A DNA stretch of 64,000 nucleotides from Marinibacterium anthonyi (GTDB lineage: Bacteria > Pseudomonadota > Alphaproteobacteria > Rhodobacterales > Rhodobacteraceae). The notes under the pieces were generated by a model. It made no database searches. It was not told the DNA's origin and saw nothing but the letters and a program-made list of their open reading frames with translations. Of this stretch, positions 1 through 64,000 are shown piece after piece (the stretch's first letter is position 1; each line of letters begins with the position of its first letter). The stretch covers positions 5,287,501 to 5,351,500 of the forward strand of contig CP031585.1 of NCBI GenBank assembly GCA_003217735.2. The letters run 5' to 3'. The position numbers and the translations under genes are program-made.

Positions 1-634
1 GGTTCAGGGTCAGCTTGCCGGCGCGACGGTTGTCGTCGCGGCCCTTGCTGCGCGGCTGACGCTGCTCGCGTTCGCGGTCCTGCTTGCGCGGACCGGCGTC
101 GGCCGCAGGCGCCGATTTCGGCGCCGCGCTGCGGGTATCTGCTTGTTTTTCGGCGGGTTTCGCTGCGACTGCCGCGGCCTCGGCTGCCGCACGCTTGGCG
201 GCTTCCGCTTCCTCGGCGCGCTTGCGCTCTTCCTCTTCCGCTTTCAGGCGCGCCTTCTCTTCGGCCTCGCGCTGTTCGCGTTCCTTCTGCTCCAATTCGG
301 CCCGGCGACGTTCGCGGTCTTCCGCGCGCGCCTTGTCCTCGGCCTCGCGCGCGGCGACCTCATCGGCCTCGCGCGCCTTGGCGGCTTGCACGGCCTTCAG
401 CCGGCGCGCCATTTCCGCATCGGAGATCCCTGCGGGACGGCGCGAAGGATCGCCGGAGGGCGCACCGCCGCCACCGCCCTTGCCCTGCCCGGGCTTCGGG
501 ACGACGACCCGCTTGCGCTTGGTCTCCACCACGACATTCTTGGTGCGGCCATGGCTGAAACTTTGCTTCACGTTCCCCGGACGGGAACCGCCACCACGTA
601 CACCCAAGGTCTTCTTGCCGTCAGTATCGCTCAT
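1..634 (-). CDS. infB: Translation initiation factor IF-2, N-terminal part (cut by window edge)
   Basis: IF-2 is the GTPase that brings initiator tRNA to the small ribosomal subunit. Only the first 211 residues lie in the window; the G domain and C-terminal domains are beyond the left edge. The start at 634 gives MSDTDGKKTLGVRGGGSRPG, followed by a basic stretch (KRKRVVVPK) and, from about residue 85 to 160, a long Glu/Arg/Ala-rich helix typical of the species-variable IF-2 N-terminal linker. It is the last visible gene of rimP-nusA-ylxR-infB and starts only 8 bases after the ylxR stop codon. Identity rests on this N-terminal pattern and the operon order, since no GTP-binding motif can be seen. 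Confidence 0.93.
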   Translation of the reverse strand, partial: MSDTDGKKTLGVRGGGSRPGNVKQSFSHGRTKNVVVETKRKRVVVPKPGQGKGGGGGAPSGDPSRRPAGISDAEMARRLKAVQAAKAREADEVAAREAEDKARAEDRERRRAELEQKEREQREAEEKARLKAEEEERKRAEEAEAAKRAAAEAAAVAAKPAEKQADTRSAAPKSAPAADAGPRKQDREREQRQPRSKGRDDNRRAGKLTLN

Positions 635-642
635 TAAGCTTC

Positions 643-1263
643 TTATCCTTCCCGACGGCGCGTATCGCCGTCCGTCTCGCGCATGCCTTTTAGACGATGC
701 GCATCCTCTACAACACGTTGGCTGAGTCCACCAGAGGCGACCGCCGCGTGTATTACGGTTTGACGTCCGAACGCCTGTCCCAGCTCGTCCGCCGACAGCC
801 ACCCGATATAGGTGCCGTAGTGCGGCGTGCTGAGCTTGGTCTTGCCGCGTTCAGAACCGTCGCTTGCCTGGATCAGCACACGGGCCTCTTCCTTGGCGAG
901 CAAGTCTTTCACTTTCTCGTAGCCGGCAACTGCCGCGCCGGACTTCCGTGCCAGGCTGATCAAATCGATCACCCGGCGCACCAGAAGCGCTTCGACTTGG
1001 TCGGTCAGATCCTCGGGGACCTGGACCTGCGCCTTGAAGGCGCGCGAGAAGAGCTTCTTCTTGACTGCCAGGTCCATGGCCGTGCGGGTCGACGCCACCC
1101 AGGCGCCGCGTCCCGGCAATTTCTCCAACAGGTCCGGGAACACGGTATTGTCCGGTCCCAGAACGAAACGCACGAGGCCACCTTTCGGTTGCACCTCGCC
1201 CGTTGCAATGCACTTGCGTTCGGACTCGCCCGAACGGTCCTTCGAGACGCCGCCGCGGCTCAT
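643..1263 (-). CDS. YlxR family RNA-binding protein with L7Ae-like C-terminal domain
   Basis: About 206 residues. The first half is a YlxR (DUF448) domain with the ESERKCIATGE start, a VRFVLGPD strand and the GRGAWV motif. The second half (from about residue 95, VRRVIDLISLARKSGAAVAGYEKV) resembles the L7Ae/L30e RNA-binding fold, and this fusion is common in alphaproteobacteria. It sits between nusA and infB, as in most bacteria. The open frame extends upstream to 1395, but that would run into nusA; the ATG at 1263, 25 bases after the nusA stop, gives a normal N-terminus. YlxR is considered a nucleic-acid-binding factor linked to transcription and translation; its exact role here is unknown. 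Confidence 0.9.
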   Translation of the reverse strand: MSRGGVSKDRSGESERKCIATGEVQPKGGLVRFVLGPDNTVFPDLLEKLPGRGAWVASTRTAMDLAVKKKLFSRAFKAQVQVPEDLTDQVEALLVRRVIDLISLARKSGAAVAGYEKVKDLLAKEEARVLIQASDGSERGKTKLSTPHYGTYIGWLSADELGQAFGRQTVIHAAVASGGLSQRVVEDAHRLKGMRETDGDTRRREG

Positions 1264-1288
1264 GTCAGCACCCAAACGGGGCCTGAGA

Positions 1289-2941
1289 TCAGGCCCCGGC
1301 CTCCGTGGCTTTGGAGTCCGGCTCGTCGCCGTCATCCGCTTCGGTTTCAGCGCCGTCTTCCGTGTCTTCCTCTGCCTCGAGGTCGGCGGGGTCAACCCAG
1401 CCCAGCACGATACGCGCCGTCATCACCAGGTGTTGCGCCTCTTCCAGGCTCACATCGAAGGATTCCAGAAGTCCGTCGTCCTTCACCCGTTCACCGTTCT
1501 CGGTGGTCCAGCCGCCGGCCAGTTCCCAATCCGCGCAGGTGGCGAAATCTTCCAGGGTCTTCACCCCATCCTTGGCCAGGGCCTCAATCATCTGGGGGGT
1601 GAGCCCCTCGAATTCAACCAGGCTGTCTTCGACACCCAGCGCGCGGGCATTTTCCAGCGCCGCCTTGGCCTGCGCCTCCAGGTAGTCCCGGGCCCGGGCC
1701 TGCAGCTCCTCGGCGGTGCCTTCGTCGACACCGTCGATCACCAGCAGCTCGTCGAGCTCGACATAAGCGACCTCTTCAAGGTTGGTAAAGCCTTCGGACA
1801 CCAGAAGCTGGGCAAAGAATTCGTCCAGGTCCAGCGCGTCCACGAAGAGCTGGGTGCGCTCTTCGAATTCCTTCTGACGGCGCGCCGATTCCTCGGCTTC
1901 CGTCATGATGTCGATGTCCAGGCCGGTCAGCTGGCTGGCCAGGCGCACGTTCTGCCCGCGACGGCCAATCGCCAGCGACAGCTGCTCCTCGGGCACCACG
2001 ACCTCGATCCGCTCGGCTTCCTCGTCCAGAACCACTTTCGACACTTCGGCCGGCTGCAGCGCGTTCACAAGGAAGGTCGGCTGGTCTTCGTTCCACGGGA
2101 TGATGTCGATCTTTTCACCCTGCAATTCGTTCACCACGGCCTGCACGCGGCTGCCGCGCATACCGACGCAGGCGCCGACCGGGTCGATCGACCCGTCGTA
2201 CGAGATGACGGCGATCTTCGCGCGCGACCCCGGGTCCCGGGCCACGGCCTTGATCTCGATCACGCCATCGTAGATTTCCGGCACTTCCATCTTGAACAGC
2301 TCGGCCATGAATTCCGGCGCGGTGCGCGACAGGAAGATCTGCGGCCCACGCGGCTCCCGGCGCACGTCCTTGATATAGACGCGGATCCGGTCGCCGGGGC
2401 GATAGCTTTCGCGGCCGATCTTCTCGTTGCGGCGCAGGATCGCCTCGCCGGCGCCCACGTCGACGATGACGTTGCCGTATTCCTCGCGCTTGACCAGGCC
2501 ATTGATGATGGTCCCGGCCCGATCCTTGAATTCCTCGTACTGGCGGTCCCGCTCGGCTTCACGAACCTTCTGCAGGATGACCTGCTTGGCCGATTGCGCG
2601 GCGATCCGGCCCAATTCGACGGGGGGCACTTCCTCGATGTACTGGTCGCCCACCTTGGGGTCGGCCATGTACTGCTTGGCCTGCTCGACCGTCAGCTCCG
2701 CCTGGTAATTCTCAAGCTCTTCGTCCTCGACCACGGTGCGGACACGGGTAAAGGTCGCCTTGCCGGTCTTGCGATCGATCGCGACGCGGATGTCCATCTC
2801 GGCGCCGTAACGGCTTTTCGCGGCCCGGGCGAGCGATTCTTCCATCGCCTCGACCACGAGACCGGGGTCGATCATCTTCTCGCGGGCCACCGCCTCGGCG
2901 GTCTGCAGGAGTTCCAGCTGGTTCGCAGATGTAATGGCCAT
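1289..2941 (-). CDS. nusA: Transcription termination/antitermination factor NusA
   Basis: 550 residues. NusA binds RNA polymerase and modulates pausing, intrinsic termination, Rho action and antitermination. Visible order: N-terminal polymerase-binding domain ([22 protein letters not shown], to about 130), an S1 domain ([21 protein letters not shown]), two KH domains including [22 protein letters not shown] and [15 protein letters not shown], then two helix-hairpin-helix-like acidic repeats (from about 360) ending in a very acidic tail. Length is normal for alphaproteobacteria. Its start is one base after the rimP stop, so the two are probably translationally coupled. NusA is likely to influence the terminator-like hairpin in its own operon leader. 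Confidence 0.97.
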
Positions 2942-2942
2942 C

Positions 2943-3554
2943 TCAGGTCTTCTCCTCGGTCTCGTCGGACCCTTCGGTCTCTATCTCGTCAAAGGCGTCT
3001 TCGTTGAGAACGTCTTCGTTCAATACACCCGCCGCCTTCCGTTGGCGCAGCATTTCCTTGATCAGCTCGTCCGTCAGCACCAGCTTGGCATCGCTGAGCC
3101 AGTCGAACTGCAGCCCGATCGTCATGTCCTCGCCGCCCTCGTCGAGGTTGATAAGGACCTCGTCGCCCTCGATCCCGGCCAGCACACCCTTGAACCGGCG
3201 GCGGCCGTCGATCAGTTCGGCGGTTTCCAGCTTTGCCTCGTAACCTTCGAACATGTCGAAATCCTTGAGACGCGTCAGCGGGCGGTCGATACCGGGGCTC
3301 GACACTTCAAGCGTATAGGCATCCAGGATCGGATCCTCGACATCCAGAACGGCGCTCACGGCATTCGAGATCGCGGCACAATCGTCCACCTCGATGCCGC
3401 CATCAGGCTTGTCGGCCATGATCTGCAGCGTGGTGGACTTGCCGGACATCAGCCGGATGCGCACCAGCTCGTAACCCAGGTCCTCGATCACCGGAGTGAT
3501 GATCTCGGCCAGGCGGCGGTCGATGGCGGCTTTGGCGATCAGTGTGTTGGTCAT
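2943..3554 (-). CDS. rimP: Ribosome maturation factor RimP
   Basis: 203 residues. RimP is needed for maturation of the 30S subunit. The N-terminal domain ([37 protein letters not shown]) and the hallmark [14 protein letters not shown] are clear, followed by the Sm-like C-terminal domain ([19 protein letters not shown]). The acidic tail after about residue 175 is an extension compared with the roughly 150-residue E. coli protein. It is the first gene of the rimP-nusA-ylxR-infB operon; the ATG at 3554 follows a leader with a good promoter and a terminator-like hairpin. Confidence 0.96.
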
Positions 3555-3567
3555 ACGGTCCAGAACG

Positions 3568-3590
3568 AAAAAAACGGGCTCGCGGCCCGT
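3568..3590 (-). terminator. Terminator-like hairpin (probable attenuator) in the rimP leader
   Basis: On the minus strand, arms ACGGGC and GCCCGT close a 5-nt loop (3574-3590) and are followed directly by seven T residues (3568-3574). This is a textbook intrinsic terminator, but it lies about 14 bases before the rimP start and downstream of a good promoter. It therefore looks like an attenuator rather than the end of the upstream operon, which has its own hairpin element next to the stop at 3833. Confidence 0.7.
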
Positions 3591-3644
3591 CGGTCATCCC
3601 GGTGGAGCTTCGGACCCAGAGCCCGACGCGCCGCTGTTGAAGGG

Positions 3645-3673
3645 CATATACGCTTGAGACCGGCAATTCGCAA
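3645..3673 (-). promoter_or_regulatory. Predicted sigma-70 promoter of the rimP-nusA-infB operon
   Basis: Minus strand: -35 TTGCGA (3668-3673), 17-base spacer, -10 TATATG (3645-3650). Transcription would begin near 3638, giving a leader of about 84 nt that contains the terminator-like hairpin at 3568-3590. Predicted from sequence only. Confidence 0.5.
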
Positions 3674-3720
3674 CCCCGATTCGCCCTTGCCCGACCGTGC
3701 GCACCGGCGGCACGCGCCCG

Positions 3721-3751
3721 ACGGGGTATTTGGAAAGAGAAAGAAGCAGCA
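3721..3751 (-). repeat. Dispersed pyrimidine-rich AAATACCCC repeat, copy 1
   Basis: Read on the minus strand this contains CTTTCTCTTTCCAAATACCC. The same core occurs at 54621-54648 (plus) and, with small changes, at 15081-15110 (plus); related strings precede the hairpin elements at 3781 and 6483. All lie between genes. Function unknown. Confidence 0.6.
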
Positions 3752-3780
3752 GCGCGGCGCCCCTCTCTTCACCTTGGTCA

Positions 3781-3829
3781 AATACTCTCGGGGGAGTCCT
3801 CGGTCACGAGGACGGGGGCAGCGCCCCCT
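3781..3829 (-). repeat. REP-like multi-hairpin element, copy 1, at the 3' end of the solute-binding gene
   Basis: Contains, in tandem, a CTC/GAG-flanked G run, an inverted repeat TCCTCG-GTCA-CGAGGA (3799-3814) and GGGGGC-AGC-GCCCCC (3814-3828). A nearly identical block is at 6483-6532. Both end 3-4 bases beyond the stop codon of a minus-strand gene, which suggests a role in transcription termination or mRNA 3'-end protection. The order on the minus strand is stop codon, GC hairpin, second hairpin, then a T-containing stretch (AGTATTTG). Confidence 0.65.
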
Positions 3830-3832
3830 TCT

Positions 3833-4618
3833 TCAGGCGATCCACCAGCGTTCGGCGATCCGCCCGTCATCCAGGCGCGCGCGCCCCGACACGACCCGCG
3901 GCTGACCGACATGATCACCCGCCTCAAGCGATTCCGCGCCCTCGGCCACGTCGACGAACCCGTCACGCAAGGCTTCTTCGCGAACCGCGTCGTCGGTGAT
4001 CGCGATCACCTCGACCGTGTCGACCCACCCGGCCTGACCGTCCTTCCAATGCGCATCCACCCGGCGGCCCAGGTACTGCCGCCCGTCGCGGGCTGTCACC
4101 ACGCGGTAAAGCCCGGTTCCGACCCAGCCTTCCATCGCCCCGGGCCGCGCGCCGGCGGGCATCACCGACAGCATGGGATCGGACAGGCGGTAGGGAAAAT
4201 GCGGATCGCCCGCATGCAGGGCGATCTCGATCCCGCCGCGCACCGGGCGCGCCTCGGCAATATCCTTCGCCACGAGGCTGTCCTCCGCCAGCAGCGTCGC
4301 GACCGCGTCCTGCGCGGTGAAGCCACGTCCGTCGTGAAACACGGCACCCTCGCGCAGTTCGATCCGCCAATGGGCCGCGTCGCTGCTGCCATGCCAGGAT
4401 GTCGCGAGTTCCCCGCGCAGCAGCCCGTCCGGCGCAACCTCGGTCAGCGTTTCGAACACCGCGCCACGCGCCACGGCCGCTACGCCCTCCCCGTCTGCCG
4501 CCGCGATCCGCAGCCGGCCGCCGCGCCGGGGCAGGCCTTCGGCCGACAGCCCCGAAGCCGCCAGCAGGGCGGCCGCCGCACCCGAGGCAAACAGCGCACG
4601 CCGGTCCAGCCGTCTCAT
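3833..4618 (-). CDS. Short orphan peptide-type (family 5-like) solute-binding protein
   Basis: 261 residues. The N-terminus (MRRLDRRALFASGAAAALLAASG) looks like a twin-arginine or Sec signal, so the product is probably periplasmic. The mature part (FETLTEVAPDGLLRGELATSW, LREGAVFHDGRGFTAQDAV, GTGLYRVV) matches the first lobe of peptide/nickel ABC-transporter binding proteins of family 5. Normal members have about 500 residues; this one stops after roughly half and no permease or ATPase gene is adjacent. Its start overlaps the pip stop by 4 bases (ATGA), so they are co-transcribed and the pair may handle peptides. Whether it still binds ligand is unknown. Confidence 0.7.
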   Translation of the reverse strand: MRRLDRRALFASGAAAALLAASGLSAEGLPRRGGRLRIAAADGEGVAAVARGAVFETLTEVAPDGLLRGELATSWHGSSDAAHWRIELREGAVFHDGRGFTAQDAVATLLAEDSLVAKDIAEARPVRGGIEIALHAGDPHFPYRLSDPMLSVMPAGARPGAMEGWVGTGLYRVVTARDGRQYLGRRVDAHWKDGQAGWVDTVEVIAITDDAVREEALRDGFVDVAEGAESLEAGDHVGQPRVVSGRARLDDGRIAERWWIA

Positions 4619-5592
4619 CGTTCCGCCTCGGCGATCATGTCGGTCACCCGGACCAGTTCTGCGCTGATCCCCGGCTCGCTCAGGGCATGGCCGGCGTTGC
4701 GCACCATCCGCAACTCACCCGCGGGCCAGGCTTCGGACAGCGCATAGGCCGACGACGGCGGGCAGATCATGTCATAGCGGCCTTGCACGATGATGCCGGG
4801 GATCTGGGCGATCCGGTCCATGTGGGCCAGGATCTGGCCGTCGAATTCCAGGAACCCGGAGTTCATGAAATAGTGATTCTCGAGCCGTGCGAAGGCGCGC
4901 GCGTAATCCCCGGGGCTTTCGCCCGACAGGCCCGTCGAATGGATCGTGGCCAGCGCGTTCTCCCACGCCGACCAGGCCCGACCATAGCGCGTCTCGACCG
5001 ACAAATCACCCGAGAACAGCCGCTTGTTGTAGGCCTCGATCATGTTGCCGCGTTCATCTTCGGGAATGACGGATATGAAACGATCCCAGGTCTCGGGCCA
5101 GAACTTGCCGGCACCGCCCCCGTAGAACCAGTCAAGCTCGGCCTGGGTCATCAGGAAGACGCCCCGCAGCACCAGGTACTTGGCCCTGTCGGGATGCGCC
5201 TGGGCGTAGATCAGCGACAGCGTCGCCCCCCAGGATCCCCCGAAAACAACCCATTTGTCGATGCCAAGCTCTTCGCGGATCATCTCGATGTCGGCGACCA
5301 GGTGCCATGTCGTGTTGTTGCTGACCGCCGCATGGGGCCGCGACCGGCCGCAGCCACGCTGGTCGAACAGGATGATGCGGTACACTTCGGGGTCGAAATA
5401 GCGCCGCATCGCCGGCGAACATCCGCCGCCGGGGCCACCATGCAGAACGACGACCGGCAGCCCGGTCGGATTGCCGCACTGTTCCACATAGATCTGGTGT
5501 CCCTGTCCAACATCCAGCATCCGCTGGTCGAAAGGGTCGATCGGCGGGTAAAGATATTGCACGGCGCGCTTCTGATCGGCGGTTTTGTCCAT
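4615..5592 (-). CDS. pip: Proline iminopeptidase (alpha/beta hydrolase, S33)
   Basis: 325 residues. It removes N-terminal proline from peptides in the cytoplasm. Motifs: oxyanion-hole HGGPGGG at 51-57, FDQRGCGRS at 76-84, nucleophile elbow GGSWG with Ser120, the GRYDMICP acidic residue, and NAGHA with the catalytic His near the end. Length fits the family (about 320). The open frame extends to 5745, but the upstream part overlaps the divergent ubiG region and lacks family similarity; the ATG at 5592 gives MDKTADQKRAVQYLYPP, a normal start. It lies 49 bases from the divergent ubiG and overlaps the downstream solute-binding gene by 4 bases. Confidence 0.93.
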   Translation of the reverse strand: MDKTADQKRAVQYLYPPIDPFDQRMLDVGQGHQIYVEQCGNPTGLPVVVLHGGPGGGCSPAMRRYFDPEVYRIILFDQRGCGRSRPHAAVSNNTTWHLVADIEMIREELGIDKWVVFGGSWGATLSLIYAQAHPDRAKYLVLRGVFLMTQAELDWFYGGGAGKFWPETWDRFISVIPEDERGNMIEAYNKRLFSGDLSVETRYGRAWSAWENALATIHSTGLSGESPGDYARAFARLENHYFMNSGFLEFDGQILAHMDRIAQIPGIIVQGRYDMICPPSSAYALSEAWPAGELRMVRNAGHALSEPGISAELVRVTDMIAEAER

Positions 5593-5641
5593 CTGTCGGC
5601 TTATATAGATGCTGGACCTACAAGACCATACGGAGTGAAGA

Positions 5642-6388
5642 ATGCAAGGCTCTGAAACCACAGTCGACCAGGCCGAAGTGGCCAAGTTCGAAGCCATGGC
5701 TGCCGAATGGTGGGATCCTGCGGGCAAGTTCAAGCCGCTGCACATGATGAACCCCTGCCGGCTTGACTACATCACCCGCCAGATCGCGGCGGAATTCGAA
5801 CGCGACCTGTCGCAGCCCATGCCCTTCGCCGGGCTGCGGCTGCTGGATATCGGCTGCGGTGGCGGGCTTTTGTCCGAACCCATGGCCCGGCTGGGCGCAG
5901 AGGTACTGGGCGCCGATGCCGCCGAACGCAACATCCCCGTCGCACGCGTCCACGCGGAACAATCGGGGCTGCAGATCGACTATCGCCACGTGACGGCGGA
6001 ATCGCTTGCCGCCGACGGTGAACAATTCGACGTGGTCCTGAACATGGAGGTCGTGGAACACGTCGCCGATCCGCTGACCTACCTGAGTGCCTGCCGCGAC
6101 CTGCTGAAACCCGGCGGGCTGCACATCTGTTCGACGCTCAACCGCAACATGAAAAGCTACATGATGGCCATCGTCGGCGCCGAACAGATCATGCGCTGGC
6201 TGCCAAAGGGCACCCACGACTGGTCCAAGTTCATCACCCCCGAAGAATTGATCGACCTGCTGGGCCGGGCCGGTCTGAAACCGGTGGATCGCAAGGGCTT
6301 CGTCTTCAACCCGATCCTCTGGTCCTGGTCGATCTCGGACTGGGATCTTTCGGTGAATTACGTGACCGCCTCTGTCAAACCGGGCTGA
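5642..6388 (+). CDS. ubiG: Ubiquinone biosynthesis O-methyltransferase UbiG
   Basis: 248 residues. UbiG performs both O-methylation steps of ubiquinone synthesis with S-adenosylmethionine. Features: [29 protein letters not shown], a UbiG hallmark around residues 16-45; SAM motif [10 protein letters not shown] at 67-75; the [11 protein letters not shown] post-motif; and [14 protein letters not shown] near residue 195, the membrane-contact region of the family. It diverges from pip with a 49-base spacer, so the two promoters are close or overlapping. Confidence 0.96.
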
Positions 6389-6482
6389 TCGGCGGCGCTG
6401 CCCCCGGCTGTATTATCAGCACCCCCGAGAGCATTTCGACAAAGGTGAAACGAAAAGCCGCGCTTCTCTCTTCTTCTTGGCA

Positions 6483-6532
6483 AAAATACCTCCGGGGGAG
6501 TCCTCGGTCACGAGGACGGGGGCAGCGCCCCC
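6483..6532 (-). repeat. REP-like multi-hairpin element, copy 2, at the 3' end of marR
   Basis: Near-identical to 3781-3829: TCCTCG-GTCA-CGAGGA (6501-6516) followed by GGGGGC-AGC-GCCCCC (6518-6532). On the minus strand it begins 3 bases after the marR stop and ends in a small CTCC-CCC-GGAG hairpin followed by GTATTTTT, so this copy can act as an intrinsic terminator. An inverted, more degenerate copy of the flanking part (cf. 3768-3792) is seen at about 6418-6450. Confidence 0.65.
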
Positions 6533-6535
6533 AAC

Positions 6536-6979
6536 TCAGTCGTCGGCCTCAAGCCGCAACCTCAGTTCCCGCAGCACCGGCAACACGGCGCGCACCTTCA
6601 CGGCGCCCAGGTCCCCGACGATCTGGCGGATCATCGGCGTGATATCGGCAATCGCCTGGTCCCGCGCGCGCCGTCCGGCCGGTGAAATCGCCACCAGCTT
6701 GCGCCGGGCATCGTCCCAGTCCGGGCGGATGTGCACGTAACCGGCCCATTCCAGCTTGCCCAGCGTGTTGGTCATCGCGCCCCGGGTCACGTGGAACGTT
6801 GCCGCCAGCTGGGCCGGGGTGCGTTCATCCGCCACGACCGCCAGGTGGTTCAGGACCGAGAAATGCGACAGTTCCATCCCCTTGGGCAGGCTGCGGCTCA
6901 GCCGGTGGCGCAACAGCTGTTCCGTGGTGAGCACTTCGCTGAAAAGCGTTACCGCAAGGTTCTGGCCTTCGTCCGTCAT
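6536..6979 (-). CDS. MarR family transcriptional regulator
   Basis: 147 residues. A dimeric winged-helix DNA-binding protein. The recognition region (SHFSVLNHLAVVADERTPAQLAATFHVTRGAMTNTLGKLE, about 38-77) and the wing (GYVHIRPDWDDARRKLVAISPAG) are clear. In-frame ligand is unknown. Its start overlaps the stop of the shortened nitrilase gene by 4 bases, so it is the last gene of comF-grxC-nitrilase-marR. The regulator may control a neighbouring or distant gene; nothing in the operon is an obvious target. A REP-like terminator follows immediately. Confidence 0.88.
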   Translation of the reverse strand: MTDEGQNLAVTLFSEVLTTEQLLRHRLSRSLPKGMELSHFSVLNHLAVVADERTPAQLAATFHVTRGAMTNTLGKLEWAGYVHIRPDWDDARRKLVAISPAGRRARDQAIADITPMIRQIVGDLGAVKVRAVLPVLRELRLRLEADD

Positions 6980-7302
6980 GCGGGTTCGGCGAAGTCACGC
7001 GCGTTGGCCGGCGACGGGATCTTGCGCCGGACCGTATCCACAGCCGCAAGGTCAAGATCCACCAGGTGGCGCCCCGCCTCCGTCCCCGCGTCCAGCGGAA
7101 CCTCGCCCCACTCGGCCACGGCCATGGAATGGCCGTACGTGTTGCGGGCCCGTCCTGTTGAAGCGGGATGTGTGCCGGTTTGCGCCGGGGCCAGGACGAC
7201 GTCGGCGCCCCGGGCCGTTGCGTCGCGCAAGGCATCGATCACGGCCTTCAGGTTCGACGAAGGATCGTCGCCCGACGTGATCTGAACCAGCGCGATCCGC
7301 AT
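6976..7302 (-). pseudogene. Nitrilase-family (carbon-nitrogen hydrolase) gene with in-frame internal deletion
   Basis: 108 residues instead of the usual about 270-280. Residues 1-37 (MRIALVQITSGDDPSSNLKA...ARGADVVL) are the N-terminus of a Nit/omega-amidase type carbon-nitrogen hydrolase. From about residue 38 (APAQTGTHPASTGRARNTYGHSMAVAEWGEVPLDAGTE split across the family C-terminus) the sequence matches the last third. The middle, about 165 residues with the Glu-Lys-Cys catalytic triad, is missing without a frameshift. The gene keeps its start directly after the grxC stop and a 4-base overlap with marR, so translation coupling is intact. It cannot be an active hydrolase; a retained structural role or recent decay are both possible. 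Confidence 0.8.
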
Positions 7303-7560
7303 TCAGGCCGCCAGCAGCGCGTCGAGCTTGCCGGCCCGTTCCAGCGCATAAAGATCGTCGCAACCGCCCACGTGGGTGCCGTCGATGAAGATCTGCGGCA
7401 CCGTATGGCCGCCATTGGCCCGCTGCATCATCTCTGCCCGGCGGTCGGGTTCGGCCAGGATGTCGATTTCCGAGAAACTGACGCCCTTGGACGTCAGCAA
7501 CCGCTTGGCCGCATGGCAATAACCGCAGAGCGGCGAGGTATAGATGTCCACCGTTTTCAT
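7303..7560 (-). CDS. grxC: Glutaredoxin 3
   Basis: 85 residues. A small glutathione-dependent thiol-disulfide oxidoreductase of the cytoplasm. Active site CGYC at 12-15 (CPYC is more usual), the TVPQIFI cis-proline segment and GGCDDLYALE, which holds the glutathione-binding GG-D motif. The ATG at 7560 (MKTVDIYTSPLCGYCHAAK) was chosen over the longer frame to 7635, which would overlap comF and adds non-family sequence. The nitrilase gene starts on the base after its stop. Order comF-grxC-nitrilase is common in this family of bacteria. Confidence 0.95.
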   Translation of the reverse strand: MKTVDIYTSPLCGYCHAAKRLLTSKGVSFSEIDILAEPDRRAEMMQRANGGHTVPQIFIDGTHVGGCDDLYALERAGKLDALLAA

Positions 7561-7595
7561 GTCACGTATCCTTATATCCCGAGATCGCCTGGGAT

Positions 7596-8324
7596 CTAGG
7601 CATCCTTTGCCACCCGCGCCAGCGTGATCACACAAACGCGTGCTGCACCTGCAGCATGCGCCGCTTCTGCGGTGGCGGCAAGAGTGGCCCCGCTGGTCAT
7701 CACGTCGTCCACCAGCAAAAGCGATCGCCCGGTGATCCGGTCGCGCCGCCAGGGATGCACCCGGATCGCGCCGCGCAGGATATCGGCCCGTTCATCGGCG
7801 CCGCGCCCGTCAAGGCTGGGCGTCTTGACGGGGCGTTGGAACAGATCGGGGCAATGGTCCAGCCCCAGCGCACGCGCCATCCCCTGGGCCAGCAGGGCCG
7901 ACTGGTTGTAGCGGCGGCTGGCCAGCCGGCTGCGGTGCAGCGGCACCGGCGCGACCAGCATGCCGGGCTGGATGATCGGGCGGGCGGCGCGGGCCATCCA
8001 GGTGGCGGCGGTGCGCGCGATATCGGTGCGATCCCCATGTTTCAGCGCCAGCACCAGCTTGCGGCCCGTATCCTTGTACAGCAGCGCGGACCGCCCCCTG
8101 TCCCAGGGGCGCGGGCGCGTCATGCAATCGTCGCAGTCGATCCGGTGCCCGTCGCCCTGCCCCGGCAGCGGCACGCCGCAGCTTTCGCAGACCAGCCCGC
8201 CAATGAACGGCGTGTCCCGCCAACAGGCCGGGCACAGGCCGAAATCGCTTTCCACCAGGTCCCCGCAGGCCAGGCAGCGCGGCGGGTAGACCAGCGTCAA
8301 CAGCGTTTGCAATGTTCTGTGCAT
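7596..8324 (-). CDS. comF: ComF family phosphoribosyltransferase-like protein
   Basis: 242 residues. The N-terminus has a zinc-binding cysteine cluster (CLACGDLVES..CPACW..CESCG..CDDC), and the C-terminal half a type I phosphoribosyltransferase fold with LLLVDDVMTSGATL, the PRPP-binding loop. ComF proteins are linked to DNA uptake in naturally transformable bacteria; in Rhodobacteraceae a role in DNA import during gene-transfer-agent uptake has been discussed. Start at ATG 8324 is preferred over 8420, because the longer frame crosses the divergent methyltransferase start at 8343. Only 18 bases separate the two divergent genes. Confidence 0.9.
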   Translation of the reverse strand: MHRTLQTLLTLVYPPRCLACGDLVESDFGLCPACWRDTPFIGGLVCESCGVPLPGQGDGHRIDCDDCMTRPRPWDRGRSALLYKDTGRKLVLALKHGDRTDIARTAATWMARAARPIIQPGMLVAPVPLHRSRLASRRYNQSALLAQGMARALGLDHCPDLFQRPVKTPSLDGRGADERADILRGAIRVHPWRRDRITGRSLLLVDDVMTSGATLAATAEAAHAAGAARVCVITLARVAKDA

Positions 8325-8342
8325 GGGTCTACCTGATGCGCC

Positions 8343-9149
8343 ATGACCGGCCCCCGTCGCCTGACCGACCGCACCGCCCTGATGCGGCACCGCGCCCGCG
8401 CGCAGGATCCCTTCCTGCACCGCCTCGCCCGCGACGAGGCGCAGGATCGCCTGAGCCTGGTTAACAGGTCGTTTACGAAGATGGCCGTGGTCACGCCCTT
8501 CCCCGATCTGTGGTCCGGAACCGGCGCGCTATGCGTGCCGGATGACGAGCATCTGTCACTGGAACCCGAAGCCCACGACCTGGTCATCCACGCCATGGCG
8601 CTGCACTGGGCCGACGATCCGGTCGGCCAGCTGATCCAGTGCCGCCGCGCGCTGGAACCCGACGGGCTGATGCTGGCCATCCTGCCCGGCGGCCGCAGTT
8701 TCCATGAATTGCGCGCCGTGCTGGCCCAGGCCGAAACCGAAGTCACGGGCGGGCTGTCGCCCCGGGTGCTGCCGATGGGCGATGTGCGCGACCTGGGCGC
8801 GTTGCTGCAACGCGCCGGGCTGAACCTGCCGGTGGCCGATGCCGACACGCTGACCCTGACCTATCGCGACCTGGCGCACCTGGCCCGCGACCTGCGCGAC
8901 AGTGGCGAGTCGAACGCGCTTGACGCGCGCCTCCGGACCCCGACACCCAGGACGGTCCTGACCCGGGCGGCCGAGCTTTACGCCGCCACGTTCGCTGACG
9001 CCGACGGCCGCCTTCCCGCCACACTCGACCTCGTGACGTTGACCGGCTGGGCGCCCGGCCCGGATCAGCCGAAGCCGCTGCGCCCCGGGTCCGCGGCACA
9101 GCGTCTCGCCGAGGCGCTGAACACCACGGAAACCCGGCTGACGGATTGA
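8343..9149 (+). CDS. Methyltransferase-like protein of the BioC/NDUFAF5 type
   Basis: 268 residues. The order LVIHAMALHWADDPVGQLIQCRRALEPDGL..ILPGG..ELRAVL resembles BioC and mitochondrial NDUFAF5 (complex I assembly), in particular the LHW-DDP and L-PDG motifs. The usual SAM motif I (DLGCGxG) is absent: the corresponding region reads KMAVVTPFPDLWSG. It may therefore be non-methylating or bind SAM differently. The C-terminus (TGWAPGPDQPKPLRPGSAAQRL) is strongly conserved in alphaproteobacterial homologues. It is 51 bases upstream of hemH in the same direction and 18 bases from divergent comF. Function not established. Confidence 0.75.
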   Translation: MTGPRRLTDRTALMRHRARAQDPFLHRLARDEAQDRLSLVNRSFTKMAVVTPFPDLWSGTGALCVPDDEHLSLEPEAHDLVIHAMALHWADDPVGQLIQCRRALEPDGLMLAILPGGRSFHELRAVLAQAETEVTGGLSPRVLPMGDVRDLGALLQRAGLNLPVADADTLTLTYRDLAHLARDLRDSGESNALDARLRTPTPRTVLTRAAELYAATFADADGRLPATLDLVTLTGWAPGPDQPKPLRPGSAAQRLAEALNTTETRLTD

Positions 9150-9200
9150 CCCCCGCGACCCACGTCTTATCTCGCCCCGATAACCGCCCAGGAGGCCCCC

Positions 9201-10256
9201 ATGCCCGATCAGACCCGGCCCGCACATGCACCGTCCGACCATCCGGCCCTGCCGGCCGAACGGGTCGGCATCCTGCTGGCCAACCTCGGCACGCCGGACG
9301 GCACCGATTACTGGTCAATGCGCCGTTACCTGGGCGAATTCCTGTCCGACAAGCGGGTCATCGATTATCCGTCCTGGAAATGGCAGCCGATCCTGCAGCT
9401 GATCGTGCTGTCGAAACGCCCGTTCTCGTCTGGCGCGGCCTATCGGTCGATCTGGAACACCGAGGCGGACGAAAGCCCGCTGATGACGATCACCAAGGCG
9501 CAGACCGCCAAGATCGCCGAAACGCTGAAAGCCACCCATGGCGACGCTGTCATGGTCGATTACTGCATGCGCTACGGCAATCCGTCGACCGAATCCAAGG
9601 TGCGCGCGATGATCGAGGCCGGGTGCCACAAGATCCTGTTTTTCCCGCTGTACCCGCAATATGCCGGCGCCACGGTGGCCACCGCGAACGACCAGTTCTT
9701 CCGCGCCCTGATGGCCGAGAAATGGCAGCCCGCGACCCGCACCGTGCCGCCCTATTTCGACAATCCGCTTTACATCGATGCGCTGGCGGCTTCGGTTCAA
9801 CGCAGCTACGCCGAGATGGAGCAGGAACCGGACATCCTGCTGTGTTCCTACCACGGGCTGCCCGAACGTTACCTTATGGAGGGCGATCCCTATCACTGCC
9901 AGTGCCAGAAGACGACGCGGCTGCTGAAGGAACGGCTGGGCTGGGCCGATGACCGGATCGCCACGACCTTCCAGTCCAAGTTCGGCCCCGAGGAATGGCT
10001 GAAGCCCTATACCGTGGAAGAGGTCGCGCGGCTGGCGAAGGCGGGCAAGAAGCGGATCGCGGTCTGTGCGCCGGCGTTTTCGGCCGATTGCATCGAGACG
10101 CTGGAAGAGATCAACGAAGAGATCCGCGAAAGCTTTGAACATGCCGGCGGCGAAAGCTTTACCTATATTCCCTGCCTTAACGACGACGACGCCCATATCA
10201 CGGCGCTGACATCGGTGATCCGCGACAATCTGAAGGGCTGGCTGGACGCCGGCTGA
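9201..10256 (+). CDS. hemH: Ferrochelatase
   Basis: 351 residues. HemH inserts Fe2+ into protoporphyrin IX, the last step of protoheme synthesis. Features: GILLANLGTPDG at the N-terminus, the RYLGEFLSDKRVI segment, MRYGNPS, FFPLYPQYAGATVATA, the active-site SYHGLPERY with the metal-ligand His, and the C-terminal FSADCIETLEEI. A strong GGAGG ribosome site precedes ATG 9201. It is followed by a bidirectional hairpin terminator at 10315-10338. HemJ, which makes its substrate, and HemW are encoded elsewhere in the window. Confidence 0.97.
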   Translation: MPDQTRPAHAPSDHPALPAERVGILLANLGTPDGTDYWSMRRYLGEFLSDKRVIDYPSWKWQPILQLIVLSKRPFSSGAAYRSIWNTEADESPLMTITKAQTAKIAETLKATHGDAVMVDYCMRYGNPSTESKVRAMIEAGCHKILFFPLYPQYAGATVATANDQFFRALMAEKWQPATRTVPPYFDNPLYIDALAASVQRSYAEMEQEPDILLCSYHGLPERYLMEGDPYHCQCQKTTRLLKERLGWADDRIATTFQSKFGPEEWLKPYTVEEVARLAKAGKKRIAVCAPAFSADCIETLEEINEEIRESFEHAGGESFTYIPCLNDDDAHITALTSVIRDNLKGWLDAG

Positions 10257-10314
10257 GGCCCGGGCGCGGCCTGTGTCGAGGCCTGTTTCGCGACCGGCCC
10301 TTGGAAACAGAAAA

Positions 10315-10338
10315 GGCGGCCCGTTAACCTGGGCCGCC
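10315..10338. terminator. Bidirectional terminator between hemH and the first microprotein gene
   Basis: Perfect 8-bp stem GGCGGCCC/GGGCCGCC with an 8-nt loop. A T-run follows on the plus strand (TTTCCC) and on the minus strand (TTTT), so it can terminate both convergent transcripts. Confidence 0.85.
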
Positions 10339-10362
10339 TTTCCCTTGCGAGGTAGTCTGGTC

Positions 10363-10545
10363 TTAGCTGGCGGCGACGGCGGCGGCCACGACGACCAGCA
10401 GCAGCAGGGGCAGCAGGATGCCGGCCGACGAACCGGTGGTTTCTTCGACGATGACCGGGGCTTCGACGATCGGCTCTTCCAGCGAACCGGCGGTTGCGGC
10501 GGAAGCGGCGACGGCGAATGCGGCGGCTGCGATGAGTTTCTTCAT
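10363..10545 (-). CDS. 60-residue exported/membrane microprotein, copy 1
   Basis: 60 residues, starting at ATG 10545 after a clear GGAG site. Residues 1-19 (MKKLIAAAAFAVAASAATA) form a signal peptide with a likely Ala-x-Ala cut. The mature part has an acidic, Val/Glu/Pro-rich segment (GSLEEPIVEAPVIVEETTG) and a C-terminal hydrophobic segment of about 19 residues (ILLPLLLLVVVAAAVA) that could span the inner membrane or cause retention. Residues 20-60 are identical to copy 2 at 10770-10952, although the codons differ at several places. I know no function for this family. It has its own ribosome site and terminator. Confidence 0.8.
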   Translation of the reverse strand: MKKLIAAAAFAVAASAATAGSLEEPIVEAPVIVEETTGSSAGILLPLLLLVVVAAAVAAS

Positions 10546-10729
10546 GGTGATCTCCTTCAGTGCGCCACCACGGGAACGGGGCGCGGACAAACTTCGTGTG
10601 TGGAAGAACTAAAGCAGTGAACCGGGGGACTTGAAAGAAAACACGCAGGCCGGGCACCGGCAATGCGACCGGTGTGACAGTTCGGCATCGGAAGATCCGA
10701 TGGCCGACCCGATGGCCCAAACGAAAAAA

Positions 10730-10747
10730 GGCGGCGCGAGCGCCGCC
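10730..10747. terminator. Terminator after microprotein copy 2
   Basis: 7-bp stem GGCGGCG/CGCCGCC with a CGAG loop, flanked by T-runs in both directions (six T on the minus strand, five on the plus). It lies 22 bases after the stop of the minus-strand gene 10770-10952. Confidence 0.88.
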
Positions 10748-10769
10748 TTTTTCCTAAGTATAGTGCCGT

Positions 10770-10952
10770 TCAGCTTGCTGCGACAGCAGCGGCCACGACG
10801 ACCAGCAGCAGCAGCGGAAGCAGGATGCCTGCCGACGAGCCGGTGGTTTCTTCGACGATGACCGGAGCTTCGACGATCGGCTCTTCCAGGCTGCCGGCCG
10901 AAGCGGTCGTTGCAGCGGCTGCGAAAGCGGCGGCGATGACGAGTTTCTTCAT
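10770..10952 (-). CDS. 60-residue exported/membrane microprotein, copy 2
   Basis: 60 residues from ATG 10952, preceded by GGAGG. The signal peptide (MKKLVIAAAFAAAATTASA) differs from copy 1 at several positions, but the 41 residues after it are identical. Differences between the two genes in this part are all silent, for example in the codons of the C-terminal Val/Ala stretch. Each copy has its own ribosome site and hairpin terminator, so they form two separate transcription units in tandem. Mature topology would be a short periplasmic acidic segment followed by one membrane-spanning helix. No known family recognised. Confidence 0.8.
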   Translation of the reverse strand: MKKLVIAAAFAAAATTASAGSLEEPIVEAPVIVEETTGSSAGILLPLLLLVVVAAAVAAS

Positions 10953-11092
10953 GTTAACCTCCAGATAAAGCGTCGCCCAAATGGTTAACGGACGACGCAC
11001 CCAAGACTTACCTCGTAGGATCTTCTAAGCAGCAAAACTAGGCCATTGCAAACGCTTGTCAGAGCCGTCCCACTTGGCATTTCCCGATGTCG

Positions 11093-11719
11093 TCAAATTA
11101 GCAACACCTGCGTTCCGACCTTGGCCATCCCGAAAAGCTCGGCGATATTCTCGTTGTAAAGGCCGATGCAACCGTTCGACGACCGCCGCCCGATCTTGCG
11201 CGTGTCGTGGGTGCCGTGGATCCGGTAGTATTTCCAGCCCAGGTACAGCGCGTGCGTGCCCAGCGGGTTGTTCGGCCCCGGCGGGATGTAATCCGGCCAT
11301 TCCGGGTTGCGCTTTTTCATCGACGGCGTCGGCGACCAGCTGGGTCCGACCACCTTCTGCACGACCGAGGTGCGGCCCCGGCGCGTCAGCTCTTCGGTCA
11401 GGGGCACGGAGGATGGGTAAAGCTTGTAGACCGATTCGTCCTCGGACCAGTAATGCAGGGCGCGCGACTGGGTATCGACCAGGATCGCGCCGTTGCGCAG
11501 CGACGAGAAATGCGGCCGCCATGCCATCGCCCGGAAACTCGATATGTTGCGCGCCACCGCAGGTTCCGGTGCCGGCTCCGGGTACAGGACCGATTCCAGG
11601 TTCGGGTCCACGGCACCGGGGTCGCTGGCCTGTCCCAGGGCCGGGGCGCCGATGATTGCGGCGCCGCCAGCCAGGAAGACGCGTCGGGTTGGACTGGAAA
11701 AGATGTGCTTCTTCGCCAT
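11093..11719 (-). CDS. L,D-transpeptidase (YkuD domain), probable Tat substrate
   Basis: 208 residues. The N-terminus has a twin-arginine-type signal (PTRRVFLAGGAAIIGAPALG). The YkuD domain follows, with the catalytic motif in the form HGTHDTRKIGRRSSNGCIGL near the C-terminus, where His and Cys are the active-site residues. Such enzymes form 3-3 peptidoglycan cross-links or anchor proteins to peptidoglycan in the periplasm. It diverges from the CAP-domain lipoprotein gene across a 164-base spacer, which should carry both promoters. A second, unrelated-length L,D-transpeptidase is 0.75 kb away. Confidence 0.9.
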   Translation of the reverse strand: MAKKHIFSSPTRRVFLAGGAAIIGAPALGQASDPGAVDPNLESVLYPEPAPEPAVARNISSFRAMAWRPHFSSLRNGAILVDTQSRALHYWSEDESVYKLYPSSVPLTEELTRRGRTSVVQKVVGPSWSPTPSMKKRNPEWPDYIPPGPNNPLGTHALYLGWKYYRIHGTHDTRKIGRRSSNGCIGLYNENIAELFGMAKVGTQVLLI

Positions 11720-11883
11720 GGTCCCGTTCCTTTCACATACTGAACAGCCGATGCTGTATGTTATGGCGGGAATGCCTCAGTCGCAAACCAAACGGGCATG
11801 ACAGCCGACCTGACACGGAAGTGAATTTGCCTCCGCCCGCCTGGCACGCTAAATCCTGCGGGTGAATTGACCACGGGAACCCC

Positions 11884-12390
11884 ATGCTGCGCCTATTTTC
11901 CCTGCTTCTGGCCGGAGCCCTGCTGCTTTCGGCCTGTACCGCAACCGATTACACCGGAACTTCGGCCGGATCGTCGAACAACGTGTACCGGATTCGATCC
12001 GGCGACACGTCGAAGATCCAGTTCAGAATGCTCGATTCGGTCAATTCGCTCAGATCGGCCGCCGGCGCCGGTCCGGTACAGCTGAACTCTCAGCTCACCG
12101 CCGCCGCCGCGACCCATTCCCGCGACATGTCGGTCCAGAACCGGCCCTGGCACTTCGGCTCCGACGGCTCTTCGCCGATCGACCGGGTCCAGCGCGCTGG
12201 ATACACCGGCCGCTTCCTGGGCGAAAACATCTCGGAAACCTACGAGACCGAGATCGAGACGCTCGGCGCCTGGATGGACCAGCCCGGCACACGGTCGGTG
12301 ATCCTGGATCCCTCGGCCGTGAACATGGGCTTTTCCTGGTACCAGGAAAAGGGCGGCAAGATCTGGTGGACGCTGGTGATGGGCGGCTGA
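11884..12390 (+). CDS. CAP-domain (SCP-like) lipoprotein
   Basis: 168 residues. The signal peptide ends in a lipobox (LLLSAC, Cys18), so the protein is predicted to be lipid-anchored, probably to the outer membrane. The CAP domain shows NSLRSAAGAGPVQLNSQLTAAAATHSRDMS, the H-GSDGSSP-DR segment and GENISETYETEIETLGAWMDQPG, with GFSWYQ-KGGKIWWTLVMG at the end. Bacterial CAP proteins are secreted or envelope proteins without a settled function. Its position between two L,D-transpeptidases suggests a cell-envelope role. Confidence 0.88.
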   Translation: MLRLFSLLLAGALLLSACTATDYTGTSAGSSNNVYRIRSGDTSKIQFRMLDSVNSLRSAAGAGPVQLNSQLTAAAATHSRDMSVQNRPWHFGSDGSSPIDRVQRAGYTGRFLGENISETYETEIETLGAWMDQPGTRSVILDPSAVNMGFSWYQEKGGKIWWTLVMGG

Positions 12391-12413
12391 CGCTGCTGGA
12401 TCAGGTTTGAGAC

Positions 12414-12464
12414 GGGCGGCCGACGCCGCCCGACACGGCCTGTAATGGGCAGCCCATGCTGCCC
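12414..12464. repeat. Two tandem 7-bp-stem hairpins in a convergent intergenic region
   Basis: GGGCGGC-CGAC-GCCGCCC (12414-12431) and GGGCAGC-CCAT-GCTGCCC (12447-12464), each with a 7-bp stem and 4-nt loop and 15 bases apart. They lie between the convergent CAP and L,D-transpeptidase genes. No T-run follows, so they are weak terminators at best, but either could protect mRNA 3' ends. Confidence 0.7.
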
Positions 12465-12472
12465 GGCGCGAC

Positions 12473-12967
12473 CTAGGGCCGGATCGTGATCAGCGTGCCG
12501 ACCCGGACCATCGAATAGATCTCGCTGATTTCCTTGTCCTTGACCGAAATGCAGCCGGCCGTCCAATCCTTGCCCTTGGCGCGGGTCAGGTTCGGCTGGC
12601 CATGGATAAAGATGTCCCCGCCCGGTTCCTTGCCCAGCGACGCCGCATAGGCGCGGTCGGCGGAATTGGGATACGAAATCCCCAGCGACAGGAAAAAGCT
12701 GCTGCGCGGGTTCTTCCGGTCGATCAGATAGCTGCCCTCGGGCGTCTTGCCATCGCCCTTGAACTGCTTATGACCGGCCGGGGCGAAGCCCAGGTCGATG
12801 TCGTAATCCTTCAGAATTTCCGTTCCGTGCAGCAGGTACATCTTTCGTGCCGACTTGTTGATCACGACCGATGTCACTTCGGGTCCTGTATAGACCTCGT
12901 ATTTTCTGCTGCACGCCGACAGTGCTGCCACGGACAGCGCCGATGCCATCATGAATCTGCGGTTCAT
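12473..12967 (-). CDS. L,D-transpeptidase family protein (YafK/ErfK type), lipoprotein-like
   Basis: 164 residues. The N-terminus (MNRRFMMASALSVAALSAC) ends in a possible lipobox, with Cys19. The YkuD domain covers most of the rest (VVINKSARKMYLLHGTEILKDYDIDLGFAPAGHKQFKGDGKTPEG), with the catalytic stretch HGQPN..DWTAGCISVKDKEI containing the active-site His and Cys. It resembles DpaA/YafK-type enzymes, some of which cleave rather than form peptidoglycan bonds; which applies here cannot be seen. It converges with the CAP gene. Confidence 0.88.
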   Translation of the reverse strand: MNRRFMMASALSVAALSACSRKYEVYTGPEVTSVVINKSARKMYLLHGTEILKDYDIDLGFAPAGHKQFKGDGKTPEGSYLIDRKNPRSSFFLSLGISYPNSADRAYAASLGKEPGGDIFIHGQPNLTRAKGKDWTAGCISVKDKEISEIYSMVRVGTLITIRP

Positions 12968-13026
12968 TGCCTGAAACCTTGTTTGCCTCGAAACCGAAAA
13001 TACACGTTTTCAGGTCGGGTAAGAAG

Positions 13027-13809
13027 TCAATTATCGCTGGTTTTACCGTCCATTCGCGCCTCGATCGCAGCCAGCCGGCGCAGCACTTCCTCGCGGTAGG
13101 CGTCGGTCTGGCCCACGGTCTCGGCATCGTGGGCATCCTGCATCGAATTCACGATCAGGCCGACCAGCAGGTTCACCACCGCAAAGCTGGTAACGATGAT
13201 GAACGGCACGAAGAACGCCCAGGCGTATTCGTATTGCGCCATCACCGGGCGCACGATGCCCATCGACCAGCTTTCCAGCGTCATGATCTGGAACAGCGTA
13301 TAGGCCGACCGGCCCATGGTGCCGAACCATTCCGGGAAGCTATCGGAAAACAGGTTCGTCGCCATCACGGCGCCGATGTAGAAGATCATCGCCATCATCA
13401 GGAAGACACTGGCCATGCCCGGCACCGCCCGGATGAACCCTTCGACAACCCGCCGCAGCCGGGGCGCGGCCGACACCACGCGCAGCACCCGCAGGATCCT
13501 GAGCGCCCTGAGAACCGACAGGCTTTGCGCGCCGGGAACCAGCGCGATGCCGACGATGATGAAGTCGAAGATGTTCCAGCCATTGGCGAAGAACCGCAGC
13601 CCGTAGGCATAGAACTTCAGCGCGATCTCAAGGATGAAGATGCACAGGCACAGCTGGTCGATGGTGATCAGCAGCGGCCCGACCAGGTGATCCAGCCGGC
13701 CCGACGTCTCAAGCCCCAGGACGATGGCGTTCAGAACGATGACGCCAATCACGAAATTTCCGGTCCCCGGCTTTTCCAGCCAGTACGCCACCTTCTCCCG
13801 ACTCGTCAT
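13027..13809 (-). CDS. NaChBac-type voltage-gated sodium channel
   Basis: 260 residues. A single-domain six-helix channel that forms tetramers in the inner membrane. S4 voltage sensor (VLRALRILRVLRVV) carries arginines at 101, 104, 107 and 110. The pore holds TLESWSM at 177-183, the same selectivity filter as in NavAb and the marine Roseobacter channels, which marks sodium rather than calcium selectivity. S6 (VTSFAVVNLLVGLIVNSMQD) carries the conserved Asn. A short C-terminal coiled coil (about 236-255) would help assembly. ATG 13809 is preferred over the longer frame to 13980, which overlaps the upstream gene. It follows the RNA methyltransferase gene by 32 bases. Confidence 0.95.
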   Translation of the reverse strand: MTSREKVAYWLEKPGTGNFVIGVIVLNAIVLGLETSGRLDHLVGPLLITIDQLCLCIFILEIALKFYAYGLRFFANGWNIFDFIIVGIALVPGAQSLSVLRALRILRVLRVVSAAPRLRRVVEGFIRAVPGMASVFLMMAMIFYIGAVMATNLFSDSFPEWFGTMGRSAYTLFQIMTLESWSMGIVRPVMAQYEYAWAFFVPFIIVTSFAVVNLLVGLIVNSMQDAHDAETVGQTDAYREEVLRRLAAIEARMDGKTSDN

Positions 13810-13841
13810 GCCTGCCCGCCTGCCTGGAAACCCTTGTCCGT

Positions 13842-15071
13842 CTAATGCGATAGAGAAAACGCTGCGGCAAGCTCGACATGGGTCGACCACCGGAATTGGT
13901 CCACCACCTGCACCCAACGCAGGCGATATCCCGCCTCGGTCAGACACCTGGCGTCGCGCGCGAATGTCACCGGGTTGCACGACACCGCCGCCACGACCGG
14001 CACCCGCGCATCGGCGATCGCCTCCGTCTGGGCCTGCGCACCGGCGCGCGGCGGATCGATGACGACGGCGTCGAAGCGGCGCAATTCATCCGCCATCAAC
14101 GGTCGGCGGAACAGGTCGCGCGCCTCGGTCGCGACCCTGCGCAGCCCCTGCGCGTGCCGCCATCCCCGGTCCAGCGCGGCCAGCATCTCGGGCACCGCCT
14201 CGACGCCATGCACCTCGGCCCGGTGGGCCAGCGGCAGGGTGAACGTCCCGCTGCCGCAGAACAGGTCGGCGATGCGTTTCGCGCCCGTGGTGATCTCGTC
14301 CACGGCGGCCAGCAACGCGGCCTCGCCCTCGCGCGTGGCCTGCAGGAAGGCACCGGGCGGCGGGGTGACGGGGACGCCGCCAAAGACCTGCTCGGGCGGC
14401 ATCCGGGTGGCGACGGTCTCGTCCTCCCAGGCCAGCCGCGCCAGGTCACAATCCTGCGCCAGCCCCGCCAGCTCGATCCTCAGTGGCCCGTCCAGCTCCT
14501 TTCCGCCCCGGGCCGAAACATCCAGCCCGTTGCGCGTTGCGGTCATCGTCACCGCCAGCGCGCCCTTGCGCGAGGCCCCGACGCGCGCCAGCGCCTCGGC
14601 CGTCGCCAGCCCTGCAATCAGCTCGGGCGCCAGCAGCCGGCAATTCGGAATCTCTGTGATCACATCCGACGCACGGCCGTAAAACCCTGCCATCGCGCCC
14701 TTTTTCGTCCGCCGCACGGCAACGGTCGCGCGCCGCCTCGACTGCGCCGGCGATGTGATCACATCGCGAAACTCGGTTTCCACCCCCTGCGCCTGCAACG
14801 CATGGCGCACCACGTCCAGCTTCCAGCCGGCGACAAACCCGTCCGACGCATGCTGCAACGCACATCCCCCGCAGGCCTTGTAATGCGGACAGGGCGCGGC
14901 CACGCGATCGCCCGAAGGCTCGACGATCCGTGCATCGACCAGCCGATCGCCTTCGCGCCGGCCTTCCACCACTTCCCCCGGCAGGGTGCGCGGCACATAG
15001 ACGGGCCCGGGCGCGATCCCGTCCCCCTGGTGGCCCAATCGCTCGATCCGATGGCGCTCGGTCTGGCTCAA
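13842..15071 (-). CDS. Class I SAM-dependent RNA (uracil-5-) methyltransferase, TrmA/RlmD family
   Basis: 409 residues. A TRAM-like N-terminal domain (GHQGDGIAPGPVYVPRTLPGE) is followed by iron-sulfur cysteines (C61, C67, C70 in CPHYKACGGC and one in PNCRLL near 150). The catalytic domain has the SAM motif DLFCGSGTFTLPL, DPPRAG, and SCNP with the catalytic Cys. Family members make 5-methyluridine in 23S rRNA or tRNA; the exact target is not certain. The start is a TTG at 15071, placed 7 bases after a strong AGGAG. That ribosome site lies inside a copy of the dispersed AAATACCCC repeat. Confidence 0.9.
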   Translation of the reverse strand: MSQTERHRIERLGHQGDGIAPGPVYVPRTLPGEVVEGRREGDRLVDARIVEPSGDRVAAPCPHYKACGGCALQHASDGFVAGWKLDVVRHALQAQGVETEFRDVITSPAQSRRRATVAVRRTKKGAMAGFYGRASDVITEIPNCRLLAPELIAGLATAEALARVGASRKGALAVTMTATRNGLDVSARGGKELDGPLRIELAGLAQDCDLARLAWEDETVATRMPPEQVFGGVPVTPPPGAFLQATREGEAALLAAVDEITTGAKRIADLFCGSGTFTLPLAHRAEVHGVEAVPEMLAALDRGWRHAQGLRRVATEARDLFRRPLMADELRRFDAVVIDPPRAGAQAQTEAIADARVPVVAAVSCNPVTFARDARCLTEAGYRLRWVQVVDQFRWSTHVELAAAFSLSH

Positions 15072-15080
15072 GGCGGTACT

Positions 15081-15110
15081 CCTGCTTCTTTCTCTTCAGA
15101 AATACCCCGA
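15081..15110 (+). repeat. Dispersed pyrimidine-rich AAATACCCC repeat, copy 2
   Basis: Core CTGCTTCTTTCTCTT followed by CAGAAATACCCC, one of three copies in the window. Its complement supplies the ribosome binding site of the downstream RNA methyltransferase gene on the minus strand. Confidence 0.55.
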
Positions 15111-15138
15111 TACCGCCGTCCGCCAAAGAGGCCAACGT

Positions 15139-17037
15139 TTATTCGGCCGCCGCGTCCGCCGGATCCGTCTGGATGAACCCGCCCGACTGCCGCGACCAGT
15201 ACTGCGCGTACAATCCGCCCATGGCCAGCAGTTCGGAATGACTGCCCGCCTCGGCGATCTGCCCCTGGTCCAACACCACGATCCGGTCCATTTCCGACAG
15301 CGTCGACAGCCGGTGCGCGATGGCCAGCACCGTCTTGCCCTCCATCACCCGGTGCAGGGCCTGCTGGATCGACGCCTCGACCTCGGAATCCAGCGCCGAT
15401 GTCGCCTCGTCCAGCACCAGGATCGGCGCATCCTTCACGATGGCGCGGGCCAGCGCGATACGCTGCCTTTGCCCGCCCGACAGTTTCACGCCGCGTTCGC
15501 CCAGATGCGCCTCGTACCCGGTCCGGCCACGATGATCCTTCAGGCCAAGGATGAAATCGTGCGCCTCGGCCTTCTTCGCCGCCGCGATCATCTCCTCGTC
15601 GGTCGCGTTCGGCCGCCCGTACAGGATGTTGTCGCGCGCCGATCGGTTGAACATCGCCGTTTCCTGCGTGACCATCGAAATCTGGCGCCGCAGGCTTTCC
15701 TGCGTGACGTGGCCGGTATCCTGCCCGTCGATCTCGATCCGGCCGCCTTCGGGCGCGTAAAGCCGCAGAAGCAGCGCCACCAGCGTGGATTTCCCCGCGC
15801 CCGAGGCCCCGACGATCCCCAGCTTCTCGCCCGGCGCGATCGCCAGGTTCAGCCCCTGAACGCCGCCGGAGTCCCGCCCATAGGTAAAGGTCACGTCCTT
15901 GAAATCGACTTCCGCATTTGTGATCACAAGATCGGTCGCATCCGGCGCATCCTCCAGCCGTTCGCGCGGCGTCAGGGTGCGGATGCCGTCCTCGATCTCG
16001 CCGATATTGGTAAAGATCCCCAGCGAGGCAAAGCTGACCCAGCCCGTCATCGTCGCCAGCCGGGTGGAAATCAGGCCGGCGGCGGCGATATCGCCGGTTG
16101 TCGCCATTCCACGGCTCCAAAGCCACAGCGACAGGATGATCAGGAAAGTCGGCAAAAGCCCGGCCAGCGTGAAGATCCACAGCCGAAAGGTCACCACGGT
16201 GGACGCCCAGGCGATCCCGGATTCACGATACCCCGACAGCGCGCCTTCGGTCGCGGTTTCTTCGGCATCGCCATGGGCGAACAGCTTGACGGTGCGGATA
16301 TTGGTAATCGTATCAACGATCTGCCCGGTCACCACCGCCCGGCGCGCCGCGCGCAGCTGCGACCGTTCGCGAATGCGCGGCAGGAAATGTTTCACCAGGT
16401 AGACGTAGGCCACGATCCACACCGCCACGGCCAGCCCCAGCCGCCAGTCGACAGCGCCCAGCATCACCGCCGCCGATATCGCCGCCGCCAGCGCATTGCC
16501 CAGGATATTGGTGCCTTCGGTCACGACCTCGGTCAGCGCCCGCCCGGTCTGCTGGCTTTTCTGGGCGATGCGCCCGGCGAAATCGTTGTCGAAATAGGTC
16601 AGGCTTTGGCCCAGCGTGTAGCGGTTCAGCCGGTTCAGCGTCAGCGCGTACAGGTTCGGCCCCAGGGTGACCGAGTTGAAGGCCGCGTTCGCCGCCATCG
16701 CAAGCGGCCAGATCACCAGGTAGAAGACCGCCAGCAATACGACGGCCCAGAAATGGCTGGCCAGGAAACCGGGGCCCACCGATTGCGCCTTGTCGATGAC
16801 CCAGCCGATCAGCCAGAAGCCGATCACGGTGGTCACACCCACCGAAATCGACGCTGCGATGGCCAGCCAGATCTGCGTGCCCGCACCTTCCAGCGCCCAC
16901 CGCATGAATGGCAGCAGTTTCTGCGGAGGATAGCCCTCTGCCTGGCGGAACGGCGCAATCGTGTCGGCAAGCCGTTGATAAATGCGGGGAATATCGGCGA
17001 CCTTGCGTTCTGCAAAGTCGCCCTCTGGCATTCTCAT
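15139..17037 (-). CDS. ABC exporter half-transporter 1 of 3
   Basis: 632 residues. N-terminal six-helix membrane domain (about 30-330) fused to an ATPase domain: Walker A GASGAGKST, signature LSGGQRQR, Walker B ILVLDEATSALDSE and the switch His in AIAHRLST. This is an ABCB/MsbA-like exporter half. A GGAG site lies 9 bases before ATG 17037 (a second ATG is two codons later). It is the last gene of a tandem triple and starts 25 bases after the stop of the second. Substrate unknown; drug, lipid or peptide export are typical. Confidence 0.93.
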   Translation of the reverse strand: MRMPEGDFAERKVADIPRIYQRLADTIAPFRQAEGYPPQKLLPFMRWALEGAGTQIWLAIAASISVGVTTVIGFWLIGWVIDKAQSVGPGFLASHFWAVVLLAVFYLVIWPLAMAANAAFNSVTLGPNLYALTLNRLNRYTLGQSLTYFDNDFAGRIAQKSQQTGRALTEVVTEGTNILGNALAAAISAAVMLGAVDWRLGLAVAVWIVAYVYLVKHFLPRIRERSQLRAARRAVVTGQIVDTITNIRTVKLFAHGDAEETATEGALSGYRESGIAWASTVVTFRLWIFTLAGLLPTFLIILSLWLWSRGMATTGDIAAAGLISTRLATMTGWVSFASLGIFTNIGEIEDGIRTLTPRERLEDAPDATDLVITNAEVDFKDVTFTYGRDSGGVQGLNLAIAPGEKLGIVGASGAGKSTLVALLLRLYAPEGGRIEIDGQDTGHVTQESLRRQISMVTQETAMFNRSARDNILYGRPNATDEEMIAAAKKAEAHDFILGLKDHRGRTGYEAHLGERGVKLSGGQRQRIALARAIVKDAPILVLDEATSALDSEVEASIQQALHRVMEGKTVLAIAHRLSTLSEMDRIVVLDQGQIAEAGSHSELLAMGGLYAQYWSRQSGGFIQTDPADAAAE

Positions 17038-17062
17038 TCGTGTTGCTCCGGTCGAAAGCGAC

Positions 17063-18934
17063 CTATTCGGCCGCCTCTGGGTTCAGGAAACCACCAGACT
17101 GTCGTGTCCAGAATCCGGAATATAGGCCGCGTTTGGCAAGAAGCTCGGAATGCGAGCCCTGTTCGGCGATGCGGCCCCGGTCAAGGACGATGATCCGGTC
17201 CATGTGGGCAATGGTAGACAGCCTGTGTGCAATGGCAATGACGGTCTTGCCCGACATCACGTTGTAAAGCGTGTCCTGGATCTGCGCCTCGACTTCGGAA
17301 TCCAGGGCCGAGGTCGCCTCGTCCAGCACCAGGATCGGGGCGTCCTTGAGGATGACCCGCGCCATGGCGATCCGCTGGCGTTGCCCGCCGGACAGTTTCA
17401 CGCCGCGTTCGCCCACGTGGGCATCATAGCCCGTGCGCCCGTTGCGATCCTGCAGGCCCAGGATGAAGTCATGCGCCGCCGCCTGTTTCGCGGCGTCGAT
17501 CATCTGGGCGACGGTCGCGTCGGGGCGACCGTACAGCAGGTTCTGCCGGATCGACCGGTGCAGCAGCGACGAATCCTGCGTCACCATGCCGATCTGCTGG
17601 CGCAGCGATGTCTGGCGCACGCCCGCGATATCCTGACCGTCGATCAGGATCCGCCCCTGTTCGGGATCGCGGAACCGCAGCAGCAGGTTCACAAGCGAGG
17701 ATTTCCCCGCCCCCGACCGGCCCACCAGGCCCACCCGTTCGCCCGCGTGGATTGTCAGATCCAGCGCGTCCAGACCGCCGTAGCCCTTGCCGTAATGCTG
17801 GGTGACCTTGTCGAACCGGATCTCGCCCTTGCTGACGTGCAGCGCGGGTGCGCCCGGCTTGTCGACCAGCGCATGGGGCACGGCGATGGACCGCAGACCT
17901 TCGCGGATGACGCCCATGTGTTCGAACAGCCGGATGGTGACCCACATGATCCACCCCGACATCCCGTTCAGCCGCATCACCAGGGCCGAGGCCGCCGCGA
18001 CCTCGCCGATGGTGATCTTCTGGATCGACCACAGGTACATGGCCAGCCCGATCACGCCGATGATCATCGCGCCGTTCAGCAGGTTCAGCAGGAAATGCAT
18101 TTCCGTCATCAGCCGCAGGAACCGCTGCAGCCGCAGCCGGTGGCGGCGCATGGCGGACACCACATAGCCTTCTTCCTGCGCCTCGTCGGCGAACAGCTTC
18201 ACCGTCTCGATATTGGTATAGGCGTCGACCACCCGGCCCGTGACCATGGACCGCGCATCCGATGTCTTTTCGGATGCAACGGCCACCCGCCGCGCCAGCT
18301 GGATGTTGTAATAGACATAGGCCCCCAGCCACAGCAGCAGCGGCAGCACCAGCCACAGGTCGAAGGCCGCCACCATGACAGCGGCGCTGATCACGTAGAC
18401 CCCGGCGAACCAGACGGCTTCGAACATCATGTAGGAACTGTCTTCGACCGCCGGGCCCTGCTGCATGACACGGTTGGTCAGCCGCCCGGCAAAGTCGTTC
18501 TGGAAGAACGTCATCGACTGGCCCAGCATGTGCTTATGGGACCGCCAGCGCACCAGGTCCTGGCTGTTGGACACCAGCGTCTGTTCCAGGAACAGGTGCG
18601 CCAACCCGATGATCATCGGCCGCAGAAACACGATCGCCAGCGAGGCGGCCATCAGCTCGACCCCGTGTTCGCGCCAGAACGCGGCGATGCCGCTGGCGTT
18701 CATCAGGTCGATCAGCCGGCCGGTGTAGAACAGCAGCGCCACCTCGACCACGGCCACGGCCAGGCTGGTGACGGCCATCACCGGCAGCCACTTGCCGAAC
18801 GGTTTCAGCACCGACAGCATGTAAGGCACCAGCTTGTTCGGCGGCGTGCCGTCTTCGAAGGGGACGAACGGATCGATGAGGTTTTCAAAGGTCTTCAGGA
18901 CCCGCCCGACGGGTTTGGATATACGCGCGTTCAT
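17063..18934 (-). CDS. ABC exporter half-transporter 2 of 3
   Basis: 623 residues. Same architecture as its neighbours: membrane domain with a long N-terminal segment (FENLIDPFVPFEDGTPPNKLVPYML), then ATPase domain with GRSGAGKSS, LSGGQRQR, VLDEATSALDSE and AIAHRLST. ATG 18934 overlaps the stop of gene 3 by 4 bases (ATGA), which argues for heteromeric assembly with tight co-translation; the longer frame to 18994 was rejected for this reason. All three copies share the N-terminal pattern FFE/FEN-L-DP-V-(F/Y)E, so they arose by duplication. Confidence 0.93.
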   Translation of the reverse strand: MNARISKPVGRVLKTFENLIDPFVPFEDGTPPNKLVPYMLSVLKPFGKWLPVMAVTSLAVAVVEVALLFYTGRLIDLMNASGIAAFWREHGVELMAASLAIVFLRPMIIGLAHLFLEQTLVSNSQDLVRWRSHKHMLGQSMTFFQNDFAGRLTNRVMQQGPAVEDSSYMMFEAVWFAGVYVISAAVMVAAFDLWLVLPLLLWLGAYVYYNIQLARRVAVASEKTSDARSMVTGRVVDAYTNIETVKLFADEAQEEGYVVSAMRRHRLRLQRFLRLMTEMHFLLNLLNGAMIIGVIGLAMYLWSIQKITIGEVAAASALVMRLNGMSGWIMWVTIRLFEHMGVIREGLRSIAVPHALVDKPGAPALHVSKGEIRFDKVTQHYGKGYGGLDALDLTIHAGERVGLVGRSGAGKSSLVNLLLRFRDPEQGRILIDGQDIAGVRQTSLRQQIGMVTQDSSLLHRSIRQNLLYGRPDATVAQMIDAAKQAAAHDFILGLQDRNGRTGYDAHVGERGVKLSGGQRQRIAMARVILKDAPILVLDEATSALDSEVEAQIQDTLYNVMSGKTVIAIAHRLSTIAHMDRIIVLDRGRIAEQGSHSELLAKRGLYSGFWTRQSGGFLNPEAAE

Positions 18935-20784
18935 TCCGCCGCTCCTTTCACGTCTGTATCCATTCCGATAAAGCCCCCCGACTGACGCGCCCACAGATCG
19001 GCATAAAGCCCGCCCTGCGCCATCAGCTGTTCGTGCGTGCCGTCCTCGACGATGCGGCCCTTGTCCATGACAAGGATCCGGTCCATGCGCGCGATGGTCG
19101 ACAGACGGTGGGCAATGGCGATGACCGTCTTGCCCTCCATCATTCCGTAAAGCGTGTGCTGGATCGCCGCCTCGACCTCGGAATCCAGCGCCGATGTCGC
19201 CTCGTCCAGGATCAGGATCGGCGCGTCCTTCAGGATCACCCGTGCAAGCGATATCCGCTGACGCTGCCCGCCGGACAGTTTCACGCCCCGTTCGCCGACC
19301 AGAACGTCATAGCCGGCGCGGCCCTCGCCATCGGCAAGTCCGGTAATGAAATCATGTGCTTCGGCCTGTTTCGCGGCGGCGATCATCTCGGCGTCGGTCG
19401 CGCCGGGCCGCCCGTACAGGATGTTGTCGCGCACCGACCGGTGCAGCAGCGCGGTGTCCTGTTGAACCATGCCGACCTGCTGGCGCAGGCTGTCCTGCGT
19501 GACGGCGCGGATATCCTGCCCGTCGATTTCGATCGCGCCCTTTTCGGTTTCGTAGAACCGCAGCAGCAGCTTCACCAGCGTCGACTTGCCCGCCCCGGAC
19601 CGTCCGATCAGGCCGATCTTCTGGCCCGGTTCGATCGACAGGTCGACGCAATCCACGCCGCCGACGCCCCGCCCGTAATGATGGCTGACGCCCTTCATCT
19701 GGATCCGGCCCTTGCAGAAGGTCAACGTCCTGGCATCCGGCCCGTCGATCAGGTCGATGGGCTGGGCGATGGTCTGCATGCCCTCGATCACGATGCCGAT
19801 CTGGCGGAACAGCGTGGTCAGCGACCACATGATCCAGCCGGTCATTGCGTTCAGCCGCAGCGTCAGCGCTGTCGCCGCGGCAACCACCCCGACCGAGGCC
19901 GCGCCCTGCATCCACAGCGCAACCGCCCAACCGACGACGCCGACAATCAGGAACCCGTTCAGCGACACCAGGCCCAGGTCCATCTTGGTAAAGACCCGCA
20001 ATTCGCCATAACCCGCCTGCCGAGTCTTCTCGATCGCCTCGCGCGCATAGTCGAGTTCGTGATCGGTATGGGCGAACATCTTGACCGAATGGATGTTGGT
20101 GTAACTGTCGACCAGCCGCCCCGTAAGGTCCGACCGGGCCTCGGAAAATGCTTCGGAGGCGGGGCCGACGTTGCGGATGGTCCAGCGCAGAAGCACCAGG
20201 TAGCTGGCGAACCACAGCACCATCGGGATCAGCAGCCGCACATCGGTCGTCATCAGCATGATCGCGGCGCCGACCAGGTAGGCGGCGGCGAACGTGATGG
20301 CGTCGAAGGTCTGGAACACCGCTTCGCTGGCGGCCATCGGTGCCTGCGCCAGCCGGTTGGCGATGCGCCCGGCAAAGTCGTTTTCGAACCAGCCGACCGA
20401 TTGCCGCAACACGTGCCGATGCGCCCGCCAGCGGATCAGCGTGGTCAGGTTCGGCAGCACCGTGTTGTTCAGCAGCAGCACGTTCAGGATATGCAGCACC
20501 GGCCGCAGGAACAGCAGCAGCAGCGCGGCCACGATGAATTCGAATCCGTGCCTGGCCCAGACATCCGCCGGAGAGCCATCCAGCAGGTCGACGATCCGGC
20601 CCATGTAGGCGATCAGGATGATCTCGAACGCCGCAAGGATGATCGAAAGGGCGATGATCACGCCGTAAACCCGCAGGAAGGGTTTCGAATAAGACGCCAT
20701 GAACGCCCAGAACCGCTGGGGCGGCCGGTTGGTTTCCTCGTAGTCGACGTAGGGATCGACCAGGGTCTCAAAAAAACGGAACAT
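18931..20784 (-). CDS. ABC exporter half-transporter 3 of 3 (promoter-proximal)
   Basis: 617 residues. First gene of the triple: MFRFFETLVDPYVDYEETNRP, then the membrane domain and an ATPase domain with GRSGAGKST, LSGGQRQR, ILDEATSALDSE and AIAHRLST. The ribosome site before ATG 20784 is weak (AGG about 12 bases upstream), while a much better site about 160 bases upstream precedes a tiny open frame followed by overlapping hairpins. Expression could therefore be controlled by attenuation. Three halves in one operon allow more than one heterodimer. Confidence 0.93.
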   Translation of the reverse strand: MFRFFETLVDPYVDYEETNRPPQRFWAFMASYSKPFLRVYGVIIALSIILAAFEIILIAYMGRIVDLLDGSPADVWARHGFEFIVAALLLLFLRPVLHILNVLLLNNTVLPNLTTLIRWRAHRHVLRQSVGWFENDFAGRIANRLAQAPMAASEAVFQTFDAITFAAAYLVGAAIMLMTTDVRLLIPMVLWFASYLVLLRWTIRNVGPASEAFSEARSDLTGRLVDSYTNIHSVKMFAHTDHELDYAREAIEKTRQAGYGELRVFTKMDLGLVSLNGFLIVGVVGWAVALWMQGAASVGVVAAATALTLRLNAMTGWIMWSLTTLFRQIGIVIEGMQTIAQPIDLIDGPDARTLTFCKGRIQMKGVSHHYGRGVGGVDCVDLSIEPGQKIGLIGRSGAGKSTLVKLLLRFYETEKGAIEIDGQDIRAVTQDSLRQQVGMVQQDTALLHRSVRDNILYGRPGATDAEMIAAAKQAEAHDFITGLADGEGRAGYDVLVGERGVKLSGGQRQRISLARVILKDAPILILDEATSALDSEVEAAIQHTLYGMMEGKTVIAIAHRLSTIARMDRILVMDKGRIVEDGTHEQLMAQGGLYADLWARQSGGFIGMDTDVKGAAE

Positions 20785-20863
20785 TGAAGTCGTACCTGTC
20801 GGGGCTCAATGCAGGGCTCAGAGCCAAATGAGCGAAATTTTCAGGGGGGCATAGATGCGCAGC

Positions 20864-20898
20864 CGTGCACGTGGCACGACCGTCACGAAGATCGGTCG
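20864..20898 (-). promoter_or_regulatory. Mutually exclusive hairpins in the leader of the ABC operon
   Basis: Two inverted repeats share bases: CGACCG/CGGTCG (20877-20882 with 20893-20898) and CGTGC/GCACG (20864-20868 with 20874-20878). Because 20877-20878 belong to both, only one can form at a time. They start 4 bases beyond the stop of the tiny frame at 20902-20940 and precede the first ABC gene. This is the arrangement expected of a translation-dependent attenuator; no T-run follows, so control of translation or Rho access is more likely than intrinsic termination. Confidence 0.4.
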
Positions 20899-20901
20899 GC
20901 C

Positions 20902-20940
20902 TCAGCCGTTGTAGAACCAGATCCCGTGATACATGCGCAT
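20902..20940 (-). CDS. Possible 10-12 residue leader peptide upstream of the ABC operon
   Basis: Reads MRMYHGIWFYNG then TGA. A perfect GGAGG lies ideally for the second ATG (20934), which gives MYHGIWFYNG; the first ATG is too close. Four of ten residues are aromatic (Tyr, Trp, Phe, Tyr). The frame is followed by overlapping hairpins and then by the weakly initiated first ABC gene. This resembles ribosome-stalling or attenuation leaders of drug-resistance operons, but no homologue is known to me and such a short frame can arise by chance. Confidence 0.4.
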   Translation of the reverse strand: MRMYHGIWFYNG

Positions 20941-20986
20941 TCCTCCGACTTGGGTACGGTTCCGTTACATGATCAAATCATATTTG

Positions 20987-22159
20987 TCACCCCTCTTGGG
21001 CGCGGGAAATGTCCAAAAGCGCGGCGCGTGTCATGGTAAAGCCGGACGAGATCCAGATTTTTTCCAGTTTTCTCAGCATATTGCCCAGATCGGCACCTGT
21101 ATGGTCAGGCATCAGATCCTGCGCCGAGACCGGGAATACGGCATGTCCTCCGACATCCGCCTGGTGCAGGTCGTCGTCGCTCAGCGGGTGTTCCAACAGC
21201 GCCGCGCGCAGCACGATCGCGTCCCGCGCGCAGTCCCTGCCCAACCGATAGCCCAATGCGGCCGCGCTCTCGCCGCCCACCGCGCCGTCGCGGATCAGGG
21301 TCACCCGATCCCTGCGCGCCCGGCTCAGCCGCAGTGAAAGGGCCAGGTCGCCATCGCCCAACGCCGCCAGCCGCCGCATCGGGTCGGGGGTAAATCCGAA
21401 CATCTCTTCCAGGTGCACAAGCGGGCCAAGCGCCCGGTCGTCCGCGCCCGGCAACAGCCGCATCAGCGCGCCGGTCGACCGCATCGCCGCCACCGCAGCC
21501 ACCGGATCAGCCGCCGACAACAGCTTGACCGTCTCGGCCCCGACCCGTTCGCGTGACAGGGTTTCCAGCCCGTCCAGATGGGTGGCGATGGCCGATAGCG
21601 CATCGGGGTCCATGCCGTTCATCGGATCGCCGTACCAGGCGTGAAAGCGGAAAAAGCGCAGCGACCGCAGGTAATCCTCGCGGATCCGGTTCGCGGCGTT
21701 GCCGATGAACCGCACGTGCCGCGCCTGCAGGTCCGGCAGCCCGCCCAACGGGTCGATCAGCGTACCGTCGATGCGGGCGTAAAGCGCGTTCATGGTGAAA
21801 TCGCGGCGCCTGGCGTCTTCGTCCACCGTATCGGCAAAGGCGATCACCGCGCGCCGGCCATCGGTTTCCACATCCCGGCGAAAGGTCGTGATTTCATAGG
21901 GTTCGTGGTCGGCCACCACGGTGATCGTGCCATGGTCGATCCCCGTCGGCACGGCCTTCAACCCCGCCGCCCCGGCCAGTTCGATCACCCGTTCCGGCCG
22001 CGCATCGGTCGAGATATCCATGTCCGACACCGGCGCGCCCAGCAGGGTGTTGCGCACGCAGCCCCCGACGAAAAGCGCCTGGTGGCCCGCGTCTTCCAGC
22101 ATCGCGCAGACCCGGCGGCTTTGCGACCGGTCAAGCCACGTGCCGGACACCCGGGTCAC
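20987..22159 (-). CDS. cca: CCA tRNA nucleotidyltransferase
   Basis: 390 residues. Adds or repairs the 3'-CCA end of tRNA. FVGGCVRNTLLG at about 30-41 and the metal-binding DMD at 46-48 form the nucleotidyltransferase core, followed by RRDFTMNALYARIDG, DPLGGLPDLQARHVRFIG and RIREDYLRSLRFFRF, all class II landmarks. The start is taken as the GTG at 22159 that overlaps the stop of the Nudix gene (GTGA); the longer frame to 22264 would run through that gene. It is third in the hslO-nudL-cca operon. Confidence 0.94.
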   Translation of the reverse strand: MTRVSGTWLDRSQSRRVCAMLEDAGHQALFVGGCVRNTLLGAPVSDMDISTDARPERVIELAGAAGLKAVPTGIDHGTITVVADHEPYEITTFRRDVETDGRRAVIAFADTVDEDARRRDFTMNALYARIDGTLIDPLGGLPDLQARHVRFIGNAANRIREDYLRSLRFFRFHAWYGDPMNGMDPDALSAIATHLDGLETLSRERVGAETVKLLSAADPVAAVAAMRSTGALMRLLPGADDRALGPLVHLEEMFGFTPDPMRRLAALGDGDLALSLRLSRARRDRVTLIRDGAVGGESAAALGYRLGRDCARDAIVLRAALLEHPLSDDDLHQADVGGHAVFPVSAQDLMPDHTGADLGNMLRKLEKIWISSGFTMTRAALLDISRAQEG

Positions 22160-22752
22160 GGCTGCATCCGCTCGGCAAAGGCGCGCAACATGCGCGCGGT
22201 GGCGCCCCAGATGTAATAGGGGCCATAGGGCACGGTAAAATACCGCCGCTCGCTTCCCCGCCAACGCCTTGACTGGATTGAATAATTCTCGCGCTTAAGC
22301 AGATGGTCCAACGGCACGGCGAACGCCTCTTCCACTTCGCCCGGCTCTGGCCGGATATCGAAGGGACGATCGATGATCGCCACCACCGGCGTCACCAGGA
22401 ACGACGTCACCGTCTCATGCGGCGGCATCGTGCCCAGCACCCTGGCGTGACCACGCGGCAGCGCGACCTCCTCGTCGGCCTCGCGCAGGGCCGCATCGAC
22501 CACGTCGGCGTCGCCCTCATCCTGCTTGCCGCCCGGGAAGGCGATCTGTCCCGGATGATGCTTCAGCCGAGACGACCGCTTGGTCAGCAGCACCATCGGC
22601 ACGTCCCCGGTCACGTCGATCCCCAAAAGCACCCCCGCCGGCCGCAACCTGCGGCCGGGCGGCAGCTGAACCTCCGGGTTCAGGTCGAAATCCGAGGACG
22701 TCCCCCCGTCACGCCGCAGCGCCCGGGCGATCCGATCCTCGAACCCGCTCAC
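22156..22752 (-). CDS. Nudix hydrolase, CoA pyrophosphatase type
   Basis: 198 residues. The Nudix box is GGKQDEGDADVVDAALREADEEV, preceded by the SSRLKHHPGQIAFPGG segment that marks the CoA-diphosphatase (NudL/PCD1) subgroup. It probably cleaves CoA or related dinucleotides. The start overlaps the hslO stop by 4 bases and its own stop overlaps the cca start, so hslO, this gene and cca are translated as a unit. Confidence 0.92.
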   Translation of the reverse strand: MSGFEDRIARALRRDGGTSSDFDLNPEVQLPPGRRLRPAGVLLGIDVTGDVPMVLLTKRSSRLKHHPGQIAFPGGKQDEGDADVVDAALREADEEVALPRGHARVLGTMPPHETVTSFLVTPVVAIIDRPFDIRPEPGEVEEAFAVPLDHLLKRENYSIQSRRWRGSERRYFTVPYGPYYIWGATARMLRAFAERMQP

Positions 22753-23732
22753 TCGTCGTCCTTCCCGGCTTCAAAGCCCAGGGTGGCCGGATCAAGGTCG
22801 TAATGCGCGCCGCAGAACTGGCAATCGGCGGTCACGCGGCCGTCGTCGGTGGTCATCTTGCTGATGTCCTTGGCCGAATAGATCGACAGCGACTGTCGCA
22901 CCCGGTCTTCCGAACAGGTGCAGCCGAACCGGACCGCCTGCGCGTCATAGACCCGGGGCTGTTCCTCGTGGAACAGGCGGACCAGCAGGTCGGTGGTGGT
23001 GACCCGGGGACCGATCAATTCCATGTCCTCGACGGTGTCGAGCAGGATGTTGACCCGGTTCCAGTTCTCCTCCTGCTCGCCGTCGATCAGGTCGGCGGCC
23101 CGCAGGATCCCGCCTTCGCCCTGGGCGCTGGCCACGAAGGGCGACGCCTTGGGCATGTGCTGCAGCATGATGCCGCCGGCCCGCCAATGTTCGTCGCCAC
23201 CCGCTTCGGTCAACCGCCCGAAGCTGAGCGCAAAGCGCGTGGGCAGCTGTTCGGACTGGGCGAAATAGGCCTGCGCGCAATCGGCCAGCGACTTGCCGTC
23301 CAGCGGCGTGATCCCCTGGTAGGGCGCGGTGCCCTTGCCCTGGTCCAGCAGGATGGCGAAATACCCTTCGCCCACCTGGTCAAAGGGCCGCCCGTCGGTC
23401 AGCCGGTCGCGGTCAAAGCTGGCATAGGCGCGGATGCGGGCCGGCTTGCCTTCTTCGGAGGGCGCGAAATAGTCTGTGGCGATCATCCGCACCGGGCCCT
23501 TGGACTGCACTTGCAGCGACAGTTTCCAGCGCAAATCGACCGTCTGCCCGATCAGCGCGGTCAGCAGGGCCATTTCGGCGACCAGCGCCTCCACCACGGG
23601 AGGATAGTCGTGTTGTTTCAGGATACCGCCCAGCACACCGTCAAGCCGCGCAACGCGGCCGCGCATGTCGGAGGCATCAAGTTGAAAGGGCAGGACCGTG
23701 TCGTCCCACGCGAGTTTGGATCCGATGGTCAT
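22749..23732 (-). CDS. hslO: Redox-regulated chaperone Hsp33
   Basis: 327 residues. Hsp33 becomes active when its zinc-bound cysteines are oxidised. The C-terminal zinc site is present as C271-x-C273 (GCTCSEDRV) and C304-x2-C307 (CQFCGAHY). The N-terminal substrate domain is intact (VLPFQLDASDMRGRVARLDG). The open frame runs to 24197, but ATG 23732 gives MTIGSKLAWDD and a family-length protein and avoids overlap with the divergent Nudix gene. First gene of hslO-nudL-cca. Confidence 0.95.
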   Translation of the reverse strand: MTIGSKLAWDDTVLPFQLDASDMRGRVARLDGVLGGILKQHDYPPVVEALVAEMALLTALIGQTVDLRWKLSLQVQSKGPVRMIATDYFAPSEEGKPARIRAYASFDRDRLTDGRPFDQVGEGYFAILLDQGKGTAPYQGITPLDGKSLADCAQAYFAQSEQLPTRFALSFGRLTEAGGDEHWRAGGIMLQHMPKASPFVASAQGEGGILRAADLIDGEQEENWNRVNILLDTVEDMELIGPRVTTTDLLVRLFHEEQPRVYDAQAVRFGCTCSEDRVRQSLSIYSAKDISKMTTDDGRVTADCQFCGAHYDLDPATLGFEAGKDDE

Positions 23733-23807
23733 GGGGTTTCCTTGGTTGCCGGAGATTGGCATACCGCGCCTATATAAGCGGAACAAGCTGGGTTGAAAGA
23801 GGCAGAC

Positions 23808-24260
23808 ATGATCCGACGCTTCGGAGAACCGCCCCTGCCGGGGCAGACATACACCCGCCGGATCGGCGCCTACGCCTTGCTGGAACGGAACGGATCGCTG
23901 CTGCTGACGCTGCAGGCGGACCCGGGACCCGAGCTGCAATTGCCCGGCGGCGGGGTCGATCCCGGAGAATCCCCGGTCGCCGCGCTGCACCGCGAAGTGC
24001 ACGAGGAAACCGGCTGGTCGATCGTGGCGCCGCGCCGCGTGGGGGCCTTTCGGCGGTTCACCTACATGCCGGAATACGACCTGTTCGCCGAAAAGATCTG
24101 CCTCATCTACCTGGCCCGCCCGGCCATCTGCCATGGCGACCCCATCGAAACCGGCCACACCGCCGTCTGGCTTCCGCCCGACGAAGCCGCCTTTCATTTG
24201 GGCAATTCCGGCGACCGCTACTTCGCCGCTGCCCTGGCCCGGGGTATCGGCACTCTCTGA
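23808..24260 (+). CDS. Nudix hydrolase
   Basis: 150 residues. The Nudix box is LPGGGVDPGESPVAALHREVHEETGW; substrate unknown. A TTG upstream (23793) is in frame, but ATG 23808 follows AAAGAGG at good distance and is more likely. Starts 75 bases from divergent hslO, with its stop 61 bases from the convergent phosphatase gene. Confidence 0.88.
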   Translation: MIRRFGEPPLPGQTYTRRIGAYALLERNGSLLLTLQADPGPELQLPGGGVDPGESPVAALHREVHEETGWSIVAPRRVGAFRRFTYMPEYDLFAEKICLIYLARPAICHGDPIETGHTAVWLPPDEAAFHLGNSGDRYFAAALARGIGTL

Positions 24261-24321
24261 CTCGGCGGGTCAGGACGGGGTCGATCACGGAGCGGTCGCC
24301 CTGCCTGTTCCTACCCGCTTC

Positions 24322-25587
24322 CTACCCGCCGTATTCGAACAACGTGGCCGAGACATCGTCGGCCAGCCGCGCGCCCTCCTGCATCTCGGAGGTGAGGCGC
24401 CAGTAGAGATCGTTCATGAATTCCCGCGCGGAAACCGCCGGCAGCGACTGGCGCGCCAGCCGCAGCAGCCCGTCCTGCCCCAGCATCTCGCCGTCCTTCA
24501 GCTGTGCCTCGGTGAATCCGTCGGAATACAGCAGCAGCCGATCCCCCGGCCCCAGGTCCAGTTCAAGCTGGTCATGCACCACTTCGGACACCAGCCCGAT
24601 GGGCGTGCCGCCGCGCCCGATGTATTCCAGGTCCCCGTTCGCCCGGATCAGCAACGGGTGCGGGTGACCGGCCTGCACCAGCCGCACCCGCCCACTGTCC
24701 AGGTCGGCGGTGCCGTAAACCATTGTAAAATATTCTTCATTCCCGATGTCGGCCAGCAGCCGGTCGTTCAGCGCGCGCGCCACATCAAGCGGGGACCGCA
24801 GGTCATAGTCCGTGCCGGCGCCCCGCTGAACGCCGATGTTGTGATCCAGGTAAGCGTGGCTCAGGTACGACCCGATCCGCGCGGTCATCATCGCCGAGGT
24901 GATGCCATGCCCCGACACGTCGATCGAATAGAACCCGACCCGATCCTTGCCCGGCGAAAACATCCCCACCAGGTCGCCGCCGATATGGCCGCAAGGTTTC
25001 AGCAACAGGCTGACCCGACCGCCCCCGAAATCGCGATCAAGTTCGGGCACCAGCGATTCCTGGATCTTCTTGGCCTGCAGCAGATCGCGGTCGATGACAT
25101 CATAAGCGTCCTGCAATTTGCTGAGCGTTTCCAGGATCATCTGGTTCTTCGTCGACAATTCCCGCTGCATGTTGATGATGCGTTCGCCCGCCGAAATCCG
25201 CGCCCGCAACTCGTTGCCGTTGACTGGTTTCGTCAGGAAATCATCGGCCCCCGCATCCAGCCCGCGAGCGATGTCGTCGACCTCTTTCTTCGAGGTGAGA
25301 AGAATGAAGTAACCATAATCTTCGCCACTGCGTTCGCGGAACAGCCGACAGAACTGCAGCCCGTCCATTCCCGGCATCATCCAGTCGCTCATGACGAAAT
25401 CGGGCCGGCGCAGGGCCGCGCGTTCAAGCCCTTCTTCCCCGCTGGCGGCCTCGTCGACACTGTAGCCCCATTTCTTCAACATTCCCGACAGGATACGCCG
25501 TTGCAGGCGGCTGTCATCGACCACCAGGACATGGTGACGCGCTTCGCATCTGGGGACGGACGCTGTATCGGCGGGTTGAATTGGCAA
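24322..25587 (-). CDS. Response regulator with PP2C (SpoIIE/RsbU) phosphatase output
   Basis: 421 residues. Receiver domain at about 18-135 with acidic pair D24-D25 and phospho-acceptor D68 (SDWMMPGMDG), LTS and KPVNG for the conserved Thr/Lys; a linker helix (about 140-180); then a PP2C domain with CGHIGGDLVG, DVSGHG and the late ADDVSATLF. This is the RbaY/RsbU architecture that dephosphorylates an anti-sigma-factor antagonist in partner-switching systems; in Rhodobacter capsulatus RbaVWY affects gene-transfer-agent production and stationary-phase survival. No RsbV/W-like genes are adjacent. The start is a TTG at 25587 because an in-frame stop lies just upstream. It diverges from the Hpt gene across a perfect CtrA-type box. 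Confidence 0.92.
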   Translation of the reverse strand: MPIQPADTASVPRCEARHHVLVVDDSRLQRRILSGMLKKWGYSVDEAASGEEGLERAALRRPDFVMSDWMMPGMDGLQFCRLFRERSGEDYGYFILLTSKKEVDDIARGLDAGADDFLTKPVNGNELRARISAGERIINMQRELSTKNQMILETLSKLQDAYDVIDRDLLQAKKIQESLVPELDRDFGGGRVSLLLKPCGHIGGDLVGMFSPGKDRVGFYSIDVSGHGITSAMMTARIGSYLSHAYLDHNIGVQRGAGTDYDLRSPLDVARALNDRLLADIGNEEYFTMVYGTADLDSGRVRLVQAGHPHPLLIRANGDLEYIGRGGTPIGLVSEVVHDQLELDLGPGDRLLLYSDGFTEAQLKDGEMLGQDGLLRLARQSLPAVSAREFMNDLYWRLTSEMQEGARLADDVSATLFEYGG

Positions 25588-25685
25588 AAAGCTTCGCTGG
25601 TTTCAAACATCGGGCCCGGGCACAGTGACCCGCCCCCGCTTAACGAGCGATGAAACCTAAAATCCCGTCCTTTCAAATTCAGCCA

Positions 25686-25700
25686 TTAACCCTTCCTTAA
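25686..25700. promoter_or_regulatory. CtrA-type binding site TTAACCCTTCCTTAA
   Basis: Perfect TTAA-N7-TTAA palindromic consensus of the alphaproteobacterial master regulator CtrA. It lies 67 bases before the Hpt start and about 99 bases before the divergent response-regulator/phosphatase start, so CtrA could control both. Confidence 0.65.
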
Positions 25701-25766
25701 CGCTCGATTGGCCACATTGCTGCGATCAACGCATCACAAGTCGATGATCAGAATGCTGGACCGAAC

Positions 25767-26099
25767 ATGATAGACTGGGCCCGTGTCAGTGAGTTGCGCG
25801 ACGAAGTCGGCGCCGAAGATTTCGAAGAAGTCGTGCAGATCTTCCTGGCCGAGGTCGAGGATGTCACCACCCGCCTGCAGGCCGGCGGCGATCCCGCCAC
25901 GCTGGAGGCCGATCTGCACTATCTGCGCGGCGGTGCGCTAAGCCTTGGGTTTTCCAGCTTTTCGCGCCTCTGTCTTGAGGCGGAAAAGAACGCGGGCGCA
26001 GGTACGGTCACGCCCGAAGACCTGTCCGAAGTGCTGTTCGCCTTCTTCAGTTCAAAGGCGGAATTCATCGACGGCCTGCCATCCGCGTTGGCCGCCTGA
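25767..26099 (+). CDS. Hpt (histidine phosphotransfer) domain protein
   Basis: 110 residues, a single all-helical Hpt domain. The phosphorylation site fits LHYLRGGALSLGF with His51, compared with the family pattern H-x-LKGSS-x2-G. Such proteins shuttle phosphate from hybrid kinases to response regulators. It stands alone downstream of a perfect CtrA-type box and diverges from the response regulator/PP2C gene; its partner kinase could be encoded elsewhere (the hybrid kinase at 37.5-39.7 kb is one candidate in the window). Confidence 0.88.
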   Translation: MIDWARVSELRDEVGAEDFEEVVQIFLAEVEDVTTRLQAGGDPATLEADLHYLRGGALSLGFSSFSRLCLEAEKNAGAGTVTPEDLSEVLFAFFSSKAEFIDGLPSALAA

Positions 26100-26103
26100 G
26101 CCG

Positions 26104-27339
26104 TCACAGGACGAATTGCGCGACCGTCTCGTTGTCGGTGATGTCCTGGAAGGTCAGCCCGGCGGCGTGCAGCCCCGCATAAAGCCGGTCGAAATTCTCG
26201 GGCTGGGTGGTTTCGATCCCGATCAGGACCGACCCGAAATTGCGCGCCGATTTCTTCAGGTATTCGAACCGCGCGATATCGTCTTCGGGGCCCAGGACGT
26301 TCAGGAATTCCTTCAGCGCGCCGGGCCGCTGCGGCAGCCGCAGGATGAAGTACTTCTTCAGCCCCAGGAACCGCTGCGACCGTTCCTTGACCTCCGGCAA
26401 GCGTTCGAAATCGAAATTCCCGCCCGAGGTCACGGCAACCACCGTCTTGCCCCGGATCTGGTCGCGCAACTCGTCCAGCGCCTCGACCGACATCGCGCCG
26501 GCGGGTTCCAGAACGATACCTTCGACGTTAAGCATTTCCAGGATGGTCCGGCAGATCCGGTCTTCGCCCAGCACCAGGACGTCGTGCACCGGAACGTCGC
26601 GCAACCGGTCGAAAGGTGTCACGCCGATGCGCGCAACCGCAGCTCCATCCACAAAGTTATCCACATGACCCAGCGTCACGGGCGCACCCTGTGTCAGGGC
26701 CGCATGCAGGCAGGAACCGCCCGAAGGCTCGACAAACCGGCAGTCTGATCGCCCTTTGAGCAGCGAAAACACACCTGCGGACATGCCGCCGCCGCCGACG
26801 GGCAACACAACCATGTCGGGCGCGCACCCCAGTTCGTCCAAGATTTCCACAGCCAGCGAAGCCTGCCCTTCGATCACGTCGTCATCGTCGAACGGAGCCA
26901 GGAAATGGCCGCCTTCGCGGGCGCACCAATCCTGCGCGGCGGCCAGCGTCGCGTCGAAATAATCGCCGACCATGTGGATCTCGACATGGCCTTCACCGAA
27001 CATCCGGGTCTTCATGACCTTCTGCTGCGGCGTCGTCACCGGCATGAAAATCACGCCCCGCTTGCCGAAATGCCTGCACATGAAGGCCACGCCCTGCGCG
27101 TGGTTCCCGGCACTGGCGCAGACGAACAGATCCTTGTCGGGCTGCTTGCGCATCGCGTTCATCGCGCCGCGGATCTTGTAGGACCGCACCGGGCTCAGAT
27201 CCTCGCGCTTCAGCCAGATGTCGGCGTCGTAGCGATCGGACAGAAGCGCGTTGCGTTGCAGCGGCGTGGGCGGGAAGACGGCGCGCATCGCCTGTTCGGC
27301 GGCGCGGGCGCGATCTTCGAAGGACGGATCATCGGTCAT
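26104..27339 (-). CDS. ilvA: Threonine ammonia-lyase
   Basis: 411 residues. Converts threonine to 2-oxobutanoate, first step of isoleucine synthesis, using PLP. The PLP-Lys is in [20 protein letters not shown] and the glycine-rich [10 protein letters not shown] phosphate loop are clear. A C-terminal ACT-like regulatory part ([24 protein letters not shown]) is present once, as in the shorter IlvA form. ATG 27339 chosen over 27402, which gives an odd cysteine/arginine-rich extension. It converges with the Hpt gene (stop codons 4 bases apart) and diverges from argG. Confidence 0.95.
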
Positions 27340-27441
27340 GGCCCTTCTCTTGGCGCAGACGGCACCCGGACACAAGCGCCGCGACCTTGCCGAACCTTGC
27401 AAAAAAGGATAACCGCGAGGCGTTCAACGAAGGAAAACTTG

Positions 27442-28659
27442 ATGTCCGCGCCGAAGAAAGTTGTGCTCGCCTATTCCGGCGGCCTCGACACCTCGATCAT
27501 CCTCAAGTGGCTGCAGACCGAATACGGCTGCGAAGTGGTCACCTTCACCGCCGACCTCGGCCAGGGCGAAGAGCTGGAACCAGCCCGCGCCAAGGCCGAG
27601 ATGATGGGCGCCAAGGCGATCTATATCGAGGACGTCCGAGAAGAATTCGTGCGCGATTTCGTCTTCCCGATGTTCCGGGCCAATGCGCTGTACGAAGGTC
27701 TGTACCTGCTGGGCACCTCGATCGCGCGGCCGCTGATTTCCAAGCGGCTGGTGGAAATCGCGGCGGCCGAAGGCGCCGACGCGGTGGCCCATGGTGCGAC
27801 CGGCAAGGGCAACGACCAGGTCCGGTTCGAACTGTCGGCCTATGCGCTGAACCCGGACATCAAGGTGATCGCGCCCTGGCGGGAATGGGACCTGACCTCG
27901 CGCACGCGGCTGATCGACTTCGCCGAGAAGAACCAGATCCCGATCGCCAAGGACAAGCGCGGCGAAGCGCCGTTTTCGGTGGATGCGAACCTGCTGCACA
28001 CCTCGTCCGAAGGCAAGGTGCTGGAAGATCCGGCCGAAATGGCGCCGGAATACGTCTATCAGCGCACTGTCGACCCGGAAAAGGCCCCGAACGAGCCCGA
28101 GTTCATCGAAGTCGGCTTTGAAAAGGGCGACGCCGTGTCGATCAACGGCGAGCCGATGTCGCCCGCCACGATCCTGACCAGGCTGAACGAACTGGGCGGC
28201 AAGCACGGCATCGGCCGGCTGGATTTCGTGGAAAACCGGTTCGTCGGCATGAAGTCGCGCGGTATCTACGAAACCCCCGGCGGCACCGTCCTGCTGGAGG
28301 CGCACCGCGGGATCGAACAGATCACGCTGGACAGCGGCGCGGGTCACCTGAAGGATTCGCTGATGCCGCGTTATGCCGAGCTGATCTACAACGGCTTCTG
28401 GTTCTCGCCCGAGCGCGAGATGCTGCAGGCCCTGATCGACAAGAGCCAGGAACACGTCACCGGCACCGTCCGGCTGAAGCTGTACAAGGGGTCGGCCACC
28501 TGCGTTGGCCGCTGGTCGGATCATTCGCTGTATTCCGAGGCCCACGTGACCTTCGAAGAAGACGCCGGCGCCTATGATCAGAAGGATGCACAGGGTTTCA
28601 TCCAGCTGAACGCGCTGCGCCTGAAACTGCTGGCCGCGCGCAAGCGTCGGGTCGGCTGA
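27442..28659 (+). CDS. argG: Argininosuccinate synthase
   Basis: 405 residues. Condenses citrulline and aspartate with ATP in arginine synthesis. [15 protein letters not shown] is the ATP pyrophosphatase loop; [14 protein letters not shown] and the conserved [20 protein letters not shown] segment confirm it. The open frame extends to 26905, but ATG 27442 follows AAGGA and gives the family N-terminus [14 protein letters not shown]. It diverges from ilvA with a 102-base spacer. Confidence 0.98.
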
Positions 28660-28776
28660 CAAGATTTGCCGCGTCCCGATTGACAGGGGCGCGGCACTCG
28701 GATCCTGTAAGCGCGGCCCCTTCGGGTCCGGAGCCCAAGGTTCCACAATCACCGTTGTCCCGAGGGAGTGAATTCG

Positions 28777-29184
28777 GTGGACGCGCAGAAATTCCTGGAC
28801 GCCCAGGACAAGGTCTGGCCGCAGGTCGTGCGGGAATTGAACCAGGGCGAGAAGACGTCGCACTGGATATGGTATGTCTTTCCACAGCTTGCCTCGCTTG
28901 GCCGTTCGGAACGGGCGCGGCGGTACGGCATTGCCGACCTGGCCGAGGCAAAGGCCTATCTGGATAACCCCATCCTGCGTGAACGGTTGGAAGAGGTCGC
29001 CGAACTGCTGCTGATGCACCGCGGCTGGTCGCCCGAGGATATCCTGGGCCCGGTCGACGCGCTGAAAGTGCGGTCGTCGATGACGCTGTTCTCGCGTGTT
29101 GACGGTGCGCCGGAGGTCTTTGAAAAGATCCTCGACGTCTTCTATGACGGCGAACGCTGTGCGGAAAGCGACGCGGCGTCCTGA
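28777..29184 (+). CDS. DUF1810 family protein
   Basis: 135 residues of unknown function. Landmarks of the DUF1810 family: FLDAQDKVWPQVVRELNQGEK, SHWIWYVFPQLASLG, ARRYGIADLAEAKAYL, and ALKVRSSMTLFSRVDG. GTG 28777 is preferred because GGGAG lies 8 bases upstream; another in-frame GTG at 28768 overlaps that site. No neighbour suggests its role. Confidence 0.82.
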   Translation: MDAQKFLDAQDKVWPQVVRELNQGEKTSHWIWYVFPQLASLGRSERARRYGIADLAEAKAYLDNPILRERLEEVAELLLMHRGWSPEDILGPVDALKVRSSMTLFSRVDGAPEVFEKILDVFYDGERCAESDAAS

Positions 29185-29220
29185 GGCCAACCGCGTCGCT
29201 GGAATTTGCGAAACTTCCGG

Positions 29221-29931
29221 TCAGGCCCCGGCTGCCATCCTCTCGTAAAAGGGCATCGCCTGATCGCTGAGGTCGGCATAAGCGCCGCTCAGCTCGGGCA
29301 GATCGCCTTCTGCACCGTCGAACCCGGTCGACCGATGCACCGCCCCGTACCAATGCGCCGCCCAGACCCCGTCGTCCGGGTGGCCACCCGCCGGCCAGTG
29401 CAACATCGCCGGATCCCAGTTCAGGCCGATCGCCGTGCACAGCGCGGAAAGCGCCGCTTGCGGATCGGCGCGGATATCGGCGCTGTCGATCACCACGGGC
29501 GTCTGGCCCAAGGCCTTCACGTGGTCGAACAGTTCAGCCTGCTGACGAAAGCCGATATCGTCCAGCACCGGCGCTTCACGCTTCCTGGCATAGCTCGCGA
29601 TCACCCGTGCCGGATGACGGATCAGGAAAACGTTGACGACCTCGGCCATCCAGTCGCGCGGAACCCCGTCGATCATGTGGTGGGTCATGTGCTTCTGATA
29701 CCAATGGGCCTTGCCGCCGGGGATCGGGCCGGTCATCGCCTGCGCCACCAGCGCGGCATCGGTCGGCTGGCTTTCCATGATCTCGCGCCCCATCGGGTGA
29801 TCGATCCCCGTTTTCGCCAGGTAGGCCGCGTAGAACGGTTCATCCACCACCGCGCAATCCGACCGCGCGCCAAAGGCATACATCATCGCCGTCGACAGGT
29901 TGCGCGGCCCCGACCACATCGCGATCCTCAT
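29221..29931 (-). CDS. Sulfotransferase-like protein
   Basis: 236 residues. The N-terminal WSGPRNLSTAMMYAF fits the 5'-phosphosulfate-binding loop of sulfotransferases, and FLIRHPARVIASYARK fits the 3'-phosphate region. Substrate unknown. Its start overlaps the stop of the class IV aminotransferase by 4 bases, so the two are co-transcribed and may act in one pathway. The weak resemblance and small size leave room for another nucleotide-binding role. Confidence 0.72.
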   Translation of the reverse strand: MRIAMWSGPRNLSTAMMYAFGARSDCAVVDEPFYAAYLAKTGIDHPMGREIMESQPTDAALVAQAMTGPIPGGKAHWYQKHMTHHMIDGVPRDWMAEVVNVFLIRHPARVIASYARKREAPVLDDIGFRQQAELFDHVKALGQTPVVIDSADIRADPQAALSALCTAIGLNWDPAMLHWPAGGHPDDGVWAAHWYGAVHRSTGFDGAEGDLPELSGAYADLSDQAMPFYERMAAGA

Positions 29932-30836
29932 TGCGCTTCCGCCTTCACCAGGTCCTTGTACAGCCCCCGGATCCGCGTCGTCACCGGGCCAAGCTGGCCT
30001 GTTCCAATCACCCGGCCGTCGATTTCCCCGACCGGAGTCTGCGCGCCGAAGGTCCCGGTCAGGAATGCTTCGTCCGCGGAATAGGTGTCCACAAGTGAGT
30101 AGTTCCTCTCATAAATGGGAATGTCGTTGGCGTGGCACAGGTCGATCACCTTCTGCCGCGTGATCCCGTTCATGCAATAATCCCCGGTCGACGTCCAAAC
30201 CGCGCCCTTCTTCACGATGAAGAAGTTGCAGGCGTTGGTGGTGTTCACGAACCCATGCACGTCCAGCATAAGCCCTTCGTCCGCGCCGGCTTTTTCTGCC
30301 GCGATGCAAGCCAGGATGCAGTTCAGCTTGGAATGCGAATTCAGCTTGGGATCCTGTGTCATTGGCAATCCTCTCAGATGTGGGACAGTTGCCAATTTAA
30401 TGGGACGCGGCAGCGAGGGTTTGGAATGTTCCATGAGGATCACAATCGTCGGCCCCCATTGCGACAGGCCCGGATGCTGGAACGGCCGCGCCTTGCGCCC
30501 GCGCGTCACCATCAGGCGGGCGTGGGCGTCGGTGGTCATGCCGTTGGCCGCCTGGGTTTCGCGCAGCGCCGCGATCACGCCGGCACGGTCCATGCCAATA
30601 TCCAGGTCGATGGCCTTCGCGGCCTCGAACAGGCGATCCATGTGGTCGTCCAGGAACGCCCAATGCCCGTCATACAGCCGCAACCCTTCCCAAACGCCGT
30701 CACCCAGCATGAAGCCGCTGTCATAGACGCTGACCGTGGCCTGGGCCTTCGGCTTTAACTCGCCGTTGATCCAGATGAGGATATCTTCGTTGCGGGCATC
30801 CTCTTCCGCCTGGTGGGTGGTGACGTGATCGGCCAT
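29928..30836 (-). CDS. Class IV aminotransferase (branched-chain/D-amino-acid type)
   Basis: 302 residues. PLP-dependent. SVYDSGFMLGDGVWEGLRLYDG is the class IV start, LNSHSKLNCILA holds the PLP-binding Lys, and LDVHGFVNTTNACNFFIVKKGAVWTS and TGTFGAQTPVGEIDG complete the class pattern. Close to branched-chain aminotransferases but also to D-alanine and 4-amino-4-deoxychorismate enzymes, so the substrate is not fixed. ATG 30836 chosen: the longer frame to 30923 has no family similarity. Followed by a sulfotransferase-like gene, 4-base overlap. Confidence 0.85.
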   Translation of the reverse strand: MADHVTTHQAEEDARNEDILIWINGELKPKAQATVSVYDSGFMLGDGVWEGLRLYDGHWAFLDDHMDRLFEAAKAIDLDIGMDRAGVIAALRETQAANGMTTDAHARLMVTRGRKARPFQHPGLSQWGPTIVILMEHSKPSLPRPIKLATVPHLRGLPMTQDPKLNSHSKLNCILACIAAEKAGADEGLMLDVHGFVNTTNACNFFIVKKGAVWTSTGDYCMNGITRQKVIDLCHANDIPIYERNYSLVDTYSADEAFLTGTFGAQTPVGEIDGRVIGTGQLGPVTTRIRGLYKDLVKAEAQ

Positions 30837-31019
30837 GGGTCTTCCTTTTCGCAGCTCTTGCCGGGACGCCCGACCTCGACAACCGTCCCGCATTCCGGCG
30901 CCGAACCTGCGCGCAGGGATCACCCGCGGTCAAGGCCCCGTGATCCCGCGTTTCAACGGCTTGAGCGTTCGTGGTCATCAAGGGCAGGCTGCGAGCCATC
31001 CAGCAGAGGAGACAGTGCC

Positions 31020-31166
31020 ATGCGGATGATCGAAAACCTGAAGGTCGCCTTGCTGGTGGCAAGCATCCTTCTGGGCGCCCTGGCCGGACATTCGGCCTTT
31101 GGCCCGGGCCCTTCGGTGATGACCGAATGCGTGCCCTGCGCCGACAGATCCATCGCCGACGGCTAA
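31020..31166 (+). CDS. 48-residue single-span microprotein with CxxC
   Basis: MRMIENLKVALLVASILLGA followed by a Gly/Pro-rich short tail and TECVPCADRS. The GAGGAGA site 8 bases upstream of ATG 31020 is strong. One hydrophobic stretch (about 8-26) could be a membrane anchor or uncleaved signal, with the CxxC (Cys37, Cys40) on the periplasmic side, a possible metal or redox site. It stops 5 bases before the convergent ribokinase stop. Family not recognised. Confidence 0.6.
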   Translation: MRMIENLKVALLVASILLGALAGHSAFGPGPSVMTECVPCADRSIADG

Positions 31167-31170
31167 GCCG

Positions 31171-32036
31171 TCACGCAGAACCGTCCAGGACGTCCTTCAG
31201 ATCGGGAATGACATCGGCGGTGCCGTGCCGCGTCACCATGATCGCGGCGGCGCGCAGCGCCTGGGCAATCGCCTGCGGCATCGGCAGACCACGATCAAGC
31301 CCCGCCACAACGTAGCCCGTGAACGTGTCCCCGGCCCCGGTCGTATCCACCGGGGTCACCGGCACGGCGGGGAAATCCCGCGTGCCGTCCGGCCCGTGCC
31401 ACCGGCAACCGCGCGCACCCATCGTCACGATGACATCGGTCACCGGCAGCGCTTCGGGCGACCAGCCGGTCGCGGCCTGCAATTGCGCGGCCTCGACCTG
31501 GTTCAGGAACAACAGGTCGGCCAGGGGCAGCATCGCCTTGGCCGCTTCGGCTTCGAACGGGGCGGCGGCATAGGCCACGCGCAGGCCCAGGTCCCTGGCC
31601 ATCCGCGCGGCTTCGACCTGCCCGTTGGTTTCGTTCTGGGTCAGGAAAATGTCGCCCGGCGACGCCTCGGTCAGGGCGCGGCCCACGGCATCCATCGGCA
31701 CGACCCGGTTGGCGCCGCCCAGGATGATGATCAGGTTCTCGGCCTCGGCATCGACGGCGATCATCGCGTGACCCGTCGGTTCGTCCACCTGCGCGATGAA
31801 CCGCGTGTCGACGCCGTATTCCGTCAGCCGGTCCACCGTCCATTTGCCATCCGCACCCACGGCGGCGATCTGCACCACGTGCGATCCGGCGCGCGCGGCG
31901 GCGACGGCCATGTTGGCGCCCTTGCCGCCCAGCCCCCGGGTCAGCGACCGCGCGGCCAGGGTTTCCCCCGGCCCCGGCAGGTGCGGCACGTCATAGACCA
32001 GGTCGATGTTGATGGAGCCAAGCGTCCAGACCGTCA

Positions 32037-32037
<1 letters not shown>
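31171..32037 (-). CDS. rbsK: Ribokinase (PfkB family)
   Basis: 288 residues. Sugar kinase fold: LGSINIDLVYDVPHLPGPGETL, GGKGANMAVAAARAG, and the catalytic/anion-hole motif TTGAGDTFTGYV near residue 235. It phosphorylates ribose or a related sugar. The start overlaps the malic enzyme stop by one base (TGATG); the long frame upstream was rejected because it lies within the maeB coding region. Confidence 0.88.
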
Positions 32038-34301
<2,264 letters not shown>

Positions 34302-34441
34302 TCCGTGCGTCTCCCCTCAAAGCGCCCGGCTTCATAACGTAGCGTCGGGGCGGCTACAACGATCCAACGGATTTCGCCCTTTCGGCGCCTCGCAGGCGTT
34401 TGTAAGGTCGCGACGTTTTCGCAGGACCAAGGGGACAGGAC

Positions 34442-37072
34442 GTGGCCGCAGTGACGCCGATGATGGAACAGTATCTGGAGATCAAGTCGGCCCATCCCGA
34501 TGCGTTGCTGTTCTATCGCATGGGCGATTTCTACGAGATGTTCTTTGACGATGCGGTGGCGGCGGCCGAGGCGCTGGACATCGCCCTGACCAAGCGCGGC
34601 AAGCACGAGGACGAAGACATCCCGATGTGCGGCGTTCCGGTGCACGCGGCCGAAGGATACCTGTTGACGCTGATCCGCAAGGGCTTTCGCGTGGCCGTGG
34701 GCGAACAGCTGGAAAGCCCGGCCGAGGCGAAGAAGCGCGGATCGAAATCCGTCGTCAAGCGCGATGTCGTGCGGCTGGTGACGCCCGGGACGCTGACCGA
34801 AGATGCGCTGCTGGAGGCGCGGCGGCACAATTTCCTGGCCGCCTATGCACAGGTGCGCGACGACGCGGCGCTGGCCTGGGCCGATATTTCCACCGGCGCG
34901 TTCCACGTGATGCCCCTGCCCCAGGCACGGCTTGGCCCGGAACTGGCGCGGCTGGCTCCGGCGGAATTGCTGGTGAGCGAGGCCAGTGAGTCCCATTTTA
35001 AAGACATTGTCTCAGATATGGTCGTTCCGATGACGCCCCTGTCGCGGGCCAGTTTCGATTCCACCGGCGGCGAAAACCGGTTGTGCGACCTGTTCGGCGT
35101 GTCGACGCTGGACGCCTTTGGCACCTTCACCCGGCCCGAGGTATCGGCCATGGGCGCGCTGATCGATTACCTGGACATCACGCAGAAAGGGAAGCTGCCC
35201 CTTTTGCAGCCGCCCTTGCGCGATCGGGCCGAACGCAACGTTCAGATCGACGCCGCCACGCGGCGGAACCTGGAACTGACCCATGCGCTGTCGGGCGGGC
35301 GGGCCGGATCGCTGTTGTCGGTGATCGACCGGACCCTGACGCCGGGCGGCGCGCGGTTGCTGGAACAACGTCTGTCAAGCCCGTCGCGGGACCTGGACGT
35401 GATCCACGACCGGCTTGCGGCGCTGGACCTGCTGATCACCGACCCGCTGCTGCGCGACGACCTGCGGGCCGTGCTGCGCAAGACGCCGGACCTGGACCGC
35501 GCCCTGTCGCGCCTGTCGCTGGACCGGGGGGGGCCACGCGACCTGACGTCGGTCCGGGCGGCACTGGTGCACGGCACGTGTCTGGCTGAGCGCGCCGCCG
35601 GAACCGGGTTTCTGGCCGAGGCGCTGGCGGCGCTGACAGGCTTTTCCGAGCTGAGCGAGCACCTGGAGGCCGCGTTGATCGCCGAACCGCCGTTGCTGGC
35701 GCGCGATGGCGGGTTCATCGCCGAAGGCTACAACGCCGAATTGGACGAGGCGCGGACCCTGCGCGACGAAGGCCGGGGCGTGATCGCCCGGATGCAGCAG
35801 GACTACATCGCGCAGACGGGGATCAATTCGCTGAAGATCAAGCACAACAACGTGCTGGGCTACTTCATCGAAACCACGGCGACCCATGCCGAAAGGATGC
35901 TGTCGGCGCCGCTGTCGGATACCTTCATCCATCGCCAGACCACCGCCAACCAGGTGCGGTTCACCACCGTGCCGCTGTCGGAGATGGAGACCAAGATCCT
36001 CAACGCCGGCGCCCGCGCGCTGGAGATCGAAAAACGGCTGTTCGAAGAGCTGCGCCGCGCCATCCTGGCCGAGGCGCCGCGCCTGCACCAGGCGGCCCGC
36101 GCATTGGCCGAGATCGACCTGGCCGCGGGCCTTGCCGACCTGGCGTCGGCCGAGAACTGGACGCGGCCGCAGGTCGACGGATCGCGCGCCTTCGAAATCG
36201 AGGCGGGACGCCATCCGGTGGTCGAGGCCAGCCTGCGCCGCGAGGGCGCGCCGTTCGTGGCCAACGATTGCGACCTGACGGCGGATCATGGCGCGGCGAT
36301 CCATCTGCTGACCGGTCCGAACATGGCCGGCAAGTCGACCTATCTGCGCCAGAACGCGCTGATCGCGCTGCTGGCGCAGATGGGCAGCTATGTGCCCGCC
36401 GACAGGGCCCATATCGGCTGTGTCAGCCAGATCTTTTCCCGCGTCGGCGCGGCCGATGACCTGGCGCGGGGGCGGTCGACCTTCATGGTGGAAATGGTGG
36501 AAACCGCCGCCATCCTGAACCAGGCGGACGATACCGCGCTGGTGATCCTGGACGAGATCGGGCGCGGCACGGCGACCTATGACGGGTTGTCGATCGCCTG
36601 GGCGACGCTGGAACACCTGCACGCGACGAACCGCTGCCGCGCGCTGTTCGCCACCCATTACCACGAGCTGACCCAGCTGGCCGGCAAGCTGGAGGGCGTG
36701 GAAAACGCCACCGTCGCCGTGAAGGAATGGGAAGGCGAGGTGATTTTCCTGCACGAGGTCCGGCTGGGCGCCGCCGATCGGTCCTATGGCGTGCAGGTCG
36801 CTCAGCTGGCGGGCCTTCCGGCTTCGGTCGTGGCGCGTGCGCGGACCGTGCTTGAGGCTCTGGAAAAAGGCGACCGCGAAGGTGCGGCGAAACCCAAGGC
36901 GCTGATCGACGATCTGCCCCTGTTTGCCGCGGCGACGCCGGCGCCCGCACCGCCGGCCAGGCCCGCGCCAAGCCCGGTTCTGGACCTGCTGGACACGATC
37001 CACCCCGACGACCTTTCGCCCCGGGACGCGCTTGAACTGATTTATCGCCTCAAGGACGCACGCAAGGGTTGA
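34442..37072 (+). CDS. mutS: DNA mismatch repair protein MutS
   Basis: 876 residues. Recognises mismatches. Mismatch-binding FYRMGDFYEMFF at about 22-33 (Phe-x-Glu motif), HNNVLGYFIETTATH of the lever/clamp region, Walker A GPNMAGKSTYLRQN, DDLARGRSTFMVEM, Walker B ALVILDEIGRGTATYDG, and the GTATYDGLSIAWA helix. The start GTG 34442 follows AGGGG; an ATG at 34460 is possible. Downstream is a response regulator gene in the same direction. Confidence 0.97.
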   Translation: MAAVTPMMEQYLEIKSAHPDALLFYRMGDFYEMFFDDAVAAAEALDIALTKRGKHEDEDIPMCGVPVHAAEGYLLTLIRKGFRVAVGEQLESPAEAKKRGSKSVVKRDVVRLVTPGTLTEDALLEARRHNFLAAYAQVRDDAALAWADISTGAFHVMPLPQARLGPELARLAPAELLVSEASESHFKDIVSDMVVPMTPLSRASFDSTGGENRLCDLFGVSTLDAFGTFTRPEVSAMGALIDYLDITQKGKLPLLQPPLRDRAERNVQIDAATRRNLELTHALSGGRAGSLLSVIDRTLTPGGARLLEQRLSSPSRDLDVIHDRLAALDLLITDPLLRDDLRAVLRKTPDLDRALSRLSLDRGGPRDLTSVRAALVHGTCLAERAAGTGFLAEALAALTGFSELSEHLEAALIAEPPLLARDGGFIAEGYNAELDEARTLRDEGRGVIARMQQDYIAQTGINSLKIKHNNVLGYFIETTATHAERMLSAPLSDTFIHRQTTANQVRFTTVPLSEMETKILNAGARALEIEKRLFEELRRAILAEAPRLHQAARALAEIDLAAGLADLASAENWTRPQVDGSRAFEIEAGRHPVVEASLRREGAPFVANDCDLTADHGAAIHLLTGPNMAGKSTYLRQNALIALLAQMGSYVPADRAHIGCVSQIFSRVGAADDLARGRSTFMVEMVETAAILNQADDTALVILDEIGRGTATYDGLSIAWATLEHLHATNRCRALFATHYHELTQLAGKLEGVENATVAVKEWEGEVIFLHEVRLGAADRSYGVQVAQLAGLPASVVARARTVLEALEKGDREGAAKPKALIDDLPLFAAATPAPAPPARPAPSPVLDLLDTIHPDDLSPRDALELIYRLKDARKG

Positions 37073-37136
37073 TTCGTTCGACAGGGCGCCGGGATTGGGC
37101 TTAGATAAGCCAGGGTTCAGCAAAGGAGGAGATCTT

Positions 37137-37556
37137 GTGCGGATTCTGATCCTGGAAGACGACACCGAATTCTCCGAGTTGCTGCAGATGGACCTTGAGG
37201 GAAGCGGCCATCAGGTCGACCTGTGCGAAACCGGAACAGAGGCGTTCGACAAGCTTGAAGACGCCCCCTACGACCTGCTGATCGCCGATATCTACATCTG
37301 GAGGGAAGGCAGCGTTCGCACCGATGGCGGGCTGCTGGTGACCGGGCGGATGAGCGCGCTGCGCCTGTCCGACAAGACCGATCCGCGCGCGGCGATGAAG
37401 ATCATCGTGATGTCGGGCGCGGTCAGCCGGCCGGGGCAAAGCCATATCCTGGAAGTCGCCGCGACCATGGGTGCCGACGCGGTTCTGGCCAAGCCGTTTT
37501 CATCCGACGACCTGCACCGCACCATCAACAGGCTGATGCCCGATCAGGCGTCCTGA
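37137..37556 (+). CDS. Single-domain response regulator
   Basis: 139 residues, a receiver domain only: acidic pair (LEDD near 7), phospho-acceptor D in LLIADIYIWREG, MSG and LAKPF near the end with the conserved Lys. The loop after the Asp (YIWREGSVRTDGG) is longer than usual. GTG 37137 follows AAAGGAGGA at ideal distance. Its last 13 bases overlap the 3' end of the convergent hybrid kinase gene, the likely partner. Confidence 0.88.
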   Translation: MRILILEDDTEFSELLQMDLEGSGHQVDLCETGTEAFDKLEDAPYDLLIADIYIWREGSVRTDGGLLVTGRMSALRLSDKTDPRAAMKIIVMSGAVSRPGQSHILEVAATMGADAVLAKPFSSDDLHRTINRLMPDQAS

Positions 37557-39709
37557 CGCGGGCTGACGTCGCGCAGGGCGGCCGACAGGTCTTCGGGCAT
37601 GCAGGGCTTTTGCATAACGCGGAAGGGCACCGTGTCGTCCGGATCGGTGGCCGGGCCGACGTAGCCGGACATCAGGACGATGCCGCTTTCGGGATGCTGT
37701 TCATGCACCTTGCGCGCCAGTTCGATGCCGTCGATCCCGCCGGGCATGACCACATCGCTGATCAGGATGTCAAAGCGCAGGCCCTGCGCGATCAGCGCCA
37801 TCGCCGCCACCCCGCTGGACGCTTCGATCACCTGATAGCCCAGATCTTCCAGCATCTGGCTCATGACCTCCAGCAGGTCGGTTTCGTCCTCGACCAGAAG
37901 GATGGTTTCGCCCGCGCCGCGCAGGACCTTCTGGCGGGCCTGGGGCGCTTCGCGCAGGTCTCCTTCGGCGCCGCGCGGCAGGATCATGCGAACGGTGGTG
38001 CCACGGCCCAGGTCGGAATACATCTGCATTTCGCCACGCGATTGCTGGACGAACCCATAAACCATGGCCAGGCCCAGCCCGGTACCGCCACTTGACGCCT
38101 TGGTGGTAAAGAAGGGATCGGTGGCGCGGCGGCGGATCTCGACCGACATGCCGGGGCCGTTGTCCATCACCGTCAACTCGGCAAAGCGCAGGTCGCCCGG
38201 CTTGCCTTCGGTCTCGACATTCTGGCGCCCCAGAAGCGCCGCGTTGGTCGTCGTCACGCTGCGGGCGGAAATTCGGATCATGTCGCCGACACCGCTGAAG
38301 CGGATCGCATCCCGGCTGTTGATCACCAGGTTGAGCAGCGCGTTTTCCAGCTGCGCGGGATCGCAGTGAACCATCAGCCCGGGTTCTCCCGCGTCGAATT
38401 CCAGCGCGATGCTGGCGTCCACGGCGGGACGGGCCAGATGTTTGAATTCCTCAAAGACCTCGGCCACCCGGCGCGACCGGCTTTGCCCGGGCTGACGCTT
38501 GGCGAAGGTCAGCAACCGCGATGTCAGCTCGCGCCCACGCATGACGGTGGACAGCGCCCGGTTCAGCATTGCGTGGGCTTTTTCCTTGTCCGAAGATTTC
38601 TGCGCCAGCTCGACGGCATACAGGATCGTGGCCAGCAGGTTGTTGAAATCATGCGCCATGCCGCCCGTCAGCTGGCCCAGGGCGTCCAGGCGGCTGTTGC
38701 GTTCAATCTGCTGGCGGTTCTTTTCCTGGCTGGTGACGTCGTCCATCAGGAGGATGGCGGCCAGTTCGCCGGTCCCGGTTTCGACCGGGGCGCTGGCGAT
38801 ATAGACGTAAGTGTCGCTGTCCTGGCTTCGCCGGCTGTGCATCAGCATCGTGTCGCCCGTGATGCGCGGCCCGTTCAGCGCCCGGTCCACAAGGTCTGGC
38901 CCGGTCAGCTTGTCCTCCGGGTGTTCGGGCCAGGCGAATTCAAGATGGTCCGGCCAGGAAAGCGGTGCTTCGCCCAGGCGCAGCAGCGCCCGCGCGTTCG
39001 GGTTGGCCAGGATGATCCGTCCGCCCGCATCCAGGCCGATCAGCGACCCCGACAATGCGGAAAACACGGCCGTCAGCCGGCTTTCGCGTTCCAGCGACAG
39101 CCGGTATTCGCGCCGCATCAGCACCATGAAGCCGATCAGAACCAGGACAAGGGCCAGCGCCCCGGCCATGTTCTGCATCCGCAGGACCGATATCAGTTCG
39201 ATTATGCGCGCGCTCATCGCGGTGCGCGTCAGGGCCAGGGTGTACTGAAGCTGCGTCGCCGCGGGGGCATCGTCATAGCGCACAAGCGCATCGATCTCGC
39301 GGACCGACAAGCCGCTGTCGTGCGCGGCCAGAACCTCGTCCACGGCGGCGCCGTAGGTTTCGGCGGCATGGCGGATGTCGGTCATGTCCAGCGTCAGCCC
39401 GGCGTCTTCGACCAGTGCCGTCAGCCTGTCGACCAGCGTGATGGCGATGTCGGCTTTGGCCTTCGCGTCGGTGCAATAATGGTCTTCGCCAGGGCGGATC
39501 ACGCAATTCTTGAAGTCGTGGATCATCCCGTCGAAACCGATGGTCGCCAGAAGCTGCTGGGCGGCGATGTCGAATTCAAGCTCGGTCTCGCGCAGGGTCG
39601 ATGCGGTATTGCCGACACGCCAGTAGGACCAGCCGAAGAACCCCACCACCGCGATCACGGCAACCGCCCCGATCGCCACGTCCTGCGTCAAGGTCAGTCG
39701 GCGCTTCAT
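37544..39709 (-). CDS. Hybrid histidine kinase with C-terminal receiver
   Basis: 721 residues. Two membrane helices (about 10-30 and near 185-205) enclose a periplasmic helical sensor region. A PAS-like domain follows, then the kinase core with GGMAHDFNNLLATI (phospho-His), an ATPase domain (NLVINSRDAI, DNGPGM, GGTGLGLAMVYGFVQQ), and a receiver with ILISDVVMPGGIDG and MQKPC. ATG 39709 follows GGGAGAGGG; the frame extends further upstream, but this start has the better site. Converges with and overlaps the single-domain response regulator gene by 13 bases. Confidence 0.92.
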   Translation of the reverse strand: MKRRLTLTQDVAIGAVAVIAVVGFFGWSYWRVGNTASTLRETELEFDIAAQQLLATIGFDGMIHDFKNCVIRPGEDHYCTDAKAKADIAITLVDRLTALVEDAGLTLDMTDIRHAAETYGAAVDEVLAAHDSGLSVREIDALVRYDDAPAATQLQYTLALTRTAMSARIIELISVLRMQNMAGALALVLVLIGFMVLMRREYRLSLERESRLTAVFSALSGSLIGLDAGGRIILANPNARALLRLGEAPLSWPDHLEFAWPEHPEDKLTGPDLVDRALNGPRITGDTMLMHSRRSQDSDTYVYIASAPVETGTGELAAILLMDDVTSQEKNRQQIERNSRLDALGQLTGGMAHDFNNLLATILYAVELAQKSSDKEKAHAMLNRALSTVMRGRELTSRLLTFAKRQPGQSRSRRVAEVFEEFKHLARPAVDASIALEFDAGEPGLMVHCDPAQLENALLNLVINSRDAIRFSGVGDMIRISARSVTTTNAALLGRQNVETEGKPGDLRFAELTVMDNGPGMSVEIRRRATDPFFTTKASSGGTGLGLAMVYGFVQQSRGEMQMYSDLGRGTTVRMILPRGAEGDLREAPQARQKVLRGAGETILLVEDETDLLEVMSQMLEDLGYQVIEASSGVAAMALIAQGLRFDILISDVVMPGGIDGIELARKVHEQHPESGIVLMSGYVGPATDPDDTVPFRVMQKPCMPEDLSAALRDVSPRQDA

Positions 39710-39838
39710 ACCCTCTCCCAAGGCGAACAAGGCGCACCCGTCCAGCGGGTGCGCCTTGTTCAAGCATCGTTCAAAAAGTGTCCCGCGTCCATGGTGTTTG
39801 CAATGAATGCAAGGCCCGGGGACGCAAGGGAAGCGGTG

Positions 39839-40402
39839 TCAGCCGCCCGTGTTCGACGACACGCCCACCTGCGCAGGGCGCAGCAGCCGGTCGTGCAGCA
39901 TGCAGCCTTCGGCCGAAACCTGGATGATCTCGCCCGCCTTGGTGCCGGGCACCGGGGCTTCGAACATGGCCTGGTGGACCTGCGGATCGAACTTGTCGCC
40001 GACCTGCGGCGAGATCAGCTTGAACCCATGCTTGCTGAACACGTTCAGCAGTTCGCGCATGGTCAGTTCGACCCCTTCGATCAGCGCCGACGCCACGGCG
40101 CGCTGTTCGTCGGTGGCCGATTCCACCGCGCGCTTCATGTTGTCATAGACCGGGAGCATGTCACGCGCGAGCTTGGAGCCGCCGTAATTCTCGGCCTCGC
40201 GCCGGTCCTTTTCAGACCGCTTCCGGGCGTTTTCGGCATCGGCCAGCGCGCGCATGAACCTGTCGCGCAGCTCGTCCCGTTCCGCCCTGAGCGCGTCCAG
40301 CTCGATCTCTACCGGATCCGCCTCGTCCGTATTGGCGGCATATTCCTCGGCCTCCGCGGCCTCGATGTCATCCAGGAAATCGTCGTTCTTCGGCTCTGCC
40401 AT
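39839..40402 (-). CDS. grpE: Heat shock co-chaperone GrpE
   Basis: 187 residues. Nucleotide exchange factor for DnaK. A long acidic N-terminal helix and coiled coil (DEADPVEIELDALRAERDELRDRFMRALADAENARKR), then the beta domain (MTMRELLNVFSKHGFKLISPQVGDKFDP, FEAPVPGTKAGEIIQVSAEGCMLHDRLLRPAQVGVS). Follows hrcA by 9 bases in the same operon. Confidence 0.97.
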   Translation of the reverse strand: MAEPKNDDFLDDIEAAEAEEYAANTDEADPVEIELDALRAERDELRDRFMRALADAENARKRSEKDRREAENYGGSKLARDMLPVYDNMKRAVESATDEQRAVASALIEGVELTMRELLNVFSKHGFKLISPQVGDKFDPQVHQAMFEAPVPGTKAGEIIQVSAEGCMLHDRLLRPAQVGVSSNTGG

Positions 40403-40411
40403 TCTTCACCT

Positions 40412-41473
40412 CTAGCTTCGGTCGGAAATCAGCCGTCCGACCAGCTGTGCCGTATAATCCACGATCGGCACGATCCGTCCGTAGTTCAGCCGCGTTGGGC
40501 CGATGACGCCCACCGCACCGATAATCTTTCGATCCGCGTTCATATAAGGAGAGACCACCAGAGAGGAACCCGAAAGCGAAAAAAGTTTGTTCTCGGAGCC
40601 GATAAAAATGCGCACTCCGTCGCCTTCTTCGGTCAGATCGAGGAACTCTGCAATATCGCGCTTGCGTTCCAGATCGTCGAACAGCGTGCGAATGCGCTCG
40701 ATCTCGTCCCCGCCGCCTTCGCCCAGCAGGTTGGACCGGCCGCGCACGATCAGACGTTCCGCGCCCTCGCCCGAATTCGCCCAGACCGCCAGGCCGCTTT
40801 CGACCAGCTGATGGGCCAGCGTGTCGATCTGTTGCCGGCGGACCGAGATTTCGTCGCCGATGGCGCCGCGCAGTTCCGTCAGCGTGCGCCCGTCGATCAG
40901 CGCATTCAGGAAATTCGCCGCCTCGCGCATCGAACTGGGGGTCTGGCCCGGTGGCGGATGGAACAGGCGGTTTTCCACGTGCCCGTCCGAGAACACCAGC
41001 ACCACAAGCGCCCGGTCCGGCGACAGCGACACGAATTCGATATGGCGCAGCCCGGCCTCGTGCTTGGGCGTCAGAACCAGCGATGCGCTTTGCGTGACCC
41101 CCGACAGCGCCGCGCCCACCTTGTCCAGCAATTGCGTGACGTCGGTGGAATTGCCCGACACCGTCGCTTCGATCTTCTCGCGGTCGGTCACGGTGACGTC
41201 GTCGACCTCAAGCAGGGTATCGACGAACATCCGCAGGCCCTTTTGCGTCGGCACGCGGCCGGCGCTGATATGCGGGCTGTCCAGAAGGCCCAGGTATTCC
41301 AGGTCCTGCATGGTGTTGCGGATCGTCGCGGCCGACACTTTTTCCGACAGCGTGCGGGTCAACGTGCGGCTGCCGACCGGGTCGCCGGTTTCAAGATAGC
41401 TTTCCACGACGCGACGAAAAACCTCGCGCGAGCGGTCGTTCAAGCTTTCCAACAATTCGCTGGTAATGGTCAT
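40412..41473 (-). CDS. hrcA: Heat-inducible transcription repressor HrcA
   Basis: 353 residues. Represses heat-shock genes by binding CIRCE elements. The N-terminal winged helix ([60 protein letters not shown]) is diagnostic; the rest is the IDD-containing dimer domain. ATG 41473 is preferred over 41500, giving [12 protein letters not shown] promoter with -35 TTGACC and -10 TTTAAT precedes it. No CIRCE inverted repeat was found in this upstream region, so autoregulation is not supported here. Confidence 0.96.
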
Positions 41474-41498
41474 CTGTGAAACCTTGCCTTGGGACCCC

Positions 41499-41526
41499 AT
41501 TAAATTCCACGGGCTTCAAAGGTCAA
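41499..41526 (-). promoter_or_regulatory. Predicted sigma-70 promoter of hrcA-grpE
   Basis: Minus strand: -35 TTGACC (41521-41526), 16-base spacer, -10 TTTAAT (41499-41504); transcription would start near 41492, about 19 bases before the hrcA ATG. The promoter lies in the 113-base gap to divergent rph. Confidence 0.5.
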
Positions 41527-41586
41527 TCAGGGTTGCGCCGGGACCTTGCCGGGGTCTATCCCGTGCGCGTCAACAAAGGATTGCCC

Positions 41587-42300
41587 ATGCGCCCCTCTGG
41601 TCGAGATTTAAGCGAAATGCGCCCGGTTTCAATCGAGACAGGGTTCACGAAACATGCCGAAGGTTCGGTCCTGATCAAGGTCGGCGACACCCACGTGCTG
41701 TGTACCGCCACGATCGAGGACCGCGTGCCTCCTTTCATCAAGGGCTCTGGCCTGGGCTGGGTGACGGCCGAATACGGCATGTTGCCGCGCGCCACCAACA
41801 CCAGGATGCGCCGGGAAGCCACCCAAGGCAAGCAGGGCGGCCGCACGGTCGAGATCCAGCGCCTGATCGGGCGCAGCCTGCGCGCCGGTGTCGACCGGGT
41901 TGCCCTGGGCGAACGCCAGATTTCCATCGACTGCGACGTGCTGCAGGCCGACGGCGGCACCCGCTGCGCGTCGATCACCGGCGGCTGGGTGGCGCTGCGG
42001 CTGGCGGTCAACAAGCTGATGAAGACCGGTGACGTGCGCACTGATCCGCTGATTTCCCCTGTCGCCGCCGTAAGTTGCGGGATCTACGCCGGTCAGCCGG
42101 TGCTGGACCTGGATTACCCGGAAGACAGCGAAGCCGGGGTCGACGGCAATTTCGTCATGCTGGGCGATGGCCGCATGATCGAAGTGCAGATGTCGGCCGA
42201 AGGCGCCACCTATTCGCGCGACCAGATGAACACTCTGCTGGACCTGGCCGACAAGGGCGTCAAGGAGCTGGCGGCCGCCCAGCTGGCCGCCGTCGCATGA
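41587..42300 (+). CDS. rph: Ribonuclease PH
   Basis: 237 residues. Phosphorolytic 3'-5' exoribonuclease that trims tRNA and rRNA ends. [52 protein letters not shown] (phosphate binding) and [18 protein letters not shown] are clear. ATG 41587 gives the family start; the frame extends upstream to 41476 into hrcA leader sequence. Its stop overlaps the rdgB start (ATGA). Confidence 0.97.
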
Positions 42301-42908
42301 CGCGCCGGTTCGAAGGCGACAAGCTGCTGATCGCCACCCACAACAAGGGCAAGCTGGAAGAGATGGCCGCCCTGCTGGAACCCTACGGGGTTTCGGTCGT
42401 GGGGGCCGCCGACCTGGACCTGCCCGAGCCGGAAGAAACCGAAGACAATTTTGTCGGAAACGCCCGGATCAAGGCCCATTCCGCGGCCAAGGCCACCGGT
42501 CTGCCGGCGCTTTCGGACGATTCCGGCATTGCCATCGACGCCCTGGGCGGTGCCCCGGGCGTTTACACTGCCGACTGGGCTGAAACGCCTGACGGTCGCG
42601 ATTTCGTGATGGCGATGGAACGCACCCACCGCGAGCTTGAGGCGGCGAACGCCCCCTTCCCGCGCACCGCGCAATTCTGCTGCACGCTGGTGTTGGCCTG
42701 GCCCGATGGTCATGACGAAGTCTATGAAGGCGTGATGCCCGGACAGGTCGTGTGGCCCATGCGCGGCGATCAGGGTCATGGGTATGACCCGATTTTCGTG
42801 CCCGATGGGTATGACATCACCTTCGGCCAGATGGACCGCTGGGAAAAGAACAAGATCTCGCACCGGGCGAAAGCCACGGCGCAGTTCATCGCGGCCAATT
42901 TTGGCTGA
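42297..42908 (+). CDS. rdgB: dITP/XTP pyrophosphatase (HAM1 family)
   Basis: 203 residues. Removes non-canonical purine nucleotides to keep them out of [21 protein letters not shown] is the nucleotide-binding start, ETGDN-like [41 protein letters not shown] with the catalytic Asp, and [12 protein letters not shown]. Overlaps rph by 4 bases and hemW by 8. Confidence 0.96.
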
Positions 42909-44064
42909 AGACTGGCAGTCCGGCGGCTTTGGGCTGTATGTCCACTGGCCGTTCTGCGCCGCCAAATGCCCCTATTGCGACTTCAACTCGCATGTCTCGC
43001 GCCAGATCGACGAAAAGGTCTGGCGCGACGCCTATCTATCAGAAATCAAACGCGTATCGGCGGAATCTTCGGACAAGGTCCTGAACACGATCTTCTTCGG
43101 GGGCGGGACACCGTCGCTGATGTCGCCCGATCTGGTCGCCGAGATCATCGAAGCCGCGCGACGCGGTTGGCGCTGGTCGAACGACGTTGAAATCACGCTG
43201 GAAGCCAATCCCGGTTCGGTCGAGGCCGGCCGCTTTGCCGGCTACCGGATGGCCGGGGTGAACCGGGTCAGCATGGGGGTCCAGGCCCTGAACGACCGCG
43301 ACTTGCGGCGGCTGGGCCGGATCCATTCCGTGGCCGAGGCGAAGGCCGCGTTCGACATTGCGCGGGCCGAATTCGACCGGGTGAGTTTCGACCTGATCTA
43401 TGCCCGGCAGGACCAGTCGCTGGATGATTGGCGGTCGGAATTGTCCGAAGCGCTGGACATGGCGATCGATCACCTGTCGCTGTACCAGCTGACGATCGAA
43501 GACGGCACCGCCTTTGCCGACCGGTTTCGCGCCGGTGGATTGCGCGGCCTGCCCGCCGACGACCTGGCCGCCGACATGTACGATGTCACGCAGGAGGTCT
43601 GCGCGGCGCATGGCATGCCGGCTTACGAAGTGTCGAATCATGCGCGATCCGGCGCGGAATCCCGGCACAATCTGATCTATTGGCACTACGGCGATTACGC
43701 CGGGATCGGCCCCGGTGCGCATGGGCGGCTGACGCTTGGCGGTCAGCGTTTTGCCACCGAAGCGCCGCGTGCGCCCGGCGCCTGGCTGAATGCGGTCACG
43801 TCCGGCGCAGGCGAATTGCCACGGGATGCGCTAAGCCCACAGGATCAGGCCATAGAATACCTTATGATGTGTCTTAGGTTGACCAAAGGCCTAGATATGA
43901 CCCGTTTTTCGCGGATTTCGGGGGCGGAATTACCCGAAACCCGTCTGAATTCACTGTCAGAGATGGGGCTGATCACCCGCCAGGGCCCAATTCTGAAGAC
44001 CACACCACAAGGACGGTTGGTTCTGAATTCGGTCCTGGCCGAATTGTTGCGCGATCTGGCGTGA
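42901..44064 (+). CDS. hemW: Heme chaperone HemW (radical SAM, formerly coproporphyrinogen III oxidase-like)
   Basis: 387 residues. Radical-SAM cluster motif CAAKCPYC (C-x3-C-x2-C) near residue 18, the GGGTPSL segment, and HNLIYWHYGDY, whose HN-x2-YW is the heme-binding motif of HemW rather than HemN. Delivers heme to respiratory proteins. The start is a TTG at 42901, inside the last codons of rdgB, giving an N-terminus of [19 protein letters not shown] that fits the family. Confidence 0.94.
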   Translation: MAEDWQSGGFGLYVHWPFCAAKCPYCDFNSHVSRQIDEKVWRDAYLSEIKRVSAESSDKVLNTIFFGGGTPSLMSPDLVAEIIEAARRGWRWSNDVEITLEANPGSVEAGRFAGYRMAGVNRVSMGVQALNDRDLRRLGRIHSVAEAKAAFDIARAEFDRVSFDLIYARQDQSLDDWRSELSEALDMAIDHLSLYQLTIEDGTAFADRFRAGGLRGLPADDLAADMYDVTQEVCAAHGMPAYEVSNHARSGAESRHNLIYWHYGDYAGIGPGAHGRLTLGGQRFATEAPRAPGAWLNAVTSGAGELPRDALSPQDQAIEYLMMCLRLTKGLDMTRFSRISGAELPETRLNSLSEMGLITRQGPILKTTPQGRLVLNSVLAELLRDLA

Positions 44065-44087
44065 CCTTTGGGCGGCTTTGCGGCCGC

Positions 44088-44981
44088 TCAGTACTGGCTG
44101 AGCAACCCGCAAAGTGTATCAAGATCTTCGAGCGTATTGTAGCGAATCGTCATCTGACCCGATTCGGTCCCTGCCTCATGGCTCAGCGTCACCCGCATCT
44201 TCAAGGCGGCGGACAGATCGCCTTCGAGAGCGCGGGTATCGGCATCCTTTTCCTCGACCACGCGCGGCTTTGGCGCCTTTGGCGTGATCGGAGCCGCCTG
44301 CCCTTTCTTGACCAGCGCTTCGGTCGCGCGAACGGAAAGGCCTTCCTTGACGACCTTGCGCGCCAGTTCCGACGCGTTATCCGTCGTGATAAGCGCCCGC
44401 GCATGACCGGCTGAAATCTGACCTTCGCGCAGCAGTTCCTGAACATCATCAGGAAGGACAAGCAGACGCATCAGATTGGCAATGTGACTGCGGCTTTTAC
44501 CCAGCGCCTCGGCCAATTTTTCCTGTGTATGGCCGAAACTGTCCATCAATTGGCGATATCCGGCCGCTTCTTCCACCGGATTTAGGTCAGCGCGTTGAAT
44601 ATTCTCGATGATCGCGACTTCGAGGACTTCGACATCGTCCATTTCGCGCACGAGAACCGGAATTTCGTGCAGTTGCGCGGCCTGAGCCGCCCGCCATCGG
44701 CGTTCCCCGGCGACGATTTCGAACGTTTCGCCTTCGCGCGGGCGCACGATCAGCGGTTGGATGATACCCTTTTCGCGAACTGAATTGGTCAGTTCTTCCA
44801 GATCCTGGGGCGCGAATCGCCGCCGCGGCTGATTCGGGTTCGCCACCAGCTTTTCGATCGGCACCATAAGGTCCGGCCGCCGGGGCGCGTTGGCGCCATC
44901 GCGCGGTTCCTCGGGCACGACATCCGACATCAATGCCGACAGGCCCCGTCCAAGCCCGCGTGGTTTCTTCGATCCTGCCAT
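44088..44981 (-). CDS. parB: Chromosome partitioning protein ParB
   Basis: 297 residues. Binds parS and spreads along DNA using CTP. The basic start (KKPRGLGRGLSALM), GERRWRAAQ of the CTP-binding N-terminal domain, the NIQRADLNPVEEA segment, and the helix-turn-helix TQEKLAEALGKSRSHIANLMRLL are clear, with a C-terminal dimer domain. Follows parA by 17 bases. Its two probable binding sites are the parS sequences at 46365 and 48270. Confidence 0.97.
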   Translation of the reverse strand: MAGSKKPRGLGRGLSALMSDVVPEEPRDGANAPRRPDLMVPIEKLVANPNQPRRRFAPQDLEELTNSVREKGIIQPLIVRPREGETFEIVAGERRWRAAQAAQLHEIPVLVREMDDVEVLEVAIIENIQRADLNPVEEAAGYRQLMDSFGHTQEKLAEALGKSRSHIANLMRLLVLPDDVQELLREGQISAGHARALITTDNASELARKVVKEGLSVRATEALVKKGQAAPITPKAPKPRVVEEKDADTRALEGDLSAALKMRVTLSHEAGTESGQMTIRYNTLEDLDTLCGLLSQY

Positions 44982-44998
44982 TCCGACCTCCCGGTAGC

Positions 44999-45802
44999 TC
45001 AGGCGGCCACCTTGTTGTGTTTTTCCATGAGTTCCGCAGCCAGCGCACGATAAGCCAGCGCCCCCTGCGAATTGGTATCGTATTCCGTGACCGGCATAGC
45101 GAAAGACGGCGCTTCGCTAAGCCGTACATTTCGCGGAATCAGAGTGCGGAAGACCAGGTCCCCCAGGTTGTCGCGCGCATCCTGTTCGACCTGCTGCGAC
45201 AGGTTGTTGCGCCGGTCATACATCGTCAGGACGATCCCTTCGATCCGAAGGTCGGGATTGGCGCTTTGGCGAACCTCGCGAATCGTCAGCATCAGCTGCG
45301 ACAGGCCTTCGAGCGCATAGAATTCGCTTTGCAGGGGCACCAGGACGGAATGCGCAGCGACCATGGCGTTCACCGTCAGAAGGTTCAGCGACGGCGGGCA
45401 ATCGATCAGGATGTAGTTCCAGCCATACTGGTCCATCGCCGTCTGTCGCAGCGCATCATGCAGCAGGAACGACCGTTTTTCGTTCGACATCAATTCGATA
45501 TCCGCCGAGCTGAGATCAACCGTGGCCGGAACCAGGCCCAGGTTTTCTATACCCGTCGCCTGGATGACATCCGTGAGCGGCGCGTCGTCGAGCAGAAGAT
45601 CATATGTCGTCAGGTCCCGTTCATCGACACCAAGCCCGGTCGAAGCATTGCCCTGCGGATCAAGATCCACCAACAGGACGCGCTGGCCGGATTCCACCAG
45701 GGCGGCAGCCAGATTGATGGCTGTCGTGGTCTTCCCTACGCCGCCTTTCTGGTTGGCGACGGCAACGATCCGCGGACCTTGCGGACGCGAAAGATCAGTC
45801 AC
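44999..45802 (-). CDS. parA: Chromosome partitioning ATPase ParA
   Basis: 267 residues. Deviant Walker A NQKGGVGKTTTAINLA, DLDPQGNASTGLG, and DCPPSLNLLTVNA; drives segregation of the ParB-parS complex. The start GTG 45802 overlaps rsmG by 8 bases. Confidence 0.97.
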   Translation of the reverse strand: MTDLSRPQGPRIVAVANQKGGVGKTTTAINLAAALVESGQRVLLVDLDPQGNASTGLGVDERDLTTYDLLLDDAPLTDVIQATGIENLGLVPATVDLSSADIELMSNEKRSFLLHDALRQTAMDQYGWNYILIDCPPSLNLLTVNAMVAAHSVLVPLQSEFYALEGLSQLMLTIREVRQSANPDLRIEGIVLTMYDRRNNLSQQVEQDARDNLGDLVFRTLIPRNVRLSEAPSFAMPVTEYDTNSQGALAYRALAAELMEKHNKVAA

Positions 45803-46418
45803 GGGACACTCCTTTGATGATCAGAAGAACCGCCTCGGGCTCTGTCTTACTTCTAGCCGTCTCAAGTTCGAAATTCCACGCGGTACGTGCGTCATCCACC
45901 TCTTTTCCCCAGCTTTTTCCCTTGGGAAAGATCATGGTGCAATCCGCAGAGGCGTGTCGTTCGCCGTAACCCAAAAGCGTCGTCAGATCGGACAATGCGC
46001 GCGCGGAAATCACGTCGGCACCCTGCGGAGCGACCGATTCGATGCGTTCTGCGAGGATCGTGGCGTTCAGATTACAGAGTCTGACCGCATTGCGCAGAAA
46101 AGCGGACTTTCTCTGGTCGCTTTCAATCAAAGTGAACCTGGTATCGGGAGATATTTCTGCGGTGAGTATGGCGGCAACGATCCCGGGAAACCCGCCGCCG
46201 GTCCCGATGTCGACCCAATGCTGCGCTTTCGGCGCGACATCAAAAACCTGCATGGAATCAACAATGTGCCGAGTCCAAAGGTCCGGCAGCGACGCGCGGG
46301 AGATCAGGTTGATCTTTGGGTTCCACTTGATGAGAAGCTCGGCGAAGTCTTGCAGCCGCTCATATGTTTCACGTGAAACATTCAGCACCTCTGCACCGGG
46401 ACCAGCGACAACGGTCAC
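45795..46418 (-). CDS. rsmG: 16S rRNA m7G527 methyltransferase RsmG (GidB)
   Basis: 207 residues. SAM site [13 protein letters not shown] near 68-80. N-terminal [30 protein letters not shown]; the residues NVSRET are encoded by the parS sequence at 46365-46380. The start is a GTG at 46418 overlapping the mnmG stop (GTGA). Loss of this enzyme causes low-level streptomycin resistance in other bacteria. Confidence 0.96.
46365..46380. promoter_or_regulatory. parS site 1 (inside rsmG)
   Basis: TGTTTCACGTGAAACA, a perfect 16-bp palindromic parS. It lies within rsmG, where it encodes part of the VSRET sequence, about 5 kb from the predicted oriC. Confidence 0.92.
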
Positions 46419-48307
46419 GCCCGTTTTGCCCGCACATCTTTGCGCAACCGCGCGAGGATCAATGCAAGGGCAGCCGGTGTCATCCCATCGACCTTCCCCG
46501 CCTGACCGATGTTCCCGGGACGGGCACGCAGCAGCTTACCTTTCAATTCGTTGGAAAGGCCATCAAGCGCGTCAAAATCGAAATCTGTCGGAATGATATG
46601 CTGTTCATCCCGCTTCATCGCCGCCACATCTTTTTCCTGACGCGCAATGTAATTGGCATAAAGCGCATCGCGTTCGGTCTGGGCCTGAATTTCCAGGTCG
46701 ACCCGATCCAAGCCCGATACCAGCGCCTGAATTTCAGTGAACCCGACATTCGGGAAGGCCAGAACCTCCATCCCTGAACGACGCGTTCCGTCCTGGTTCA
46801 CCGAAATGCCAGCCGCCGCGACCTGTTTGGGCGTATAGGTTTCCTTGGTCAATCGATCGCGAACCGCGTCCAACTGTTCCCGTTTTTCCAGGAATGCGAT
46901 CCGACGCGCCTCGCTCACGCATCCCAGTTCAATCGCCTTGGGCGTCAGGCGCTGATCCGCATTATCCGCCCGTAGCGACAAACGAAATTCCGCACGCGAG
47001 GTGAACATACGGTACGGCTCGCTGACGCCCCGGGTGGTCAGATCGTCGATCATTACCCCGATGTAGCTATCCGTCCTGCTGAAGTGCACCGGATCGGCAT
47101 CCACAACATATCGAGCTGCGTTCATACCAGCCACCAGACCTTGTGCCGCCGCCTCTTCATATCCCGTCGTGCCGTTGATCTGGCCCGCAAGGTACAACCC
47201 CGGAACGTCACGCACTGCAAGTTCAGCTGTCAGCGCACGCGGGTCCACGTAATCGTATTCAATCGCATAACCCGGCTGCAATATTACAGCCTTTTCAAGC
47301 CCCTTGATCGAATGAACATAGGCTTCCTGCACATCCTCCGGCAGCGATGTTGAAATGCCGTTTGGATAGATCGTCGGATCATCCACCCCTTCCGGCTCAA
47401 GGAAAATCTGATGCGACGTCTTGTCGGCGAACCGCACCACCTTGTCCTCTATCGACGGGCAATATCGCGGTCCTACACCTTCGATATGTCCACCATACAT
47501 GGCCGATCGAGACAAGTTTTCTGCAATGATCTCATGCGTATGCGCGTTGGTATGCGTTATCCCGCAGGAAATCTGCCGCGCCTGTACGCCTTTCGACAAG
47601 AAGGAAAACAGGACTGGGTCGTCATCGCCTGGTTGGCTCTCAAGCCCTTGCCAGTCAATCGTGCGTCCATCCAGCCGTGGCGGTGTTCCGGTTTTCAGGC
47701 GCCCCAAGGGCAAGCCAAAGGAATCGATACGCTCCGCCAATCGGACCGACGGCTTATCCCCGATCCGTCCGCCAGGGCGTTTCACATCACCGATGTGGAT
47801 GACACCGCGCAGGAATGTTCCTGTCGTCAGAACCACAGCGCCGGCCCGAATCTCGGACCCATCTTCCAGACGAATTCCCGTCACACGGTCTCTGTCCATC
47901 AGGAAATCGACAGCTTCGCCCTCGATGATCTCCAGCCCAGGGCGTGCTTCGGTCTCTGCCAACATGGCCCGCCGATACAATTTCCGATCTGCCTGAGCCC
48001 TTGGCCCCTGCACCGCGGGCCCCTTTCGACGGTTCAATAGCCGAAACTGGATCCCTGCCCGATCCGCGACGCGCCCCATCACGCCATCCATGGCATCGAT
48101 CTCGCGCACAAGGTGGCCTTTTCCAAGTCCACCGATCGCAGGATTACAGGACATCACCCCGATGCCGTCCCGTCGCAATGTCACCAGCCCGGTCTGTGCA
48201 CCCATGCGCGCCGCCGCGTGTGCGGCTTCGCTACCGGCATGACCGCCGCCAATCACGATGACATCCAGATGTTTCACGTGAAACACTCCCAATCCGGTCC
48301 GGGTCAT
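46415..48307 (-). CDS. mnmG: tRNA uridine 5-carboxymethylaminomethyl modification enzyme MnmG (GidA)
   Basis: 630 residues from ATG 48307. FAD-binding [22 protein letters not shown] near the start; MSCNPAIGG(L)[14 protein letters not shown] and the conserved [15 protein letters not shown] confirm MnmG, which with MnmE modifies the wobble uridine of tRNAs. The parS at 48270-48285 falls in the first codons (VFHVKH). Three starts are possible: ATG 48307 overlapping the mnmE stop by 4 bases, GTG 48286, or GTG 48277, which has GGGAG at ideal distance ([11 protein letters not shown]). Confidence 0.96.
48270..48285. promoter_or_regulatory. parS site 2 (at the mnmG start)
   Basis: TGTTTCACGTGAAACA, identical to site 1. 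It overlaps the start region of mnmG, about 3.2 kb from the predicted oriC. Confidence 0.92.
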
Positions 48308-49581
48308 TTCCCCAGGCAGAACCGTGCAAAAATCTCGTCCAACAAGGATTCGACATCGACGCGGCCGACAAGCGACTCAAGCGCACGAATCGCACCCCGC
48401 AACTCTTCGGCTGCGATATCATACAGGTCGGGTCCTTGCTCAAGAACCGATTGCGCGGCCGACAGGCCAGAAGCCGCCCGTTCCATGGCCAGACGATGCC
48501 TGGCGTGGGTCGCGGTTCCGGCCAGACGCGCGCGATTGGACAGAACGCCGGCAATCCGCGCGACCAAGGCGTCAACACCTTGCCCCGTGACACCTGACAC
48601 CGCGCCGTCCGCATCCGCCAACAGATCCGCCTTTGGCCGCAGCACGATGTCCTCTGCCTCCAGCATGACGCCATCCGGCAACGGCCCGTCCGTCAGAACC
48701 ACCCTCAGATCCGCCGAAGCCGCCCGCTCCCGCGCCAGATCCACGCCGATGCCTTCGACCTCGTCCTGGGTGTCCCGCATTCCCGCCGTATCCAGCAATG
48801 TCACGGGCAGGCCGGCCAGATCCATCCGGACTTCGATCACATCCCGGGTTGTCCCGGCATGTTCCGAAGTAATCGCCGCCCGCCGCCCCGCCAAGGTGTT
48901 CAGCAAAGTCGATTTGCCGACATTCGGGGCCCCGACAATCGCCACTTCGAACCCCGATCGGATCCGTTCAGCCATGGCAACGCCGGAACATTCGCGCTCC
49001 AGTTCCACCCGAACGCCCTCCAGCAAGGCCGCCACTTCGGGCGAGACATCAACCGGAACCTCTTCGTCAGCAAAATCGATGACCGCTTCCAGCAAGGCCG
49101 CCGACCGGATCAGGTCTGTCCGCCACCGCTCGGCCAGGGCACCCAGGCCACCGGAAAACACCCGTTCGGCCTGACGCCGCTGTGCTTCGGTTTCCGCATC
49201 GATCAGATCGGCCAGGCCTTCGACCTGGGCCACATCGAGCTTTCCGTTCTCCAGTGCGCGCCGGGTGAATTCGCCCGGCTCCGCCATCCTGGCCCCGCGG
49301 CCAAGGGCCGACAGGACGGCGGCAACCACCGCCCGGCTTCCGTGCAGATGAAGTTCGACAACATCTTCGCCCGTGAAACTGGCCGGCGCAGTGAAGCTCA
49401 GCACCAAGGCCCGGTCCAGCTCTGCCTCGCCGTCCCGCACGATGCGCAAGGATCGCCCGGCGCGTGGCAATCCGCCGCCCACCAGGATCTCGCAGACGGA
49501 AAACGCCTCGGGTCCCGAGACCCGCAGAACCGAGACCCCCGCCTTCCCAGGCGCCGTCGCCTCGGCAAAGATCGTGTCCAT
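48304..49581 (-). CDS. mnmE: tRNA modification GTPase MnmE (TrmE)
   Basis: 425 residues. N-terminal folate-binding domain ([24 protein letters not shown]), G domain with [24 protein letters not shown], and the C-terminal FCLGK, whose Cys is needed for modification. Partner of MnmG, encoded next to it; the genes overlap by 4 bases. Confidence 0.97.
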
Positions 49582-49594
49582 TGGGTCGCCCCGG

Positions 49595-50866
49595 TCAGGT
49601 GTTCATCGAATCGAAGAATTCGCCGTTGGTCTTGGTCTGCTTCAGCTTCGAAATAAGGAATTCGATCGCATCCGTCGTGCCCATCGGGTTCAGGATCCGG
49701 CGCAGCACGAAGGTTTTCTGCAGATCGCCCTTGTCGACCAGCAATTCCTCTTTCCGCGTGCCGGACTTGAGGATGTCGATCGCCGGGAAGACCCGCTTGT
49801 CCGAAATCTTGCGATCCAGAACCAGTTCCGAGTTACCGGTGCCCTTGAATTCTTCGAAGATGACTTCGTCCATCCGCGACCCGGTGTCGATCAGGGCGGT
49901 CGCGATGATCGTCAAAGATCCGCCCTCTTCGATGTTCCGCGCGGCGCCAAAGAACCGCTTGGGCCGCTGCAGCGCGTTCGCATCCACACCACCGGTCAGA
50001 ACCTTGCCCGACGACGGCACAACTGTGTTGAACGCCCTACCAAGTCTTGTGATCGAATCCAGCAAGATCACAACATCTCGCTTATGTTCGACCAGACGCT
50101 TGGCCTTTTCGATCACCATTTCCGAAACGGCCACGTGCCGCGTCGCCGGTTCATCGAAGGTCGACGAAATCACTTCGCCCTTCACGGACCGCTGCATGTC
50201 GGTCACTTCCTCGGGGCGTTCGTCGATCAGCAGGACGATCAGATAGCATTCCGGGTGATTAAGCTCGATCGAATGCGCGATATTCTGCAACAGCACCGTC
50301 TTGCCGGTCCGGGGCGGCGCCACGATCAACGACCGCTGGCCTTTCCCGATCGGCGCCACCAGGTCGATGATCCGGGCGGACCGGTCCCTGCTCGTGGGGT
50401 CATCCAGCTCCAGCTTCAGGCGTTCGTCTGGATACAGCGGCGTGAGGTTGTCAAAGGCGATCTTGTGACGCGCCTTGTCGGGATCCTCGAAGTTGATCTT
50501 GGTGACGTTGGTCAGCGCAAAGTAACGTTCGGTGTCGTCGGGCGCCTTGATGCCGCCCTCGATCGTGTCGCCGGTGCGCAGGCTGTGCAGCCGGATCATG
50601 TCGGGCGACACGTAGATGTCATCCGGACCCGGCAGATAGTTCGCTTCGGGCGACCGCAGAAAGCCGAACCCGTCCTGAAGAACTTCCAGAACCCCGTCGC
50701 CAGAGATCTCCCAGCCCTCGTCCGCGCGTTCGCGGAGGATCTGGAACATCATCTCGCCCTTCCGCATCGTCGAGGCGTTCTCGATCTCGAGCTCCTCGGC
50801 CATCGAGAGGAGATCCTTAGGGCTTTTCGCCTTGAGATCGGCAAGATTGAGGGCTTCGATTATCAT
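49595..50866 (-). CDS. rho: Transcription termination factor Rho
   Basis: 423 residues. Hexameric RNA helicase. Start [23 protein letters not shown]-binding cold-shock domain ([32 protein letters not shown]), Walker [12 protein letters not shown], and the Q/R-loop region. Full length. First in the rho-mnmE-mnmG-rsmG-parA-parB leftward series; hemJ is upstream in the same direction. Confidence 0.98.
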
Positions 50867-50998
50867 GAGGAATGTCCTGCAGGTCGGCCATCGGGGCCGG
50901 TCTGTTACGGGTATGGTCGGGAATCACGCTGTCCCGGACGGGGGCGTTTGGCGGCTAGATAAGAGCCAGCGCCGCACATGTCAAATTTTTCGGCACTC

Positions 50999-51448
50999 TC
51001 AGAACTTGATGACGACCGAAAAGACGATGATCAGCAACAGCACCGTCGGCAGTTCGTTCATCATCCGGTACTGCCGGCCAGTCAGCGTATTCGTCCCGGC
51101 GACGAATTCCTTGCGCCTTTTCGACAGCCAGTGATGGAACCAGGTCATCGCGATCACCGCGGCACCCTTGGTCCAGGGCCAGACCATCGTCCAGTCCACG
51201 ATGCCCGGCGTAAAGACCAGCATCAGCCCGAAGACCCAGGTCGCGATGCTGGCCGGGTTCATGATCAGCTTCAGAAGCTTGAATTCCATCATCTCGAAGA
51301 CGGGCGAAAGACCATCGACCTTCTCGGCCTGTTCGACGTGATGCACGAAAAGCCGCGGCAGATAGAACAGCCCGGCCATCCAGGTAACCACCGACACGAT
51401 GTGAAGCGCCTTGGTCCAGGGATAGAGCGTGGCAAGTAGATCCGTCAT
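50999..51448 (-). CDS. hemJ: Protoporphyrinogen oxidase HemJ
   Basis: 149 residues, with four predicted membrane helices. HemJ oxidises protoporphyrinogen IX in the inner membrane. YPWTKALHIVSVVTWMAGLFYLPRLFVHHVE contains the His and Arg residues conserved in HemJ, and RRKEFVAGTNTLTGRQYRMMNELPTVLL the C-terminal part. It flanks the predicted origin on the left. Confidence 0.94.
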   Translation of the reverse strand: MTDLLATLYPWTKALHIVSVVTWMAGLFYLPRLFVHHVEQAEKVDGLSPVFEMMEFKLLKLIMNPASIATWVFGLMLVFTPGIVDWTMVWPWTKGAAVIAMTWFHHWLSKRRKEFVAGTNTLTGRQYRMMNELPTVLLLIIVFSVVIKF

Positions 51449-51528
51449 CTTATCCTCATCGAGGCTGCCCGCCCCTCCCTACATAAAATTAATAAAGAAG
51501 AAAGGATGATGTGATTGTAGGGAGGTCG

Positions 51529-51543
51529 TTAACTGGGGATTAC
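51529..51543. promoter_or_regulatory. CtrA-like site in oriC, TTAACTGGGGATTAC
   Basis: Matches TTAA-N7-TTAA except for the final base. It lies exactly 100 bases left of the perfect site at 51629. Confidence 0.5.
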
Positions 51544-51628
51544 TGCGTTCTCCCGGATTTTGTCCCGGCTGGGGAAATCGCCAAGCGTTTTCAGCGACAT
51601 GCAGTGAACTCACGGAAATTCATACGTG

Positions 51629-51643
51629 TTAACAATGGGTTAA
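51629..51643. promoter_or_regulatory. Perfect CtrA-type site in oriC, TTAACAATGGGTTAA
   Basis: Matches the CtrA consensus TTAA-N7-TTAA at all eight bases. In Caulobacter CtrA sites of this type inside the origin block initiation in non-replicating cells. Confidence 0.65.
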
Positions 51644-51702
51644 TTCCGGCCTTCAGCGGGTAAATCTGTGGACGAATCGCGCATGCTTGCCCAGCGGTCC
51701 GG

Positions 51703-51711
51703 TTATCCACG
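51703..51711 (+). promoter_or_regulatory. DnaA box, one mismatch
   Basis: TTATCCACG, one base from the consensus TTATCCACA, within the predicted oriC. Confidence 0.6.
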
Positions 51712-51846
51712 GCGCAGACTTATCCTTGTCCCCGCAGGAAAATCCGCGAACATGTTCACGAAACTTTCATGAAATCCCCAGACTTGCGGAAACCGTCAAA
51801 CTTTATACAAATCGCCCGCAGGCGGTTCGACCATCTCTCCACCGAG

Positions 51847-51855
51847 TTATCCACA
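51847..51855 (+). promoter_or_regulatory. Perfect DnaA box
   Basis: TTATCCACA, the strong DnaA-binding consensus, about 57 bases before the maf start at the right end of the predicted oriC. Confidence 0.75.
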
Positions 51856-51911
51856 AGCGCCCCCCGTCTTCGGACCGCGACGGGGCGTGGCGGCACAGGG
51901 GACCTTGCACC

Positions 51912-52511
51912 ATGACCCGCCCGCTGATCCTTGCTTCTGGTTCTGCCATCCGCGCGACATTGCTGACCAACGCCGCGATCCCGTTCACGGTCCAGGTGCC
52001 CCGCATCGACGAGGACGCGGTCAAGGCGTCGATGATCGCCGAAGACGCGCCGGCGCGTGACATCGCCGACACCCTGGCCGAGATGAAGGCGCGCAAGGTC
52101 GCCGAAAAGGCCCCCGGCGCGCGGGTGCTGGCCTGTGACCAGGTTCTTAGCCACAAGGGCCGCCTGTTGTCCAAGCCGGGAACGCCCGAAGACGCCGTTC
52201 TTCAGATCACCGCGTTGTCCGGCGACCGCCACACGTTGTTTTCGGCGGCCGTGCTATACGAAGACGCGCGGCCCGTCTGGCGCCACGTGGGCCGGGTGCA
52301 ATTGACCATGGCCAACCTGTCGGAACCTTACATACATGGCTATGTCCGCCGGAACTGGGACAGCATCCGCCACGCCGTGGGTGCCTACAAGCTGGAAGAA
52401 GAAGGCGTGCGGCTGTTCACCCGCATTGACGGAGACTATTTTAACGTCTTGGGTATGCCCCTGTTGGAATTGCTGGGGTTCCTGGCGGACCGGGGGGATA
52501 TCGAAAGATGA
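51912..52511 (+). CDS. maf: Maf family nucleotide pyrophosphatase
   Basis: 199 residues. Hydrolyses non-canonical nucleotides; some homologues affect septum formation. LILASGSAIRATLLTNAAIPF contains the S-x-S-x2-R start, and ACDQVLSHKG the catalytic Asp. The open frame runs further upstream into the predicted origin, but ATG 51912 gives the family N-terminus. First of the maf-aroE-coaE-dnaQ operon (4-base overlap with aroE). Confidence 0.94.
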   Translation: MTRPLILASGSAIRATLLTNAAIPFTVQVPRIDEDAVKASMIAEDAPARDIADTLAEMKARKVAEKAPGARVLACDQVLSHKGRLLSKPGTPEDAVLQITALSGDRHTLFSAAVLYEDARPVWRHVGRVQLTMANLSEPYIHGYVRRNWDSIRHAVGAYKLEEEGVRLFTRIDGDYFNVLGMPLLELLGFLADRGDIER

Positions 52512-53341
52512 CTGAACAGCGCATCCCGCTGGCGGGTGTGATGGGCTCGCCCATCGCCCATTCGAAATCGCCGCGCCTTTTCGCGCACTGGATGCGGACC
52601 TATGGCGTGCCGGGCCATTACATCCCGATGGATGTGGCCCATGGGGATGTGGCGCAGGTGCTGAAAACGCTGCCAAAGATGGGCTTTGTCGGTCTGAACG
52701 TGACGATCCCGCACAAGGAAACCGTGCTGGGCCTGGCCGATCTGGTGACCGACCGCGCCACGCTGATCGGTGCCGCCAATACCCTGATCTTTCGCCCGGA
52801 TGGCACGATTCATGCGGATAATACAGATGGTTACGGGTTCCTGGAAAACCTGCGCACCGGCGCCCCCGACTGGGATCCAAAGGCCGGCCCGGCCGTGGTC
52901 TTCGGTGCCGGCGGCGCTTCGCGCGCCGTGGTATCGGCCCTGGCCGACGCCGGGGTGGACCAGATCCTGCTGACCAACCGCACCCGGGTCCGTGCCGAAA
53001 AGCTCAAGGAAGACTTTGGCCAGCGCGTTCAGGTCGTCGATTGGGTCCAGGCCGGCAATGTCGTCGATGGCGCCGGGCTGGTGGCGAACACCACGTCGCT
53101 GGGCATGGTCGGCAAGCCGGATCTGCGCGTGCCGCTGGACGGGTTGCGCCCCGGAACGGTGGTGACCGACCTGGTCTACGCCCCGCTGAAAACCCGCCTT
53201 CTGCAAACCGCCGAGGCGGCGGGATGCACCGTGGTCGATGGGCTTGGCATGCTGCTGCACCAGGCGGTGCCGGGCTTCGAACGCTGGTTCGGCCCCCGCC
53301 CGGCGGTCGACGACGCGACGCGCGCGGCCGTCCTGGCATGA
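52508..53341 (+). CDS. aroE: Shikimate dehydrogenase (NADP)
   Basis: 277 residues. Reduces 3-dehydroshikimate in aromatic amino-acid synthesis. AGVMGSPIAHSKSPRLFAHWM (shikimate binding), NVTIPHKETV with the catalytic Lys, GAANTL, and GAGGASRAVVSAL for NADP. Overlaps maf and coaE by 4 bases each. Confidence 0.97.
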   Translation: MTEQRIPLAGVMGSPIAHSKSPRLFAHWMRTYGVPGHYIPMDVAHGDVAQVLKTLPKMGFVGLNVTIPHKETVLGLADLVTDRATLIGAANTLIFRPDGTIHADNTDGYGFLENLRTGAPDWDPKAGPAVVFGAGGASRAVVSALADAGVDQILLTNRTRVRAEKLKEDFGQRVQVVDWVQAGNVVDGAGLVANTTSLGMVGKPDLRVPLDGLRPGTVVTDLVYAPLKTRLLQTAEAAGCTVVDGLGMLLHQAVPGFERWFGPRPAVDDATRAAVLA

Positions 53342-53928
53342 CCTTCCGCCTCGGCCTCACCGGCTCCATCGGGATGGGCAAAAGCACCACGGCGCAGCTT
53401 TTCGCCGACGCGGGCTGCGCCGTCTGGGATGCCGACGCTGCCGTCCACCGCCTGTACGCCCCGGGCGGCGCGGCCGTCGCCCCGATGGCCCGGGCCTTCC
53501 CCGACGCCATCGTCGATGGCGCCGTCGACCGCGGCCGGCTCAAGGCGATCATCGGCGCCGACGCTTCGGCGCTGAAACGGATCGAAGCCATCGTCCACCC
53601 GCTGGTCGCCGAAGACCGTCGCGCCTTCCTTGACGCGACAACGGCGGATATCGCCGTCCTCGACATCCCGCTTCTGTTCGAAGGTGGCGGCGAGACATCG
53701 ATGGATGCCACAGCCGTCGTTTCCGTCGATGCGCAAACCCAGCGCCAGCGTGTGCTGGACCGTGGCACGATGACCGAAGCCCAGTTCGATCATATCCTGT
53801 CCCGGCAGATGCCCGACGCCGAAAAACGCGCACGGGCCGATTACGTGATCGTCACCGACACGCTGGACCATGCCCGCCAACAAATACTAGATATAGTGGA
53901 AACCATCCGGGAATCCCTAAATGCGTGA
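53338..53928 (+). CDS. coaE: Dephospho-CoA kinase
   Basis: 196 residues. Last step of CoA synthesis. P-loop GLTGSIGMGKSTTAQLF at 6-22, DADAAVHRLY, and DIPLLFE. Starts in the aroE stop (ATGA) and overlaps dnaQ by 8 bases. Confidence 0.96.
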   Translation: MTFRLGLTGSIGMGKSTTAQLFADAGCAVWDADAAVHRLYAPGGAAVAPMARAFPDAIVDGAVDRGRLKAIIGADASALKRIEAIVHPLVAEDRRAFLDATTADIAVLDIPLLFEGGGETSMDATAVVSVDAQTQRQRVLDRGTMTEAQFDHILSRQMPDAEKRARADYVIVTDTLDHARQQILDIVETIRESLNA

Positions 53929-54604
53929 GATCGTCCTCGACACCGAAACCACCGGCTTCGACCCGGAAACCGGCGACCGCATCGTCGAAATCGGCGGCGT
54001 CGAGCTGTTTAACCACGTCGCCACCGGCAAGACCTACCACCAGTACATCAACCCCGAACGGTCGATGCCCCAGGAAGCGTTCGAGGTGCACGGCCTGGGC
54101 GACGATTTCCTGCGCGACAAGCCGAAGTTCGCCGAGATCGGGCGCGATTTCCTCGCCTTCGTGGGCGACGCGAAGCTGGTGATCCACAACGCCAGCTTCG
54201 ACATGAAGTTCCTCAACGCCGAACTCCGCTGGATGGGCCTGCCGCAACTGCCGATGGACCAATCGCTCGACACGCTGGCCATCGCCCGCAAACGCTTTCC
54301 CGGCTCGCCCGCCACGCTTGACGCGCTGTGCCGGCGATTCAACATCGACAATTCGTCGCGCACCCTGCACGGCGCCCTTCTCGACAGCGAAATCCTGGCC
54401 GAGGTCTACCTCGAGCTCATCGGCGGCCGCCAGCCCGACCTGGTTCTCACCCGCCGCAGCGACGACAACGACGCCTCGGGCGAAGCCTGGCGGGCCCGCC
54501 CGCGGCCAAACGCCCTGCCCCCGCGCATCACCGCCGAAGAACGCGCCGCGCACGAGGCCTTCGTCGACAAGCTCGGCGACACCCCCCTTTGGCGCAAGGC
54601 CTGA
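53921..54604 (+). CDS. dnaQ: DNA polymerase III epsilon subunit (proofreading exonuclease)
   Basis: 227 residues. Exo I LDTETTGFDPETGD with the two acidic residues, Exo II HNASFDMKFLN, and Exo III ALCRRFNIDNSSRTLHGALLDSEILAEVYLEL with the catalytic His and Asp. Located with maf, aroE and coaE next to the origin, as in many alphaproteobacteria. Confidence 0.97.
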   Translation: MREIVLDTETTGFDPETGDRIVEIGGVELFNHVATGKTYHQYINPERSMPQEAFEVHGLGDDFLRDKPKFAEIGRDFLAFVGDAKLVIHNASFDMKFLNAELRWMGLPQLPMDQSLDTLAIARKRFPGSPATLDALCRRFNIDNSSRTLHGALLDSEILAEVYLELIGGRQPDLVLTRRSDDNDASGEAWRARPRPNALPPRITAEERAAHEAFVDKLGDTPLWRKA

Positions 54605-54620
54605 CGCCACGCAGGCCCTG

Positions 54621-54648
54621 CTGCTTCTTTCTCTTTCCAAATACCCCG
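54621..54648 (+). repeat. Dispersed pyrimidine-rich AAATACCCC repeat, copy 3
   Basis: Contains CTTTCTCTTTCCAAATACCC on the plus strand, 16 bases downstream of the dnaQ stop. Identical core to copy 1 (3721-3751, minus strand). Confidence 0.6.
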
Positions 54649-54683
54649 GCGCAGCGCACCCACGGGCGTGACGCCAAAGAAAA

Positions 54684-54703
54684 GGGCGCCCCGAAGGACG
54701 CCC
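54684..54703 (-). terminator. Terminator of secB
   Basis: On the minus strand an 8-bp stem (GGGCGTCC with GGGCGCCC, one G-U pair) closed by a UUCG tetraloop and followed by TTTT. It lies 26 bases beyond the secB stop. Confidence 0.88.
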
Positions 54704-54728
54704 CCGATAACGCGACAGGCCGCAGGAT

Positions 54729-55238
54729 TTACTGCGTCGGCGCTTCGGCCGCCTGGGCCTGCGCCACCGCCTGGCGGCGCATGATTTCCTGGCGGTACAG
54801 CGCGACAAAGTCGATGTTGTCCAGGTTCAGCGGCGGATAGCCACCGTCGCGGGTCACGTCCGACACGATCCGGCGCAGGAACGGGAACAGGATCCGCGGG
54901 CATTCGATCATCAGGAAGGGATGCATCTGCTCGTCCGGGATCCCGTCGATGTGGAAGATCCCGGCATAGTCGATTTCCATCAGGAACAGGCTGTCGCCGC
55001 TGTCCTTGGCCTTCGACGTGATGGTCAGCTTGATCGCGACCTCGTACTGATGCTCGGCGCTACGCTTCTTGGCGTCCAGGTTGACCTGGACGTTGATGTC
55101 GGGCTGGCCATCGCTGCGACCGCCCTTCTGGGCCATCACGTTCTCGAACGACATGTCGCGAATGAATTGCCCAAGCACGCGCATCTGCACCTGCGGCTGT
55201 TGCGGCGCGGCGCCTTGCGGATCTGGATTGTCGGTCAT
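54729..55238 (-). CDS. secB: Protein-export chaperone SecB
   Basis: 169 residues. Keeps secretory proteins unfolded for SecA. VQMRVLGQFIRDMSFENV, NVQVNLDAKKRSAEHQYEVAIKLTI, YAGIFHIDGIPDEQMHPFLMIECPRILFPFLRRIVSDVTRDGGYPPL all follow the family. Ends before a UUCG-loop terminator and close to dnaQ. Confidence 0.97.
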   Translation of the reverse strand: MTDNPDPQGAAPQQPQVQMRVLGQFIRDMSFENVMAQKGGRSDGQPDINVQVNLDAKKRSAEHQYEVAIKLTITSKAKDSGDSLFLMEIDYAGIFHIDGIPDEQMHPFLMIECPRILFPFLRRIVSDVTRDGGYPPLNLDNIDFVALYRQEIMRRQAVAQAQAAEAPTQ

Positions 55239-55292
55239 GCGACACCTCCCTTTCGTGGATTTGCCGCTGTTTATCAGGTGGGGATCAGCTTC

Positions 55293-55808
55293 TCAATGCT
55301 GGTCCGGGTCCTTCTCGACCCAACCCGACGTCCCCTTGGGCGATCCCGGATCGCGCGGGCGGACCTCGGTGAATTCGCCGTCGATGATATCGCCGGGCCC
55401 GCCCCGGGCACCCGGACCGCCCGGGCGCGGACCAAAGCCCGCCTGCGACGAAAAGCCCTGCACCGTCACCCGCGACGCCAACTGCCGAAAGATCGCCCGG
55501 CGCACCGGCGGCATCAGCAACGCGAACCCGCAGGCATCGGTGAAAAACCCCGGCGTCAGCAACAGCACCCCCGCCAGAAGGATCATCGCGCCCTCGGCCA
55601 GCGGCTCGGAGGGATCGCGCAGATCGTTGAATGCCGTGGTCAGCTTTTGCAGCGCCAGACGCCCCTGGGATTTCACCAGCCAGGTGCCCAGCATCGCGGT
55701 GCCCACGACGATAGCCAGCGTCGGCCACAGGCCGATCAGGCCCCCGACCTGCACGAACAGGGTGATTTCTATCAGCGGGACAAGCAGAAAGATCAGGAAC
55801 AGCGGCAA
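55293..55808 (-). CDS. fxsA: FxsA family membrane protein
   Basis: 171 residues with three membrane helices (PLFLIFLLVPLIEITLFVQVG, WPTLAIVVGTAMLGTWLV, EGAMILLAGVLLLTPGFFTDACG) and a Gly/Arg-rich cytoplasmic tail. Related to E. coli FxsA, whose overproduction counters phage T7 exclusion. The start is a TTG at 55808 with GAGGAG 8 bases upstream; the frame extends to 55871, but the added residues are not family-like. Confidence 0.85.
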   Translation of the reverse strand: MPLFLIFLLVPLIEITLFVQVGGLIGLWPTLAIVVGTAMLGTWLVKSQGRLALQKLTTAFNDLRDPSEPLAEGAMILLAGVLLLTPGFFTDACGFALLMPPVRRAIFRQLASRVTVQGFSSQAGFGPRPGGPGARGGPGDIIDGEFTEVRPRDPGSPKGTSGWVEKDPDQH

Positions 55809-55926
55809 TCGGGTCTCCTCGGACTCCAGGTTAGGTTGGGCCGCAACGGTGGACTTGAACCGGCCCGTCACCTACATAAGCTTGCAAGCGGGGGGCTCAA
55901 CCCTGCGTTGGAAACGAGGTCGCTAG

Positions 55927-56583
55927 ATGAATTCTCCGCTGATCCAGCTTCTGGTCCTTGCCGGAATCGCAATCTTCCTGATTTTGCGTCTGCGAAGCGT
56001 GCTTGGATCCCGGGAAGGATTCGAGAAACCGCCGGCCACTCCGGTGGCCGAAAAACCGTCGCGTCCCGACTTCGAGGTGATCGAAGGCGGCCCGGATCGC
56101 GACATCACCGATCATGTGCCCGAAGACAGCCCGATGGCGGCCGACCTGGCGGCGATGAAGCGGATCGAACCCAGCTTCTCGGTGTCGGATTTCATGAGCG
56201 GCGCGCGCGGCGCCTATGAAATGATCGTGATGGGGTTCGAACGGGGCGAACTGAAAACGCTGGAACCCTACCTGGCCGAAGATGTCTTTCAGACCTTCGT
56301 TGACGTGGTCGCCGCCCGCGAGGACCAGGGCCTGAGCATCGAGGCCGATTTCATCGGCGTGCGCGAGATGGCGATCGCCGAAACGAATTTCGACAAGGAC
56401 AGCAACCTGGCCGAAATCACCATGCGCTTCCAGGGCGAACTGACCTCGGTCGTGAAGGACCGTGACGGCCAGATCGTCGAAGGCAGCCCGACCAGCGTGA
56501 AGCGTCAGAAAGACAACTGGACCTTTGCCCGTACCATGGGGTCCGACGATCCCAACTGGCTGCTGGTCGCGACAGACGGGTAA
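55927..56583 (+). CDS. Tim44-like (TimA) domain membrane protein
   Basis: 218 residues. One N-terminal helix (IQLLVLAGIAIFLILRLRSVLG), then a linker, then a Tim44-like domain (FMSGARGAYEMIVMGFERGELKTLEPYLAEDVFQTFVDVV, EITMRFQGELTSVVKDRDG). Bacterial relatives are inner-membrane proteins linked to protein translocation or assembly. 119 bases from divergent fxsA; mltA follows 4 bases downstream, so the two are co-transcribed. Confidence 0.85.
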   Translation: MNSPLIQLLVLAGIAIFLILRLRSVLGSREGFEKPPATPVAEKPSRPDFEVIEGGPDRDITDHVPEDSPMAADLAAMKRIEPSFSVSDFMSGARGAYEMIVMGFERGELKTLEPYLAEDVFQTFVDVVAAREDQGLSIEADFIGVREMAIAETNFDKDSNLAEITMRFQGELTSVVKDRDGQIVEGSPTSVKRQKDNWTFARTMGSDDPNWLLVATDG

Positions 56584-56587
56584 GCCC

Positions 56588-57661
56588 ATGTGGGGCGCGG
56601 CGTTGCGTGGGGCGGCAATCGGGGCAACCCTGACCGCCAGTCTTGGGCTGAGCCCCGGCACGTCCCTGGCCCAGGTGCCGGCCGACGGGCCGGTGTACAC
56701 CATCCTGGGCTTTTCCGACCTGGAAGGCTGGGCCGAAGACGACCACGCCGCCGCCCTGCGCACCTTCCTTGAAACCTGCCCCGACCTGCGCGACCCCGAC
56801 TGGGCCGCGCTGTGTGCCGTGGCGCAGAACCACCCGCCCGAAAAGGCGCGGCTGTTCTTTGAACTCTTCTTCCGTCCCACGCTGATCGAAGACGGCGGCA
56901 AGGCACTGTTCACGGGCTATTTCGAACCCGAACTCGAAGGGTCGCGCGTGGCGACGCCGCGGTTCCGCTATCCGCTGTATCGCATGCCGCCCGAAGCGCA
57001 GAACGCCGGTCCCTGGCTGACCCGGCGCGAGATCCTGACCAGCGGCGTGATGGAAGGCCGGGGACTGGAAATCGCCTGGGTTGATGACGCAACGGAACTG
57101 TTCTTTCTGCAGATCCAGGGATCGGGCCGGATCCATTTCCAGGACGGGACCTATGCGCGCGTCGGGTATGGCGGGTCGAACGGGCATCCCTACCGGTCCG
57201 TGGGAACCGAACTGGTCAAGCGTGGCGTCTATGGCGCCCACCAGGTCAGCGCCAAGGTCATCGGCAGCTGGGTCCGGCGCAATCCCATGGTCGGACAAGA
57301 GCTTTTGTTTCACAACCCGTCCTACGTTTTCTTCCGCGAGGTGTCGCATGTGGCGGCGGATCGCGGGCCCCTGGGCGCGATGAACCGGTCGATCACGCCG
57401 CTGCGGTCGATCGCGGTCGATCCCGCGTACACACCGCTTGGCGCGCCGGTCTGGATCGAAAAGGGCGGCGATGCACCGATGCACCGCCTGATGATCGCCC
57501 AGGATACCGGTTCGGTCATCAAGGGCGCGCAGCGGGCTGACATATTCTTTGGCACCGGGGAGGCCGCGGGTCATGCCGCGGGGCGGCTGAGGGATCCCGG
57601 ACGGATGGTGGTGTTGCTGCCGATCCAGCGGGCCTATGCGCTGCTGCCGGACGGGGCCTGA
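56588..57661 (+). CDS. mltA: Membrane-bound lytic murein transglycosylase A
   Basis: 357 residues. Signal peptide (GAAIGATLTASLGLSPGTSLAQ), then the MltA domain with FTGYFEPELEGSR, FFLQIQGSGRIHF, VGYGGSNGHPYRSVG and C-terminal 3D motif RLMIAQDTGSVIKGAQRADIFFGTGEAAG, whose Asp residues are catalytic. Cleaves peptidoglycan strands. No lipobox visible. Shares its last base with the Smr gene start. Confidence 0.95.
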   Translation: MWGAALRGAAIGATLTASLGLSPGTSLAQVPADGPVYTILGFSDLEGWAEDDHAAALRTFLETCPDLRDPDWAALCAVAQNHPPEKARLFFELFFRPTLIEDGGKALFTGYFEPELEGSRVATPRFRYPLYRMPPEAQNAGPWLTRREILTSGVMEGRGLEIAWVDDATELFFLQIQGSGRIHFQDGTYARVGYGGSNGHPYRSVGTELVKRGVYGAHQVSAKVIGSWVRRNPMVGQELLFHNPSYVFFREVSHVAADRGPLGAMNRSITPLRSIAVDPAYTPLGAPVWIEKGGDAPMHRLMIAQDTGSVIKGAQRADIFFGTGEAAGHAAGRLRDPGRMVVLLPIQRAYALLPDGA

Positions 57662-58260
57662 TGACCAGAAGAAAGCTGACGCCCGAAGAAATCGCCCTCT
57701 GGGAACAGGTGGCGGCCAGGACCGACCGAAAGCGACACGCAGCCGGCAAGAAGGCGGCGCAGGATATTCCCGCGCCCAAGCCCAAGCCGAAGAAGCCGCC
57801 GCAGGTGCACCGGCCAGAGATCGAACCGTTCGATGTCGGCCAGAACGCGGTCTTCCGCCCGGCACCGCACGATCTGAAGAAACCGCTGTCGTCCCGGCTG
57901 TCCGGTGCGCCCGTCGCGATGGACCGCAAGGCCTATACGAAGATGAAACGCGGCAAGCTGGTGCCCGAGGCACGCATCGACCTGCACGGCATGACCCTGG
58001 ACCGCGCGCATCCCACGCTGACCCGGTTCATCCTGCGCGCCCAGGCCGACGGCAAGCGGCTGGTGCTGGTGATCACCGGCAAGGGCAAGCGCGGCGAGGA
58101 TCACGGCCCGATCCCCCGGCCGCGCGGTGTCCTGAAGCACCAGGTGCCCGACTGGCTGTCACGCCCGCCGCTGGCCCAGGCCGTTCTGCAGATCGCCGAG
58201 GCGCATGTCAGCCATGGTGGCGGCGGGGCGTATTACGTGTACCTCAAGCGGGCGCGCTGA
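57661..58260 (+). CDS. Smr domain protein
   Basis: 199 residues. Lysine/proline-rich N-terminal part (about 1-95) followed by the Smr domain: RIDLHGMTLDRAHPTLTRFI, VLVITGKGKRGEDHGPIPRPRGVLKHQVPDWL. The Smr fold of MutS2 has nicking-nuclease activity; stand-alone proteins (YdaL/SmrA type) are poorly understood. The start base is shared with the mltA stop (TGATG). Confidence 0.88.
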   Translation: MTRRKLTPEEIALWEQVAARTDRKRHAAGKKAAQDIPAPKPKPKKPPQVHRPEIEPFDVGQNAVFRPAPHDLKKPLSSRLSGAPVAMDRKAYTKMKRGKLVPEARIDLHGMTLDRAHPTLTRFILRAQADGKRLVLVITGKGKRGEDHGPIPRPRGVLKHQVPDWLSRPPLAQAVLQIAEAHVSHGGGGAYYVYLKRAR

Positions 58261-58262
58261 CG

Positions 58263-59474
58263 TCAAAGCTCGGCCCGCGCGCGGGTGATGCCGATGGTCA
58301 TCAACACCGTGGCAAGGACGAAATAGACCGCGATCCCCAGGAACTGGGTCTCGATCCCGACGCCAAGGTCGATCAAAACGCCGGTCAGCCCCGGCCCGAT
58401 CGCCGATCCAAAGACCATGACCGCCGCCGCCAGCGCCTTGATCGACCCGATATGCGCGGTGCCATAGACTTCGGCCCAGAAGGCACTGGGCAGTGTGTTG
58501 GAACTGCCGGTCGTCAACGCCATGCAGGCCAGCCCCGCCAGCATCATGCCGGGCGTGCCCGACACGGAAAACAGCACGAAGGCCGCGATCATCGGCACCT
58601 GAAGGAAGGGCATCAGCCGCACCGCCCCAAGCTTGTCCAGCGCCCAGCCGGATCCGACCATCACCGCGACCGACAGCCCGGTATAGACCGGGAACAGTCG
58701 CACCAGCTCCACATGCTCCCAGCCCTTCACCGTGGCGACATGGACCTGGTGGAAGAAATAGGCGGTGACAAAGGACGGCGGGCCCAGGATCGCCGGCACC
58801 ATGAACCAGAACAGCGGATGGGTCAGCACGTCCTTGCGTTTCCAGTGACGCCCTCGCATCCCCAGCGAAACGGTCTTTTCCGCATGGCTTTGCGGCGTCC
58901 GTTCCTGGCGCAACAGCAGCATCAGAAGCGGGATCGCCAGCAGCGTGACGACGCTGGCCAGGATCCAAAGGTTGTGCCAGTCGGTGACCTCCATCAGCGC
59001 CACGAAGCTGAGCGGCAGCAGCGCCTCGCCCACGGCAAAGCCCATGGTGGCGATGGCCAGCGCCCTGCCCCGCATCGCATCGAACCACCGGGTCATGGCG
59101 ACCAGGGCGATATGGCTCGACATGCTTTGCCCGAAGAACCGCAAGGCGAAGATGACGCCGAACAGCGCCCAGCCGAACGGGTTGAACGCCATCGCCAGAC
59201 AGGCCAGCGCCAGGCCCAGAAGGATAACCGGGCCCAGGGCGCGCACGCGGAAGACATCGGTCAGGCCCCCGGCCCAGACCATCACCAGCGCCGCCAGCGT
59301 GGTGCCCAGCGAATAGATCCCGCCCCACTGCCCGTGGCTCAGGCCGAATTCGGCCCGGATCTCGCCGGCGAAGACCGAGATGAAGAAGGTCTGGCCGAAG
59401 CTCGACAAAAAGGACAGGAGCGCGCCCGCCGCCAGCCAGGGGGCGTTGTCGCGCAGGAAGGAACGCAGCGTCAT
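58263..59474 (-). CDS. MFS family transporter
   Basis: 403 residues with about twelve hydrophobic segments in two halves. [32 protein letters not shown] begins helix 1; GLSHGQWGGIYSLGTTLAALVMVWAGGLTDVFRVR matches MFS motif A between helices 2 and 3. The substrate is unknown. ATG 59474 chosen over a TTG two codons upstream. Converges with the Smr gene (stops 2 bases apart). Confidence 0.85.
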   Translation of the reverse strand: MTLRSFLRDNAPWLAAGALLSFLSSFGQTFFISVFAGEIRAEFGLSHGQWGGIYSLGTTLAALVMVWAGGLTDVFRVRALGPVILLGLALACLAMAFNPFGWALFGVIFALRFFGQSMSSHIALVAMTRWFDAMRGRALAIATMGFAVGEALLPLSFVALMEVTDWHNLWILASVVTLLAIPLLMLLLRQERTPQSHAEKTVSLGMRGRHWKRKDVLTHPLFWFMVPAILGPPSFVTAYFFHQVHVATVKGWEHVELVRLFPVYTGLSVAVMVGSGWALDKLGAVRLMPFLQVPMIAAFVLFSVSGTPGMMLAGLACMALTTGSSNTLPSAFWAEVYGTAHIGSIKALAAAVMVFGSAIGPGLTGVLIDLGVGIETQFLGIAVYFVLATVLMTIGITRARAEL

Positions 59475-59555
59475 GCGCAATGGGTGATCCGCAATGACCC
59501 ACCGCGCAAGGTCTATCTTGCGCGGTGGGTCCCGGTAACGCTGCGAAAGGTCAGG

Positions 59556-60863
<1,308 letters not shown>

Positions 60864-60881
60864 GTCGGGTCCTTTCGGGGC

Positions 60882-60931
60882 AGATTTTTCGATGGAAAAA
60901 TCTTGAATCGAGAATTTTCTGCGAAAATTCT
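60882..60931. repeat. Twin AT-rich palindromes between hslV and hslU
   Basis: Two related inverted repeats with 9-bp arms: AGATTTTTC/GAAAAATCT (60882-60903, 4-nt loop) and AGAATTTTC/GAAAATTCT (60911-60931, 3-nt loop), 7 bases apart. The second touches the hslV stop codon. They form on either strand and stand out as AT-rich in GC-rich surroundings. Confidence 0.8.
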
Positions 60932-61488
60932 TAGCCGCCCAGCGTTTCGCAAATCACGTTGCCATTGGTATAGACACAGATGTCGGCCGCGATGCCCATC
61001 GCCTTCTTGGCGATGCCCTCGGCGTCCAGGTCGGTGTCGATCAGCGCCCGGGCGGCGGCCAGGGCGTAATTCCCGCCCGATCCGATGGCGGCAATGTCAT
61101 GTTCGGGTTCCAGCACGTCGCCCGCGCCGGTGATGATCAGCAATTCGCGCCCGTCGGACACGATCAGCATCGCCTCGAGCTTCTGCAGGTACTTGTCGGT
61201 CCGCCAGTCCTTGGCCAGTTCGACACTCGCGCGCGCCAGCTGGCCGGGCGTCGCTTCCAGCTTCGCCTCAAGCCGTTCAAGCAATGCAAAGGCATCCGCG
61301 GTCGATCCGGCAAAGCCCGCGATCACCTCGTGCCCGCCGGGGTTCAGCCGGCGCACCTTGCGGGCCGTGCCCTTGATCACGGTATCGCCCAGCGACACCT
61401 GTCCATCGCCCGCGATCACCACGCGTCCGTTCTTGCGGACACCGATGATGGTGGTGCCGTGCCAGCCGGGAAAGCTGTCGCCTGTCAT
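60931..61488 (-). CDS. hslV: ATP-dependent protease peptidase subunit HslV
   Basis: 185 residues. Threonine peptidase of the HslUV complex. [26 protein letters not shown]: processing exposes Thr12 as the nucleophile. [19 protein letters not shown] and [14 protein letters not shown] are family segments. Probably heat-induced; no sigma-32-type promoter was identified with confidence. Confidence 0.97.
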
Positions 61489-61590
61489 GTAGGGAACTCC
61501 GCTGTCATTCGCGCCCGGAGTGGCGCGGGGTTGCCCGGGCGCCGCCCCGATGGGGCCGCGCCGGGACCGTTTCGGAAAAGGTATTCCAGA

Positions 61591-61911
61591 TCAGATCGAG
61601 CTGTCGATCCAGGACTTCAGCGCCGCTTTCGGCGCGGCGCCCGCCCGGTTCGAGATCACCTGGCCGTCCTTGAAGATGAACAGCGCCGGGATCCCGCGCA
61701 CACCCATGGCCGCGGCCGAGTTGGGGTTGCTGTCGACATCGACCTTGGCGACCTTGATCTTGCCGTCATACTCGGCGGCCAATTCTTCCAGGGCCGGGCC
61801 GATCTGCTTGCAGGGGCCGCACCATTCTGCCCAGAAGTCCACGACAACGGGGACATCGGAATTCTTCACTTCTTCTTCGAAGGTGGTATCGGTTACGGCG
61901 ACGGTGGCCAT
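61591..61911 (-). CDS. trxA: Thioredoxin
   Basis: 106 residues. WCGPCK active site near residue 30 ([18 protein letters not shown]), cis-proline [11 protein letters not shown], and the usual C-terminal helix. ATG 61911 gives [11 protein letters not shown]; the longer frame to 61980 overlaps addA. Follows addA by 43 bases in the same direction, an order typical of this group. Confidence 0.96.
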
Positions 61912-61954
61912 GTCTTTTGCTCCTGAAACGGTGAATGGGGCCTTGACGGGGAAC

Positions 61955-64000
61955 CTATGAACGCCCCCCCTCGGCGTCAAGAAGGCCCGACCTTTGCAAC
62001 GCCGCCATGATCACCCCTTCGGGCAGGTCCATCAACCGTCCCGACCGGGTCCAAAGCACCGCCGTATCGACCACGCGATCCGGCCATATCGCCCGCAAAA
62101 GAACGGCATAGGCCCCCATCTGGCGCAGCAGCCCCTCGGGCACGACCTCGGCTGAGCCAGGCACAACCGCGTTGGTCTTGAAATCGACGGCAAGCACGCG
62201 ACTTGGCGTAACGATCAGGCGGTCGATCACCCCGTGCAGCCTTTGGCCGCCGATCACGCCCGTCACCGGCACCTCGGCCAGCGTCCGGGGCGCGAACAGG
62301 TCCGCCAGCGCCGGATCGCCCAGAAGCGCCCCCGCCTCACGCGCCAGTTCCCGGATCTCTGCCGGGTCCAGCGCCGGCAACAGCCCCGCCGCCAGTTCGG
62401 GCCAGCGGTCTTCGCCCTGCCCCGCGAAATGTTCCAGCAGCAGGTGCACCGCCGTCCCGCGCGCCTTCGCCGCGTCTTCGTCCAGCCCGGCCTCGCCGGG
62501 CAGCGCCTTGGCCCCGCCCAGGTCCGACGGGCTGATCGTCGCCGCCCGCTCCGGCGCCGGTGGCGCGGGGACGCGGAAGTGATCCGGCACGACAACCTCG
62601 GTCGCCGTCACCGGTCGGGGATGCTCCAGCTCCAGCCCGTCCCAGTTGCCATGCACATGCAAGAGCCCGGTTTCGTCACCCGCTTCATTGTTCATGGGCA
62701 GGTCACGCGCCCCGGATCGGCGCAACCCGTCCTCGATCTGTTGATACCAGCTGTCGCCATCCTTGGGCAGATCGCCCGCCGCCGCCACGATCAGCCATTT
62801 CTCGGCCCGCGTCAGCGCGACATACAGCAACCGCTGCCGTTCCGCCCTTTGACGATCCTGGAACGCCGCCTTGGCGTCTTCCATGTCGGGCGGCATCCCG
62901 TCCGCATTCACCCGCCACACCGGCGCGCCGCCGATCTCCATGATCTCGGGCGCGGTGGGGGCGTTGCGCTTGCCGGTATCGGGCAGGATCACGATCGGCG
63001 ATTCCAGCCCTTTCGATCCATGTACCGTCATCACGCGGATCAGGTCGCCCGCCGACCCCATCTGGCGCTTGATCTCAAGATCGTCGGTTTCCATCCAGCC
63101 CAGGAACCCCGTCAGGCTGGGCACGCCCGTGCGTTCATAGGCCAGCGCCTGCCCCAGAAGCGCGTTGATCCCATCCTCCGCCTCGGCCCCCAGCCGGCCC
63201 AGCAGCAACTGCCGCCCGTCATGGCGCGTCAGGATCCGTTCGATCAGGTCATAGGGCCGCAGGAAATCCGTCTGGCCCATCAGGTCGGCCAGCACGGCCA
63301 GGGTTTCGGGGTATTCCTTGCGGGTCCGCAGAACCTCCCACAGGAAGCCCTTGCGCCCCTGGGCCACCGAAAACAGATCCTGCTCAGACCACCCGAACAG
63401 CGGCGATTTCAGCGCGGTCGCCAATGACAGGTCATCCTCGGGCGTGGACAGGAACGACAACAGCGCCCCCAGGTCCCGCACGGCCAGTTCGGCGCCTACC
63501 TTCAGCCGGTCCGCCCCGGCAATCGGCAACCCGCGCGCCTTGCAGGCCCGGATGATCTCGGCGAACAGCTCGGACCGCCGCTGGACCAGGATCATCACGT
63601 CCCCTGCCCTGACCGGCCGCCGCACCAGCCGCCCGCCAAGTTCATCGGGCAGGGTTTCCACCCCGATCATCGCCTCGATCCGGTCGGCGATCCGTTCCGC
63701 CAGGATCACCGTGTGGTGCCGGCTGCCCTTGCGATCGACGGGTTCATGCCAGTCACGGTCTTCCTCGTCGGCGGCCTTGGGCACCACCGGCCACAGTTCC
63801 ACCCGCCCCGGCAGGTCGGACTTGAACGCCCGGTGCAGGCTGTCGGCGGCAAAGCCCGCCGACTCCTGTCCTTCGAACACCAGGTCCACCAGGCCCAGGA
63901 TCGCGGGCGAGGACCGGAACGAAAATTCCAGCGTCAGCGATTGCAGCCCCTGCCCGACCGGATCCAGACGCCGCCCGAATTCCGCCTGCATCCGGTCGAA
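61955..64000 (-). CDS. addA: Double-strand break repair helicase-nuclease AddA, C-terminal part (cut by window edge)
   Basis: 681 visible residues of an about 1100-residue protein; the N-terminal Walker motif is beyond the right edge. [18 protein letters not shown] and [20 protein letters not shown] (helicase motifs IV and V), [17 protein letters not shown] (motif VI), and the C-terminal nuclease segment [22 protein letters not shown] with the catalytic Asp and Lys. With AddB it processes DNA ends for RecA. Confidence 0.93.

Follow-up and report, generated by a model that had tools for sequence, protein, structure and literature searches.

A putative chromosomal replication origin between hemJ and maf in a Rhodobacteraceae genome, and its IHF-type site in the form of a CtrA box

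The genes hemE and COG1806 have been published as the boundaries of the chromosomal origin in Caulobacter and Rickettsia (PMC1914354). In the origin of Caulobacter, the only IHF site, TAACGCTCTGTT, coincides in part with a CtrA site, from which CtrA is displaced by IHF (PMC4285127); some marine Caulobacter origins probably gained the use of CtrA independently, according to a review (PMC4468827). On the question of CtrA at origins, an in silico study lists some cases in Wolbachia and its relatives (PMC1914354), and for Brucella a lack of CtrA binding to the origin was reported (PMC2877005). For Dinoroseobacter shibae, it was reported that ctrA is dispensable and that the CtrA relay affects chromosome number, seemingly inducing replication without division (PMC4046655), and a later proposal holds that CtrA~P inhibits initiation (PMC6473078); in the accessible parts of these two reports no origin site for CtrA is shown. 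Rhodobacter sphaeroides is said to be without complex CtrA-dependent control (PMC6315104), and CtrA-dependent expression changes near oriC are described for Phaeobacter in a report whose accessible text does not contain the term CtrA box (PMC12363192).

Against this background, we examined a hemJ-maf gap for which a sequence-only reading had claimed an oriC carrying two CtrA-type boxes. Its premise that CtrA in this group controls motility and gene transfer agents is too narrow, since the D. shibae relay was reported to affect replication (PMC4046655). The literature searched, partial in coverage and including few subscription papers, yielded no description of a CtrA box at an origin between hemJ and maf.

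Location of the candidate origin

The intergenic gap between hemJ and maf measures 463 bp and lies within the window, i.e., the whole stretch of 64,000 nucleotides that was analyzed (C1:5287501-5351500), with its center at C1 5,339,180. The genome comprises 6.8 Mb in 13 contigs, with C1 spanning 5,560,560 bp. Judged by Maf, the named species closest to it is Marinibacterium profundimaris (83% identity), tied with a Rhodobacteraceae MAG. G+C amounts to 0.536 for the gap, as counted over 51449-51914, compared to 0.643 for the window. Beyond these two genes, one flank continues with rho, trmE, gidA, gidB, and parA, and the opposite flank with aroE, coaE, dnaQ, and secB. All motifs named by the sequence-only reading were found at the positions it gave, namely TTATCCACA at 51847-51855, TTATCCACG at 51703-51711, TTAA-N7-TTAA at 51629-51643, and a one-mismatch copy of the latter at 51529-51543. 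The features of the gap are collected in Table 1.

Table 1. Positions in the window, strands, and supporting evidence of features in and around the hemJ-maf gap
Feature	Position	Strand	Evidence
Putative chromosomal oriC (hemJ-maf gap)	51449..51911		Nearby skew and KOPS switch, conserved synteny, conserved DnaA boxes, sole DnaA cluster in 1.19 Mb scanned of the contig
hemJ (UPF0093; protoporphyrinogen oxidase HemJ), left neighbor	50999..51448	-	PF03653 E 3.7e-55; TIGR00701 126.9 bits, under the 138.05 cut-off
maf (nucleotide pyrophosphatase), right neighbor	51912..52511	+	PF02545; TIGR00172 121 bits, above the 117.15 cut-off
Stretch rich in AT and in purines, then conserved GGATGATG-n-TTGTAGG block; likely DNA unwinding element (putative function)	51480..51523		Family alignment
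DnaA-like box TAATCCCCA; family form GTGGATtA (reverse); overlaps the proposed second CtrA copy	51534..51542	-	<=1 mismatch in 57/173 rows, <=2 in 141/173
Second family DnaA box position (TTnTCCnCA), degraded in genus (TTGTCCCGG in window)	51560..51568	+	Alignment consensus
TTAACAATGGGTTAA: IHF-type site (TAACAATGGGTTA vs WATCAANNNNTTR, one mismatch) and exact TTAA-N7-TTAA CtrA box in genus	51629..51643		Family alignment
DnaA-like box TCGTCCACA; family form tGtGGATAA	51667..51675	-	<=1 mismatch in 108/153 ungapped rows; window copy has 2 mismatches
DnaA box TTATCCACG	51703..51711	+	TTATCCAC in 3/3 genus genomes; <=1 mismatch in 21/150 rows, <=2 in 66/150
Conserved TTATCCTTGTCC block, weak DnaA-like motif	51720..51731	+	DnaA box with <=2 mismatches in just 22/172 rows
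Probable maf promoter TTGCGG-N16-TACAAA (role suggested by eye)	51784..51811	+	Conserved in relatives
Perfect DnaA box	51847..51855	+	<=1 mismatch in 125/166 rows; exact in 3/3 genus genomes

GC skew and KOPS-type octamers were determined over C1 in 43 sampled stretches of 20 kb each and over the contiguous 5.2075-5.56 Mb (352.5 kb), with GGGNAGGG as the octamer that we take, in name and in motif, to be of the KOPS type. The ratio of GGGNAGGG to CCCTNCCC was 84:23 over 22 stretches of the right replichore and 13:101 over 21 stretches of the left, these totals being sums of the sampled rows with replichore limits set post hoc, after the rows had been viewed. The orientation switches at the gap region and again on the far side at approximately 2.5-2.8 Mb, the point opposite the gap being 2.56 Mb. 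Within the contiguous 352.5 kb, the cumulative KOPS minimum falls at 5,351,586, 12 kb to the right of the gap, and the GC-skew minimum at 5,373,413, 34 kb to the right. The GC skew shows much noise and reaches its minimum 34 kb off, so that by itself it does not single out the gap. The skew check that the sequence-only reading had called for, run here on sampled C1, thus finds the replichore switch expected of an oriC at 12-34 kb from the gap, which puts the origin near the gap region without picking the gap itself.

The gap does contain a cluster of DnaA boxes. Clusters scoring at least 3 occurred only at this gap when the window and 57 further stretches of C1 were scanned (1.19 of 5.56 Mb), and the contiguous 352.5 kb around it held no other such cluster. 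The gap's own DnaA boxes are few, i.e., one exact and two with one mismatch. It also contains an AT-rich block, starting at 51480, where unwinding may take place. The displacement of the two minima to the right would fit an explanation in which the gap serves only as a promoter region for divergent, DnaA-regulated genes, with oriC at another place no more than some tens of kb away. This is highly improbable in view of the lack of a rival cluster in the 352.5 kb, the positional conservation of the DnaA boxes described below, and the rho-hemJ...maf neighborhood that the gap shares with outgroup loci carrying the published origin neighbors hemE and COG1806. With the switch nearby, the sole DnaA cluster in 1.19 Mb, and conserved box places, the gap is very probably the chromosomal oriC, as the sequence-only reading had supposed.

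Exact TTATCCACA boxes also occur on C1 as pairs at C1:1172566/1172708 and C1:3540159/3540235, both outside the scanned 1.19 Mb; these were rejected as origins since they are far from the skew and KOPS switch. The boxes of the first pair are 142 bp apart, past the 3' end of a metallo-beta-lactamase-fold-like gene, and those of the second, far from the origin, are 76 bp apart and upstream of an exonuclease III-like gene, both genes being named by eye.

Conservation of the neighboring genes and the DnaA boxes

That hemE is absent from the window is correct, the genome's single URO-D match being at C1:665875-666894, and no PF03618 (COG1806) match was found in the genome; neither of the Caulobacter-type neighbors hemE and COG1806 adjoins the gap. 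The presence of hemJ instead of hemE, which had been singled out, is a real difference from Caulobacter and is nothing special in this family: of 80 named loci retrieved with Maf, 78 have hemJ and maf together, as do 107 of 111 further family loci retrieved with HemJ (two of the 107 at a distance of about 1.2 kb); both sets are biased by their retrieval through one of these two proteins. A HemJ match at 1e-30 was missing in 75 of 395 family genomes, so hemJ is the usual neighbor, not a universal one. At the two exceptions among the named loci, L123 and L148 (one from Marimonas lutisalis, one from a MAG), rho faces maf across the gap with no HemJ match in the locus, and at two others, L069 and L077, the HemJ-Maf distance is about 1.2 kb compared to the usual 0.4 kb or so.

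As outgroups we used 17 loci from other families of the class, four of which (L266, L270, L274, and L281) were scanned with Pfam. L270 and L274 have the order rho-hemJ-hemH-hemE-[gap]-COG1806-maf; L281 has the same order without COG1806, with hemH and hemE between hemJ and maf; and L266 has hemH plus one open reading frame without a family between them. From these gene orders we infer that the outgroup arrangement is the older one, in which case hemJ would adjoin the gap in our genome because hemH, hemE, and COG1806 are no longer there. When three outgroup gaps were scanned for motifs, DnaA-like boxes were detected in two of the three, and none contained a CtrA or IHF site, even with one mismatch allowed.

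An alignment of the gap across Rhodobacteraceae, another check that the sequence-only reading had called for, was built from 196 loci, among them that of the window's genome, duplicates, and two from outgroups; of these, 186 gave HemJ-Maf gaps of 250-700 bp and 174 were distinct: 3 from the window's own genus, 74 named, and 97 others, nearly one per genus. The loci beyond the first search lean to closer relatives, as they are the best HemJ matches plus 60 picked among the matches listed. In this alignment, the DnaA box positions and conserved blocks keep their places across relatives, while the one-mismatch CtrA copy at 51529 does not. In a set of 102 gaps, which includes the window's own and two of about 1.2 kb, 182 sites with at most one mismatch to TTATCCACA were counted versus 11.6 in first-order Markov shuffles. 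As for GANTC (CcrM) sites, 188 were counted versus 177 in shuffles over the 102 gaps, one of them in the window's gap.

The individual positions differ in how far they are kept. A one-mismatch box at 51450, located at the hemJ start, is not conserved outside the genus. The position at 51560 has 4-5 mismatches in the three genus genomes; in genomes outside the genus, it has at most one mismatch in 28 of 94 rows and at most two in 56 of 94. The conserved block at 51720 reads TTATCCTTnTCC in the footprint map. Near maf, the window's box at 51847 lies 56 bp before the ATG, and a box of the form TTnTCCACATG (TTNTCCACATG) was found at the maf start in 33 of 97 genomes of other genera, with the start placed by alignment to the window's Maf. 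A DnaA box overlapping the maf start in these relatives could tie maf expression to DnaA.

On the hemJ side, the putative unwinding block contains 20 columns (51502-51521) that are invariant among the three genus genomes, and outside the genus GATGATG is present in 68 of 97 genomes and GTAGG in 44 of 97. Inspection by eye revealed no convincing DnaA-trio repeats in this block, and the single-strand fold of 51480-51580 was ordinary (z -0.37).

The IHF-type site and the supposed CtrA boxes

For the site at 51629, we fixed beforehand the pattern WATCAANNNNTTR, which we take to be the IHF consensus, and wrote the core CARNNNNTTR after viewing the column counts. A published search used the IHF pattern WATCAN5WTR (PMC1914354). 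In the local interval, 18 of 174 rows carry exact WATCAANNNNTTR on the top strand (shuffles, 0.8), and when one mismatch is tolerated the number rises to 89 (shuffles, 11.9). At the aligned place itself, matches with at most one mismatch were found in 85 of 152 rows, and in 82 of 171 rows outside the genus when gapped rows were counted as misses. The core was found in 113 of 146 ungapped rows (113 of 171 in all, 25 having alignment gaps at the site), where local composition predicts 0.24, an expectation that is not blind since the core was chosen from the columns; in the nearly one-per-genus set it was found in 53 of 97 rows, with 19 of 97 gapped there. An IHF motif, with one mismatch in the window's copy, thus appears at a conserved place, and the strongest reading of 51629 is that of a putative IHF-type site. 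The genome encodes ihfA and ihfB, as well as ctrA and sciP; two one-mismatch CtrA-like sites lie near ctrA-sciP.

The same letters form an exact TTAA-N7-TTAA box in all three genus genomes compared. In sequence form, then, a CtrA box overlaps an IHF site here as in Caulobacter, and two explanations have to be weighed. One is control of the Caulobacter type, in which phosphorylated CtrA would bind the 51629 box (and the 51529 copy), exclude IHF and DnaA, and repress initiation. The other treats the match as a by-product: it would come from an IHF-type site lying in AT-rich DNA, and CtrA would never bind it. Within the genus, 13 of the 15 columns of the box are invariant compared to 232 of 496 for the region, which speaks for CtrA and against a by-product, as the box is kept amid poorly conserved surroundings; however, the three genomes are related and count as roughly a single event, a number of gap stretches elsewhere are equally or more invariant, and most of the conserved letters are IHF letters too, T51629 and A51643 being the two box letters that fall outside the IHF motif. 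Outside the genus, the exact box is as frequent at the aligned place as column composition predicts (2 of 146 rows; 2.14 expected from independent columns), there are 2 exact boxes in 97 genomes of other genera, and the pattern is not enriched genome-wide (26 places versus 29 for a reversed control pattern), all of which favors the by-product. Against it stands a mild excess of CtrA matches over local shuffles in the 174 rows (exact, 6 versus 1.7; at most one mismatch, 38 versus 21). We attribute the mild excess to the IHF letters and the three genus rows because the other rows, when compared with independent columns, show none. In the set of 102 gaps, TTAA-N7-TTAA was counted 12 times in exact form versus 1.8 in shuffles, and 55 times with at most one mismatch versus 36.

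Evidence from other bacteria also cuts both ways. Control of the Caulobacter type gains from the genes ctrA and sciP being encoded, from the Caulobacter IHF site TAACGCTCTGTT that overlaps a CtrA site and is like TAACAATGGGTT in form (PMC4285127), from the probable independent gain of CtrA use in some marine Caulobacter origins (PMC4468827), and from D. shibae, where the relay affects chromosome number (PMC4046655) and a block of initiation by CtrA~P was proposed (PMC6473078). It loses from the opposite sign of the D. shibae relay, which seems to induce replication without division in an organism where ctrA is dispensable (PMC4046655), and from the Brucella report (PMC2877005). Altogether, we consider the by-product explanation probable and repression by CtrA at this origin doubtful.

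The second CtrA box was a misreading. A conserved DnaA box in reverse orientation, GGGGATTA, is part of the copy at 51529, TTAACTGGGGATTAC; of 173 aligned rows, 1, that of the window itself, has a CtrA site there when one mismatch is allowed, and both sister genomes lack such a site at this place. We therefore rejected it, and that the copy is not kept within the genus also argues against control of the Caulobacter type. The spacing between the exact box and this copy is indeed exactly 100 bp. The suggestion that it reflects helical phase or cooperative binding finds no support and was likewise rejected, as the second site is not kept in the sisters and a CtrA-like pair exactly 100 bp apart was found in 1 of 97 genomes of other genera. 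One sister (L080) has a different one-mismatch CtrA match, located in the AT-rich block at a distance of 140 bp from its exact box. Instead of the several CtrA boxes across the origin that Caulobacter has, the gap has one exact box.

A working model and comparison with known origins

The explanation that best accounts for these data, and in which we place considerable confidence, is an oriC of the usual Rhodobacteraceae form, with IHF acting between groups of DnaA boxes and the CtrA box at 51629 being the genus's version of the IHF-type site. DnaA would bind the reverse boxes at 51534 and 51667 and the forward boxes at 51703 and 51847, IHF would introduce a bend at 51629-51643, which separates the two box groups, and the AT-rich stretch beside hemJ (approximately 51480-51523) would then unwind. 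Of this, the computations show the location, the synteny, and the places that the motifs keep; the binding events, the direction in which gene order changed, and the effect on replication are proposals. CtrA, if it acts at all, would most likely compete with IHF at the single 51629 site, as in Caulobacter; action through two boxes 100 bp apart is not part of this proposal. Since the 51629 box is kept in all three genus genomes, a Caulobacter-like dual IHF/CtrA switch is possible. It seems unlikely that a few base changes turned the origin's conserved IHF-type site into such a switch in this Marinibacterium-like genus, convergently with the Caulobacter origin, Cori.

If this dual switch were real, the conserved IHF site would be a stepping stone for repeated entry of CtrA into alphaproteobacterial origins. 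That a CtrA-like box can arise from an IHF-type site calls for caution with motif-based CtrA claims, and it also offers a concrete idea of how CtrA control could evolve. The 174-gap footprint provides a testable motif map of the roseobacter origin, consisting of the unwinding block, DnaA boxes, the IHF-type site, and a DnaA box located at the maf start or close to it.

Compared to other Rhodobacteraceae hemJ-maf gaps, the window's gap has the same neighbors, conserved blocks, and DnaA box positions. It differs in that one family DnaA box (51560) is degraded and in its length: 143 of the 174 distinct gaps measure 395-420 bp, whereas this one exceeds them by about 50 bp, most of the surplus lying between the DnaA box nearest maf and the maf start. 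The oriC of E. coli differs from the gap in its neighbors and arrangement. What the two have in common are DnaA boxes and a single IHF site, which in E. coli promotes DnaA binding (PMC4285127). Cori of Caulobacter crescentus differs in having hemE and COG1806 as neighbors and five CtrA sites (PMC1914354), compared to one exact CtrA box form in the gap, and in its weak G- and W-type DnaA boxes (PMC4468827), where the gap has TTATCCAC-type boxes. Both have an AT-rich region and DnaA boxes (PMC1914354), and in both one IHF site, TAACAATGGGTT in the window, also has the form of a CtrA box (PMC4285127).
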